Source: a virus
Length of the DNA stretch: 40,720 nt
Direction: 5' to 3' (one strand)
Virus record (IMG/VR): IMGVR_UViG_3300032053_000178
Location: 1-40,720 of that record
The first letter of the stretch is position 1. Each line of letters begins with the position of its first letter. This document shows positions 1 through 40,720 of the stretch, piece after piece. A model generated the notes under the pieces. That model saw only the letters and a list, made by a program, of their open reading frames with translations. It made no database searches and was not told where the DNA came from. The position numbers and the translations under genes were made by a program.

Positions 1-127
1 TAATGGTGTGACTGCGTCTCCGCCATCCTTTGGTTACAGGTATTACAAATGGTACATGATTCTTGAGTACCGAATGAACAATCTTTCCGCAGATGAAGAA
101 AGTACGGTAATCAACACGTACTTATCT
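1..127. repeat. Terminal overlap, left copy
   Basis: Bases 1-127 are identical to 40594-40720. The length equals a common maximum assembly k-mer, so this is most likely the overlap left when a circular or circularly permuted genome is written linearly, not a physical terminal repeat. Joining the copies restores one intact 128-codon gene across the junction, which supports the circle. Confidence 0.95.
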
Positions 128-325
128 AATTTGACGGCGCTAGAAATAGCTATACCGACAGCAAGCGAGAATCTGGATACAGATCGTGCGGCAGTTTGGT
201 ATCACAATAAAAACGAAGTTTCGGATAGGTATAAGCTTTATAAATTATGGTGTGACAGGCTGATAGATTTTTTTGGTGTAGATAGCCCTAGTAAAATGTT
301 AACTCAATTTTCGATTGTGGTTTAA
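2..325 (+). CDS. Head-tail adaptor-like protein (C-terminal part; gene crosses the window ends)
   Basis: This is the 3' part of a gene that starts at 40532. The frame enters at base 2 and stops at 325. Joined across the terminal overlap, the product is 128 residues. The pattern FGYRYY, LEYRMNNLS, LDTDRAAVW, HNKNEVSDR is one I recognise from a conserved small protein lying between capsid and tail genes in proteobacterial phages, probably a head-completion or connector component. It is mostly helical with no signal peptide. The next gene starts directly after its stop. The structural role is inferred from position and pattern; no catalytic motif is visible. Confidence 0.8.
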   Translation, partial: NGVTASPPSFGYRYYKWYMILEYRMNNLSADEESTVINTYLSNLTALEIAIPTASENLDTDRAAVWYHNKNEVSDRYKLYKLWCDRLIDFFGVDSPSKMLTQFSIVV

Positions 326-985
326 ATGGACGGCCCAGGAATCGACCAAAAGATTAGGTTCGGGTATGCAAAGGCCGCTAAAAAGTTAGGTGCAGATTTT
401 TCATTGTATCGAGCAACAAATGCGATCGATCCTATAGTCCCTGGAAATTTGCAGGGAATTGTTAAATGCGCATTCACTGTTGCATGGGACTGGATGAGGG
501 CAAATAGGCCTGGTAATTCAATTTGGTATCTTTTGACTGATGGACAAGAAAGTTCTGGCATTTTGAATGTTAGAGAGATGGATTTCTTGGTTTCAGCCGA
601 ACAAACGTTCTTCGTTCTTGCAAAGCAATATCAGATGCCAATGCTTGCAGTTGAATGTAACGCATTTTTGACTGTGTTGCGGCCGACCCAATCATTGGGA
701 GTTGGTAGACAGCCTTATGCTGGCTATACACCGCAGGGCTCAACAATAATTGTTCAAGGCATGCCTGCTTCAAATCTTTTGGGCAGTTCAGGAAAGAATG
801 CGATTACGAAATTGCCAGAAGATATGAAGCAATCTGGCTGGAATATTTTAATGCCTCACATTGATAGCTTAGATATAAAAAGTGGTGACATTGCATTAGA
901 TCAAGATGGCCAATACTACTTGATCGCATTGGCTGAAAAGACAGATTTTGGATGGAGAATGCGAGTTAATCAGATGGTTACTTAG
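326..985 (+). CDS. Conserved phage head-tail interface protein, 219 aa
   Basis: The ATG directly follows the previous stop. The protein begins MDGPGIDQKIRFGYAKAAKKLG and ends with a segment rich in SGD, DGQYY and GWRMRVNQ. That organisation is common to a family of uncharacterised proteins lying between head-tail adaptor and tail-terminator genes in myophages of beta- and gammaproteobacteria. No enzyme motif or membrane segment is seen. A minor virion role at the neck is inferred from gene order only. Confidence 0.65.
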   Translation: MDGPGIDQKIRFGYAKAAKKLGADFSLYRATNAIDPIVPGNLQGIVKCAFTVAWDWMRANRPGNSIWYLLTDGQESSGILNVREMDFLVSAEQTFFVLAKQYQMPMLAVECNAFLTVLRPTQSLGVGRQPYAGYTPQGSTIIVQGMPASNLLGSSGKNAITKLPEDMKQSGWNILMPHIDSLDIKSGDIALDQDGQYYLIALAEKTDFGWRMRVNQMVT

Positions 986-992
986 GAAGAAT

Positions 993-1787
993 ATGGCTGA
1001 CTTATCTGATGTTCTGAATGTTTTAAGTAATATGGTTTCTGATGCTGTCTATCCAAATGGGACCAGTCAGCCGTCAGTTGCGGGCGTTGATGTAAATATA
1101 TTTCCTGGTTGGCCTGTTCGTAATTTCTTAGATGACGAAATGAAGGCTGGAAGAGCGGTAGTTTCTGTTTATCCAACGAATAAAGAAAAAGATGTAACGA
1201 AGTTCCCTAGATTCTTTCAGGAAGTATCTAGGAGCGATCCAACGATAACAACAACCATTGTGGGCAACATTTTAACGCTTGGCGGGACTATTAGTGTTCC
1301 ACAAGCAGTCATGGTGACGGTTGATAAAGTTGGTTATTCATATCAAGTCTTAATAACGGACACTTTGGACTCAATAGTGGCTTCGTTAGCTTTATTGATC
1401 CCTGGGTCGTCTGCTTCTGGTAATGATTTAACTGTCCCATTTAAGAATTCATTTTTTGCGAGCATTGCGGTTCAAGTTACTTCTGCTGAAGAACTTGGAA
1501 GAAGGGAAAGAGTATTTCAAATATCTTGTTGGTGCCCTACTCCTGATATCCGATCTTTTTTGGCACCACCAATCGATATCGCATTACAGCAAGAATACAG
1601 GTTTGTTCTGCCAGATGGGTTCTTTTGTCATATGTGGTACGACCATACAGACGAAGAAGACTTCTTGCAGGTTCCGTTGATCTATAGAAGGGATTTGTTC
1701 TTCAGAATTCAATACGCAACAACTTACTCACAAGTTACCACCAGTGTTCAAAATAATATTGCCAATGTCACTTACAAATATTTATGA
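993..1787 (+). CDS. Putative tail terminator or neck protein, 264 aa
   Basis: The start chosen is ATG 993, preceded by a GGAAGA ribosome-binding site; an in-frame upstream codon at 948 lies inside the previous gene. The protein has an N-terminal helix (ADLSDVLNVLSNMV), a central beta-rich part (SVPQAVMVTVDKVGYSY), a RRERVFQISCWCPTP segment and a C-terminal YRRDLFFRIQYATT. I recognise this arrangement from uncharacterised proteins preceding the tail sheath in other phages. Position just before the sheath fits a tail-completion or terminator role, which is inferred. The last four bases overlap the next start. Confidence 0.6.
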   Translation: MADLSDVLNVLSNMVSDAVYPNGTSQPSVAGVDVNIFPGWPVRNFLDDEMKAGRAVVSVYPTNKEKDVTKFPRFFQEVSRSDPTITTTIVGNILTLGGTISVPQAVMVTVDKVGYSYQVLITDTLDSIVASLALLIPGSSASGNDLTVPFKNSFFASIAVQVTSAEELGRRERVFQISCWCPTPDIRSFLAPPIDIALQQEYRFVLPDGFFCHMWYDHTDEEDFLQVPLIYRRDLFFRIQYATTYSQVTTSVQNNIANVTYKYL

Positions 1788-2014
1788 AACAAAAAAAAAA
1801 TAAAAAGAAGATCGCTGCTTTTGTAAAGACTTTCGAAGAAATTAAGGATGTTTTAGAGCCTTTTGTTGATAAGCCTGAAGAACAGGAATTTAAATTGATC
1901 GTTAAATCTCCGTTCAGAAATTATTCGGTTGGCCAAGTCATCATCAACAAAAGTGAAGTAGATGCAGTTTTACAAAGTAATGAAAAACACATGGTAAGAA
2001 AAACTTTAAAATAA
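1784..2014 (+). CDS. Small basic protein upstream of sheath, 76 aa
   Basis: The ATGA overlap with the preceding stop suggests translational coupling. The N-terminus is extremely basic (KQKKNKKKI), followed by an acidic-to-basic helix/strand mixture ending in KKTLK-like residues. The poly-A stretch at 1790-1803 encodes the lysines. I do not recognise the family. Position between the neck protein and the sheath suggests a minor structural or assembly protein. Confidence 0.7.
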   Translation: MKQKKNKKKIAAFVKTFEEIKDVLEPFVDKPEEQEFKLIVKSPFRNYSVGQVIINKSEVDAVLQSNEKHMVRKTLK

Positions 2015-2027
2015 TATAGGGGAAAAC

Positions 2028-4046
2028 ATGACAATTTCACCGCAAGGTTCAACAAATTTAGCTGCATTAACTGTACCTAATCTATATGTACAGCTTGTTC
2101 CCCCTAACGCATTATTAAATGGGATACCTACAAACATCATTGGTGTTGTTGGGACTGCTAGCTGGGGCCCATTAAATGCGCCAACTATAGTTGGCCCAAT
2201 GACTGAACAGATCGCAAAATTCGGGACACCTCAGCCGATAAGATACGACCTTGGTACCGCTGTTTATTTTGCATCGCTTCAGGGTGCATCTAACTTTAGA
2301 TGTGTTCGAGTTTCAGACGGAACAGATACTTTTGCGACAGGAACTTTGGTCGACAGCCTTACAAGCCCAATTATTGGCGCAGATTTAACAGCTTTTTATA
2401 CCGGAACAACCGGCAATACGATCAACGCAACCATCACAACTGGTTCATTCCCTGGCAGCTACAATTTATCAATTTACATTCAGGGTGGTATCCCAGAAGT
2501 ATTCCAGAATATTAGTGGTATAGGAAACCAGTTTTGGCTGAATTTAATTGATGCTGTAAACAATGGTCAGTCTGTACAGCGTGGCCCGTCTCGATTGGTT
2601 GTTGCAAGCGTTCCAACCGGAATAGGTGGATTTACTATATCGGATATCGGTTCATATTCTGTTGTGCCCACAGTGACTGTTGCAGATGGTGTTGGCGCAA
2701 CGTTCGCTGTAACGATGAAAGCAATATCATCTGCCATTTTAGATGTTGGTTCTGGCTATGATGTTGGAGACACAATCACGTTAGCAGGCGGAACATTCAC
2801 ATCTCCGGTTGTAGTTACAGTTGAAACTGTCGATGTTTTGGGTGTGATTTTAACCTATTCCATTACTTCTGATGGTGTGTACAGCGCTCTTCCTGCAAAT
2901 CCAGTTCTACAGGCAACCACTTCAGGTGTTGGTACCGGCGCACAATTTGATGTTTTGTGGGGTATTAACGCGATAACAGTTGTTACTTCAGGAAGCGGTT
3001 ATTTAACCAGCTCTGTGGTTTCAATTTCAGACGCAGGCGGAGCAGCAGCTACTGTTGTATTGGGTTCAGTTAGTGCGCCAGGATTGACGACAAGAACGTT
3101 GTCCGGCGGAACGAATGGCTCTGATGTTACAAGCACAGACATGATCGGAGATGATTTTTCATCCCCCCGCACAGGTATGTACGCGCTTAGAAACAATATC
3201 GCTGGCGGAACATTCTTGCTTGCGGATACTACAGACCCATTAAAATGGTCGCCTCAAAATTTATTTGCATTGGAAGAAGGCGCTTATTGTATAGCTTCAA
3301 TGGATCCTGGTTTGCAAGATGATATCGAAACTGCAATCGGGACATGGCATGCATCTACTATAGACAGCTATGCGTTTAGTTTGATGTTTGGAGATTGGTG
3401 CCAAGTATCTGATCCATTCAACAATGTAACTCGGTTTATTTCTCCTCAATCCTTTAAAGCAGGTGTTGTAGCTGCAACACTTCCTAGTGATTCCTCTTTA
3501 AATAAGCCTTTGAATGGCATTATCGCGACTCAGAAAACTTTAGAAAATAGGTCGTATTCTACTGCCGATTTGTCAGCATTGAGGGTTGCCAGAATAGAGC
3601 TGATCACAAATCCAATTCCATCAGGTTCATTCTTTGGATGTAGATTCGGCATCAACTCAAGCAGCAATTCATTACAGCAGACAGACAATTATACAACTAT
3701 GGTGAATTTCTTATCACAAACCATGTTGAACGGTCTTGGACCTTTTGTTGGCAAAGCACAGACTGTAACTGTTAGACAGCAAGCGATCTCAACTCTTTAC
3801 GCGTTTCTTTACAATTTATTCCAGCTTGGAATGATTGGAGACGTAAATAACCCAGGCGATTTCTCCAAAGCTGTTTCAATTGTGTTGGATGCAAGTAATA
3901 ACCCCCCGGATAGAGTTGCATTGGGATATATGCAAGCTGATATCACAGTTGTGTTGTTCTCTATTGTTCAATACTTCGTTGTGAATTTGAATGCTACCCA
4001 AGGTTCTTTAGTTAGCGTATTGCCACCACAAAATGGAGGAATTTAA
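2028..4046 (+). CDS. Contractile tail sheath protein, 672 aa
   Basis: Sheath subunit that polymerises around the tail tube and contracts during infection. Start ATG 2028 follows AGGGGAAAAC. The N-terminal part (GVVGTASWGPLNAPTIVG, then EQIAKFG) and the C-terminal part (ENRSYSTADLSALRVARI and later) look like the sheath family. At 672 residues it is longer than many sheaths (often 390-500). The excess lies at about residues 200-345 and consists of GSGY-type beta repeats resembling a segment of the fibre at 15633-17432. The tube gene follows after two bases, as is normal for myoviruses. Confidence 0.92.
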   Translation: MTISPQGSTNLAALTVPNLYVQLVPPNALLNGIPTNIIGVVGTASWGPLNAPTIVGPMTEQIAKFGTPQPIRYDLGTAVYFASLQGASNFRCVRVSDGTDTFATGTLVDSLTSPIIGADLTAFYTGTTGNTINATITTGSFPGSYNLSIYIQGGIPEVFQNISGIGNQFWLNLIDAVNNGQSVQRGPSRLVVASVPTGIGGFTISDIGSYSVVPTVTVADGVGATFAVTMKAISSAILDVGSGYDVGDTITLAGGTFTSPVVVTVETVDVLGVILTYSITSDGVYSALPANPVLQATTSGVGTGAQFDVLWGINAITVVTSGSGYLTSSVVSISDAGGAAATVVLGSVSAPGLTTRTLSGGTNGSDVTSTDMIGDDFSSPRTGMYALRNNIAGGTFLLADTTDPLKWSPQNLFALEEGAYCIASMDPGLQDDIETAIGTWHASTIDSYAFSLMFGDWCQVSDPFNNVTRFISPQSFKAGVVAATLPSDSSLNKPLNGIIATQKTLENRSYSTADLSALRVARIELITNPIPSGSFFGCRFGINSSSNSLQQTDNYTTMVNFLSQTMLNGLGPFVGKAQTVTVRQQAISTLYAFLYNLFQLGMIGDVNNPGDFSKAVSIVLDASNNPPDRVALGYMQADITVVLFSIVQYFVVNLNATQGSLVSVLPPQNGGI

Positions 4047-4048
4047 TC

Positions 4049-4483
4049 ATGTCAAATTTAGACGGCTTAACAAGTGGTATTAGTCAAACCCTAGTTATAA
4101 CTGATATTAACGGCTTAAAAACATTTGCTACTATCGAGAGTTTTTCTGCTACTGAAAATGCAGATGTTCAGAGTCACACCGATATTAATGGCATCACACG
4201 TCATCCAAAGTTGCACATGGAGTGGACAGGATCATTTGTTTTCCAAAGAACATCTCCTGCGCTAGATATTTATTTTGCAGATCAAGAAAGAATCTACTAC
4301 CAAGGTGGCGATCAGGTGAATGTTTCCATCAATGAGACCATCAAAGAAACTGACGGCTCTTTTACGAAATGGCAGTACACAGATTGTGTTTTGACATTGA
4401 CGGACGGTGGTAGATTTTCCGGAACAGAAATTGTTAAACAGTCTGTTTCATTTAAAGGTCGCAGAAAAATTAAAATCTCTTAA
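4049..4483 (+). CDS. Tail tube protein, 144 aa
   Basis: Tube subunit forming the inner channel of the contractile tail. It directly follows the sheath gene. The length and beta-rich sequence, with the DINGL, SATENADVQSHTDING and FKGRRKIKIS segments, fit the P2 FII/Mu-type tube family, and the sheath-tube-chaperone order is diagnostic. Tube genes are usually among the most expressed late genes; no separate promoter was found. Confidence 0.88.
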   Translation: MSNLDGLTSGISQTLVITDINGLKTFATIESFSATENADVQSHTDINGITRHPKLHMEWTGSFVFQRTSPALDIYFADQERIYYQGGDQVNVSINETIKETDGSFTKWQYTDCVLTLTDGGRFSGTEIVKQSVSFKGRRKIKIS

Positions 4484-4494
4484 AAGGATAAAAT

Positions 4495-4809
4495 ATGACT
4501 AAAGCATCTTATGACGGCAAAGTTGTAAAAGACAGTTTGGGTAGGTCTATCACATTAAGGAAGCCAAACATAATGGATAGATATTATTTGAACAAAGCAA
4601 TGAAGCAAGATGCTGAGATCCCGGCATGCGTCAACATGATGTTTGCTATTTTATTTGTTGCAAAAATAGATGATAGAGTTTTTGAATCTCCGCGAAGCTA
4701 TGAAGAATGTATGGAGCTTCTGCAATACCTGAAAGATGAAGGGCTCTTGGTAGTTCACGAAAATATAGCCAGCGAAATTGCAGAGGAGCCTGAAAACGTA
4801 AAAAAATAG
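4495..4809 (+). CDS. Tail assembly chaperone, unshifted product, 104 aa
   Basis: Start ATG 4495 has AAAAGGATAAAAT upstream. It lies between tube and tape-measure genes, where phages encode a chaperone that coats the tape measure during tail assembly. The protein is mixed charged and helical (RYYLNKAMKQDAEIP, YEECMELLQYLKDEG) and ends in K-K at a TAG. The final codons GTA-AAA-AAA-TAG contain the slippery heptamer A-AAA-AAA at 4800-4806, so a fraction of ribosomes should shift -1 and make the longer form listed separately. Confidence 0.85.
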   Translation: MTKASYDGKVVKDSLGRSITLRKPNIMDRYYLNKAMKQDAEIPACVNMMFAILFVAKIDDRVFESPRSYEECMELLQYLKDEGLLVVHENIASEIAEEPENVKK

Positions 4810-4973
4810 TTTTAGATTCCAATATGAACGAATTTGTTCTGTTGGTATCGAAAGGATTTACAGAAGACTATGTTCTTTCATTAAGTGATGAGATGAGAAA
4901 GGCCTTTTGCATCATTGCAGAGCAACAGGCTGGTAAAGGTACGTTTAACTTTAACACTTGGAAATACGAATGA
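4495..4973 (+). CDS. Tail assembly chaperone, -1 frameshift product, about 159 aa
   Basis: Slippage at A-AAA-AAA (4800-4806), directly before the zero-frame TAG, opens a -1 frame from 4806 to TGA 4971-4973. The added 55 residues include NEFVLLVSKGF, SLSDEMRKAFCIIAEQQAGKGTFNFNTWKYE-like content split over the segment, matching the usual extension pattern ('MR.AF.....G..G.F...'). Programmed frameshifting in this position is established for lambda gpG/gpGT and P2 E/E'. The ratio is unknown and I did not identify a downstream stimulatory structure. The shifted frame ends in an ATGA overlap with the next gene. Confidence 0.85.
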
Positions 4974-5452
4974 AAGAATTTCAATCATTAGCAGCTTTTC
5001 AGGCTCATATTGAGAAATTGATTGTTGAATTTCCCATTTATGAGAAGAAAGCTGCTAATTTTTTGGGCGAAATTCTAGTAAAAGAAGCAAGAGACAAGAT
5101 AGGACATTTGCAGGAAGGATGGGAAGAATTAAAAGATTCTACAAAAGCAGATAAAGAGCGAAAGGGTTATGTATTTAACGCTGACTACAACCCATTGTAT
5201 AGAACAGGTAAGTTAAGAGACTCCATACACCACGTATTTAATGTTGAGTCACAAACATTATTTATTGGTTCTGATAGCGAAATTATGAAATATCAGGAGG
5301 AGGGGACGAAATATATCCCTGCAAGACCAGTTATAAGTACCACCGTATATCAGGCTCAGCCAGTCATAAACTACGTTTTTGGATCGATGTTGAAACAATA
5401 TGTTTCTGGCGAACCATTGGCATTAAGAAAAGGAACCTATGGAAGCTTATAA
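4970..5452 (+). CDS. Tail completion / virion morphogenesis protein (gpS or HK97 gp10-like), 160 aa
   Basis: ATG 4970 overlaps the TGA of the frameshifted chaperone; an upstream in-frame codon at 4958 lies inside that reading frame. Features visible are a helical N-terminus, RTGKLRDSIHHVF, and GTKYIPARPVIS near the C-terminus. This 'RTG.LR.S...G....YIPARP' layout is typical of the phage virion morphogenesis family (P2 gpS/Mu gpG) and related HK97 gp10 proteins, which complete the tail-head joint. Its place after the chaperone rather than in the neck cluster is slightly unusual. Confidence 0.8.
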   Translation: MKEFQSLAAFQAHIEKLIVEFPIYEKKAANFLGEILVKEARDKIGHLQEGWEELKDSTKADKERKGYVFNADYNPLYRTGKLRDSIHHVFNVESQTLFIGSDSEIMKYQEEGTKYIPARPVISTTVYQAQPVINYVFGSMLKQYVSGEPLALRKGTYGSL

Positions 5453-7160
5453 GATTTGGGCTGCCCTTAATATAAAGGGCGATGCAATTGAAAAAATGAA
5501 AATTTTTCAAGAAAGCATTCGCGCCGCAAATTTTAACATAGGTCTTCTAAATGCAAATCTTGAAAAATTCTCACGACACTTGTCAATGGCTGCGCCAAAT
5601 TTTGCCAGTCTTGCCAAGTCATTTGGCGTAATAAATAAAGAAGGAATGCAAAGTGTTGCTGTATTTTCTAAATATGATGGAATCCTATTAAAAAACAGCA
5701 TTAATACTGAACGTTTATCTCAAAAAACGGCAGTTTTGACCGCCAGATTAAAAGAAGCAAGTCTTGCATCTTCTTCTGGAAAAATTGCTGGGTTTGGTGC
5801 TGGTGCTGCTATGGGCGGCGGCATTGGCATGGGAACTATGGTCGGCGGATATGCGGCATATTCTGGCCTTCATCATGGATTTGAAGCTAACAAAGAATAT
5901 CAACAGACTGGCTTACAATTAAGCGCTAGCGGTGCAACGCCTGCCCAATTGAAAGAAGCCATGGCAATGTCGTTGAATGCTCCAAAGGGTGTTTCATCGA
6001 TTGAGATGATGAAAGTAATCAATACAGCATTTATGGCTTCTAGGAATTTCAATGAAGCCAAAATGATTGCTCCAATGTTAGCTGAAACAGAATTAGGTCT
6101 AAAGCTGACATACGGCAAGCAAATGACAAATGATCAGATGCAGAACTTAATGAAGTTCGCAGAGTTTAGAGCTGGTTCTGATATGTCTCAATTGATTCCA
6201 AACTTAGATGTCGGATCAAAAATAGTGAGCGCTGGTGGTTTCACAATCAAACCAACAAATCTTGCTGCATTTATGAGACGTGGCGCCGGTGTTGCAAGCA
6301 ACATAACTCCTGAAGGTCTTGCTAAACTAGAGCCAGTAATTCAAGAATTGGGAGGTCCATTTGTTGGGACAGCATTGCAAACTCAGCTTATGGCAATGAT
6401 TCATGGAAGCGTTTCTAATAAAAGGCAGGCTGCCGAATTAACAAAATATGGTTTTGCGCACACAATTTATGACCCTAATGGAAGACCGCTTGCAACTGAA
6501 TTTAATAAGAAGTGGATTGATCTTTTTAAAAAAGACCCGCAGCAGTTTGCCAAAGAAATGAATCAGCAATATTTATCTCAAGGAGTTAAGCAAGAAGATA
6601 TATTCAATCATGAAACGCTGGCATTAAAAAATACTCCAGGCAGATTGATAGCTGCAATAAATAAAAATATGGGGAAATCTGATTTAGAAGCTGAATTATT
6701 TAAAACTCAGTTAACCGGTCATGCTTCATATGTTAAAGGTTTAGATATGCCAGCAGGAGCATCAGAGAGATTTAATGCTGCATCCAGCAATATGGCATTG
6801 GCATTTGGCAAGCTTACCTCTGCGCCAGTATTGGCCGGGATGAGAGCAATCTCTTCTGTTATGGAGCACCTTGCTACAGTGTTTAATATTGGATTTAGCG
6901 GCTTTTCTGATACCAATAATTCAAGATTTTCGGATAAGAATATAATGAAAGTATTGAATTCAGTTTTGGCAGGGCCATCAAAAAGTGCTAACGGTAAAAT
7001 ATCAGGGGATGTGTATCTTGATAGCAGGAAAGTTGGAAGGTCTTTATTCCATGGAATGTCTGATGCTATTACTAATTCTGGCGCAATTGGTGGAACTACT
7101 GGACACAATTCTTTGATTTCTCCATCTTCTTCTGCTTTAAATAATTCAGGTGCCCCATAA
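5439..7160 (+). CDS. Tape measure protein, 573 aa
   Basis: Sets tail length and probably helps DNA entry. ATG 5439 has AAAAGGAACCT upstream and overlaps the preceding gene by 14 bases. The sequence is largely helical, with a Gly/Ala-rich hydrophobic stretch at about residues 116-145 (GAGAAMGGGIGMGTMVGGY), typical of tape measures. It is the largest gene between chaperone and baseplate. If about 0.15 nm of tail per residue applies, the tail would be around 85 nm, which is short for a myovirus. No peptidase domain was seen. Confidence 0.85.
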   Translation: MEAYKIWAALNIKGDAIEKMKIFQESIRAANFNIGLLNANLEKFSRHLSMAAPNFASLAKSFGVINKEGMQSVAVFSKYDGILLKNSINTERLSQKTAVLTARLKEASLASSSGKIAGFGAGAAMGGGIGMGTMVGGYAAYSGLHHGFEANKEYQQTGLQLSASGATPAQLKEAMAMSLNAPKGVSSIEMMKVINTAFMASRNFNEAKMIAPMLAETELGLKLTYGKQMTNDQMQNLMKFAEFRAGSDMSQLIPNLDVGSKIVSAGGFTIKPTNLAAFMRRGAGVASNITPEGLAKLEPVIQELGGPFVGTALQTQLMAMIHGSVSNKRQAAELTKYGFAHTIYDPNGRPLATEFNKKWIDLFKKDPQQFAKEMNQQYLSQGVKQEDIFNHETLALKNTPGRLIAAINKNMGKSDLEAELFKTQLTGHASYVKGLDMPAGASERFNAASSNMALAFGKLTSAPVLAGMRAISSVMEHLATVFNIGFSGFSDTNNSRFSDKNIMKVLNSVLAGPSKSANGKISGDVYLDSRKVGRSLFHGMSDAITNSGAIGGTTGHNSLISPSSSALNNSGAP

Positions 7161-8125
7161 TGGTATTTTTAACTCTGGGCCCAATAACATTTGCAAATGA
7201 TGAAATTCCATCTTCTATAAACTTTGGTGGAGATCAGTCATTGTCAGATAAAAAATTGGTTGGTGGTAGAAGAGACATCAATGCAATGGGCAGGATAGAC
7301 GATGATATTTCATGGTCTGGAATGTTTAGAGGAGCTACTGCAAGCTTTAGGGCTAGATTTTTAGATGGGTTGAGAGCAAACGGTGAAGAGCAAATTCTTA
7401 CTTGGTCTTTATTTAACTACAGAGTAGTTATCAAATCTTTTAAGCCTAGTTTTCACGCTACGTATGAAATCCCATACACAATTACAGTAGCTGTTATTCA
7501 AGATTTAAATAAGCCGTTTCCTGTTCTTCTGCCTGTTGCTTATAACGATGCGATAAACAACGCAATGATAGAAGCGAGAGACCTGGCTGCTACCATTAAA
7601 GATGGAAGTATCTCCGCAGCTATCGCTTTATTATCGATAACAATAAATGGAATTGCATCAATTTCTAATGCTACAAGCGCGGTTATAGGAACCATAACAG
7701 GTCCATTAAATAGCGCTTTGGGGACTGTTGGCAATTACATAAAAAAAATTGATACCGGTTTTTTTTCATCGACAAACAGTTCTTTATTTTCTGCTACATC
7801 TACAACGGCTATACAGCCAAATGAAAATGCTGAACTATTATCTACTGATTTTTTAAGTTTATCGAACGCGTATTTATTGCTTGCTGTTTTAAAAACGATA
7901 CAGAAGAACTTATTGCTGATAACAAACGGAACAAATGGCCAAAGTATATCGGTAAATGGCGCAAATTTATTTCAATTGGCATCTCGTTATTATGGAGATG
8001 CAACGCTATGGACAACAATAGCGAAAGCAAATGGGTTAGTTGACCCATCTTTACCGCCGGGGAATGTCACCACGTTAATCATTCCAACACAAACAACAAA
8101 TACAAATGGCGTTTATACATCATGA
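7160..8125 (+). CDS. Baseplate/tail protein with C-terminal LysM domain, 321 aa
   Basis: Start overlaps the tape-measure stop (TAATG). The N-terminal about 120 residues are beta-rich (SWSGMFRGATASFRARFLDGLR), as in tail proteins at the baseplate hub. The C-terminus at about residues 266-315 (FQLASRYYGDATLWTTIAKANGL, then IIPT in separate pieces) is a LysM-type fold, which binds glycan or joins hub proteins as in T4 gp53 and P2 gpX. The order tape measure, LysM protein, gpD-like hub is standard. Peptidoglycan contact is inferred. Confidence 0.78.
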   Translation: MVFLTLGPITFANDEIPSSINFGGDQSLSDKKLVGGRRDINAMGRIDDDISWSGMFRGATASFRARFLDGLRANGEEQILTWSLFNYRVVIKSFKPSFHATYEIPYTITVAVIQDLNKPFPVLLPVAYNDAINNAMIEARDLAATIKDGSISAAIALLSITINGIASISNATSAVIGTITGPLNSALGTVGNYIKKIDTGFFSSTNSSLFSATSTTAIQPNENAELLSTDFLSLSNAYLLLAVLKTIQKNLLLITNGTNGQSISVNGANLFQLASRYYGDATLWTTIAKANGLVDPSLPPGNVTTLIIPTQTTNTNGVYTS

Positions 8126-9240
8126 CGGTGGAAAGAGCGGGGTCTCAAGGCCAACTTAGAAATCCAAGGGCTATTGTCAAAGTAAATGACAAAGAAGTTA
8201 AGTTCATGGAAATCGAAGTAATGTCTGGAGCGCCTTATACGGCTGACACTTATTATGTAGAAATGCCTCTGTATAACCAACCAGATGGAATTGATTTTGC
8301 ATACTTTTCTTCTGTTGAGAAATTTTCTGTAAAGATTTATATGGGATTCCCTGCTGACCCCAATGCTTTCAATGTAAATGAATTGGTTTTAATGATTCAG
8401 GGTGAAAGTAATGATGTAGAAATAGACCCTTCAGAAGGAATAGTTCGAATATCTGGAAGAGACTTAAGCTCCAGATTGATTGATTCAAAAGTCACGCGAT
8501 CGTTTTCAAACATTACCGCTTCAGAACTTGCTCAAGAATTTGCAGAAGCAAATAATTTGAAGCAAGAGATAACGCCAACACAAGATGTAATTGGAACTTT
8601 TCTTCAAACAGCTCAAACATATACTGCGAACAATTCGACACAATGGGACATGTTAGTTCAAGCAGCTGTACAAGAAAATTTTATGGTATATGTTAAGGGA
8701 GAAACGCTTGTTTTTAAGCCTTTTCCTTCAAATGATGGTAATATAAAACCATATATTTTGAACTACATTCCAAAGAGCTTGTCGAACAATATTCCAACAT
8801 TTGATGTTGGAACAAAGATGAGTTTTTTTAAAAATAATATTGTTTCTGGGAATGTAAATGTCACAGTTAAAGTTCCGTATTCAACATATACAGGCAAGGC
8901 GTTTCACGTGAAACAAACTGCTAGAAATTCGGCAGCAAGTCCTGACGCTATTAGAAAATATGTTTATTCACACCCCGGATTAACTTACGACCAGGCAAAG
9001 AAGCAGTGCAAACAATTATTGAATAATTTGATTGTTCACTCGGTAAGATTTTCTGCTGAACTTGTTCCTGACATTATCCTATCAAAGGATATGTTAATAA
9101 GAATTACAGGAACGAATACTGATTTTGATCAAGATTATTATATAGACAGGCTGGTTCGCCGAATGACGATTAGTGATTTTTCTATGTATATTGGCGGGAA
9201 AAATAAATTGGACCAAACAGAATTGGGAGAAGCTGGATAA
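8122..9240 (+). CDS. Baseplate hub protein, P2 gpD / T4 gp27-like, 372 aa
   Basis: ATGA overlap with the LysM gene. Recognisable features are the N-terminal strand-rich part (KEVKFMEIEV), VEIDPSEGIVRISGRDLSSRLID, then TASELAQEFAEANNL and WDMLVQAAVQENFMVYV, which is the layout of late-control gene D and VgrG hub proteins. The hub trimer connects the tube end to the spike. The next gene encodes the spike, as expected. Confidence 0.85.
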   Translation: MTVERAGSQGQLRNPRAIVKVNDKEVKFMEIEVMSGAPYTADTYYVEMPLYNQPDGIDFAYFSSVEKFSVKIYMGFPADPNAFNVNELVLMIQGESNDVEIDPSEGIVRISGRDLSSRLIDSKVTRSFSNITASELAQEFAEANNLKQEITPTQDVIGTFLQTAQTYTANNSTQWDMLVQAAVQENFMVYVKGETLVFKPFPSNDGNIKPYILNYIPKSLSNNIPTFDVGTKMSFFKNNIVSGNVNVTVKVPYSTYTGKAFHVKQTARNSAASPDAIRKYVYSHPGLTYDQAKKQCKQLLNNLIVHSVRFSAELVPDIILSKDMLIRITGTNTDFDQDYYIDRLVRRMTISDFSMYIGGKNKLDQTELGEAG

Positions 9241-9803
9241 TGGAAGCTTTTTTAAATGCTATAACAGGAAGGGCGCTCACGGCAACTTCTAATATGTCAT
9301 TTTCCAGTGATGTTGGCAGCATAACATCATATGACCCTGTTAAACATTTGGTGATAGTACAAATACATCCTGCTACTGATGATGAGCCAGCATTGCAAAC
9401 AGGTTGGATTCCCTATAGTGCATCATGGGTTGGAAACGGATGGGGATTATATGCCGCGCCTGTTTTAAATACTTTGTGCAGCGTTCTATATCAGCAAGGA
9501 AGTCGTCAAATACCAATAGCTGCAGCGCCATTATTTGATGGAAATAATAGGCCTTTAACTGTTGAGTCCGGTGAGTTTTGGCTTGTTCACGCAACAGGAT
9601 CATCTTTAAAGTTAACGAATGACGGGAATTTATCACTTTCGTCTAGCGGTCAAATAAATATAACTGCGCCAACAGTAAATATAAATGCCTCTACTGAATG
9701 CAATATATTTTCTCCGGTTGTGAAAGCTGGCGCATCAGGCGGTGCATTTGAGAAATTGATGAAGATTGATAGCAGCCCAACCGTAAACTTGCAGGGTAGC
9801 TGA
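9240..9803 (+). CDS. Baseplate spike protein, gpV / Mu gp45-like, 187 aa
   Basis: Starts at TAATG with the hub stop. An OB-fold-like N-terminal part (GSITSYDPVKHLVIVQIHP, then WVGNGWGLYAAPVLNT) is followed by a repetitive strand region (KLTNDGNLSLSSSG, INITAPTVNINAS) typical of the beta-helical needle of membrane-piercing spikes. No HxH iron-binding tip motif is obvious, so the tip may be atypical or a separate small protein. Confidence 0.83.
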   Translation: MEAFLNAITGRALTATSNMSFSSDVGSITSYDPVKHLVIVQIHPATDDEPALQTGWIPYSASWVGNGWGLYAAPVLNTLCSVLYQQGSRQIPIAAAPLFDGNNRPLTVESGEFWLVHATGSSLKLTNDGNLSLSSSGQINITAPTVNINASTECNIFSPVVKAGASGGAFEKLMKIDSSPTVNLQGS

Positions 9804-10195
9804 TGATTAACCAATTTCAAGAAATTTTTTATGACGTAGACCATAACTTTGGTAGCGACATATCTTTAACTTCTGTAAATGATATTGCTCATAGTTCTGG
9901 TTTAAAAAGAAGCCAGCAGAGGGTTTTAAGGAGACTTCTTACAAACCCTGGCGATTATATATGGCATTCAGATTATGGCGCTGGTTTGGCGAAATATATA
10001 GGGCAATCTTTAAATTTTGGAAGAAATGATGAGATAAAGTCCAAAATAATTTCACAAATATTTTTAGAGGATTCTGTTTCAAAAGATGTTCAGCCTGAAA
10101 TATTTTTTCAGACAATAGAAGGCGGGATATTTGTGCAAATAAACTACACAGAAAGCGAATCAAAAACCCCTATAGTTTTATCATTTAGCTTATAA
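9803..10195 (+). CDS. Baseplate wedge protein, gpW / T4 gp25-like, 130 aa
   Basis: TGATG overlap with the spike gene. It contains the family features: a central QRVLRRLLTNPGDYIWHSDYG motif and a C-terminal beta part. gp25-like proteins join the sheath initiator to the baseplate wedges and also occur in type VI secretion (TssE). Gene order spike, gp25-like, gpJ-like is conserved in Mu- and P2-type phages. Confidence 0.88.
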   Translation: MINQFQEIFYDVDHNFGSDISLTSVNDIAHSSGLKRSQQRVLRRLLTNPGDYIWHSDYGAGLAKYIGQSLNFGRNDEIKSKIISQIFLEDSVSKDVQPEIFFQTIEGGIFVQINYTESESKTPIVLSFSL

Positions 10196-10199
10196 AAAT

Positions 10200-11333
10200 A
10201 TGCCATTACCAATTAGAACAGACACAGAATTATTGAATAGCCAAGTAACTGCTATGCAGGCCTCTGCCGGCACTGTTCTTGATTTTAGTGTTGGGTCAGA
10301 TTACAGGGCGATTATTGAAAGCAACATGGGGAACTCTCTGTGGTTGCAAGCTTTGATATCTGCGCTTCTTTCGGTAACAAGGCTTCTAACATGCTCCGGA
10401 AATTATGTTGATACCTTTGTGGGAGATTTTGGATTAAAAAGAAAGCCTGCAACTCCGGCGTTTGGCAATGTGACATTTAGCCGTTTTACAACAGGAACGG
10501 TTGTAAATGTAAAAATTGGAACAAATGTTCTTTCTAGAGGGAATGGTGTTAGTTACGCCGTAGTTGAGGACACTACAAATCCAAATTGGGATATACCCTC
10601 AAAATCCTATATTTTCCAAACAAGCACTTCATCCATAACAATTCCTGTTAGAGCTACAACTGATGGCGTGATTGGAAATTGTCTTTCGAATCAAATAACG
10701 ACAATTAGTGGTGTTTTGCCTGGAGTAGACACTGTTACAAATGCGCAGCCATTTACAAATGGTCAAGATGCGCAAAGCGATCAGTCATTAAAAGATGAAT
10801 TCATCCTATATTTGGCTAGTTTGTCTAGAGCAGTAAAACAAGCAATTCAATATTCCGTTAGCATTGTACCTGGCGTTGCTCGGTATATAGTTGTTGAAAA
10901 CAAAACAATTGGAAATGTTACTCAGCTGGGATTTTTCTATGTTGTTGTTGATGATGGGACTGGTAACGCTAGCAGTCAGCTAATATCAAACGTCAGTGCG
11001 TCAGTAGAGGCATATCGTGGACTTACAATACAATATGCTGTTTATCCACCGACACCTTTCCCAATATCAATAACCGCGCATGTTTTTAATGGAAACCCTG
11101 ATAATTCTGCTGCTATACAGGCTAATGTGATAGATGCGTTGCAAAATTACATAACATCACAAACCTTTGATTCTCTTTTTTCATATTCAAGAATCCCTGC
11201 AATTATTTACGATGTGGACACTGATATTTCAGATGTTAATAATTATACGCTCAATGGTGGTACGTCAGATATCCAAATATCCGGGGCTCAGATTATGACT
11301 GTTGGAACTATTACAATCATTATGAATGCATAG
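10200..11333 (+). CDS. Baseplate assembly protein J-like (gpJ / Mu gp47), 377 aa
   Basis: Wedge protein that links the baseplate hub to the periphery. The N-terminus (PLPIRTDTELLNSQVTAMQ) and the GDFGLKRKPATPAFGNVTFSR segment, followed by TTDGVIGN and GQDAQSDQSLKDEFILYL, are classical for the baseplate J family. It has the expected size and position, directly after the gp25-like gene and before the gpI-like gene. Confidence 0.9.
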   Translation: MPLPIRTDTELLNSQVTAMQASAGTVLDFSVGSDYRAIIESNMGNSLWLQALISALLSVTRLLTCSGNYVDTFVGDFGLKRKPATPAFGNVTFSRFTTGTVVNVKIGTNVLSRGNGVSYAVVEDTTNPNWDIPSKSYIFQTSTSSITIPVRATTDGVIGNCLSNQITTISGVLPGVDTVTNAQPFTNGQDAQSDQSLKDEFILYLASLSRAVKQAIQYSVSIVPGVARYIVVENKTIGNVTQLGFFYVVVDDGTGNASSQLISNVSASVEAYRGLTIQYAVYPPTPFPISITAHVFNGNPDNSAAIQANVIDALQNYITSQTFDSLFSYSRIPAIIYDVDTDISDVNNYTLNGGTSDIQISGAQIMTVGTITIIMNA

Positions 11334-11335
11334 CG

Positions 11336-12043
11336 ATGAACAAGCCCGTTAGCATCCCGATTGGTGGAGAGTTAGATGTTTATAACCGTTTAATTGCTCA
11401 ACTACCTTTAGAGTGGTGGGGAATTTCTCACGCCAATTTAGATACTATCTTGGCTGCGTTTGTAGATACTGGTTCATTTCATTACAGTCAATATTTGTAT
11501 GTTGTTTTACAAACAAGGATTAAGACCGCCACAGATATAAATTTGGATATTATTTCATCTGATTATCTGGGAGATGAATTGCCTAGAAGGGTTGGTGAGA
11601 CAGACCAAAGCTTTAGAACAAGAATACTTGCCACCCTTCTTCAAGAAAAGGCTACAAGAAGAGGGATGATAAATGCGATTTACAATTTAACTGGAATAAA
11701 ACCAGTTATTTTTGAGCCGTGGAACCCTACTGATACTGGCGGATATAATGACTACCAGGCTCTTGCGTACAATACAGTTGGGACTTATGGATCAGGATCA
11801 TTTGCATATCAAGCATTCATAGATGTTTATGTGGGCCCATTTGATGGCATGGCAAGTTACGGCGGTTACAACAGTTACACGACTGGCGGATACAATGTTT
11901 TTGGTGGCGCTGCTACTTTATGGTATGGCGGTTCATCGATACAAACAACCATCATATCTGATTTTGATATTTATAAAATCATAAATCTAGTTAAGGTTTA
12001 TGGAACAGTAATCTGGACAAAAATAATAAGAGGATTCCCATGA
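11336..12043 (+). CDS. Baseplate wedge/tail protein gpI (Mu gp48)-like, 235 aa
   Basis: Follows the J-like gene as in P2 and Mu. It contains a region resembling the gpI/gp48 group (ETDQSFRTRILATLLQEKATRRGM, in two adjacent pieces) and a Gly/Tyr-rich stretch (residues about 165-195; MASYGGYNSYTTGGYNVFGG). This usually attaches tail fibres to the baseplate. Its stop overlaps the start of the first fibre gene by four bases. Confidence 0.75.
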   Translation: MNKPVSIPIGGELDVYNRLIAQLPLEWWGISHANLDTILAAFVDTGSFHYSQYLYVVLQTRIKTATDINLDIISSDYLGDELPRRVGETDQSFRTRILATLLQEKATRRGMINAIYNLTGIKPVIFEPWNPTDTGGYNDYQALAYNTVGTYGSGSFAYQAFIDVYVGPFDGMASYGGYNSYTTGGYNVFGGAATLWYGGSSIQTTIISDFDIYKIINLVKVYGTVIWTKIIRGFP

Positions 12044-13443
12044 CACCAACAACATTAGAATTAAATGGAAGAGTAACGGTTTATACAAATCAAACTCCCT
12101 TTGAAGCGGATATTTTAAGAAGCAATACCTATAAAATGGTGGATGTTTCTAAGCTTGCGCAAACTGTTCTTGGGACGGGAATAAACAATACTACGCTTGT
12201 ATCCGGATTGCCATGCGCACCCATAGCTCCTCCTGGGTTACAGGTTACTGTTGGCCCTGGTTCTCTATATAGTTATCAATTCTATGAAGCAACGCCTTAT
12301 GGTGTTCTGCCCGCCGATACAGACCCTAACCATCAACTGTATAAGCAGGCATTAAATTTTAATCCGGTTGTTCTTAATACTCCGGCTCCTGTAACTATAG
12401 GAAACTCGATCATATATTTGGTTCAAGCAGCTTTTGAAACTGTAGACACGAACGTTATATCTCGTCCGTATTACAATTCTGCTGATCCTACATCTCCTAT
12501 TTTTAATTCACTGTCAGATACTCGACAAGATATAATTTTAATCAATGCAAAAGTTGGGATTGAAGCACCATCACCTACTCCTCCCACTCCTGACGCTGGG
12601 TTTGTTGGGCTTTATTATGTGACGATTTCATTCGGACAAACATCTGTTGTTGGCGGAAATATAACTGTTGCAAATAATGCACCATTTGTTACAGAGTCTT
12701 TGACTCAAAAGATTTCTTACGATTCAGTTATAGACCAGAAATACACTTATTTCCAAGATACCGGAGCAGTGAATGCTTTAGTGGTCACGCCATCAACAGG
12801 GTATTCGAGTTTCCCAAATGGCGCGACTATCAGTGTTCGAGCTGCAAATACTGTGACGGGCGCGTCTAATATAACCATAGGTTCTCTTGGTTCTATCCCA
12901 ATCAAAGTTGTAAATCCATCTGGATTGTCTGACACGACTTCTGGCCAAATTGTATCTGGTGGTATCTATACGTTCACATCTGATGGAACTGTTGCACAAT
13001 TAAGCAATCCAAGTTCAAACGTAAGTACATTCTATGGCGCATCAGTATATAAACTAACTAATCAAAATATACCTGGAACAAACACCGATACTTTGATCAC
13101 TTTTGATGCGGTCAATTTCGATACAAATTCTTTGTGGGATCAAGCAAATTACAGATTTATTGTTGGGAAAGTTGGATATTTCAGATTTAACGCGAACATG
13201 TTTTTTAGTGGTTTTGGGGGAACTGTTTATTTAAAGCTTAGAAAAAATGGAATTATTATGCCAATAGGAATTCGCTTGAGTGAAATTAACAGTGGCGGCA
13301 ACTCAACATGTTCTGGAACGATAATAGATTATGCGGCTTCCCCTACTGATTATTATCAATTAGATGGGTTGAGCGACGGTTCAGCTAGGCCAATAAATGC
13401 ATCGCCTGAACTTCGTTTTCAAATAGAATATTTAGGAGCATAA
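12040..13443 (+). CDS. Tail fibre / receptor-binding protein 1 with C1q/TNF-like C-terminus, 467 aa
   Basis: ATGA overlap with the gpI-like gene. The N-terminal half (LELNGRVTVYTNQTPFEADI) probably docks to the baseplate. A GYSSFPNGATISV segment near residue 250 resembles the GSGY-type repeats seen in the sheath and in fibre 3. The C-terminal about 130 residues (GKVGYFRFNANMFF, VYLKLRKNG) look like a jelly-roll of the C1q/TNF type, common at fibre tips. Receptor binding is inferred from position and domain type. Confidence 0.7.
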   Translation: MTPTTLELNGRVTVYTNQTPFEADILRSNTYKMVDVSKLAQTVLGTGINNTTLVSGLPCAPIAPPGLQVTVGPGSLYSYQFYEATPYGVLPADTDPNHQLYKQALNFNPVVLNTPAPVTIGNSIIYLVQAAFETVDTNVISRPYYNSADPTSPIFNSLSDTRQDIILINAKVGIEAPSPTPPTPDAGFVGLYYVTISFGQTSVVGGNITVANNAPFVTESLTQKISYDSVIDQKYTYFQDTGAVNALVVTPSTGYSSFPNGATISVRAANTVTGASNITIGSLGSIPIKVVNPSGLSDTTSGQIVSGGIYTFTSDGTVAQLSNPSSNVSTFYGASVYKLTNQNIPGTNTDTLITFDAVNFDTNSLWDQANYRFIVGKVGYFRFNANMFFSGFGGTVYLKLRKNGIIMPIGIRLSEINSGGNSTCSGTIIDYAASPTDYYQLDGLSDGSARPINASPELRFQIEYLGA

Positions 13444-13444
13444 A

Positions 13445-13831
13445 ATGATAGAACAAAAATTAAAATTTCAAAGAACACTTGTAATAGAAGAAGTTAAAAT
13501 ATTAGCAGGTCAGACACAGTCTAATATTTTAAACTGTGGTGGCATGCAACTAAGAAATATTTTGCTGCCTGCGAATTGGACGACGACAGATTTAAAATTT
13601 TTCTGTTCAGAGAATTTTTCTGGAATTCCATCATATGTAATTAAGAATTTTGATGGTGTTTCGATAGCTGATTTCGCATTCCCCGGGACTACAGCTTCTA
13701 GTGCAATACCGTTGATCCCTTATTTCTTCGATTCTTTATCATACGTTCAGCTTACGAGTGTAACTCCGCAAGCTTCGGATGCAATAATTAAAATGGTTCT
13801 ACAGCCGATCTATCAGGGAATACATGCCTAA
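13445..13831 (+). CDS. Beta-rich tail accessory protein, 128 aa
   Basis: A small protein between two fibre genes. The pattern 'LRNILLPANWTTTDLKFFCSE' split by a fibre-like turn recurs in small minor structural proteins of many phages, usually next to fibres. The rest is strand-rich with no Cys pairs or membrane segment. It is probably a virion surface or fibre-associated protein; the exact role is unknown. Confidence 0.65.
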   Translation: MIEQKLKFQRTLVIEEVKILAGQTQSNILNCGGMQLRNILLPANWTTTDLKFFCSENFSGIPSYVIKNFDGVSIADFAFPGTTASSAIPLIPYFFDSLSYVQLTSVTPQASDAIIKMVLQPIYQGIHA

Positions 13832-13968
13832 TGTCTCCATGCATACAGCTGTTGTTATTTTACAATAAGACAATTCCAGCTATTCCATTGGAAGCTGTTC
13901 TCATGGTAACTGAGAACGATATATTTATGGTCACAGAAGATGACATACAGCTAATCATAGAAAATTAA
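13831..13968 (+). CDS. Very small fibre-cluster protein, 45 aa
   Basis: The TAATG overlap with the preceding stop argues for coupled translation. The product is 45 residues, with two similar beta-strand units (MVTENDIFMVTEDDIQLIIEN is split as MVTENDIF and MVTEDDIQ). Such 'TENG/TEDD' strand repeats occur in short phage tail peptides. The gene exactly fills the gap before the next fibre and its SD. Function unknown; coding status is supported by phase, spacing and the repeated pattern. Confidence 0.6.
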   Translation: MSPCIQLLLFYNKTIPAIPLEAVLMVTENDIFMVTEDDIQLIIEN

Positions 13969-13980
13969 ACAGGAAAAATA

Positions 13981-15624
13981 ATGTCTACAGAAAAGTTTAG
14001 TCAATTTACAGCCGGTGGAGCATTATTGCCTACTGACGAAGTTGTTGGTTTGAGATCTGGCGCAAACTATCGTTTTTCACCGCCAACAGGACAACTATTG
14101 TCTTCAAATAATTTATCTGATGTTGCCGACCCGGCTTCTTCATTATCAAATATTGGTGGGCAACCAGGCCAAATTAATGGCATAGGAGATCCAAATGGCG
14201 TGCAGGCTGGTATTGTGAATCAGCTTTATTGGGATCAATCATCTAGTTATCTTTGGTCATGTTTTTTCCCAGGACCAGCAGGAGTGGCAGGATGGAGGCA
14301 AACAGTTTTAGCGGTGCCAAATTTGCCTACAACTGGGTCACAGGTAAATGTTGGGTCGTCTAACCCTCCAACAGTTGGTCAAGTTTTGACAGCAACATCT
14401 CCTACAAATGCTGTTTGGCAGGATCAAATAGGAAATGGTGATCTGCTATCTTCTAATAATTTAAGCGATGTTCAGAGTTTAGAAACCAGTAGAATAAATT
14501 TATCTGTTCCTAAAGTTTCGAATGGTGTTGGATCGCCAAATGGTGTAGTGGCAGGATCAATAAATGATGAATATTTCGATGAGTCAACGACCCCGTCCAC
14601 TTTTTGGAGATGTATTACCGCAGGCGCGCCGGGCGTTTGGGAAATCCCAGAGACGAACGCGTTAAATATTGTGTCTGCAAATTTTGGTGAAATGAATTTT
14701 CAGGGAAATGTGATACCAACAACGTTTTCTGCAATAAGCACACCGGTTAAAATTGTTGGAACTTATAATCCAGGAGAATTGCAAAATTTTACCCATTCTG
14801 ATGGGCGATTAACTTGCACAGCATCCGGTTCAAATACTTACGACATTAAAGTTTCTACAACGGGATCCCTTTCTTTTTCGTCTGATTCTGTGACAATTTT
14901 TCTTGCATTGAATGGTTCTGTTATCGCTCAATCCGCTCAATCTGTAAATTTAGATGGAATTAGTCCTTCATTTAAATCTATTTCATTACAAAAATTAGTA
15001 AATATGATTTCTGGTGATTACATTGAAGTTTGGGTTCAAAATAACAACTCAACAAATTCTATTACACATCAAGATATGAGTTTGATTGTTGGTAGTCCGG
15101 GTGCTGTAGGCTCTCCTGTTATTCCTGCTCCATTATTTACAGGATTTAAACAAACAGTTCCTGTTGTAATTAGCAATGCCACTTCTGGTAGGTTGAATGG
15201 AGTTGGTATTGGGTCTTTTTCAATTCCTGCCAATTCTTTAAATGTTGGGGATACTTTATTTCTACAATTGGCAGGAAGAACTACGCGTGCAATTAATTCT
15301 TCTGTAATTCGTATTGCTCTAGATGCTGATACTTATTTTTTGTTTGATACTGCAAATGTTACGAATACATCATCCGGTAATTTTACACTTCAAGCATTTA
15401 TGACGGTTAGGTCTGTGGGCGCACCAGGTGTCGCCAGAATTCAAACTGTTGTACAAACATTTAATCTTGGAAGTGTAACGCCGACTGAATCTTTTCTATT
15501 AAATAATTCTACTAATTTTTCGACATTAACAAATATATCTTTAAGTTTGAATGTTTATTGGTTTTCTGGAGCATTAGCAGCAAATTCTTGTTCCGCTGAA
15601 ATTTTAACATTAACTAAATTATAA
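13981..15624 (+). CDS. Tail fibre protein 2, modular, 547 aa
   Basis: Start ATG follows CAGGAAAAATA. Two modules at about residues 37-108 and 153-222 share LLSSNNLSDV, a 'NGV-AG--ND-YFD' segment and W-C---GxPGxW, each about 70 residues. The link VGQVLTATSPTNAVWQ also appears in fibre 3. The C-terminal half is beta-sandwich-like with long Ser/Thr-rich strands. No chaperone or peptidase motif was found. It probably forms a trimeric host-binding fibre. It is closely related to its neighbour through the repeated modules. Confidence 0.75.
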   Translation: MSTEKFSQFTAGGALLPTDEVVGLRSGANYRFSPPTGQLLSSNNLSDVADPASSLSNIGGQPGQINGIGDPNGVQAGIVNQLYWDQSSSYLWSCFFPGPAGVAGWRQTVLAVPNLPTTGSQVNVGSSNPPTVGQVLTATSPTNAVWQDQIGNGDLLSSNNLSDVQSLETSRINLSVPKVSNGVGSPNGVVAGSINDEYFDESTTPSTFWRCITAGAPGVWEIPETNALNIVSANFGEMNFQGNVIPTTFSAISTPVKIVGTYNPGELQNFTHSDGRLTCTASGSNTYDIKVSTTGSLSFSSDSVTIFLALNGSVIAQSAQSVNLDGISPSFKSISLQKLVNMISGDYIEVWVQNNNSTNSITHQDMSLIVGSPGAVGSPVIPAPLFTGFKQTVPVVISNATSGRLNGVGIGSFSIPANSLNVGDTLFLQLAGRTTRAINSSVIRIALDADTYFLFDTANVTNTSSGNFTLQAFMTVRSVGAPGVARIQTVVQTFNLGSVTPTESFLLNNSTNFSTLTNISLSLNVYWFSGALAANSCSAEILTLTKL

Positions 15625-15632
15625 GGGTCAAA

Positions 15633-17432
15633 ATGCAAAAAGTACTATTATTGCCAGATGTGACAACTGCAGAAAGGCTGTCTTTGACTAATTTAAAGCC
15701 AGGTTCAGTGGTTTTTGATACTAATTTGTCTCAACAATTTATCACAAACAATGGCGGTGTTTCACCTTCATGGGAAATTGTAAATCAAACAGTTATTAAG
15801 TCTTCAAACAAATCTGTATTATCTGCATCCGTTTCTTTTGGTGGCTCTTCATATTCTTTTGGTAATGTTATTCAAGTTTCCGGAGGAACAGCAATAATCC
15901 CTGCAAAATTGACTGTTGTGGCTGTAGGCCCAGGCGGTTCAATTTTATCAGCTCAATTTATGCCTCCTATTTCAGATTCTGGAGTTTATTCTGTAGAGCC
16001 CCCTTTAGTTGCTAATCCAGTTATTACATTGAGTGGATCAGGGTCAGGTGCATTATTAGATTTAACCATGGTAGATGCAGGAACTATTACCATAGACCCA
16101 AATAGTCCTGATGCAATTAATATGAATACTCCGCACGGATATTTACAATTGCCAGTGATTCCCCCTGGGCAAGAACAATCTGTAACAATGAATGAAGGTG
16201 GTATAAGGTATCAAAATACAACTGATAGAATTTACTTGCAAAATCAAGCAGGATTGACAAAAATTTTAACAGAACAGGACGAGCCATTTTATACGCCGCC
16301 ATTAACGACAAAAGGAGATTTGTTCACAAATAATGGTACTTCAGATACCAGGTTGCCTGTTGGATCTGACAATCAGATATTGACAGCGGACTCTACTCAA
16401 GTATCTGGGTTAAAGTGGTCAAGTCAAACACCAATTCATGGAACATTGTTGTCAGCAAATAATTTAAATGATGTTTCAAGTATTACAACCAGTCGTTCAA
16501 ATTTAGATGCGCAAAGATTAACAATTATTGGTTCCAATCCTCCAACTTCTGTTGCTGGAACAATCGGAGATTCTTATTTTAATACTGTAAATGCTGGTTG
16601 GTTTGTCTGTACTGCTACTGGTAACCCAGGAACTTGGGTAAGAGCTACGAGCTCATTAACTGGTGCACTTTTAAGTGCAAATAATTTGCTAGATGTAGCA
16701 AATGGAACTGTTAGCAGGCAAAATTTAGGCGCACAGAGATTAACTGTTTTGTCTTCTGTTAACCCTACAACTGAATCTGGAACAGTTGGAGACTGTTATT
16801 TTAATACAGTGACGGGAGGATTTTTTGTATGTACTGCGACTGGTGTTCCGGGAGCTTGGGCATCAACATCTGCATATAGATTGGCAACCCCAACAAATCC
16901 AGTAGTAATTAATACAAATTCACCTGTCGCGAACCAAGTTTTGACAGCGACGTCGTCAACAAATGCAACTTGGCAAACGCCATTTAGCTACAGCGTGATT
17001 AATGCTAATCGTGATTTAGCTCCTAGTATTACAGCACCAGTCGGAGCAAATGCAGTTGTTATTTTTACAAATGCGCCTATAAATTCAAATAATTCATTAA
17101 ATACTACAAATGGTATTTTTACGATTCCTGCGGGTAAATCGGGTGTCTGGAAAATATATTATAACATTCGAAGTCAATCTACAGGCACTGCCGGTAATAA
17201 TTATTATGCTTTAGATACAGCAATATATAGAAATGGTGCATTTGCTTCTTTTGATTATTCATCATTTAGGCAGCGTCTAACAAATGGTGAAATAGGTTCG
17301 TTGCCAAATATCTCAGAAGTTTACGTAAACCTTGTTGCTGGAGATCAGATTACAGTTAGATATGTTAATAATGGGCAATTAACTGCAACAATAGTAGGTG
17401 TACATTTTATAGCGGAGTGGATATCAACATGA
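15633..17432 (+). CDS. Tail fibre protein 3, modular, C1q-like tip, 599 aa
   Basis: Starts after AAGGGTCAAA. Residues 66-149 form a GSGY-like beta segment resembling the sheath insertion. Residues about 270-342 and 343-413 are two tandem copies (LLSANNLNDV/LLSANNLLDV, AQRLT, GD-YFNTV, FVCTATG-PG-W) of the module in fibre 2. The last about 130 residues (FTIPAGKSGVWKIYYNI, NLVAGDQITVRYVNNG) have the C1q-like hallmark pattern. Probably a receptor-binding fibre. The duplicated modules suggest exchange by recombination. Confidence 0.77.
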   Translation: MQKVLLLPDVTTAERLSLTNLKPGSVVFDTNLSQQFITNNGGVSPSWEIVNQTVIKSSNKSVLSASVSFGGSSYSFGNVIQVSGGTAIIPAKLTVVAVGPGGSILSAQFMPPISDSGVYSVEPPLVANPVITLSGSGSGALLDLTMVDAGTITIDPNSPDAINMNTPHGYLQLPVIPPGQEQSVTMNEGGIRYQNTTDRIYLQNQAGLTKILTEQDEPFYTPPLTTKGDLFTNNGTSDTRLPVGSDNQILTADSTQVSGLKWSSQTPIHGTLLSANNLNDVSSITTSRSNLDAQRLTIIGSNPPTSVAGTIGDSYFNTVNAGWFVCTATGNPGTWVRATSSLTGALLSANNLLDVANGTVSRQNLGAQRLTVLSSVNPTTESGTVGDCYFNTVTGGFFVCTATGVPGAWASTSAYRLATPTNPVVINTNSPVANQVLTATSSTNATWQTPFSYSVINANRDLAPSITAPVGANAVVIFTNAPINSNNSLNTTNGIFTIPAGKSGVWKIYYNIRSQSTGTAGNNYYALDTAIYRNGAFASFDYSSFRQRLTNGEIGSLPNISEVYVNLVAGDQITVRYVNNGQLTATIVGVHFIAEWIST

Positions 17433-17728
17433 GTACATTAAATTATTTCAAGCATCAATATTTACAAGATTTTGGGGGCGTTTATCAGAATATCATTTGT
17501 CTTTCTAATGATGTTATTACGATAAATATGACTCTTGATCAGTTTTTGGTTTTTGTTCCTGATTATCAATTACCAGAAGGTTATCAAGAAAGGGACTATA
17601 TTCAGGATAGTCACAACAAACTTTACAAACCAGATGGCGAAATTGTAGAGGATATTGTTCCGTGGCCTGAAGGTGATTTTTATATCGACAATGTTCAAAA
17701 CTATATTCCGATACCAGTAGAGGATTAA
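17429..17728 (+). CDS. Small fibre-associated protein, 99 aa
   Basis: ATG 17429 overlaps the stop of fibre 3 (ATGA); an in-frame GTG at 17417 is less likely. The protein is acidic, with Tyr- and Pro-rich stretches (PDYQLPEGYQERDY, EDIVPWPEGDFYI). It has the size and location of a tail-fibre assembly or accessory protein, but no family is recognised. Confidence 0.65.
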   Translation: MSTLNYFKHQYLQDFGGVYQNIICLSNDVITINMTLDQFLVFVPDYQLPEGYQERDYIQDSHNKLYKPDGEIVEDIVPWPEGDFYIDNVQNYIPIPVED

Positions 17729-17787
17729 ATACGCGCTCGATAATTAAAAATTATTTACTTATCAACTAATTAAAAATAGGATTACTT

Positions 17788-17949
17788 ATGAGTATTTTTG
17801 AAGATGTATTTTTGATTCCGTTTAAAGTTGCAATTAATCAAACTAAAAAAATTTCAGATATTATTTTAGTTAAAAAATGTGCAACTTCTCCTGTTTTTGA
17901 AGTTGAAGATGAAAAAAATATCGATGGTAAAATAATTGATGAAAAATAA
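17788..17949 (+). CDS. Small hypothetical protein, 53 aa
   Basis: ATG 17788 has AGGATTACTT upstream at good spacing. The sequence starts MSIFEDVFLIPFKVAIN and ends with an acidic EVEDEKNIDG-like tail. The N-terminal part may form an amphipathic helix. Its end overlaps the start of the next gene. No family recognised; coding is supported by RBS and overlap. Confidence 0.6.
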   Translation: MSIFEDVFLIPFKVAINQTKKISDIILVKKCATSPVFEVEDEKNIDGKIIDEK

Positions 17950-18271
17950 TTTAAACGATTTTGAATACAAAAAATATGACAAAATATATGATAAGTTTAC
18001 AAAATTATTTGTTTCTCAAAAGGGGATAACAGATTCATTAAAAGTATTTGATGAAAAGATTGGAGAATTATCAAGTGCTATGTCAGATTTTCGTATTAAG
18101 GTCGATAAAATCCAAGAAGGAATTTTGAAAAATGAACATATTTTATTGAAGATAGAGGTATTATCTAAAACTATTGGATTACTTGTATCTTTAAGTATCG
18201 GTTCAATATTTATGTTTAAGGAGATAATACATGGAGCCGGTGAAGCAATTATTAAATTTTTTTCGCCCTAA
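17939..18271 (+). CDS. Coiled-coil membrane protein, XhlA/holin-like candidate, 110 aa
   Basis: ATG 17939 is preferred over an in-frame TTG three bases upstream. Residues 5-75 are charged and helical with coiled-coil periodicity (ITDSLKVFDEKIGELSSAM). Residues about 78-93 (TIGLLVSLSIGSIFMF) form one membrane helix, followed by a short amphipathic tail. A long coiled coil with a C-terminal membrane segment is the layout of XhlA-type lysis-associated proteins, but the similarity is only architectural. It overlaps the response regulator gene by 41 bases, so the two are probably co-translated. Confidence 0.65.
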   Translation: MKNNLNDFEYKKYDKIYDKFTKLFVSQKGITDSLKVFDEKIGELSSAMSDFRIKVDKIQEGILKNEHILLKIEVLSKTIGLLVSLSIGSIFMFKEIIHGAGEAIIKFFSP

Positions 18272-18635
18272 AAAAAAACACAAAAAGAATATACTTTTAG
18301 TGGATGACAATAAGATATGTTTAAAAGCAAATTCATCTGTTATACAAAGTTACAGTAGTGATCTTAATATTGTAACCGCAGATACAGGGAAAAAAGCGGT
18401 TAATATTATTAAAAGTCAGGAATTTGAGTTCATAATTCTTGACCTTGGCATGTCAGACATAAACGGTATTGAGATTCTTAAGATGATGAATCTCAAAAAG
18501 TACGACATTAAAAAAGTGATTGTCCTTACCGCTTATGACAGTGACTATTTCAAGATAGCATGCAAGCATTTAAATGCACATTCATTCATAGAGAAACCGC
18601 TTAACTTGGAAAAATTGCTAAGCGTTTTTTCATGA
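18231..18635 (+). CDS. CheY-like response regulator receiver protein, 134 aa
   Basis: A single receiver domain preceded by a basic tail (KPKKKHKKN-like, residues 12-20). All catalytic positions are present: acidic pair D25/D26 in LLVDDN, phospho-acceptor D71 in IILDLGM, T100 in VLTAYD and K122-P123 in IEKPL. There is no output domain. An AAGGAGATAATAC site precedes ATG 18231. It could accept phosphate from a host histidine kinase or act as a sink; neither is proven. Phages rarely carry receiver domains. It is the last gene of the late + strand region and overlaps a membrane coiled-coil gene. Confidence 0.9.
   Translation: MEPVKQLLNFFRPKKKHKKNILLVDDNKICLKANSSVIQSYSSDLNIVTADTGKKAVNIIKSQEFEFIILDLGMSDINGIEILKMMNLKKYDIKKVIVLTAYDSDYFKIACKHLNAHSFIEKPLNLEKLLSVFS
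18598..18630 (+). terminator. Possible intrinsic terminator at end of late region
   Basis: CGCTTA at 18598-18603 pairs with TAAGCG at 18619-18624, with a 15-base loop, followed by six T. It lies inside the last codons of the response regulator gene and faces a convergent gene only 1 base further. The short stem and long loop make it weak, but no better terminator exists between the convergent genes. Confidence 0.4.
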
Positions 18636-19103
18636 TTAAAAGAATGGGCAAACTGTTGGCGTTGTTGCGTCGCACATTGTTAATCGATCGTTTACTTTTT
18701 TCCAAAGATTAGGCTTAGATGTATCGGCGAAAAATGTAGCGCCAGGATTTTTCGCCATAACAATATACATTGTTTCATTTGTATCTTTTTTTGTGTAATG
18801 AAATGTACAAACTGGTTGTTGATCTCCTGGCGTCCATTGTGTTGCTGTTACAAATTTATAGGTAGATTGGACGTAAGGTTGTTCAACAGTCATTCCATCT
18901 TTAGATAAACCAAATGGTATTGTGTTTGGCTCGCAATCACGTTTACCGTCTCCAGTTTTTGGTGTGCAGACAATATAATCTGGGCAGTAAATTGTTTGAT
19001 TGGTTTTAGGTATTTCATCGGGAGATGAAATGGCATTTGCTAAATTTGCTGATCCAGATAGACCTAAAAAATAAACGATTGCTCTTAGTGATTTTTTAAA
19101 CAT
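18636..19103 (-). CDS. Secreted Cys-rich protein, putative moron, 155 aa
   Basis: The start at 19103 has GAGGAAATATTT upstream; earlier in-frame codons lack a site. The first 24 residues form a signal peptide (positive KK, hydrophobic core, ANA cleavage site). The mature part has six cysteines, consistent with three disulphides in the periplasm or outside the cell. No lysis or structural family fits. It lies downstream of the holin candidate in the same direction, with a TATGAT -10-like hexamer at 19138-19143 but a poor -35. A host-modifying or superinfection-related role is possible; nothing in the sequence proves it. Confidence 0.7.
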   Translation of the reverse strand: MFKKSLRAIVYFLGLSGSANLANAISSPDEIPKTNQTIYCPDYIVCTPKTGDGKRDCEPNTIPFGLSKDGMTVEQPYVQSTYKFVTATQWTPGDQQPVCTFHYTKKDTNETMYIVMAKNPGATFFADTSKPNLWKKVNDRLTMCDATTPTVCPFF

Positions 19104-19176
19104 AAATATTTCCTCTTGGTTGGTAAGTTGATGAGCCATCATACCTACCAAAACTTAAGGAAATATTAAGAGATTA

Positions 19177-19392
19177 TTATTTTTTTAAATAATTGTTAAT
19201 TTTTTTATCGCCAAACAAATTAGTCATAAATGCGCCAGCAATTCCACCCACTGTAATCATGTTTGATAAGTGTGGAAAAATTCCTGATATGTCATATTCT
19301 TGAGCAGCAGCAGCAGCAACAAGCAATGAATGTCCTAATATGACCATATGCTTAGGCGTTTTTTCAAATAATTGCGATAGTCCAAATGGCAT
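19177..19392 (-). CDS. Small membrane protein, holin candidate, 71 aa
   Basis: Start 19392 has AAAGGATAAAACT, better spaced than an upstream in-frame codon. Two hydrophobic segments are visible at about residues 15-33 (MVILGHSLLVAAAAA) and 46-61 (MITVGGIAGAFMTNLF), with a basic C-terminus. Size, topology and position next to the endolysin gene suggest a holin; no family signature was identified. Its start lies five bases from the endolysin stop. Confidence 0.68.
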   Translation of the reverse strand: MPFGLSQLFEKTPKHMVILGHSLLVAAAAAQEYDISGIFPHLSNMITVGGIAGAFMTNLFGDKKINNYLKK

Positions 19393-19396
19393 AGTT

Positions 19397-19888
19397 TTAT
19401 CCTTTAAGTGCACGTTTTATCCAGCCCAAGAGAAATTCTAGGCTACTGGGTTTTGCGTTGACTATGTTAACATAATACTGTATTTGCTCCAATTTTAGGG
19501 AGTCAAGCTTAAATATTGGGTCTGGCATACTATTTACAGAATTAAGAGTTTCTTTCCCCACTATTCCATCAGACATTACAAACTGACCTATTCTGTTCAA
19601 TGCTTTCTGTAAGCATTTAATAGAAGTAACCTGCCCAGAATGTACGCCGAACCAAAAAACCTTCTCTGCTATTGCCTGGTCATTAACCTGATCCAATTTC
19701 ATGACATTCCAGAAATCACGTTTGTAGATATCATTAGCTTCATCTAGCGTGAGGTTCTTAATGTCTAGATGTGGATAGCTACGCTTACTGATGCCGTACT
19801 TGGTTTCACCGCCTGGATCGTTCTTATTAAAGACGTAGCCGCCTTCAATTGGGATAATTTGGTCTTTTATTGGTGCGAAATTGGCCAT
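19397..19888 (-). CDS. Endolysin, GH108 N-acetylmuramidase-type, 163 aa
   Basis: Degrades peptidoglycan at lysis. The N-terminal signature IEGGYVFNKNDPGGETKYGIS, at residues 14 onward, contains the catalytic glutamate (E15) and the DPGG-TKYGI motif of glycoside hydrolase family 108. A C-terminal half (about residues 85-160; KALNRIG, SDGIVGKETL) resembles peptidoglycan-binding domain 3, often fused to GH108. No signal peptide is present, so a holin is needed. Family members are typical of phages of Gram-negative bacteria. Confidence 0.9.
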   Translation of the reverse strand: MANFAPIKDQIIPIEGGYVFNKNDPGGETKYGISKRSYPHLDIKNLTLDEANDIYKRDFWNVMKLDQVNDQAIAEKVFWFGVHSGQVTSIKCLQKALNRIGQFVMSDGIVGKETLNSVNSMPDPIFKLDSLKLEQIQYYVNIVNAKPSSLEFLLGWIKRALKG

Positions 19889-19893
19889 TTAAT

Positions 19894-20217
19894 TTATTCC
19901 TCTGTTCGTTTAATTTCTTTGCCACATTCTGGGCAGTATTTGTAATGCTTGGTTAAAAATTCAAAAAAACTATTGCATGATGTTTTGTAATTTTTGTCAT
20001 TTTTATTTGTCCATTCACAAAATTCATTTTCCTCTTCAAATTCTGGGATTGGGAGCCAGTGGGTTGGATTAAAAAATGCACCCACCGTATCAGACCAAAT
20101 ATTTTCTTCATTGTGGAAAGCTGCTAATTTTGAAATATTTTCATTATTTCCATCATTTACTATAATCCATGTACCATCCTTTGGCGCACTTTCTATTGGT
20201 AACCATTTAAGTTTCAT
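19894..20217 (-). CDS. DUF551-like protein, paralogue A, 107 aa
   Basis: Begins MKLKWLPIESAPKDGTWIIV and contains PTHWLPIPEFEEE in the middle, the pattern of DUF551 phage proteins. The C-terminus adds CPECGKEIKR, a small zinc-ribbon half. The SD GAGGAGACTTTC lies before ATG 20217 and overlaps the upstream gene. Its ends match the gene at 21219-21476 almost base for base, indicating duplication. Function unknown in the family. Confidence 0.8.
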   Translation of the reverse strand: MKLKWLPIESAPKDGTWIIVNDGNNENISKLAAFHNEENIWSDTVGAFFNPTHWLPIPEFEEENEFCEWTNKNDKNYKTSCNSFFEFLTKHYKYCPECGKEIKRTEE

Positions 20218-20540
20218 GAAAGTCTCCTCAATTGGATTATCCCACTATCTGACAATACTTTGTGAGCAACTTTGATGGAGTCGACAGTTATTGGCAAATC
20301 TTTATCTAATAATAAAGATCTGATATTTGACCAATCAAAATCATCAATTATTAGATAAAGAATAGAACGACCTTTATCAGTAATTTTTAACCTAACGGAA
20401 AATTCATTAGCCCATTTTATCCACTTATTTTTCAATAATAGCATAACGTGTTCGAAAAGTTTTTCTGAGTCGAAAAACACAGGATCATCCTCATTTATAC
20501 CAAGAAGAATAGTTCTTAAAAGGCACAAATCTGTTTTCAT
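20214..20540 (-). CDS. DUF2513-like hypothetical protein, 108 aa
   Basis: The sequence MKTDLCLLRTILLGI, then RLKITDKGRSILYLI and a final DSIKVAHKVL segment resemble the DUF2513 group of phage proteins, predicted as a winged-helix-like fold. Start 20540 has GGAAATAGATT upstream. It is probably cytoplasmic. Similarity is by eye and moderate. Confidence 0.65.
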   Translation of the reverse strand: MKTDLCLLRTILLGINEDDPVFFDSEKLFEHVMLLLKNKWIKWANEFSVRLKITDKGRSILYLIIDDFDWSNIRSLLLDKDLPITVDSIKVAHKVLSDSGIIQLRRLS

Positions 20541-20590
20541 AATCTATTTCCACTTAACCTTTAAATTTTCTTTAGTGTTAATTTTCCCAC

Positions 20591-20728
20591 CTACCTAAAC
20601 GCACCAGGAGGAAGAGAATACTGACACTCCCACTCTTTTTCTGAATAAACCTCAGGCTCATCGTAAGACGATGTAATGCATAGCCCTGTGTCCGTTATTT
20701 CATGTAGTAAACGATCAATTTGTATCAT
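20591..20728 (-). CDS. Small hypothetical protein, 45 aa
   Basis: The start at 20728 has AAGGGATTAGAC upstream and lies three bases past the stop of the Gp157-like gene. The product is acidic with one Cys pair (LCITSSYDEPEVYSEKEWEC split across the middle). No family is recognised. Coding is supported by SD and near-zero spacing to its neighbour. Confidence 0.6.
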   Translation of the reverse strand: MIQIDRLLHEITDTGLCITSSYDEPEVYSEKEWECQYSLPPGAFR

Positions 20729-20730
20729 GT

Positions 20731-21219
20731 CTAATCCCTTTTCAAATGATAATTTTCAACAAGAGAGCATCCCCATATCTCCTCTCCATTCTTCAATGCT
20801 TTTCCTATAGAAACTTTATCTGGCGACTGTATTATTTTAACTGTCTTATATTTATCTGGAAGAACAGATACATCCATGACGTCTACAGATACTGATTTCC
20901 TGAGATTCAATTTATGTAGTCCTATGTTTATAGGGCCAAACACTTTAATAGCTTCAACAACATTCGATTTCAATCTATCTATTATCTTTTCATTGAGTTC
21001 TTTTTTACGTCGCAACTCTTTGATTTCTTCATCTATGCGCGCATTAAATGATTCTTTGCATGAGATGACTTCATTATAGTTTGATACTTTCTCCTGAATA
21101 TCATCTTGATTTATTTCTAATAGCTGAGATTGTTCTTCGCTGATCTCTCCCTGATTCTCTTCTATTTCAGAGATTAGCTTGAGGTAGTTATCTTTGATTT
21201 TGAATAGTGTTAGGTTCAT
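20731..21219 (-). CDS. Gp157-like coiled-coil protein, 162 aa
   Basis: Matches the siphovirus Gp157 pattern: a long charged N-terminal coiled coil (residues about 1-85), then ERLK-like DRLKSNVVEAIKVFGP, the 'LRKSVSVDVMDVSVLPDKY' strand and the C-terminal PDKVSIGKALKNGEEIWG. Gp157 proteins often sit beside phage recombinases and ssDNA-binding proteins, as here. A streptococcal member was linked to phage resistance; the molecular role is not known. The start forms TAATG with the previous stop. Confidence 0.8.
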   Translation of the reverse strand: MNLTLFKIKDNYLKLISEIEENQGEISEEQSQLLEINQDDIQEKVSNYNEVISCKESFNARIDEEIKELRRKKELNEKIIDRLKSNVVEAIKVFGPINIGLHKLNLRKSVSVDVMDVSVLPDKYKTVKIIQSPDKVSIGKALKNGEEIWGCSLVENYHLKRD

Positions 21220-21476
21220 TATTCTTCCTCTTCAAATTCTGGGATGGGTAGCCAGTGGGTTGGCTGATTTAATGCTTCTCTTAAATATTCTACGGCACCA
21301 AAAGACCTCCCAGGAATGGAAAAGTTTCCAAACCATCCTGAATCATGTCCCATACAGTCTTCTCCATCTTCTTCAGACTCCAGATATGTAACTAAGTCTA
21401 ATCCTTCATCTGTCATTACTAAAATTGGACTGGATTGTTTCGGCGCAGTTTCAATCGGTAGCCATTTAAGTTTCAT
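21219..21476 (-). CDS. DUF551-like protein, paralogue B, 85 aa
   Basis: Begins MKLKWLPIETAPKQSSPILV and ends PTHWLPIPEFEEEE, the same ends as the protein at 19894-20217, with a different acidic middle. An AAGGAGACAACAA site precedes ATG 21476. It is the first gene after the tRNA. The family is found widely in phages, without assigned function. Confidence 0.8.
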   Translation of the reverse strand: MKLKWLPIETAPKQSSPILVMTDEGLDLVTYLESEEDGEDCMGHDSGWFGNFSIPGRSFGAVEYLREALNQPTHWLPIPEFEEEE

Positions 21477-21524
21477 TTGTTGTCTCCTTAAGTTTTAAAT
21501 TCATTCAACTGTTTTAGTTTTTTG

Positions 21525-21609
21525 TGGTGGAGAGAGAAGGATTTGAACCTTCGAATCCAGAGGAAACAGATTTACAGTCTGCCTGCTTTAACCACTTGCA
21601 TATCTCTCC
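21525..21609 (-). tRNA. tRNA-Tyr (anticodon GUA) with encoded CCA
   Basis: On the - strand: acceptor stem GGAGAGA/TCTCTCC, U8-A9, D stem TGC/GCA with a GG-containing loop, anticodon stem and loop CTGTAAA with GUA, long variable arm with a TCC/GGA stem (class II, as expected for bacterial tRNA-Tyr), T stem GAAGG/CCTTC with loop TTCAAAT, discriminator A and CCA. The length is 85 nt, the usual size. All key elements are intact, so a functional tRNA is likely. It may compensate for Tyr codon use or resist host tRNA cleavage. Confidence 0.95.
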
Positions 21610-21627
21610 GTATTTGTAAGACCTTCA

Positions 21628-21660
21628 AACGCCATGGGTGATCATGGAGACCATGGCGTT
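21628..21660 (-). other. Perfect 10-bp hairpin just upstream of tRNA-Tyr
   Basis: AACGCCATGG at 21628-21637 pairs with CCATGGCGTT at 21651-21660 around a 13-base loop. On the - strand transcript it precedes the tRNA 5' end by 18 bases and follows the putative ssDNA-binding gene. No U-tract follows, so it is probably a processing or stability element rather than a terminator. Confidence 0.5.
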
Positions 21661-21685
21661 ATCCGGTTCCTCTGCCTGCCCTGGC

Positions 21686-22177
21686 TTAAAATGGTATTTC
21701 TTCTTTAATAAATGGATCAGCTGAAATTTCTGGAGTAGATTCATTTTCAAAAGAAGATTGTTTTTTAGATGCACCAACAAAATCAGTTACAACCAATTTC
21801 TTCTTTAATTCGCCATTTTTGTTTGTATAGGTTTCTACTTTGCAAACACTTTGAACCCTTCTTGAAACATATGTTGATTCATCCGGGTTGCTTATCTGAT
21901 TCTCATTACCCGCGGATTCCCAAAAATGTCTTCTGACATGAGAAGATAATGGAGTGTCAAAAAATGTAGCTTCAGCAAATGCAACGCCTGGATTTAATTC
22001 AAGCTTAATATTTATCTTTAGAAAGTCCTTTGTGAGAGTCCCATCTTCTTTTGTTTTACCGCCTTTTATGATCTCTGATTTAATAACAGTACCCCAATAA
22101 GTACCATTCTTTAATTCAGGCTGTTTCATTGCTGCGTTAGCTTCTTCTTTACTATTGTAAGACCATGTAATCGGCAT
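21686..22177 (-). CDS. Putative ssDNA-binding protein, DUF669-like, 163 aa
   Basis: The N-terminus (TWSYNSKEEANAAMKQPELKNGTY) and the following strand-rich region (KINIKLELNPGVAFAEATFFDTP, VCKVETYTNKNGELKKKLVV, as separate pieces) fit the OB-type ssDNA-binding group that accompanies Sak4-family annealing proteins. The C-terminus is acidic and ends DPFIKEEIPF, resembling the conserved acidic tip of SSB proteins. An AAGGAGAATAGAT site precedes the start. Location next to a Sak4 gene strongly suggests joint action in recombination. Confidence 0.72.
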   Translation of the reverse strand: MPITWSYNSKEEANAAMKQPELKNGTYWGTVIKSEIIKGGKTKEDGTLTKDFLKINIKLELNPGVAFAEATFFDTPLSSHVRRHFWESAGNENQISNPDESTYVSRRVQSVCKVETYTNKNGELKKKLVVTDFVGASKKQSSFENESTPEISADPFIKEEIPF

Positions 22178-22179
22178 AT

Positions 22180-22428
22180 CTATTCTCCTTTGGTTGTTAA
22201 ATTGTTTTGTGACACTAATTTCGGTTCTTCTAACTCGATCAAAATATCAAGAAAATGTCGGGCTTTTTTTATATCTTCAAGCCCACCTTTTTCTTTCCAC
22301 CTCGTAACATACTTGATAACACACCCTTCTATAAAAGGTATGCTGTTCAAGTGAATATATTCGACGGGCTGTATTATCATATGCTTGTAGTGTGTGCCGC
22401 CAATTTGTGTTTTTTTATGGCTGTCCAC
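22180..22428 (-). CDS. DUF3310 protein, about 82 aa
   Basis: The pattern IGGTHYKHMIIQPVEYIHLN, then GCVIKYVTRWKEKGGLEDIKKARHFL, is the classic DUF3310 signature in two adjacent blocks. The start is ambiguous: an ATG at 22434 touches AAGGAG directly, whereas GTG at 22428 has proper six-base spacing and is preferred. It overlaps the Sak4 gene. These proteins are common in phage replication modules; function unknown. Confidence 0.85.
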   Translation of the reverse strand: MDSHKKTQIGGTHYKHMIIQPVEYIHLNSIPFIEGCVIKYVTRWKEKGGLEDIKKARHFLDILIELEEPKLVSQNNLTTKGE

Positions 22429-23308
22429 TATCATCTCCTTTAAATTCGGGTTCTATAAAAGCTTTCAATTTATCTTTAATGGATACAATCTGATCGTAGT
22501 AAATAGTGTCTATTAGCTGCGTAGCTGCATTCTGATAAGAGCTTTTCAATTCTTCCAAGCTTTTTGATTGGCGCATAACTTCTGAAAGCTCATTAAATTT
22601 ATTCAATTCATACTGCTCTTGGCTAACGCCGTCATTAAGCCATTTCAACAAGTCGACACCAGTATCTTCAGTAATTACAAAATGTTTACCATCAAATAAT
22701 CTTGTTCTATCTTTTGATGCTGAACACAGATGGTTATCCATGCACACATCCAAAACAACAGTGAACTCATATTCCATACCATCGCGCTGAATCGGTGCTA
22801 AACCGATCTTAACAGGAGATAGCTTTCCATTTGTTCCGGTCTGCATCTCATACGCAGTTTTGGTTCTCATTGTGCATATGACGTGCATCTTGCTTTGCAA
22901 TATTGCTGTGACCAAAGCATTGTGCAATGGTGTGACATTACGCCATGCAAAATACCCATTTTTAGAGTTAGAGGATTGTTCAATCTTAGATTGTGTATCT
23001 AATATTCCGCCCTCAGCATTCCATGCATGACTTAATGAATCTATGATGATCGTGTCATATCCTGCTTTCTCTGCCTTTTTAATTATGTCTATATACTTTG
23101 CAGGCTCGAAACTTCCAGAAATGGTGGCAATGTCGTAATCCATTAAATCTGCGTATAGATCACCGCTTCCGTTTTCTGTGTCTAACAAAACAACTTTACC
23201 GCCCAAACCTTTCGCCAGAAGAAGAGCGCTATATGTTTTCCCTGCGCCGCTTGGTGCGCATAATGCTAAGCGTAACTTAGCTTTTTTTCTTTCTGCTTTT
23301 CTAAACAT
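22415..23308 (-). CDS. Sak4-type RecA-fold ATPase (single-strand annealing/recombination), 297 aa
   Basis: Walker A APSGAGKT at residues 18-25, a LLDTE strand at 41-45 and Walker B TIIIDS at 86-91 place it in the RecA-core AAA_24/Sak4 group. The C-terminal about 80 residues (NKFNELSEVMRQSKSLEELKSS in part) form helices. Sak4 proteins are cut-down RecA relatives that pair single strands with help from the phage SSB, which is encoded two genes downstream. Start 23308 has AAAGGAGAAATAAA. Confidence 0.85.
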   Translation of the reverse strand: MFRKAERKKAKLRLALCAPSGAGKTYSALLLAKGLGGKVVLLDTENGSGDLYADLMDYDIATISGSFEPAKYIDIIKKAEKAGYDTIIIDSLSHAWNAEGGILDTQSKIEQSSNSKNGYFAWRNVTPLHNALVTAILQSKMHVICTMRTKTAYEMQTGTNGKLSPVKIGLAPIQRDGMEYEFTVVLDVCMDNHLCSASKDRTRLFDGKHFVITEDTGVDLLKWLNDGVSQEQYELNKFNELSEVMRQSKSLEELKSSYQNAATQLIDTIYYDQIVSIKDKLKAFIEPEFKGDDSGQP

Positions 23309-23320
23309 TTTATTTCTCCT

Positions 23321-23710
23321 TTATTGTGAAATATCTACGATCAAATCTTTTGATGAATCTTTCAAAACAACTTGATGCTTAACATCTCTGATGCTCTTGT
23401 AATCAGCGTCCATCTTTATTTCTTCAAATCTAAACCTTACATACAGTCGCTCACTAAACTTATTTAATAGCTTGCTGAATTTGTATTTGCCGTTCTTGCA
23501 ATCAGATACTATCTTCCATCTTTTTGGATTCTTATCGTCAACGTAAATATTTATTTTTTCTTCAGTTGACCAGCCCAAAAAGTTTAAAATCTTCTCAGGA
23601 AAATATAAGACTGCGTATTGATAATTTGGAACAGGTTGGTTGAAGTAAACGCTAAAATTATTCAGGTTTGTTCTTCTGGAAGACCTGGGAATAGATTCAA
23701 CGAATGACAT
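23321..23710 (-). CDS. Hypothetical protein, 129 aa
   Basis: Beta-rich with a central block (FPEKILNFLGWSTEEKINIYV) followed by KRWKIVSDCKNGKYKF and a strand-rich C-terminus. GAGGATAATTAAA precedes the start. It lies between the HTH protein and the Sak4 gene. The block resembles small phage proteins in recombination modules, but no function is known to me. Confidence 0.6.
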   Translation of the reverse strand: MSFVESIPRSSRRTNLNNFSVYFNQPVPNYQYAVLYFPEKILNFLGWSTEEKINIYVDDKNPKRWKIVSDCKNGKYKFSKLLNKFSERLYVRFRFEEIKMDADYKSIRDVKHQVVLKDSSKDLIVDISQ

Positions 23711-23711
23711 T

Positions 23712-23933
23712 TTAATTATCCTCTCCGTTTAAATTTTGGTTCACGTAATCACGAATATCTTGAGTGCTCCAAACTGTAGTCTTATTTCCAAGCTTAGAAA
23801 CAGGCTTAGGGGCTTTCCCTAGCTCAATCCATCTCATCCACGTTGGGATAGATACGTTAAGAAGTTTTGCTATCTCAGAAGCTCTCATGAACGGCCCTTC
23901 ACTTAGTTTTAATTTGTAGTCTTTGTTTGTCAT
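23712..23933 (-). CDS. Excisionase/AlpA-like HTH protein, 73 aa
   Basis: Contains a MerR-type winged helix: FMRASEIAKLLNVSIPTWMRW followed by a beta wing (KLGNKTTVWSTQDIRDYV), as in phage excisionase and AlpA regulators. In those families it recruits or regulates recombination or transcription. GGAAATGAT precedes ATG 23933. There is no integrase gene, so a transcriptional role is more likely than excision. It is the second gene of the - strand operon. Confidence 0.78.
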   Translation of the reverse strand: MTNKDYKLKLSEGPFMRASEIAKLLNVSIPTWMRWIELGKAPKPVSKLGNKTTVWSTQDIRDYVNQNLNGEDN

Positions 23934-23941
23934 ATCATTTC

Positions 23942-24229
23942 CTAAATTTTGTAAGCATTTCTTTTGGGTGCTTCTCTATATCTATTTCTAGATTCCGGGT
24001 CTTTTTCGATCTTGTGAACGAACTCATAATATCCAACCAAAGCCTTAGATTTAACATAACGGCCAGATAGTTTTGAGAACTCTATAGCTGCGTTATTTAT
24101 TTTTGACGGAGTGAATGTAGTCTCGAAACTTTCTACATCTTTATTCTTAGAATGGAATACGCAAAAGTAATCTGCGTAGTTTATGAATATGTCGAATATC
24201 TCTGGATTAAGTGTTGGATTTATTTTCAT
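23942..24229 (-). CDS. Hypothetical protein, 95 aa
   Basis: The start chosen is ATG 24229, which has AGAGAGATAGCA upstream and lies about 80 bases from the predicted transcription start. In-frame ATGs at 24289 and 24307 are possible but lack an SD; the latter would be nearly leaderless. The protein is mostly helical and basic at the C-terminus (ESRNRYREAPKRNAYKI). It resembles no family I know. It is the first gene of the leftward recombination operon. Confidence 0.6.
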   Translation of the reverse strand: MKINPTLNPEIFDIFINYADYFCVFHSKNKDVESFETTFTPSKINNAAIEFSKLSGRYVKSKALVGYYEFVHKIEKDPESRNRYREAPKRNAYKI

Positions 24230-24315
24230 TGCTATCTCTCTGTTTATATTTAGTGGAGTCTCTGCGAGCCACTCATGTGTGACGATCATGGCGCTTGGCC
24301 GAGACATCCGAGCCA

Positions 24316-24343
24316 AGAATAACACAAATAACAACAATGTCAA
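24316..24343 (-). promoter_or_regulatory. Leftward promoter of the recombination/lysis operon, with operator-like repeat
   Basis: On the - strand: -35 TTGACA (24338-24343), 16-base spacer, -10 TATTCT (24316-24321). The spacer (24322-24340) holds ACACAAATAACAACAATGT, closely matching a sequence in the spacer of the divergent promoter. Repressor binding there would block both strands. Predicted start about 24309. Confidence 0.65.
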
Positions 24344-24367
24344 ACATTTGTTTGTATATTTAACTTA

Positions 24368-24396
24368 TTGACACAAATTAAACAATGTGTGCTAAT
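24368..24396 (+). promoter_or_regulatory. Rightward promoter of the replication operon, with operator-like repeat
   Basis: -35 TTGACA (24368-24373), 17-base spacer, -10 GCTAAT (24391-24396). The spacer carries ACACAAAT-TAA-ACAATGT (24371-24388), the counterpart of the leftward copy, and has ACACA/TGTGT dyad ends (24371-24390). The replication initiator ATG is 36 bases downstream of the -10. Confidence 0.65.
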
Positions 24397-24431
24397 TTGC
24401 ATCGTCTTTAACAACAACAAAGGAAGTTGAT

Positions 24432-25121
24432 ATGAGTGAGATTAGAACTATAAAAAGAGAGTTTTTTCGTCATGAAGAGCTGTTTGAAGCGGAGAAAAAA
24501 TCAGGACTTCCGCTGCGAGTCGCTTTCGCCGGTCTGTTCTGCTGTTGCGATGATGAGGGGAAGTTCTTGTGGAGACCCGTGCAATTAAAGCTAGATGTGC
24601 TTCCCTATGACGATTTAGATATGTCTGCTGTTCTTGATCAATTAGAGCTTCATCAATTTATAGAGAAGCATGACGAAGACGGTTACATATACGGAATCAT
24701 CCCGACATTTAAAAAACATCAGATATGCAAGATTATCGTTAAGCCACAGCCAAAAACTCGAAAGAATAATAAAAGACAATATGATCCTTCTCTTCCTGAG
24801 CACGAGGTTTTGGAATATTTGAGACAGAAGACGGGAAGAAACTTTGACTTTGTAGATGCACAATTGGTTCATATAAAAAATAGGTTAAAGGAGCCAGATA
24901 TGACAATAGAAGATTGCAAGAAGGTTATTGATTCAAAATTTAAAGAGTGGGGCAATGACTCTGTGATGTTTAATTATTTGAGGTCGTCAACTTTATTTTG
25001 TCCTAAGAACTTCTATAACTATTTAGCAGTTTCTAAAAGTCCTGAGATCAAACAGAAGTCACGAGATGAAAAAATCTTGGACATGTTGAATGCAAAAATA
25101 GGAGAGAGCAATGAAAGTTAG
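24432..25121 (+). CDS. Replication initiator / replisome organizer with Phg_2220_C domain, 229 aa
   Basis: The C-terminal region at about residues 122-198 (EVLEYLRQKTGRNF, RLKEPDMTIEDCKKVIDSKF, TLFCPKNFYNYL) matches the conserved phage C-terminal domain found in DnaD-like replication proteins. The N-terminal about 95 residues look like a winged-helix origin-binding part. Such proteins bind the phage origin and recruit the helicase loader. GGAAGTTGAT precedes the start. First gene of the + strand replication operon; overlaps the next gene by 11 bases. Confidence 0.85.
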   Translation: MSEIRTIKREFFRHEELFEAEKKSGLPLRVAFAGLFCCCDDEGKFLWRPVQLKLDVLPYDDLDMSAVLDQLELHQFIEKHDEDGYIYGIIPTFKKHQICKIIVKPQPKTRKNNKRQYDPSLPEHEVLEYLRQKTGRNFDFVDAQLVHIKNRLKEPDMTIEDCKKVIDSKFKEWGNDSVMFNYLRSSTLFCPKNFYNYLAVSKSPEIKQKSRDEKILDMLNAKIGESNES

Positions 25122-25803
25122 AGCAGCGGAAAGTCGTATGGCTGTGATAGCCGCTTATAGAGATATGGTTAACAAACTAAGCTCTTATCATGTAACTGAT
25201 GACAATATATTCAATAAGGTTTCTGCATGCATAGAACTTATGGGGAATTATGATATTGAGATTTTTATCGCTGCTTGCAATGAATGTATAGAAAAAGAGA
25301 ACTCTATGCCTTCTCCAAAAAAAATCAGTTTAAAGTGTTATGAGCTAGCAAAAAAGAATCGCAAACAAACTTCGGGAGAGATTTTTGATACCTGTCAAAT
25401 GATGATAATTAGAAAAAAAACTCGCATTGAACTATTAGAGTGCGAAGAAGAGATTTGTGAAAAGTCTCCAGTTAACTTTAATTTCAATGATTCTGCGACA
25501 AACACAGTAAAGTCTATGTGCTCATTTCATTCTGGGATTGTCTCTAATAAAAAAGCGGGCGAATGGAGATCAGGACACTTTAATTGTTTTTCGACTTGCA
25601 AAAATCCTGTGATGTCTTATGTCCAATCAGAAATATTTATACATAAATATTTAAAGTCAGATACGACAACAAAGATTCGAATGTTGGAAACACTGGATGC
25701 TGAGCACCAAGCAGCATTAAAGAAACATGAAAAAAACTTAGATGAAGAAAGTTGTATACGCTCATCTGTAACCTCCGTCTTTAAGTCGATTGATAAATTT
25801 TAA
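25111..25803 (+). CDS. Putative replication accessory protein (helicase-loader position), 230 aa
   Basis: Immediately follows the initiator with GGAGAGAGCA. The N-terminal about 90 residues (DIEIFIAACNECIEKENSMPSP) resemble the N-terminus of phage helicase-loading or primosomal proteins. Several Cys/His residues in the middle (CSFHSG, CFSTC) could bind zinc. No Walker motif is present, so it is not a DnaC-type ATPase. Role inferred from context; low family confidence. Confidence 0.5.
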   Translation: MKVRAAESRMAVIAAYRDMVNKLSSYHVTDDNIFNKVSACIELMGNYDIEIFIAACNECIEKENSMPSPKKISLKCYELAKKNRKQTSGEIFDTCQMMIIRKKTRIELLECEEEICEKSPVNFNFNDSATNTVKSMCSFHSGIVSNKKAGEWRSGHFNCFSTCKNPVMSYVQSEIFIHKYLKSDTTTKIRMLETLDAEHQAALKKHEKNLDEESCIRSSVTSVFKSIDKF

Positions 25804-25887
25804 TCGACTGATTGAATTGGTAGCAGAACGGTGAGATAGTATCACATAATGGAATTTTTATAAACTTGACAAAAATAGTGAAATTAT

Positions 25888-26151
25888 ATGACAGATGAAA
25901 AAAGATATTCGGATGAAGAATTGTATTCTAGATGCCTCAGATGGCGTTTTTTAGATGATAGATATGATTCTATATGCGTTGATTGCAATGGGTCTGGCAT
26001 AAAAATTTATAGTTCTACATCGACATATTTTTATGGAGTTGGAGGATGCGCGATGACGCATGATGTTTGTGATAAGTGTTGGGGATCAGGCGATGAATCA
26101 AATCCTTTCAGAAATATTAAAAAATTATTAGTACAAAAAAAGGAGAACTAG
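25888..26151 (+). CDS. DnaJ-type zinc-finger protein, 87 aa
   Basis: Two CxxCxGxG motifs (C30-C33 in CVDCNGSG and C61-C64 in CDKCWGSG) make one zinc site of the DnaJ cysteine-rich type, with no J domain. Small proteins of this kind are common in phage replication and regulatory regions, where they are thought to help protein interactions. ATG 25888 follows a short AT-rich gap. Confidence 0.78.
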   Translation: MTDEKRYSDEELYSRCLRWRFLDDRYDSICVDCNGSGIKIYSSTSTYFYGVGGCAMTHDVCDKCWGSGDESNPFRNIKKLLVQKKEN

Positions 26152-26152
26152 A

Positions 26153-26356
26153 ATGACAAATTATTTAATATTAGACGAAGAAGGAAACGCTACAACTAGC
26201 AATGAGATAACTGAAAACATAAGAGACACTTGGGAGTGCGGACAATGTGTAATAATTCGATTAAGTGATCTGAAGGCTATGCGTGTATCGGGTGGCGAAG
26301 ACAATAAAGAAATTTGGGAATGCTTGGAAAAATGGCAAGAACCAGAAGACAATTAA
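26153..26356 (+). CDS. Small acidic hypothetical protein, 67 aa
   Basis: Starts with MTNYLILDEEGNATTSNEI and has a CGQCVIIRLSDLKAM segment; strongly acidic. AAAAGGAGAACTAGA precedes the start. No family recognised; the layout resembles short proteins that bind other phage proteins. Confidence 0.65.
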   Translation: MTNYLILDEEGNATTSNEITENIRDTWECGQCVIIRLSDLKAMRVSGGEDNKEIWECLEKWQEPEDN

Positions 26357-26545
26357 ATGAACGCAGAAGACAAACAATACATAGAATCTTTGATAACGAG
26401 GGGATTGAATAGAGAGCTATCTAAAGAAGAGTTTATAGAGCAAATGTTGTACACAATTAAATTGTTATGCAAAGACGCTTATATTAAGGGCGGTAATAAC
26501 GTATACGATTCTTATAATCCGCCTTACATCAAAAATATCAAATGA
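26357..26545 (+). CDS. Small helical hypothetical protein, 62 aa
   Basis: The ATG directly follows the previous stop. A helical, charged N-terminus (AEDKQYIESLITRGLNREL) is followed by a Tyr/Asn-rich tail. No family recognised. The four-base overlap with the next gene suggests operon translation. Confidence 0.55.
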   Translation: MNAEDKQYIESLITRGLNRELSKEEFIEQMLYTIKLLCKDAYIKGGNNVYDSYNPPYIKNIK

Positions 26546-26778
26546 ATACATTGGAAATTGAAAATACAAAAAGTTCTATAGATATCGAAGAATGTATACA
26601 AAGCATTGTTCAGCTGATAGATAAAAATCATCCTGAGCTATTTATTGATATTCGAGATTTGATCGTGCTCGTCGCTCATAGAAGCTACACAGAAAGTTTA
26701 TTGTGTTGTAATGATAAAAGAACAGTAAATATTGATATTGCTGTAAAGCAAATTGTTGACAAGTTGCTTTATGCGTAA
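26542..26778 (+). CDS. Small helical hypothetical protein, 78 aa
   Basis: ATGA overlap with the preceding gene. An acidic helical protein (IDIEECIQSIVQLIDKNHPEL). No catalytic residues or family visible. It ends within the start region of the nuclease gene, which is read in another frame. Confidence 0.55.
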   Translation: MNTLEIENTKSSIDIEECIQSIVQLIDKNHPELFIDIRDLIVLVAHRSYTESLLCCNDKRTVNIDIAVKQIVDKLLYA

Positions 26779-27154
26779 GATTAAGAAAATTAAACTGCCG
26801 TGCCCTTTAGAGGCTCAAGAAGGAAAAGCACTGAAAGATTGGTCTTTGCTTAATCCTATTTGTAATCAATACTTAATACACATTGCTAACGAATCTAAGA
26901 CATCTTGGCGGAATGGCAAAAGCCTGAAAGCGCAAGGCAAGAAGAAAGGCGTCAGCGACTACTTCTTAGCATATCCTGCGGGCGGCAAGCATGGGCTATG
27001 GATAGAGCTTAAACGGCGAGATAAGTCTCTATCTACAGTATCTAAAGAGCAGCGAGAATGGTTAGCTTTATGCTCAGAAGCTGGGTATGGAGCATGTGTT
27101 GCTTATGGTGCTGAAGAAGCTATAGATGCGATTGAGAAGTATCTGTCGATGTGA
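26771..27154 (+). CDS. VRR-NUC domain nuclease, 127 aa
   Basis: ATG 26771 is preferred; an earlier in-frame codon lies inside the previous gene. The PD-(D/E)XK-type VRR-NUC signature is clear: KKGVSDYFLAYP (D63), HGLWIELKRRD (E79 and K81) and SKEQREWL (Q94), followed by GYGACVAYG. These standalone phage nucleases are thought to cut branched DNA such as Holliday junctions. It closes the replication operon, supporting a role in resolving replication or recombination intermediates. Confidence 0.88.
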   Translation: MRKIKKIKLPCPLEAQEGKALKDWSLLNPICNQYLIHIANESKTSWRNGKSLKAQGKKKGVSDYFLAYPAGGKHGLWIELKRRDKSLSTVSKEQREWLALCSEAGYGACVAYGAEEAIDAIEKYLSM

Positions 27155-27160
27155 TCGACC

Positions 27161-27191
27161 GAGTATACAAACGATATAGGTTTGTATACTC
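27161..27191. other. 12-bp hairpin between convergent operons
   Basis: GAGTATACAAAC (27161-27172) pairs perfectly with GTTTGTATACTC (27180-27191) around a seven-base loop. It sits between the nuclease stop and the end of a - strand gene. There is no U-tract on either side, so it may end or protect both transcripts, or bind a protein. Confidence 0.5.
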
Positions 27192-27217
27192 AGCATCAAT
27201 GCATGCAAACAAACTTT

Positions 27218-27571
27218 TTAATTATCCTTTTTTAGCAATCGATCAAAAATATAGTTTTGAATCTTCATGTTCATCACTGTTGAAATATTTGTTGGAAAAT
27301 CTCCGCATAATTCCCATCCCTCTATAGTTTCTTCGGGAACTTTTATCTCTTTAGCAAATTCCATTACTGTAAAAGAAAAATATTTCCTTATAAATCTAAT
27401 GTGATCGCCTGTAAGCATTTCATTTTTAACAATAAGAAATCTTATGGCCCAATCAGATATCGTTCTAATGTCAATGATAGGATGAATATCCCCATCAAAT
27501 TTATAAGCATCAACATTTTCTAAATAAATAGGGAATCCAAGTCCTTTATACTTATATCTTTCAATCTTCAT
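27218..27571 (-). CDS. HTH (XRE/antitoxin-like) regulator candidate, 117 aa
   Basis: The C-terminal half (LTGDHIRFIRKYFSFTVMEFAK, KVPEETIEGWELCGD) follows the pattern of HTH regulators in which 'LTG..IR.iRk....s..eFA..l.v...ti..WE' leads the helix-turn-helix. The N-terminal 50 residues are short and strand-rich. AAGGGTAATTAAA precedes the start. As the last gene of the early leftward region it could control the operators found there; that link is inferred. Confidence 0.62.
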   Translation of the reverse strand: MKIERYKYKGLGFPIYLENVDAYKFDGDIHPIIDIRTISDWAIRFLIVKNEMLTGDHIRFIRKYFSFTVMEFAKEIKVPEETIEGWELCGDFPTNISTVMNMKIQNYIFDRLLKKDN

Positions 27572-27576
27572 TTTAA

Positions 27577-27759
27577 TTACCCTTTTTTTGTTTGACGCTT
27601 TTTAAAGCCAGACTTCTTCACCTCATTTTCATCAAGCAAGTATGTTTTTTCGCAATTACACTTGTACAACTTAAAGTAGCCCTTTTTGCATTTAAGTAGC
27701 AGGTGTTGACGCGTGATGTTTAATAGTTTTGATGCGTTAAAAATAGTTAGAAATTTCAT
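27577..27759 (-). CDS. Small MerR/excisionase-like HTH protein, 60 aa
   Basis: The sequence FNASKLLNITRQHLLLKCKKG, then YLLDENEVKKSGFKKR, has the helix-turn-helix plus wing order of small excisionase-like regulators, with a strongly basic C-terminus. AAAGGGGTGAT precedes ATG 27759. A similar-sized HTH gene lies at 23712-23933. No recombinase is present; probably a DNA-binding regulator. Confidence 0.65.
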   Translation of the reverse strand: MKFLTIFNASKLLNITRQHLLLKCKKGYFKLYKCNCEKTYLLDENEVKKSGFKKRQTKKG

Positions 27760-27760
27760 A

Positions 27761-28111
27761 TCACCCCTTTTTTTCCAATACCTTTATTAGTATTTTCTTT
27801 TTTAATTGTTTTGCATACTTCTTTTCTTCGACTTCTTCTTTGTTAAAAAGTTCAGACAAATAACTGCGCGATAGCTTATTGTTTTTAGCAATTGCTAGCA
27901 TTATAAAATCAAAGTTCTTGCAGTTATCTATAAGCTCTTTGTATAGATATTTGCTCTCTAAAAGAGCATCCATATAATTCTTATTTTTTATAAGAGAGCG
28001 CTGTATATCAGCTATGTTTTTATCTATATCAAACTCGCTTATATATCGCGGAACGAGAGAAAGCATACCTTTTTTTAGCTCTGAGAATGTAGTCCAGTAC
28101 ATGTCATTCAT
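27761..28111 (-). CDS. Hypothetical helical protein, 116 aa
   Basis: Lys-rich, all-helical (EEVEEKKYAKQLKKKILIKVL at the C-terminus). Start GGGAGAATAAAA-ATG resembles that of several early genes. No family recognised. It overlaps the following HTH gene. Confidence 0.65.
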   Translation of the reverse strand: MNDMYWTTFSELKKGMLSLVPRYISEFDIDKNIADIQRSLIKNKNYMDALLESKYLYKELIDNCKNFDFIMLAIAKNNKLSRSYLSELFNKEEVEEKKYAKQLKKKILIKVLEKKG

Positions 28112-28125
28112 TTTTATTCTCCCGC

Positions 28126-28518
28126 TTATGCTTTGTATAGTTTCAATATATCTTGATTGACTTCATCAACTTGTAAGTCGATTGATTTCCTAAAGTCTCC
28201 GCTTGCTGCTATGGCTCCCTTGAACAAAACACTCATAGGCTCTTCATGAAAGATATAGCTGATGTCTTTATGTGAGTAGTTTTTAAATGCAAGGATCATT
28301 TCTTTGTAATCATGTATGCGCCTGAAAACAGACTTATTGTTTTTTTGGATAATCTTATTCAAGTAATTAATTGTCAGCCGATACCCGCACTTATAATCAC
28401 TACTATCTTTGCATAACACAATGTTAGAAATATAAAGATTGTGCAGGTAATTAGTGAGCGAGTTTATCTTCTTTGCATACTTGTAGTTCATAACAACTTT
28501 TTTGAGTAACTTTTTCAT
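28126..28518 (-). CDS. Hypothetical basic protein, 130 aa
   Basis: Start 28518 has GGAGATTGTTT; an in-frame TTG six bases upstream is less likely. It begins MKKLLKKVVMNYKYAKKI, very basic, then has a helical body with two Cys. No family recognised. Perhaps a nucleic-acid binding protein, from charge only. Confidence 0.6.
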   Translation of the reverse strand: MKKLLKKVVMNYKYAKKINSLTNYLHNLYISNIVLCKDSSDYKCGYRLTINYLNKIIQKNNKSVFRRIHDYKEMILAFKNYSHKDISYIFHEEPMSVLFKGAIAASGDFRKSIDLQVDEVNQDILKLYKA

Positions 28519-28556
28519 AAACAATCTCCGTATCGTTGATTAAAATTAAATTGTGG

Positions 28557-28916
28557 TTATAAATTATTTTGAATAACAAACTCCTGATTTCTTTCTGCCA
28601 GCGTTTCTTCATCGATAGATGAAATTAAATCTCTATCAACTTCGAAATTTGCGTACTCGCCATTTGGTACTTTTATCGATACTGATAGCAAATTTTCATC
28701 GGTCAGTTTGATATCATTCACTTTAACTTTTGCCCAATATTTTCTTTGAGGGAAAAAAAAATTGTTTTTAACATCACGAAAAATTATCTCTGAATCACTG
28801 ATAGAAATAACGTTTCCTAAAAAAGAATAGTAATTTTTAAAATCTGAATCTTCACTATATCTTTTTAGTCTTATCATGTAATGATGATCTTCATGTGGTT
28901 TAATAAATTTATTCAT
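28557..28916 (-). CDS. Hypothetical beta-rich protein, 119 aa
   Basis: Start 28916 has GAGAATAAAA spacing, the same leader as the gene at 27761-28111; an ATG at 28928 overlaps the previous stop. The protein has strand-rich segments (YYSFLGNVISISDSEIIF) and an acidic C-terminus. No family recognised. Confidence 0.6.
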   Translation of the reverse strand: MNKFIKPHEDHHYMIRLKRYSEDSDFKNYYSFLGNVISISDSEIIFRDVKNNFFFPQRKYWAKVKVNDIKLTDENLLSVSIKVPNGEYANFEVDRDLISSIDEETLAERNQEFVIQNNL

Positions 28917-28924
28917 TTTTATTC

Positions 28925-29131
28925 TCATTTTTGTTCAATCATGACTTTTTCTACACAGTCTGCAAAAGAGTCGCCATTTTTTTCTTGCTCAAACATACAT
29001 CTAAACGCATTAATGACATACCAATTCTCATCGAAACCTTTAAATTCCTTCTCTAGATAAGAAACAGCGTTATCGAATGAGGTCAGGTTTGTATTTCTCT
29101 TTCCGTTTTTATCGAATGCCTCGAATGTCAT
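28925..29131 (-). CDS. Hypothetical protein, 68 aa
   Basis: Acidic with an aromatic centre (FKGFDENWYVINAFRCMFE). An SD-like GGAGCAAAA precedes the start, and the first bases overlap the upstream gene. No recognised family. Confidence 0.6.
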   Translation of the reverse strand: MTFEAFDKNGKRNTNLTSFDNAVSYLEKEFKGFDENWYVINAFRCMFEQEKNGDSFADCVEKVMIEQK

Positions 29132-29508
29132 TTTTTTGCTCCAAATATTATATTTTTTATTTCATCTAATAGTTCATCTAATAGTTCATCTACACGACAT
29201 GCTCTTACAAATTCAAATTCTTTAACAATAGATTGTATTTCTTCGACCCTTGATGAAATTTTTTCAGCATTGATTTTCACATGACGAAAACAATCAATTT
29301 CTATAAATCCATCTTCATCAAAAAATAATCCGCTACTTTCTAAGTCAGTAGCTTCATTTGATAACCTACGTAAAACGCCATCTTTTGATGAAATGTAAGC
29401 AATTGATTCTCCATTGATTAATAAATTCACATCACCATCACAATCAATAGCTAATGATGCTTCTACTTTTTTTTGTTCTTCTTGCCCTGCTATTTTAAAA
29501 TTGATCAT
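29128..29508 (-). CDS. Hypothetical acidic protein, first gene of the P2 early operon, 126 aa
   Basis: AAAGGAGATAACAAA precedes ATG 29508, 27 bases past the predicted start of promoter P2. Residues show a repeated DELLDELLDE (12-bp DNA repeats at 29160-29190) and acidic EDG segments. No family recognised; an interaction protein is likely from its charge. Confidence 0.65.
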   Translation of the reverse strand: MINFKIAGQEEQKKVEASLAIDCDGDVNLLINGESIAYISSKDGVLRRLSNEATDLESSGLFFDEDGFIEIDCFRHVKINAEKISSRVEEIQSIVKEFEFVRACRVDELLDELLDEIKNIIFGAKK

Positions 29509-29541
29509 TTTGTTATCTCCTTTGGTTAAGTTGATGAATGT

Positions 29542-29570
29542 ATATTACATCTTGAATATTCATAGTGCAA
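29542..29570 (-). promoter_or_regulatory. Leftward early promoter P2 with TGAATATTCA operator
   Basis: On the - strand: -35 TTGCAC (29565-29570), 17-base spacer, -10 TAATAT (29542-29547). The spacer holds the palindrome TGAATATTCA (29553-29562). The same palindrome occupies the spacer of the promoter at 33554-33582. Predicted start about 29535, upstream of the gene at 29508. Confidence 0.7.
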
Positions 29571-29612
29571 GTGTTTTGTTAAATAAATTTGTACTTTTAT
29601 TTATCCTTTAAA

Positions 29613-29630
29613 TTACCGCTATGACAGTAA
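29613..29630. promoter_or_regulatory. 18-bp dyad O1 (TTACYG-N6-CRGTAA)
   Basis: TTACCGCTATGACAGTAA has half-sites TTACCG/CAGTAA around a six-base centre. A second copy lies 71 bp away at 29684. Consistent with a dimeric protein operator; the binder is unknown. Confidence 0.65.
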
Positions 29631-29683
29631 TAATCTGATATATGCTTATTTAAAGGGCGTTTAAGTTATGTTTTTGTTAAAAA

Positions 29684-29701
29684 TTACTGCTATGGCGGTA
29701 A
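29684..29701. promoter_or_regulatory. 18-bp dyad O2 (TTACYG-N6-CRGTAA)
   Basis: TTACTGCTATGGCGGTAA matches O1 with compensating half-site changes (TTACTG/CGGTAA). It ends 11 bases before the -35 of the noncoding RNA promoter, a distance suitable for an activator or for looping with O1. Confidence 0.68.
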
Positions 29702-29712
29702 AAATATTTATT

Positions 29713-29741
29713 TTGCTAACAGCCCTAAGATTGTTTATAAT
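29713..29741 (+). promoter_or_regulatory. Promoter of the predicted noncoding RNA
   Basis: -35 TTGCTA (29713-29718), 17-base spacer, perfect -10 TATAAT (29736-29741), + strand, next to dyad O2. Start predicted at about 29748. No + strand gene follows before 33693. Shares TATAATGCAG with the promoter at 30870-30897. Confidence 0.75.
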
Positions 29742-29747
29742 GCAGGT

Positions 29748-29920
29748 GTACATAAAATATTTTCATTAAGTTTCCTCGATGAAAAGTTGGGGCAATATAT
29801 TTTGACTGCAGCACCCCAATTGCCGCCTACTAGGCGTGTTACCCTGAAGGCGGCAGATGGATGCCCCTAACTGCCATCCATACCCCAATATAGAGGAAAC
29901 TATGTTGGGGTATTTTTTTA
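29748..29920 (+). ncRNA. Predicted regulatory RNA with alternative folds, about 172 nt
   Basis: The RNA runs from the promoter at 29713 to a strong intrinsic terminator. Hairpins visible: TTGGGG (29787-29792) with CCCCAA (29814-29819); TGCCGCC (29821-29827) with GGCGGCA (29849-29855); ATGGATG (29857-29863) with CATCCAT (29875-29881); and the terminator stem. Alternatively AGTTTCCTC (29769-29777) pairs with GAGGAAACT (29893-29901) and TTGGGG 1 pairs with CCCCAA 3 (29883-29888), destroying the terminator. No gene follows on the same strand, so this acts alone. The 29810-29823 segment is complementary to the start region of the gene at 29922-30209. I do not recognise the family. Its length is close to phi29 pRNA, but the location and fold give no reason to link them. 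Confidence 0.72.
29880..29919 (+). terminator. Strong intrinsic terminator of the noncoding RNA
   Basis: ATACCCCAATATAG (29880-29893) pairs with CTATGTTGGGGTAT (29900-29913), a 14-bp stem with one G-U pair and a six-base loop AGGAAA, followed by seven T (29913-29919). It ends next to the stop codon of the following - strand gene. The arms also take part in an alternative fold with the 5' region of the RNA. Confidence 0.88.
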
Positions 29921-29921
29921 T

Positions 29922-30209
29922 CTAATATTTATCCAATTTTCTGTCGATATCCGCTCTCACCAAAAAAGCTTCATCAGCCTCTTTTTCATATTTCTTCAGA
30001 TTAGCTTTAGCAATCTTCATAACAGCGGGAGAAAACTGTGGTCGCTCATTACGAGATGATTTATCGTATTTCATTGTAGAGCAGTTCACTAAGTGCTCCG
30101 AGCAGTTAAATAAATGCTGAAAGATATCTATTTTGGGGATACGCTTATGTTCGTCTATTTGATCATAAGAAACGAATTTCGTGCCGCAATTGCATTTAAT
30201 CTTAACCAT
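29922..30209 (-). CDS. Zinc-ribbon paralogue 3, possible sRNA target, 95 aa
   Basis: Start 30209 overlaps the upstream gene by eight bases; an in-frame codon at 30281 lies inside it. It begins MVKIKCNCGTKFVSYDQIDEHKR, aligning with the two upstream genes (IKC-x-CG, S/TYESI-like, HR), then diverges into a Cys/Asn-rich middle and helical C-terminus. The ribosome-binding region GCAATTGGGGTGCT (30211-30224, - strand) is perfectly complementary to 14 bases of the ncRNA at 29810-29823. The family is unknown; zinc binding is inferred from CxC and Cys residues. Confidence 0.65.
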   Translation of the reverse strand: MVKIKCNCGTKFVSYDQIDEHKRIPKIDIFQHLFNCSEHLVNCSTMKYDKSSRNERPQFSPAVMKIAKANLKKYEKEADEAFLVRADIDRKLDKY

Positions 30210-30426
30210 TAGCACCCCAATTGCACATTTTATTAAGCGCTTCGGTACGTTCTTTCGTGCATTTCTCGCACGTATATTCATTCCTCTGACGTTGAATTAT
30301 TATAAAGTCATCTGTAAGTGCAGAATAAGACGTAGAATGCGGAAAAAACCTATGTTCTGCTTTTCCAGAATCAATTGACTCATATGACACGTCTTTACCG
30401 CAAAAACTGCATTTAATCTTCACCAT
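30202..30426 (-). CDS. Zinc-ribbon paralogue 2, 74 aa
   Basis: Begins MVKIKCSFCGKDVSYESID and has CEKCTKERTEALNKM near the end, giving CxxC...CxxC, a classical zinc ribbon. Starts at the overlap with the upstream stop (TATGG) with GGCGGGGGATA before it. Closely related to its neighbours by the KxKC--CG---S--ESI pattern. Confidence 0.7.
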   Translation of the reverse strand: MVKIKCSFCGKDVSYESIDSGKAEHRFFPHSTSYSALTDDFIIIQRQRNEYTCEKCTKERTEALNKMCNWGANG

Positions 30427-30781
30427 AAATATATCCCCCGCCTAATTTTGAAAATGCTATTCGATCTATTCCCAATTTTTTGGGCTGAGCTCTTTTAATG
30501 CATTTCTCGCACATATATTCATCAATACCATGCATTGTTTTCCTATGCTTTGTTCGGCCGGTTTCTATTGACTCATCTGTTAAAAATTCACCACAAAAAT
30601 TGCATTTGATGGTCATACACCACTCTATTTCTTCAAGCATAGAATCAACTAAATGTAGCGCTAGCGAGGCATTGCTCGTTGCTAAGTAACCGCCATAGGT
30701 TTTGTCGCGCTTTAAGTGCTTTATTACGTCAGCAATCAAGTGCTGAACGTCTTTAAGTTCCTGTAATTTTTTTTCGTTCAT
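30413..30781 (-). CDS. Zinc-ribbon paralogue 1 with helical N-terminus, 122 aa
   Basis: GGAGGAAAA precedes ATG 30781. The N-terminal about 55 residues are helical (LQELKDVQHLIADVIKHLKRD), and the C-terminal part (IKCNFCGEFLTDESIETGRTKHRK, then CEKCIKRA in two pieces) is the zinc-ribbon shared with the next two genes. Function unknown; possibly a nucleic-acid or protein-binding adaptor. Confidence 0.7.
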   Translation of the reverse strand: MNEKKLQELKDVQHLIADVIKHLKRDKTYGGYLATSNASLALHLVDSMLEEIEWCMTIKCNFCGEFLTDESIETGRTKHRKTMHGIDEYMCEKCIKRAQPKKLGIDRIAFSKLGGGYIYGED

Positions 30782-30869
30782 TTTTCCTCCTTTTTAGTGT
30801 TTTAACCAAATTTTAATTAACGTAACTCATTGATATACAATGATAATGCAAAATAACTATCTAAATGTC

Positions 30870-30897
30870 TTGACAGTGTTTTTTTTGTTGATATAAT
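30870..30897 (+). promoter_or_regulatory. Near-perfect consensus + strand promoter
   Basis: TTGACA (30870-30875), 16-base spacer, TATAAT (30892-30897): both hexamers perfect. It reads rightward into a noncoding stretch of hairpins and repeats, opposite to the early genes around it. A palindrome TCATTG-N5-CAATGA sits just upstream (30827-30843). Predicted start about 30904. Confidence 0.8.
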
Positions 30898-30903
30898 GCA
30901 GCT

Positions 30904-31139
30904 ATGTCTTTGACTTTATCTTCTACGTATTTGATCTTGTAGTTGAATTAAATAATTTGACTTACACATAGCGTAGAGTTAATTGTTTTTATTAACTCTA
31001 CAAAGTCCCCCCGGAGGGGGGATTAGGGGGGCGTGTGTTATGTACATCTTCTCAGTACATAACATGCCTTTGACTCTTCTTGATGTTTTTGACTTTGACT
31101 TAGTTTTTGACTTTGACTTAGCTTTTGATCTTGATTTGG
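30904..31139 (+). other. Noncoding stretch with three strong hairpins and tandem 18-bp repeats
   Basis: Downstream of the promoter at 30870: GCTATGT/ACATAGC (30901-30907/30966-30972); GTAGAGTTAAT/ATTAACTCTAC, 11 bp (30973-30983/30991-31001); TCCCCCC/GGGGGGA (31006-31012/31016-31022) with a second G6 run; TGTTATGTAC/GTACATAACA, 10 bp (31036-31045/31055-31064). Four 18-bp units related to TTTTTGACTTTGACTTAG follow (31068-31139). Both strands give only low-complexity reading frames. It could be a structured RNA, a replication-origin or packaging element, or a decayed insertion. Nothing in it is convincingly coding. Confidence 0.55.
31068..31139. repeat. Tandem 18-bp repeats (four units)
   Basis: Units at 31068, 31086, 31104 and 31122. 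The second and third are identical; the first and fourth are diverged. The unit length is a multiple of three and gives repeated FDFDLV-like or KSKSKT-like residues in two frames, which explains the spurious ORFs here. There are no spacers, so it is not CRISPR. Origin-type iterons are a possible reading. Confidence 0.65.
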
Positions 31140-31264
31140 CATTTAAGCATAGTTCTAAGTTGCTTAACTTGTTAATCGTTATGATTAGCCTATTCAATGC
31201 AAAGCCGACTTTAATCTTTTGTTGTTTCGTCCGGCGACCTCTTTTCTATTGTTATAGATTTTTT

Positions 31265-31357
31265 TTACTTCATTACAATTTCTAAAATCCTTCTTATCTT
31301 AATCGTGTCATCCATACATTTAGAGTTCACTATCTGTTTAATGAGTTCTAGATTCAT
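31265..31357 (-). CDS. Very small protein candidate, 30 aa
   Basis: ATG 31357 has TTGGAGATTTAA upstream at good spacing and lies 27 bases after the stop of the preceding gene. The product is a basic helix (LIKQIVNSKC, IKIRRILEIVMK). No family known; support is the SD and the tight spacing only. Confidence 0.4.
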   Translation of the reverse strand: MNLELIKQIVNSKCMDDTIKIRRILEIVMK

Positions 31358-31383
31358 TTAAATCTCCAATTTATTGCGTTTTT

Positions 31384-31620
31384 TTATTTGTTTGGGAAGT
31401 TAGTAAAAATTTTTTTATCTTCGTCATAACCGTATAAAATTCGTCTGGCAAATTCTGATACGTTGTGTGATTCACTGTAAGCAGCATCCCTCGCGTATAT
31501 ATATGTTTCTAAACCCGGGGAAGGGGATTCATCTTTCATTTTTATTGCTTCTCTTAATAATTTTTTATTTCTTCTTTTTCTTTTTATGAGCATTAAAACT
31601 ATTTCTCTTTCAGTATTCAT
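31384..31620 (-). CDS. Small basic hypothetical protein, 78 aa
   Basis: Start 31620 has CTGGAGTTTTT; an in-frame ATG at 31641 lies in the previous gene's end. Helical and Lys/Arg-rich at the N-terminus (LIKRKRRNKKLLREAIKMKD), acidic later. No family recognised. Confidence 0.6.
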   Translation of the reverse strand: MNTEREIVLMLIKRKRRNKKLLREAIKMKDESPSPGLETYIYARDAAYSESHNVSEFARRILYGYDEDKKIFTNFPNK

Positions 31621-31633
31621 AAAAACTCCAGTT

Positions 31634-31837
31634 TTAGTCATTATTTAAAAATTTTGCTAATTTTATAACATGCACCAATGTGTGAATTTTACCTTTCAGA
31701 TACGACATGTAATCTTCAGCATCTCTCGAATAATTTTTATCTCTTTTTAGCATCTCTTCATATTCTAAATGCTTGAGTTTTCTTTCAAGGTCTTCAATTA
31801 GACCTTCAAGAAGATTTTTGTTTTCACAACAACTCAT
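31634..31837 (-). CDS. Small coiled-coil protein, 67 aa
   Basis: ATG 31837 with CTGAGGTGTTT; begins MSCCENKNLLEGLIEDLERKL, strongly heptad-like. A GTG at 31843 is also possible. Four-base overlap with the preceding gene. Function unknown. Confidence 0.6.
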   Translation of the reverse strand: MSCCENKNLLEGLIEDLERKLKHLEYEEMLKRDKNYSRDAEDYMSYLKGKIHTLVHVIKLAKFLNND

Positions 31838-32031
31838 AAACACCTCAGTTTTAGTTTGTAGAACTTACATTCATGCAGAACGCTTTTAAGTCTTTTAATG
31901 AGCTCTGTTGCGTCCCGCTCTTTATTAACTACATCTATGCAGAACGAATTTGATGTTGATGCATATGCTGCGTAGTTTACTGATTTAAGTGATTCTCGTG
32001 TGATGTAGACAGCGTAGATGTTAGCAGTCAT
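31834..32031 (-). CDS. Small hypothetical protein, 65 aa
   Basis: Starts MTANIYAVYITRESLKSVNY, with a mixed strand-helix pattern and a basic C-terminus (KFYKLKLRCL). The upstream SD is weak (CCGAATAAAAATAAA). No family recognised. Confidence 0.55.
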   Translation of the reverse strand: MTANIYAVYITRESLKSVNYAAYASTSNSFCIDVVNKERDATELIKRLKSVLHECKFYKLKLRCL

Positions 32032-32038
32032 TTTATTT

Positions 32039-32176
32039 TTATTCGGATTTTAAAATACATTCTGAATTTTTATTTATTTTTTGCTCTATAGTGTCTTTTA
32101 TTGAAAGTGTGCTAAAAATAAATAGCAGTATGCTTAAAATAATAATCATTATTGATTGATTTGATTCATTGTTCAT
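32039..32176 (-). CDS. Small single-span membrane protein, 45 aa
   Basis: ATG 32176 has AGGACAAACAAA upstream and overlaps the end of the Lys-rich gene by 11 bases. The product has one hydrophobic segment at residues 9-26 (IMIIILSILLFIFSTLSI) and a charged C-terminus. It resembles small phage or host membrane peptides of unknown role. Not in a lysis cassette, so an inhibitor or stress-type role is only a guess. Confidence 0.55.
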   Translation of the reverse strand: MNNESNQSIMIIILSILLFIFSTLSIKDTIEQKINKNSECILKSE

Positions 32177-32567
32177 TTTGTTTGTCCTGTAGTTCAATTA
32201 TTAAAATCTTAAGGTCTTTCAATAGATTGTTAGTAGCCCATTCTCTATAAAGTCTGGTCATCTCGCATGCGATATACTGACCAAAGTCTCTTCTGAATAA
32301 GCATTCAGTAAACATTTCTTTGGGTATGTTGAACGTTGGTCCATCCATTATTTTCTTCAAAAGATCATCCGCTTTTGCAGATCGAGTTCTTGTGCTCTGA
32401 TCAGTTTTTTTAACTTTAGCTTTCTTAGTCGTAACTTTCTTAGTTGTAGATTTCTTGGCTGTAACTTTTTTGACAACTTTCTTTGAAGATTTCTTTTTCT
32501 TTGGTTCATCTAATGTTTCTAAAGCTATTTGAGAAATTGATTTCGATTTGTTATGTACGTTCATCAT
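32166..32567 (-). CDS. Lysine-rich, histone-H1-like N-terminus protein, 133 aa
   Basis: Residues about 22-55 repeat KK-x-x-KK/TKK (KKKKSSKKVVKKVTAKKS, TTKKVTTKKAKVKK), very similar in composition to histone H1 tails. Residues 65-133 form a folded part (LFRRDFGQYIACEMTRLYREWA). Probably binds DNA or RNA non-specifically through the tail; target unknown. Start with a weak SD. Confidence 0.65.
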   Translation of the reverse strand: MMNVHNKSKSISQIALETLDEPKKKKSSKKVVKKVTAKKSTTKKVTTKKAKVKKTDQSTRTRSAKADDLLKKIMDGPTFNIPKEMFTECLFRRDFGQYIACEMTRLYREWATNNLLKDLKILIIELQDKQNEQ

Positions 32568-32568
32568 A

Positions 32569-32814
32569 TTAATTACTTTGTTTAATTAAAAAATCTGTCA
32601 TCTTAAGAGCAGTACTTTGAAGGCATTCCCCATCCTCATTATAAATATCTATTTCTCCAGTGAAAGGGATGTATGATAAATGTCCTCTTTTTAAATCAAC
32701 TGATTTAAGCGGAACAAAATCAAGATATTGAACTGACTCGATGTCGAACTGTTCTGCTGAGCAATAACCGATTAAATTGTCTAAAATCCTGACCTCTATT
32801 TTTGATTTATCCAT
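32569..32814 (-). CDS. Hypothetical protein, 81 aa
   Basis: GAGAACTAAA precedes the ATG, the leader shared by several early genes. Strand-rich and acidic (DLKRGHLSYIPFTGEIDIYNED split over two strands). No family recognised. Confidence 0.6.
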   Translation of the reverse strand: MDKSKIEVRILDNLIGYCSAEQFDIESVQYLDFVPLKSVDLKRGHLSYIPFTGEIDIYNEDGECLQSTALKMTDFLIKQSN

Positions 32815-32833
32815 TTTAGTTCTCGTTTTAAAA

Positions 32834-33508
32834 TTATGGGTTTGCTGGTGTAATGATTTCTTCTGCTGATGCCTTTAAAATGTTGTCGGCTTTTCGTTGT
32901 GAATCAAAAAATCGATTGTGCAATATGCCATCCGTGTAATATCCAGTCACTATTTTTAACAGCCGCTTAGTAAGTTTTGTTTTATCTTCGATAGTAGCGA
33001 TTATCGGTGCTGTTAGTTCTGCTGCATAACTCGCATAGAGTTCGTCAGGATAAGAAAATTGATATCCATTTTCAATGAATGTTTTAACTATTTCTTTGCT
33101 AAGATCAGCTGGCGGATCATCATCACCATACGTTCCTTTCATGATTAATCTTTGAATGTATTTTTCTATATTCATTTCTAAGAAAGCAATACCGTCAATA
33201 CATAAACCTTTTTGCATTAACTTTGCTGTTATTTTCAAGATGTCGGGACGTTTTCTATAGTCGCGCATCCAGCCATTGAGTGGGTCGAATAATTGAATGA
33301 GACATTGCGTGCCTATTGTTTGATTTACAGACGCTCCTAATGTGCAATTCTTTGGAATTTTTAATTTGTAAGGACTGCTCAATTCTTCTGAGCTCATTCT
33401 GTCAATTAAATCCAAAGATTCTTTTGATGTGCCAGAACCCAATATAAAAAAAAGATATTCTGCAATTTCTTTAGGTTCTTTTCTTTTTTCTGATTTGAAA
33501 AATTGCAT
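32834..33508 (-). CDS. First early-operon protein, 224 aa, function unknown
   Basis: AAGGAGAACTAAA precedes ATG 33508, about 40 bases past the predicted start of promoter P1. It is the largest early - strand protein. All-helical appearance with Leu-rich pairs (LFFILGSGTSKESLDLIDRM) but no known domain, Walker motif or zinc site. As the first gene expressed from a strong regulated promoter it is a good candidate for a host-takeover or anti-defence function; this is inference. Confidence 0.6.
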   Translation of the reverse strand: MQFFKSEKRKEPKEIAEYLFFILGSGTSKESLDLIDRMSSEELSSPYKLKIPKNCTLGASVNQTIGTQCLIQLFDPLNGWMRDYRKRPDILKITAKLMQKGLCIDGIAFLEMNIEKYIQRLIMKGTYGDDDPPADLSKEIVKTFIENGYQFSYPDELYASYAAELTAPIIATIEDKTKLTKRLLKIVTGYYTDGILHNRFFDSQRKADNILKASAEEIITPANP

Positions 33509-33553
33509 TTTAGTTCTCCTTTTTTTGTTTCGTTGTTGTGAATCAGTGAGGGT

Positions 33554-33582
33554 ATGTTACAACTTGAATATTCAAGATGCAA
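33554..33582 (-). promoter_or_regulatory. Leftward early promoter P1 with TGAATATTCA operator
   Basis: On the - strand: -35 TTGCAT (33577-33582), 17-base spacer, -10 TAACAT (33554-33559). The spacer contains CTTGAATATTCAAG (33563-33576), a longer palindrome than in P2. Predicted start near 33547; serves the gene at 32834-33508 and the early operon. Confidence 0.7.
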
Positions 33583-33626
33583 CTACTTTGTGCAATTTAT
33601 TTTACGAAATAGTGAAATTAAATTTG

Positions 33627-33656
33627 TTGACGGGTGAATGTTCATTGTGATATATG
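33627..33656 (+). promoter_or_regulatory. Possible promoter of the packaging/late operon
   Basis: TTGACG (33627-33632), 18-base spacer, TATATG (33651-33656), 37 bases before the small terminase start. The match is moderate. It runs opposite to P1 in the same intergenic region (33509-33692). Confidence 0.42.
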
Positions 33657-33692
33657 AAATATGCTATATAAATCATACAAAAGTGAATAATT

Positions 33693-34190
33693 ATGCAAAA
33701 TGATGAGAAAAAGAGGAATAAAGGAAGACCGACAAAGTATACAAAAGAGCTTGCAGATAAGATTTGTAGAGCAATAGAGACCACATCAAAACCTATTGCC
33801 AAAATGATTTCTGAAAATCCTGATTTTCCAGATGCTGACACATACTATAGATGGCTTCACAGCAGAGAAGATTTTTACGAATCTGTAACGCATGCTAAAG
33901 AGAAACAGTGCAAGGTGTTTGAAGATTCTATGCTTGATATAGCGAGCGATGATTCAAATGATTTTTTCTTTAACGGTAAATTGACTTGTGTAAATTCTGG
34001 AAAAATTCAGCGCGATAATATGAAGATCGCAACGATACAAAAAATCTTAAGCTATCGTCACGAACGCTATAGAAATAATGCTCAAATTAAAGTTGAAGGT
34101 AGTTTGATGACAGCGACAGGTTTGACGACTAATGAACTGAAAAATAATGCACGTGCTTTGCTGAAAGAATGCAGTAAGAAGAAAGACTAG
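33693..34190 (+). CDS. Small terminase subunit, 165 aa
   Basis: Binds the packaging site and guides the large subunit. N-terminal KRNKGRPTKYTKELADKICRA and the DADTYYRWL segment match the HTH-containing small terminase type ('GRPTKYT.EL...I'). The C-terminal helices (RHERYRNNAQIKVEG) fit oligomerisation. It directly precedes the large subunit by three bases. SD is weak. Confidence 0.82.
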   Translation: MQNDEKKRNKGRPTKYTKELADKICRAIETTSKPIAKMISENPDFPDADTYYRWLHSREDFYESVTHAKEKQCKVFEDSMLDIASDDSNDFFFNGKLTCVNSGKIQRDNMKIATIQKILSYRHERYRNNAQIKVEGSLMTATGLTTNELKNNARALLKECSKKKD

Positions 34191-34193
34191 ACG

Positions 34194-35708
34194 ATGATTG
34201 ATTCAAATATCGATGATTTCGATCTAGAACTTTTATCGCATCAAAAACGCAAACAACTCTCTTTATATCTCGATGAAATTAAGCGCAGAGAAGAGAATAA
34301 GATCACGCTGAATCAATTTATAAGAGAAGGTTGGGATACAGTAGAGTGTGGTGCGGAATATGTGCATGGCTGGCATATAGACGCTATTTGCGAGCACTTA
34401 ACAGCTGTAACGAATGGTCAGATCAAGCGTTTGCTGATCAACGTGCCGCCGGGCACAATGAAAAGCCTGCTCACATGTGTGTTTTGGCCAGCGTGGGAGT
34501 GGGGTTCTGAAGATTTAGGTGCTAATAGATACATCAGCACATGTCATAAAGAAGCGCTTGCATTGCGTGATAACAACAAGATGCGACGCTTAGTCTGTAG
34601 TGATTGGTACAATTCAAAATATCCACAAATCAAAATCACAAAAGATCAAAATGCAAAAGGTAAATTCGAGAACACAATGCTCGGATTTAGAGAAGCATGT
34701 GCGTCTGATAGCTTAACTGGCAGTAGAGGTGATCGTCTTATTATAGACGACCCACTTTCTGTTGATGACGCACGGTCTTCACGAATATTAGATACTAGAG
34801 AAGAATGGTTTTGTGAAACAGTACCAACGCGTTTAATTAGTCCTAAAAATTCAGCAATTATCATCATCATGCAGCGTTTGAATGACAGAGATACGAGCGG
34901 TATTGCTCTGTCAAAAAACCTTGGTTATGAGCATGTGATGTTACCGATGGAATTTGAGAAATCGCGCAGATGTACTACATCTATAGGGTTTTCTGACCCG
35001 AGAAAAGAAGACGGTGAGCTATTATTTCCCGAACGTTTTCCACAATCTGTTGTTGATGACTATAAGAAATCATTAGGAACGTACGGTACTGCTGGACAAT
35101 TACAGCAACGCCCAGCGCCACGCGGCGGCGGTATAATCAAATCAGAATGGTGGTGCTACTTTGACCCAGTTTATGACTCTAATCATCGAATAACGGCACC
35201 TGCGTTTAACTACACTTTACAATCTTGGGACACAGCTTTTAAAGAAGGCCAGGATAACGATTACAGTGCATGCACGACCTGGGGTGTTAACAACACTGGT
35301 GCTTATCTGATAAATACTTTTAAAGCTAAGATGGACTTCCCAGCGCTTCTCATTAAAGTAAAAGAGCTCTACGACTTATATAGACCTTCTAAAATATTGG
35401 TTGAAGATAAAGCGAGCGGGCAAAGCTTATTGCAGAGTTTGAAGCGTTACAGCAATTTTCCAATAAAAGCTGTGAAAGTGAGTGCTGATAAAGAAAGCCG
35501 AATGCACGCAGTATCTCCGTTTATCGAATCGGGGCGCGTATTTTTGATGAGAGATGCAAATTGGTTAGAGTCATATAAAGCAGAGATAGAGACATTCCCA
35601 CGCGCTGCTCATGATGATATTGTAGACAGCACTACTCAAGCGCTTGCTGAGATATTCCTGAAGAGCGCATCGTCGTTTAACAGCAATATTAATATTATGG
35701 GAAGGTAA
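34194..35708 (+). CDS. Large terminase subunit, ATPase and nuclease, 504 aa
   Basis: Packaging motor. The ATPase part has an atypical Walker A LINVPPGTMKSLL (residues about 82-93) and Walker B DRLIIDDPL (about 180-188). The C-terminal nuclease part shows QSWDTAF (about residue 345) and HDDIVDSTTQAL (about 472), the acidic metal-binding elements of the Terminase_6C type. Size and gene order are standard. Whether packaging is headful cannot be told from the sequence. Confidence 0.93.
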   Translation: MIDSNIDDFDLELLSHQKRKQLSLYLDEIKRREENKITLNQFIREGWDTVECGAEYVHGWHIDAICEHLTAVTNGQIKRLLINVPPGTMKSLLTCVFWPAWEWGSEDLGANRYISTCHKEALALRDNNKMRRLVCSDWYNSKYPQIKITKDQNAKGKFENTMLGFREACASDSLTGSRGDRLIIDDPLSVDDARSSRILDTREEWFCETVPTRLISPKNSAIIIIMQRLNDRDTSGIALSKNLGYEHVMLPMEFEKSRRCTTSIGFSDPRKEDGELLFPERFPQSVVDDYKKSLGTYGTAGQLQQRPAPRGGGIIKSEWWCYFDPVYDSNHRITAPAFNYTLQSWDTAFKEGQDNDYSACTTWGVNNTGAYLINTFKAKMDFPALLIKVKELYDLYRPSKILVEDKASGQSLLQSLKRYSNFPIKAVKVSADKESRMHAVSPFIESGRVFLMRDANWLESYKAEIETFPRAAHDDIVDSTTQALAEIFLKSASSFNSNINIMGR

Positions 35709-35712
35709 GATT

Positions 35713-35949
35713 ATGGAAGAAATGCAAGAAAAAACAAATTCTATGATGCAGCAACTAGAAGAAACTATTGGAAGTGCGCTTGGTAAAATTATTGGTCAGC
35801 CAAACGATAATGCTACTTTTAATATAGCTCAAGATTTGGTTTTGAGTGTTGTCCAAGATCATTTGAATAAATCTTTCGTGCCAGATGGTGTGATTGCGTC
35901 TGTAGCATTTGAAGACGGTAATTTCAAAGTAACTGTTAGCGGCGTTTAG
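35713..35949 (+). CDS. Small hypothetical head-region protein, 78 aa
   Basis: Begins MEEMQEKTNSMMQQLEETI with a coiled-coil-like helix, then a strand-rich C-terminus (GVIASVAFEDGNFKVTV). It lies between large terminase and portal. No family recognised. Confidence 0.6.
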   Translation: MEEMQEKTNSMMQQLEETIGSALGKIIGQPNDNATFNIAQDLVLSVVQDHLNKSFVPDGVIASVAFEDGNFKVTVSGV

Positions 35950-35957
35950 GAAGAAAT

Positions 35958-36179
35958 ATGGCTAAATTAAAATCATCAGTCAGAAATAAATTACCTAAAT
36001 CAGACTTTGGATTGCCCGGAGAACGAAAATATCCTATGCCTGATAAATCTCACGCAGCAAATGCTAAGGCGCGTGCTACTCAGATGGTTGATAAGGGTAA
36101 GCTTAGCGAGTCATCTGCTAACAAAATAAGAGCTAAGGCTAATAAGATACTTGGCAAAAAGAAAAATAGGTTGAATTAA
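35958..36179 (+). CDS. Small basic head-region protein (DUF6582-like pattern), 73 aa
   Basis: The sequence SVRNKLPKSDFGLPGERKYPM and DKSHAANAKARATQ follow a known short pattern ('R..LP...F..P..R.YP..D..HA..A..R') found beside capsid genes. The C-terminus is very basic (KANKILGKKKNR). GGAAGAAAT precedes the start. It probably joins DNA or head assembly, but this is inference. Confidence 0.68.
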   Translation: MAKLKSSVRNKLPKSDFGLPGERKYPMPDKSHAANAKARATQMVDKGKLSESSANKIRAKANKILGKKKNRLN

Positions 36180-36457
36180 TGAACTTTTTCAAAGCATTTA
36201 AATTAGCGCTAAAAATAATGAAGCTCGAAAAAATGAAGCAGGGTTTTGCTTGTAATAATGCGCTTATTGTCGATAAGCAGAGTTCCAAATTTGACTTCAG
36301 TCATTTGACCAAAGAGCAGATCAATGAGCAAATTATGCGTAAGTGTGCAAAATGTTCGTCTACTGCGAAAACATCAGCATTGAACAGAGAAAAGAATAGA
36401 ATCATGATCACGTGTTTAAAGTGTAACGACTGGGTGGACTTCAAAAAACCATGCTAA
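36179..36457 (+). CDS. Small zinc-ribbon protein, 92 aa
   Basis: Start overlaps the previous stop by one base. The C-terminal half contains KCAKCSSTAKT and ITCLKCNDW, a CxxC-x20-CxxC zinc ribbon. The N-terminus is helical and basic. Function unknown; similar small zinc proteins recur in head regions. Confidence 0.65.
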   Translation: MNFFKAFKLALKIMKLEKMKQGFACNNALIVDKQSSKFDFSHLTKEQINEQIMRKCAKCSSTAKTSALNREKNRIMITCLKCNDWVDFKKPC

Positions 36458-36672
36458 AACAAGTTAACAAGCGATTGTTTGATGAAGTGCTGGATCAGTT
36501 TTCAGAGGATCAAATATTTAGTAATGAAATGCTAACGTGTGCAATTTCGGGGGATGATATTTATGCAATATCATTTCAAGATGTGAGTTACTTTGTATCG
36601 TCAACATTTAATGTGTTGAAAATAGGCGATAAGAGTTTTTGCGTAGAGAATAACGAATCGAGAATAAATTAG
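36451..36672 (+). CDS. Small hypothetical protein, 73 aa
   Basis: ATGCTAA overlap with the preceding gene. Beta-rich centre (AISGDDIYAISFQDVSYFVSS). Ends directly before the portal gene. No recognised family. Confidence 0.6.
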   Translation: MLKQVNKRLFDEVLDQFSEDQIFSNEMLTCAISGDDIYAISFQDVSYFVSSTFNVLKIGDKSFCVENNESRIN

Positions 36673-38223
36673 ATGGATAGTGCGGAAGATTTTTTACCAT
36701 TTCAAGTTGGTGGTTCTAGCTCATGCGGAAATTCGTTTTTAGACATGATGTGCCAGCGTTTTAGAATAAAAACAAACAAAGAGTGGGATGCTAGGCAGGT
36801 CAAGTTATACATATATAATTTGTTCTATTATGGGCAAATATATGATGCTTTATCGCCATGGAATACTGAATATGCTAGCAATAAATATATCCCGCTGAAT
36901 AAAAGACGTCCGTGCGTTATATACCCAATTCCACGCATCATTGTTAACGATTCTGTGGGAATGTTGTTTGGTAATAGTCATTTCCCGGTGATGAGATGTG
37001 ACGATGAAGATACTGAAAACTTCATCCAGTCTATCAATAGGGTTTCAAATATTAAGAATGCAATGATGTGTGCTGCAAAGATTGGTTCTTTGGGTAGCGT
37101 TTGCGTTATTGCCAAGGTATTGAATTCAAAGTTTCATTTCGACGTTCTGAACACTTTAAATGTTTTTCCTGTCTTTGATAAATTAAATCCGCATTGCTTA
37201 GAATCACTCACAGAGAAGGTGAAAGTTACTGGCGCGACACTTATTAATAGTGGTGAAGATTTAGAGCCAACAGATCTGAACAAATCAAAAATATTTTGGA
37301 TGGTTAGGAAGTTAACAAAAACCCAAGAAATATTTTATAAGATGGCGGAAGACAAGAAAGATTGGGAAGTTGGGCTTGTTGAAGACACTGAAAAATCATC
37401 TACTCATAACTTTGGTTTTGTTCCAGCAGTATGGATAAAGAATTTGCCAACTGTTGATTCGGAAATAGATGGTGAATGCACATTCGGAAGTGTGCTCGAC
37501 ATGTGTGTAGAGACAGACTATCAGCTGAGTCAGTTAGCAAGGCTATTGAGATACAACTCTGATCCCACGCTTGTTATTAAAGACCCTTCCGCTATTGATG
37601 GTCAGATTTTGATTAAAGGGCAAGGCGCTTTAAAGCTTGGAGAAAATGGTGACGCGTTCTTGCTAGAAATGAACGGGCAAAGCACCAAGTCTGTCATTGA
37701 TTACGTTAAAACATTAAGAGAGTTTGCTATAGAAGCATCAAGGGGTAATAGGTCAAGTCCCAATAAAATGAATGCTTTGCACAGCGGTAAAGCACTTCAG
37801 ATGCTTAACTCTCCGCTAATCTCATTAGCTGATGAATTAAGACTCAGTTATGGAAATAATGGATTGCTAGAAATATACAAATTGGTATTTGCTATTTGTG
37901 AAAGCAACCAAGTAGAGATATCTGACATATACGGCGCTTATGGTGATTTAAAGAAAGCAATGCATAGCATGATATTAGATTGGCCCGAGTGGTACCCGTC
38001 AACTATGTCTGACAATCTTCAAGAATCTCAAGCAATCGCAACAAATATGCAATCAGGTGTTATTAGCAGAGAGACAGCAATTTCTTCTATCGCTGAAAAA
38101 TACAATATCACTGACATACAAAAAGAGTTGACAGATATATTACATGATGGTAATTATAACTTAAGCGCACAAAGCGACAGTGGTACTGTCGCGAGTGCAG
38201 ATGTGGATCATCAAGAGGATTAA
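36673..38223 (+). CDS. Portal protein, 516 aa
   Basis: Forms the dodecameric ring at the capsid vertex. Length, position between terminase and scaffold/capsid genes, and family-like segments (PRIIVNDSVGMLFG, KNAMMCAAKIGSLG, LARLLRYNSDPTLVIK) fit the SPP1 gp6-type portal. The C-terminal third is helical and includes a region with LREFAIEASRGNRSSP. It directly follows the small gene at 36451 without a gap. Confidence 0.82.
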   Translation: MDSAEDFLPFQVGGSSSCGNSFLDMMCQRFRIKTNKEWDARQVKLYIYNLFYYGQIYDALSPWNTEYASNKYIPLNKRRPCVIYPIPRIIVNDSVGMLFGNSHFPVMRCDDEDTENFIQSINRVSNIKNAMMCAAKIGSLGSVCVIAKVLNSKFHFDVLNTLNVFPVFDKLNPHCLESLTEKVKVTGATLINSGEDLEPTDLNKSKIFWMVRKLTKTQEIFYKMAEDKKDWEVGLVEDTEKSSTHNFGFVPAVWIKNLPTVDSEIDGECTFGSVLDMCVETDYQLSQLARLLRYNSDPTLVIKDPSAIDGQILIKGQGALKLGENGDAFLLEMNGQSTKSVIDYVKTLREFAIEASRGNRSSPNKMNALHSGKALQMLNSPLISLADELRLSYGNNGLLEIYKLVFAICESNQVEISDIYGAYGDLKKAMHSMILDWPEWYPSTMSDNLQESQAIATNMQSGVISRETAISSIAEKYNITDIQKELTDILHDGNYNLSAQSDSGTVASADVDHQED

Positions 38224-38225
38224 AT

Positions 38226-38735
38226 ATGTCTGAAGAATTGATTGTAGATAAGCAGGTTGAAATTCAGCCCGAAAAAAATGACTTGTCTCAAATGAGTAAT
38301 AAAGACATTAAGTGGCGTGCTAGATATAAAGAAGCAGTTTCTGAGCTTGAATCATTGAAAGCTTCAGAAGAAAGAAGGTCGAGAGAAGTATCTGAAAAAA
38401 TCAGCGCAGTTGAGAAACAAAGAGAAGCGGCTATACAGAAAAGAATAGACGCTGAACTTAAAGCTTCTGCTGTTAATGCTGGGTTAACAGATTTAGACCT
38501 GATCAAGCTAATAAATAAAGATAAAATATCGATTGATCAGTCTGGCGATCCAGTCGGTATTGATGAGGTAGTGAATGAGTTTAAAGGTTTAAAGCCTGCT
38601 TATTTTGCAGAACCAAAGAAAACAAGCTCATCTACTAATGCTCCCCTGGTTTCAAATGTTCCACCAGTAAAAACTTCTGTTTGGGGTTTATCATCAGAAG
38701 AATTTAAAAGCAAAATGAAGCAATTCGGCGCTTAA
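38226..38735 (+). CDS. Scaffold-like protein, 169 aa
   Basis: Starts two bases after the portal stop. Charged helical N-terminus with long coiled coil (ELESLKASEERRSREVSEKIS) and a short C-terminal hook (WGLSSEEFKSKMKQFGA). This is the layout of phage scaffolding proteins, which shape the procapsid before the capsid gene. No protease motif is visible. Confidence 0.75.
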   Translation: MSEELIVDKQVEIQPEKNDLSQMSNKDIKWRARYKEAVSELESLKASEERRSREVSEKISAVEKQREAAIQKRIDAELKASAVNAGLTDLDLIKLINKDKISIDQSGDPVGIDEVVNEFKGLKPAYFAEPKKTSSSTNAPLVSNVPPVKTSVWGLSSEEFKSKMKQFGA

Positions 38736-38762
38736 ACAATAAAATCAAAAAAATGCTCATTT

Positions 38763-38808
38763 CTGTAGTGGTACTACGGAATTGATCATCCTCTGAAGTG
38801 GTCTTCGG
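38763..38808 (+). promoter_or_regulatory. Two similar hairpins in the capsid-gene leader
   Basis: Hairpin 1: CTGTAGT/ACTACGG (38763-38769/38773-38779), loop GGT. Hairpin 2: CTGAAG/CTTCGG (38793-38798/38803-38808), loop TGGT. Both have the CTG-stem-CGG frame with compensating changes in the stem. They sit 70 and 40 bases before the capsid start; no U-tract follows. They may stabilise or regulate the capsid message. The rest of the gap (38736-38847) holds only AT-rich sequence and the capsid SD. Confidence 0.62.
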
Positions 38809-38847
38809 TAGGGTTATATACAAATAACTTTAACGGAGACTATTCAA

Positions 38848-40245
38848 ATGACCTTTGGTCCTTTTCCAGCAGTAAATACAAACGCAATTCAACAAGATTT
38901 TCTAGAAAGAGCATTTCAGGAGTCTTTACAGCCTGTGCTCGCCTATCGACATACTGCTAAACAGGAAGATTTCCCTGCGCGTATTGGTGAGAGTTTAACT
39001 AAAACTCGACCAGCGTTGATGGTTCCAAACACAACCCCGCTTGACCCAACCACAAATACAAATATTGATAACGGCTTAACGCCAACTGTTTACGGTACAG
39101 AACAATATACCTTAAGCGTTCTTCAATATGCTCAAACTTCATATCCAGTTAATTTGATGGATGATGAAAGAACCATCGCAAGTTTCTATATCAGAAATGC
39201 TAAAAATTTAGGTGTTGCGCAAGGTACTGCAATTGATTCTCTTGCTCAAAGGACCCTTTTCAATGCTTACATGGGTGGTCAAACATTCGTTACAGTAACA
39301 TTGGGTGCTCCATCATTAACCGTTCAGGTTGATGATATCCGAGGTTTTCAATTTAAGATGGTAAACGGCGTATTCCAGCCTGTTTCACCTGCAAATCTTT
39401 TGGATGTTGTAATTAACGGCGTTCCTTTAGTTGTTAGCGGAGCTGCTGCTGACCTGGTTAACGTTTCTTCAGCTGCAATTACGGGTGGTATTTCTGGAGT
39501 ATTAACATTTACTACTCTAGTTCCTGTTGTTGATGGTACTGCTGGAAATTATATCCATGCAGAAAATTCTTCTGTGATCATTCGTCCAAACGGCCGCCTA
39601 TCCACTCGCAATTTAGTGACAACCGATCTATTTACTTTAGACGTATTGCTCGAAGCAGTTACTACGCTCAGAAACAACAACGTACACACATTTGAAGATA
39701 CTGGCCGTTACCATTGCATCGTTGATCCTACCACTATGGGCCAAATCTTTAGAGACCCAGCATTCCAGTTGTTATATCGCGGTCAAGGTTTAGAAAACAC
39801 TCCTTACAAAACTGCATATGTAAGTCAGGCTCTTGATGTAATGTTTTTCCAAAGCACGCAAGCTTACGTTCAAGCACCCGCAGGAACATTGCCCCCCGCT
39901 GTAACCGTTCACCGCCCAATCGTTTGTGGCCAAGACTGTTTAGTTGAAAGCGTATTTACAACTGGCCTAAACGCAGTTCGTGAAAATGCAAAGCTTGGTA
40001 AATATGAAGAAGACACGGGCTTCGTGAACGATCCAGCATGGGGCGTTATGAGCGAGCGTTCTGCTTCCGGCGGTAGCTATATGTACGTGCGTCCTCCTAT
40101 CGATCGCTTGGGACAAATTGTAACCCAGACAGCTTCATACATTGGTGGGTTCACAGCTCCAACTGATTCTTTGACAACTCCCGCAGTTATTGGAACAGCT
40201 ACAAATTCCGACTACAAACGAGCTGTCATTATCGAGACTGCATAA
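38848..40245 (+). CDS. Major capsid protein, 465 aa
   Basis: Located after portal and scaffold. Contains sequence typical of HK97-fold capsids (DDERTIASFYIRNAKNLG, LDVLLEAVTTLRNNNVH, YRGQGLENTPYKTAYVSQAL split) and an insertion-like variable Val-rich segment around residues 150-245, possibly a surface domain. AACGGAGACTATTCAA precedes ATG 38848. It uses more G/C-ending codons than neighbours, as expected for a highly expressed gene. Confidence 0.88.
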   Translation: MTFGPFPAVNTNAIQQDFLERAFQESLQPVLAYRHTAKQEDFPARIGESLTKTRPALMVPNTTPLDPTTNTNIDNGLTPTVYGTEQYTLSVLQYAQTSYPVNLMDDERTIASFYIRNAKNLGVAQGTAIDSLAQRTLFNAYMGGQTFVTVTLGAPSLTVQVDDIRGFQFKMVNGVFQPVSPANLLDVVINGVPLVVSGAAADLVNVSSAAITGGISGVLTFTTLVPVVDGTAGNYIHAENSSVIIRPNGRLSTRNLVTTDLFTLDVLLEAVTTLRNNNVHTFEDTGRYHCIVDPTTMGQIFRDPAFQLLYRGQGLENTPYKTAYVSQALDVMFFQSTQAYVQAPAGTLPPAVTVHRPIVCGQDCLVESVFTTGLNAVRENAKLGKYEEDTGFVNDPAWGVMSERSASGGSYMYVRPPIDRLGQIVTQTASYIGGFTAPTDSLTTPAVIGTATNSDYKRAVIIETA

Positions 40246-40246
40246 A

Positions 40247-40516
40247 ATGAGTTTACAAAAAATAGCAGTTTTTTTGAAAGACTTTATCGAGATTCACAAT
40301 CTCCCGGTGCATGCAATCCAACAATTTGGGAAAAGATGGAAAGCTGGGAACATTGTTTCATGCGAAAAAACCATATTGGAGCTGTTAGAAAAGTCGGCTC
40401 CAATTAGGTTGTATGTAGAGCATGTTGAAGAGGCTGTCTCCGCTGCGTCAACAGTTGTAAAGGATGTAGAGCAGGTGGTTGAGTCTTTCAAGAAGAAAAA
40501 AAACAAAGATGAATAG
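40247..40516 (+). CDS. Small charged helical protein, 89 aa
   Basis: ATG 40247 follows the capsid stop; an in-frame codon at 40190 lies inside the capsid gene. All-helical with a basic C-terminus (ESFKKKKNKDE). Its position suggests a head-completion or decoration-related protein. No family recognised. Confidence 0.6.
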   Translation: MSLQKIAVFLKDFIEIHNLPVHAIQQFGKRWKAGNIVSCEKTILELLEKSAPIRLYVEHVEEAVSAASTVVKDVEQVVESFKKKKNKDE

Positions 40517-40531
40517 ATAGGATTATTTGCA

Positions 40532-40720
40532 ATGGCGTTTACTGATCAGCAAAAAATAGACATTAGACGCCACTGCGGATTTCCAGTTTTTGGTAATGGT
40601 GTGACTGCGTCTCCGCCATCCTTTGGTTACAGGTATTACAAATGGTACATGATTCTTGAGTACCGAATGAACAATCTTTCCGCAGATGAAGAAAGTACGG
40701 TAATCAACACGTACTTATCT
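40532..40720 (+). CDS. Head-tail adaptor-like protein (N-terminal part; gene crosses the window ends)
   Basis: AGGATTATTTGCA precedes ATG 40532. Residues 1-21 (MAFTDQQKIDIRRHCGFPVFG) complete the gene continuing at bases 2-325; the full product is 128 aa. The frame agrees exactly with the circular closure. 'FTDQQK.DIRR.CG' is a familiar opening of this connector-type family. Confidence 0.82.
   Translation, partial: MAFTDQQKIDIRRHCGFPVFGNGVTASPPSFGYRYYKWYMILEYRMNNLSADEESTVINTYLS
40594..40720. repeat. Terminal overlap, right copy
   Basis: Identical to 1-127; see the left copy. Removing one copy gives a 40,593-bp circle. Confidence 0.95.

Follow-up and report, generated by a model that had tools for sequence, protein, structure and literature searches.

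Most of what is known about phage small RNAs (sRNAs) comes from model phages of enterobacteria. The C4 RNA of phages P1 and P7 shares a transcript with its target, the LhrC RNA pairs with Shine-Dalgarno sequences through a C-rich segment, and a moron normally contains a gene for a protein. C4 is 77 nt long and blocks translation of ant, and the sar RNA of P22, of 68/69 nt, pairs with ant mRNA and hinders the initiation of its translation (PMC12197685). The prophage RNA AgvB (~60 nt) binds Hfq, mimics an mRNA and blocks a host sRNA (PMC4104026), and RsaA likewise pairs with Shine-Dalgarno sequences through a C-rich segment (PMC3961350).

The DNA analysed here is that of a metagenomic phage, IMG/VR record IMGVR_UViG_3300032053_000178, and the window comprises its positions 1-40,720. 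A plausible sRNA gene was recognised on the + strand from the following features:

29712-29918, + strand: promoter-to-terminator cassette of ~207 nt, missing from a relative; ends accurate to ~3-7 nt
29713-29741, + strand: sigma-70-like promoter TTGCTA-17-TATAAT, with 10 of 12 consensus matches
29748-29920, + strand: predicted sRNA of ~173 nt, its 5' end placed from the -10 box
29761-29784, + strand: 5' hairpin with loop UAAGUUUCCUCG, by folding
29880-29920, + strand: intrinsic terminator with a 14-bp stem and T7, by sequence and by folding of growing transcripts

The best explanation, to which a probability of about 0.45 is assigned, is that this phage sRNA gene encodes a base-pairing repressor of translation, with the adjacent gene, which starts at 30209, as its likeliest target by start-site occlusion. 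The optional insert 29712-29918, situated between two phage transcription blocks, would yield a + strand RNA of ~173 nt, of which approximately 29799-29823 would pair with -15 to +10 of the 30209 gene. Such pairing in the cell would hide the ribosome site and the AUG and thereby block translation. Through the UUUCCUC of its 5' loop, the RNA may also pair, more weakly, with Shine-Dalgarno sites of other genes.

As with P1/P7 C4, whose complementary stretches are placed in loops, the pairing would be located around a phage ribosome site (PMC12197685). Unlike C4, the candidate sRNA is convergent with its putative target and has its own predicted promoter, and unlike P22 sar, the putative pairing involves a separate site 400 nt away and only 24 pairs. 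By analogy, the mode of action most likely resembles that of C4 and sar, namely occlusion of the start site. The locus is also like those of the EcOnc/AgvB prophage sRNAs, whose convergent genes occupy a tolerated phage insertion (moron) site (PMC4104026), a likeness of arrangement, with sequence compared by Rfam and phage BLASTN searches only. The motif UUUCCUC bears a resemblance, and no more than that, to the C-rich segments of LhrC and RsaA, which are chromosomal RNAs of Firmicutes.

The original prediction had placed a small RNA on the + strand of this locus, and the predicted gene is supported by its promoter, its terminator, its fold and the limits of an indel, which make transcription of the segment as an RNA gene plausible. 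The sequence provides both the own promoter and the intrinsic terminator predicted for a phage base-pairing sRNA. Promoter matches as good as TTGCTA-17-TATAAT often arise by chance; terminators like this one do not. For the + strand the fold has a z-score of -4.75 (29746-29925), or -3.34 without the terminator, and the - strand folds at least equally well (z -5.3); structure therefore cannot pick the strand, and it is the T-run and the promoter that pick the + strand. The slightly better - strand fold, together with a good ribosome site, GAGGAAACTTAATG, on that strand of the insert, is what would be expected if there were no sRNA at all and the insert held a structured - strand leader or remnant (the hairpin followed by GAGGAAACTTAATG and an ORF of 13 codons), or else a fragment in decay, with the + strand features as by-products. 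This is unlikely, given that no - strand promoter was found inside the insert, that the ORF has just 13 codons, that T7 follows the stem on the + strand only, and that the reverse strand, under the interaction model described below, gives no unusual accessible pairing to starts.

Two further readings of the insert were rejected. A hidden protein is not indicated, as the longest + strand frame is without a start codon and returned no tblastn match. A terminator/antiterminator switch was discarded because the AGUUUCCUC/GAGGAAACU helix is only brief in growing transcripts and the terminator wins; no + strand gene lies just downstream of the sRNA terminator.

No Rfam family was matched at gathering scores for the sRNA locus, and the candidate sRNA, provided that it is transcribed, is placed in the broad class of phage sRNAs, outside any Rfam family tested. 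The Rfam covariance model of the C4 antisense RNA found nothing at gathering scores, and nothing at this locus even when E values of up to 10 were allowed, and the best sub-threshold match, NsiR1 (RF02399), scored 26.3 bits against a gathering score of 39 and consisted mostly of the terminator. Among phage and plasmid DNA there were no convincing homologues of the sRNA, and structured patterns found no match in viral and genome collections. A conserved segment sought via CCCCAATTGCCGCC was dropped, as 120 viral stretches fit the pattern but their flanks are unlike the sRNA, so that the matches are due to chance.

The firmest result comes from comparison with a relative. Whether made with proteins or with DNA, the IMG/VR searches for this locus all lead to one contig, IMGVR_UViG_3300037487_001566, which exhibits 80-96% DNA identity to the window over matched pieces. 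Its BLASTN pieces end at 29711 and resume at 29919, with ~207 nt missing, and the alignment agrees. The indel runs from the -35 box to the terminator U-run and so coincides with the promoter and the terminator, suggesting that the segment behaves as a self-contained sRNA cassette of ~173 nt. Segment 29712-29918 has its own promoter and terminator and is absent from a close relative, as is typical of a moron, and the cassette is possibly a non-coding 'moron'. The indel may represent a gain rather than a loss. A terminase search retrieved many more distant phages, none matching the window around the insert, and prophage relatives sought via terminase likewise gave no match at this locus; for co-variation, the one relative found at the locus is itself without the RNA. 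The relative's own terminase (4866-6374 of its stretch L206) looks mosaic, with ~85% DNA identity to the window from 35091 on and a first half without a nucleotide-level match.

The features of the putative pairing are as follows:

29810-29823, + strand: 14-nt pairing segment, the perfect complement of the 30209 start region; extends to 29799
29922-30209, - strand: putative target gene, an ORF of 95 aa, convergent with the sRNA
30211-30224, - strand: target site, the Shine-Dalgarno region of the 30209 gene, located within the end of the ORF upstream
30202-30426, - strand: the ORF upstream, a zinc-ribbon-like paralogue that contains the target site in its final codons

The sequence AGCACCCCAATTGC occurs exactly at 29810-29823 and 30211-30224, and no further match exists in the window even with two mismatches. 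On the - strand mRNA the second copy reads GCAATTGGGGTGCTAATGG, directly upstream of ATG 30209, and the 14-nt perfect complementarity to this ribosome-binding site, on which the original prediction was built, is therefore present. A chance of about 0.05 across the genome, and far less at a start region, had been estimated for such a match. The genome-wide figure is about right: when the putative RNA was shuffled 2,000 times with its dinucleotides preserved, 7% of the versions had a match of at least 14 nt anywhere in the window. With the comparison restricted to -35 to +20 of 72 start regions, 14 nt was reached by 0.5% of 20,000 shuffles. A second 14-nt match of the sRNA, rich in AT, falls within a coding region at 20133, and this, with the 7% of shuffles, makes match length alone weak evidence and not decisive. 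At start regions, by comparison, the complementarity exceeds chance (P 0.005 for the 14-mer; 0.002-0.003 for hybrid energy). Positions 29799-29808 of the sRNA can add 10 pairs, four of them G-U, with the AUG and the next codons, an extension that is weak by itself (P ~0.08, conditional on the 14-mer). Part of the 14-mer, CCCCAA, can instead pair intramolecularly with UUGGGG.

In the relative this complementarity is gone. Its counterpart of the 30209 start region reads GCAATGGGAATTTTCATGG, the best hybrid to the seed region reaches -22.0 kcal/mol vs -44.8 in the window, and its homologue of the 30209 gene contains an in-frame TGA after 20 codons. The RNA, its complement and an intact gene occur together in one phage and are all lacking in the other, a pattern of coming and going together that is suggestive only, with two genomes compared. 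It may reflect an RNA-only moron, in which a mobile sRNA cassette was acquired beside the gene, the seed and the target start were then matched, and sister phages have either both the sRNA and an intact target or neither, although we consider this improbable. So clean a difference in presence between two phages of an uncultured lineage, with the limits of the sRNA falling at those of the indel, would show sRNA genes being gained or lost as discrete units, and would make it simple to test how a target is acquired by a new sRNA.

Pairing was scored across starts with a simplified, purpose-written interaction model that combines stacking energies, short loops and accessibility from ViennaRNA, so that the figures are limited by an approximate energy model and by the automated choice of 72 starts; several ways of scoring were tried, and the P values are uncorrected for that choice. 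The hybrid with the 30209 start (-38.4 kcal/mol) is the strongest among the 72 start regions and beats every other start by 10 kcal/mol (P 0.002 vs 500 shuffles; 0.003 vs 600 genome pieces of 173 nt). Once accessibility is included, the net energy at 30209 is -9.45 kcal/mol, which is fourth of 72, behind 13831, 20217 and 21219. This net rank counts against the proposed control of the 30209 gene. The best net score, -12.5 kcal/mol at start 13831, has a P of 0.01 vs shuffles and is not unusual vs genome pieces (P 0.06), and the third- to fifth-best accessible pairings surpass all 500 of the 500 shuffles. The 5' loop UAAGUUUCCUCG accounts for several of the good net scores; it can pair with generic Shine-Dalgarno sequence and is the best accessible pairing segment of the sRNA to several starts. 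This anti-Shine-Dalgarno-like loop (UUUCCUC) is also complementary to the terminator loop of the sRNA, AGGAAA.

A genuine sRNA might have its chief targets elsewhere, in host mRNAs or sRNAs or at other phage starts reached via UUUCCUC, with the match to the neighbour being coincidental. The accessible, anti-Shine-Dalgarno-like loop, the three starts that outscore 30209 and the second, chance match at 20133 are consistent with this, as is the frequent action of known phage sRNAs on host RNAs (PMC4104026). The 10 kcal/mol lead of the 30209 hybrid and the position of the target as the adjacent gene argue for the neighbour instead, and chief targets elsewhere are, on balance, somewhat unlikely.

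The putative target belongs to a - strand gene group. Three tandem zinc-ribbon-like paralogues lie at 29922-30781. The third retains only half of the cysteine pattern, and its counterpart in the relative is broken; the paralogue at 30202-30426 is 63% identical in the relative. The name "zinc-ribbon gene", given earlier to the 30209 gene, is apt for the half of the signature that it carries, but its product has no Pfam match, nor any PHROG match. The target site lies at the end of the upstream ORF, and ribosomes finishing that ORF would therefore be expected to compete with the sRNA for it.

Because the sRNA gene is convergent with this operon, a read-through operon RNA (30781-29922) would be a perfect antisense of the whole sRNA. 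The stop codon of the 30209 gene sits 2 nt past the sRNA U-run, and a search of 29400-31100 for - strand terminators gave none, as would suit an operon that reads through the insert and is subject there to regulation, RNase III processing or sRNA sponging, the start-site match being secondary. Read-through is only presumed, however, and the separate 14-nt match is left unexplained; this reading is unlikely.

Upstream of the promoter, a further feature is present:

29613-29630 and 29684-29701, no strand assigned: two near-identical 18-bp dyads TTACYGCTATGRCRGTAA spaced by 71 nt; 12 nt separate the end of the second from the sRNA -35 box

The pattern TTACn10GTAA occurs nowhere else in the window, and the relative has retained both copies. 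A tie between the sRNA and a dyad-controlled promoter, as originally proposed, is conjecture, since the relative has the dyads at 29613 and 29684 but lacks the RNA. The dyads are possibly operators of a - strand promoter for the 29508 gene.

Several other features of the window were observed. On the + strand, region 30870-31080 contains a perfect TTGACA-16-TATAAT whose -10 is preceded by TG and which the relative shares. Next comes a hairpin of wholly different sequence in the two phages (TAGAGTTAAT..ATTAACTCTA in the window vs TTGATATAC..GTATATCAA in the relative). Beyond that hairpin lie a C/G-run palindrome and then GTTATGTAC..GTACATAAC. There is no clear + strand gene after this promoter, and the region may hold another RNA, a conserved one, or else an origin. 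At 31080-31150, repeated TTTGACTTTGACTTAG units read as DFDLxFDL or, on the opposite strand, as KSKSKTKS, and the repeat is present but shorter in the relative. A phage-borne tRNA-Tyr (GTA) is present on the - strand at 21525-21609. Positions 1-127 and 40594-40720 form an exact 127-nt direct terminal repeat, and the relative runs across the junction, suggesting a complete genome that is circularly assembled or terminally redundant.
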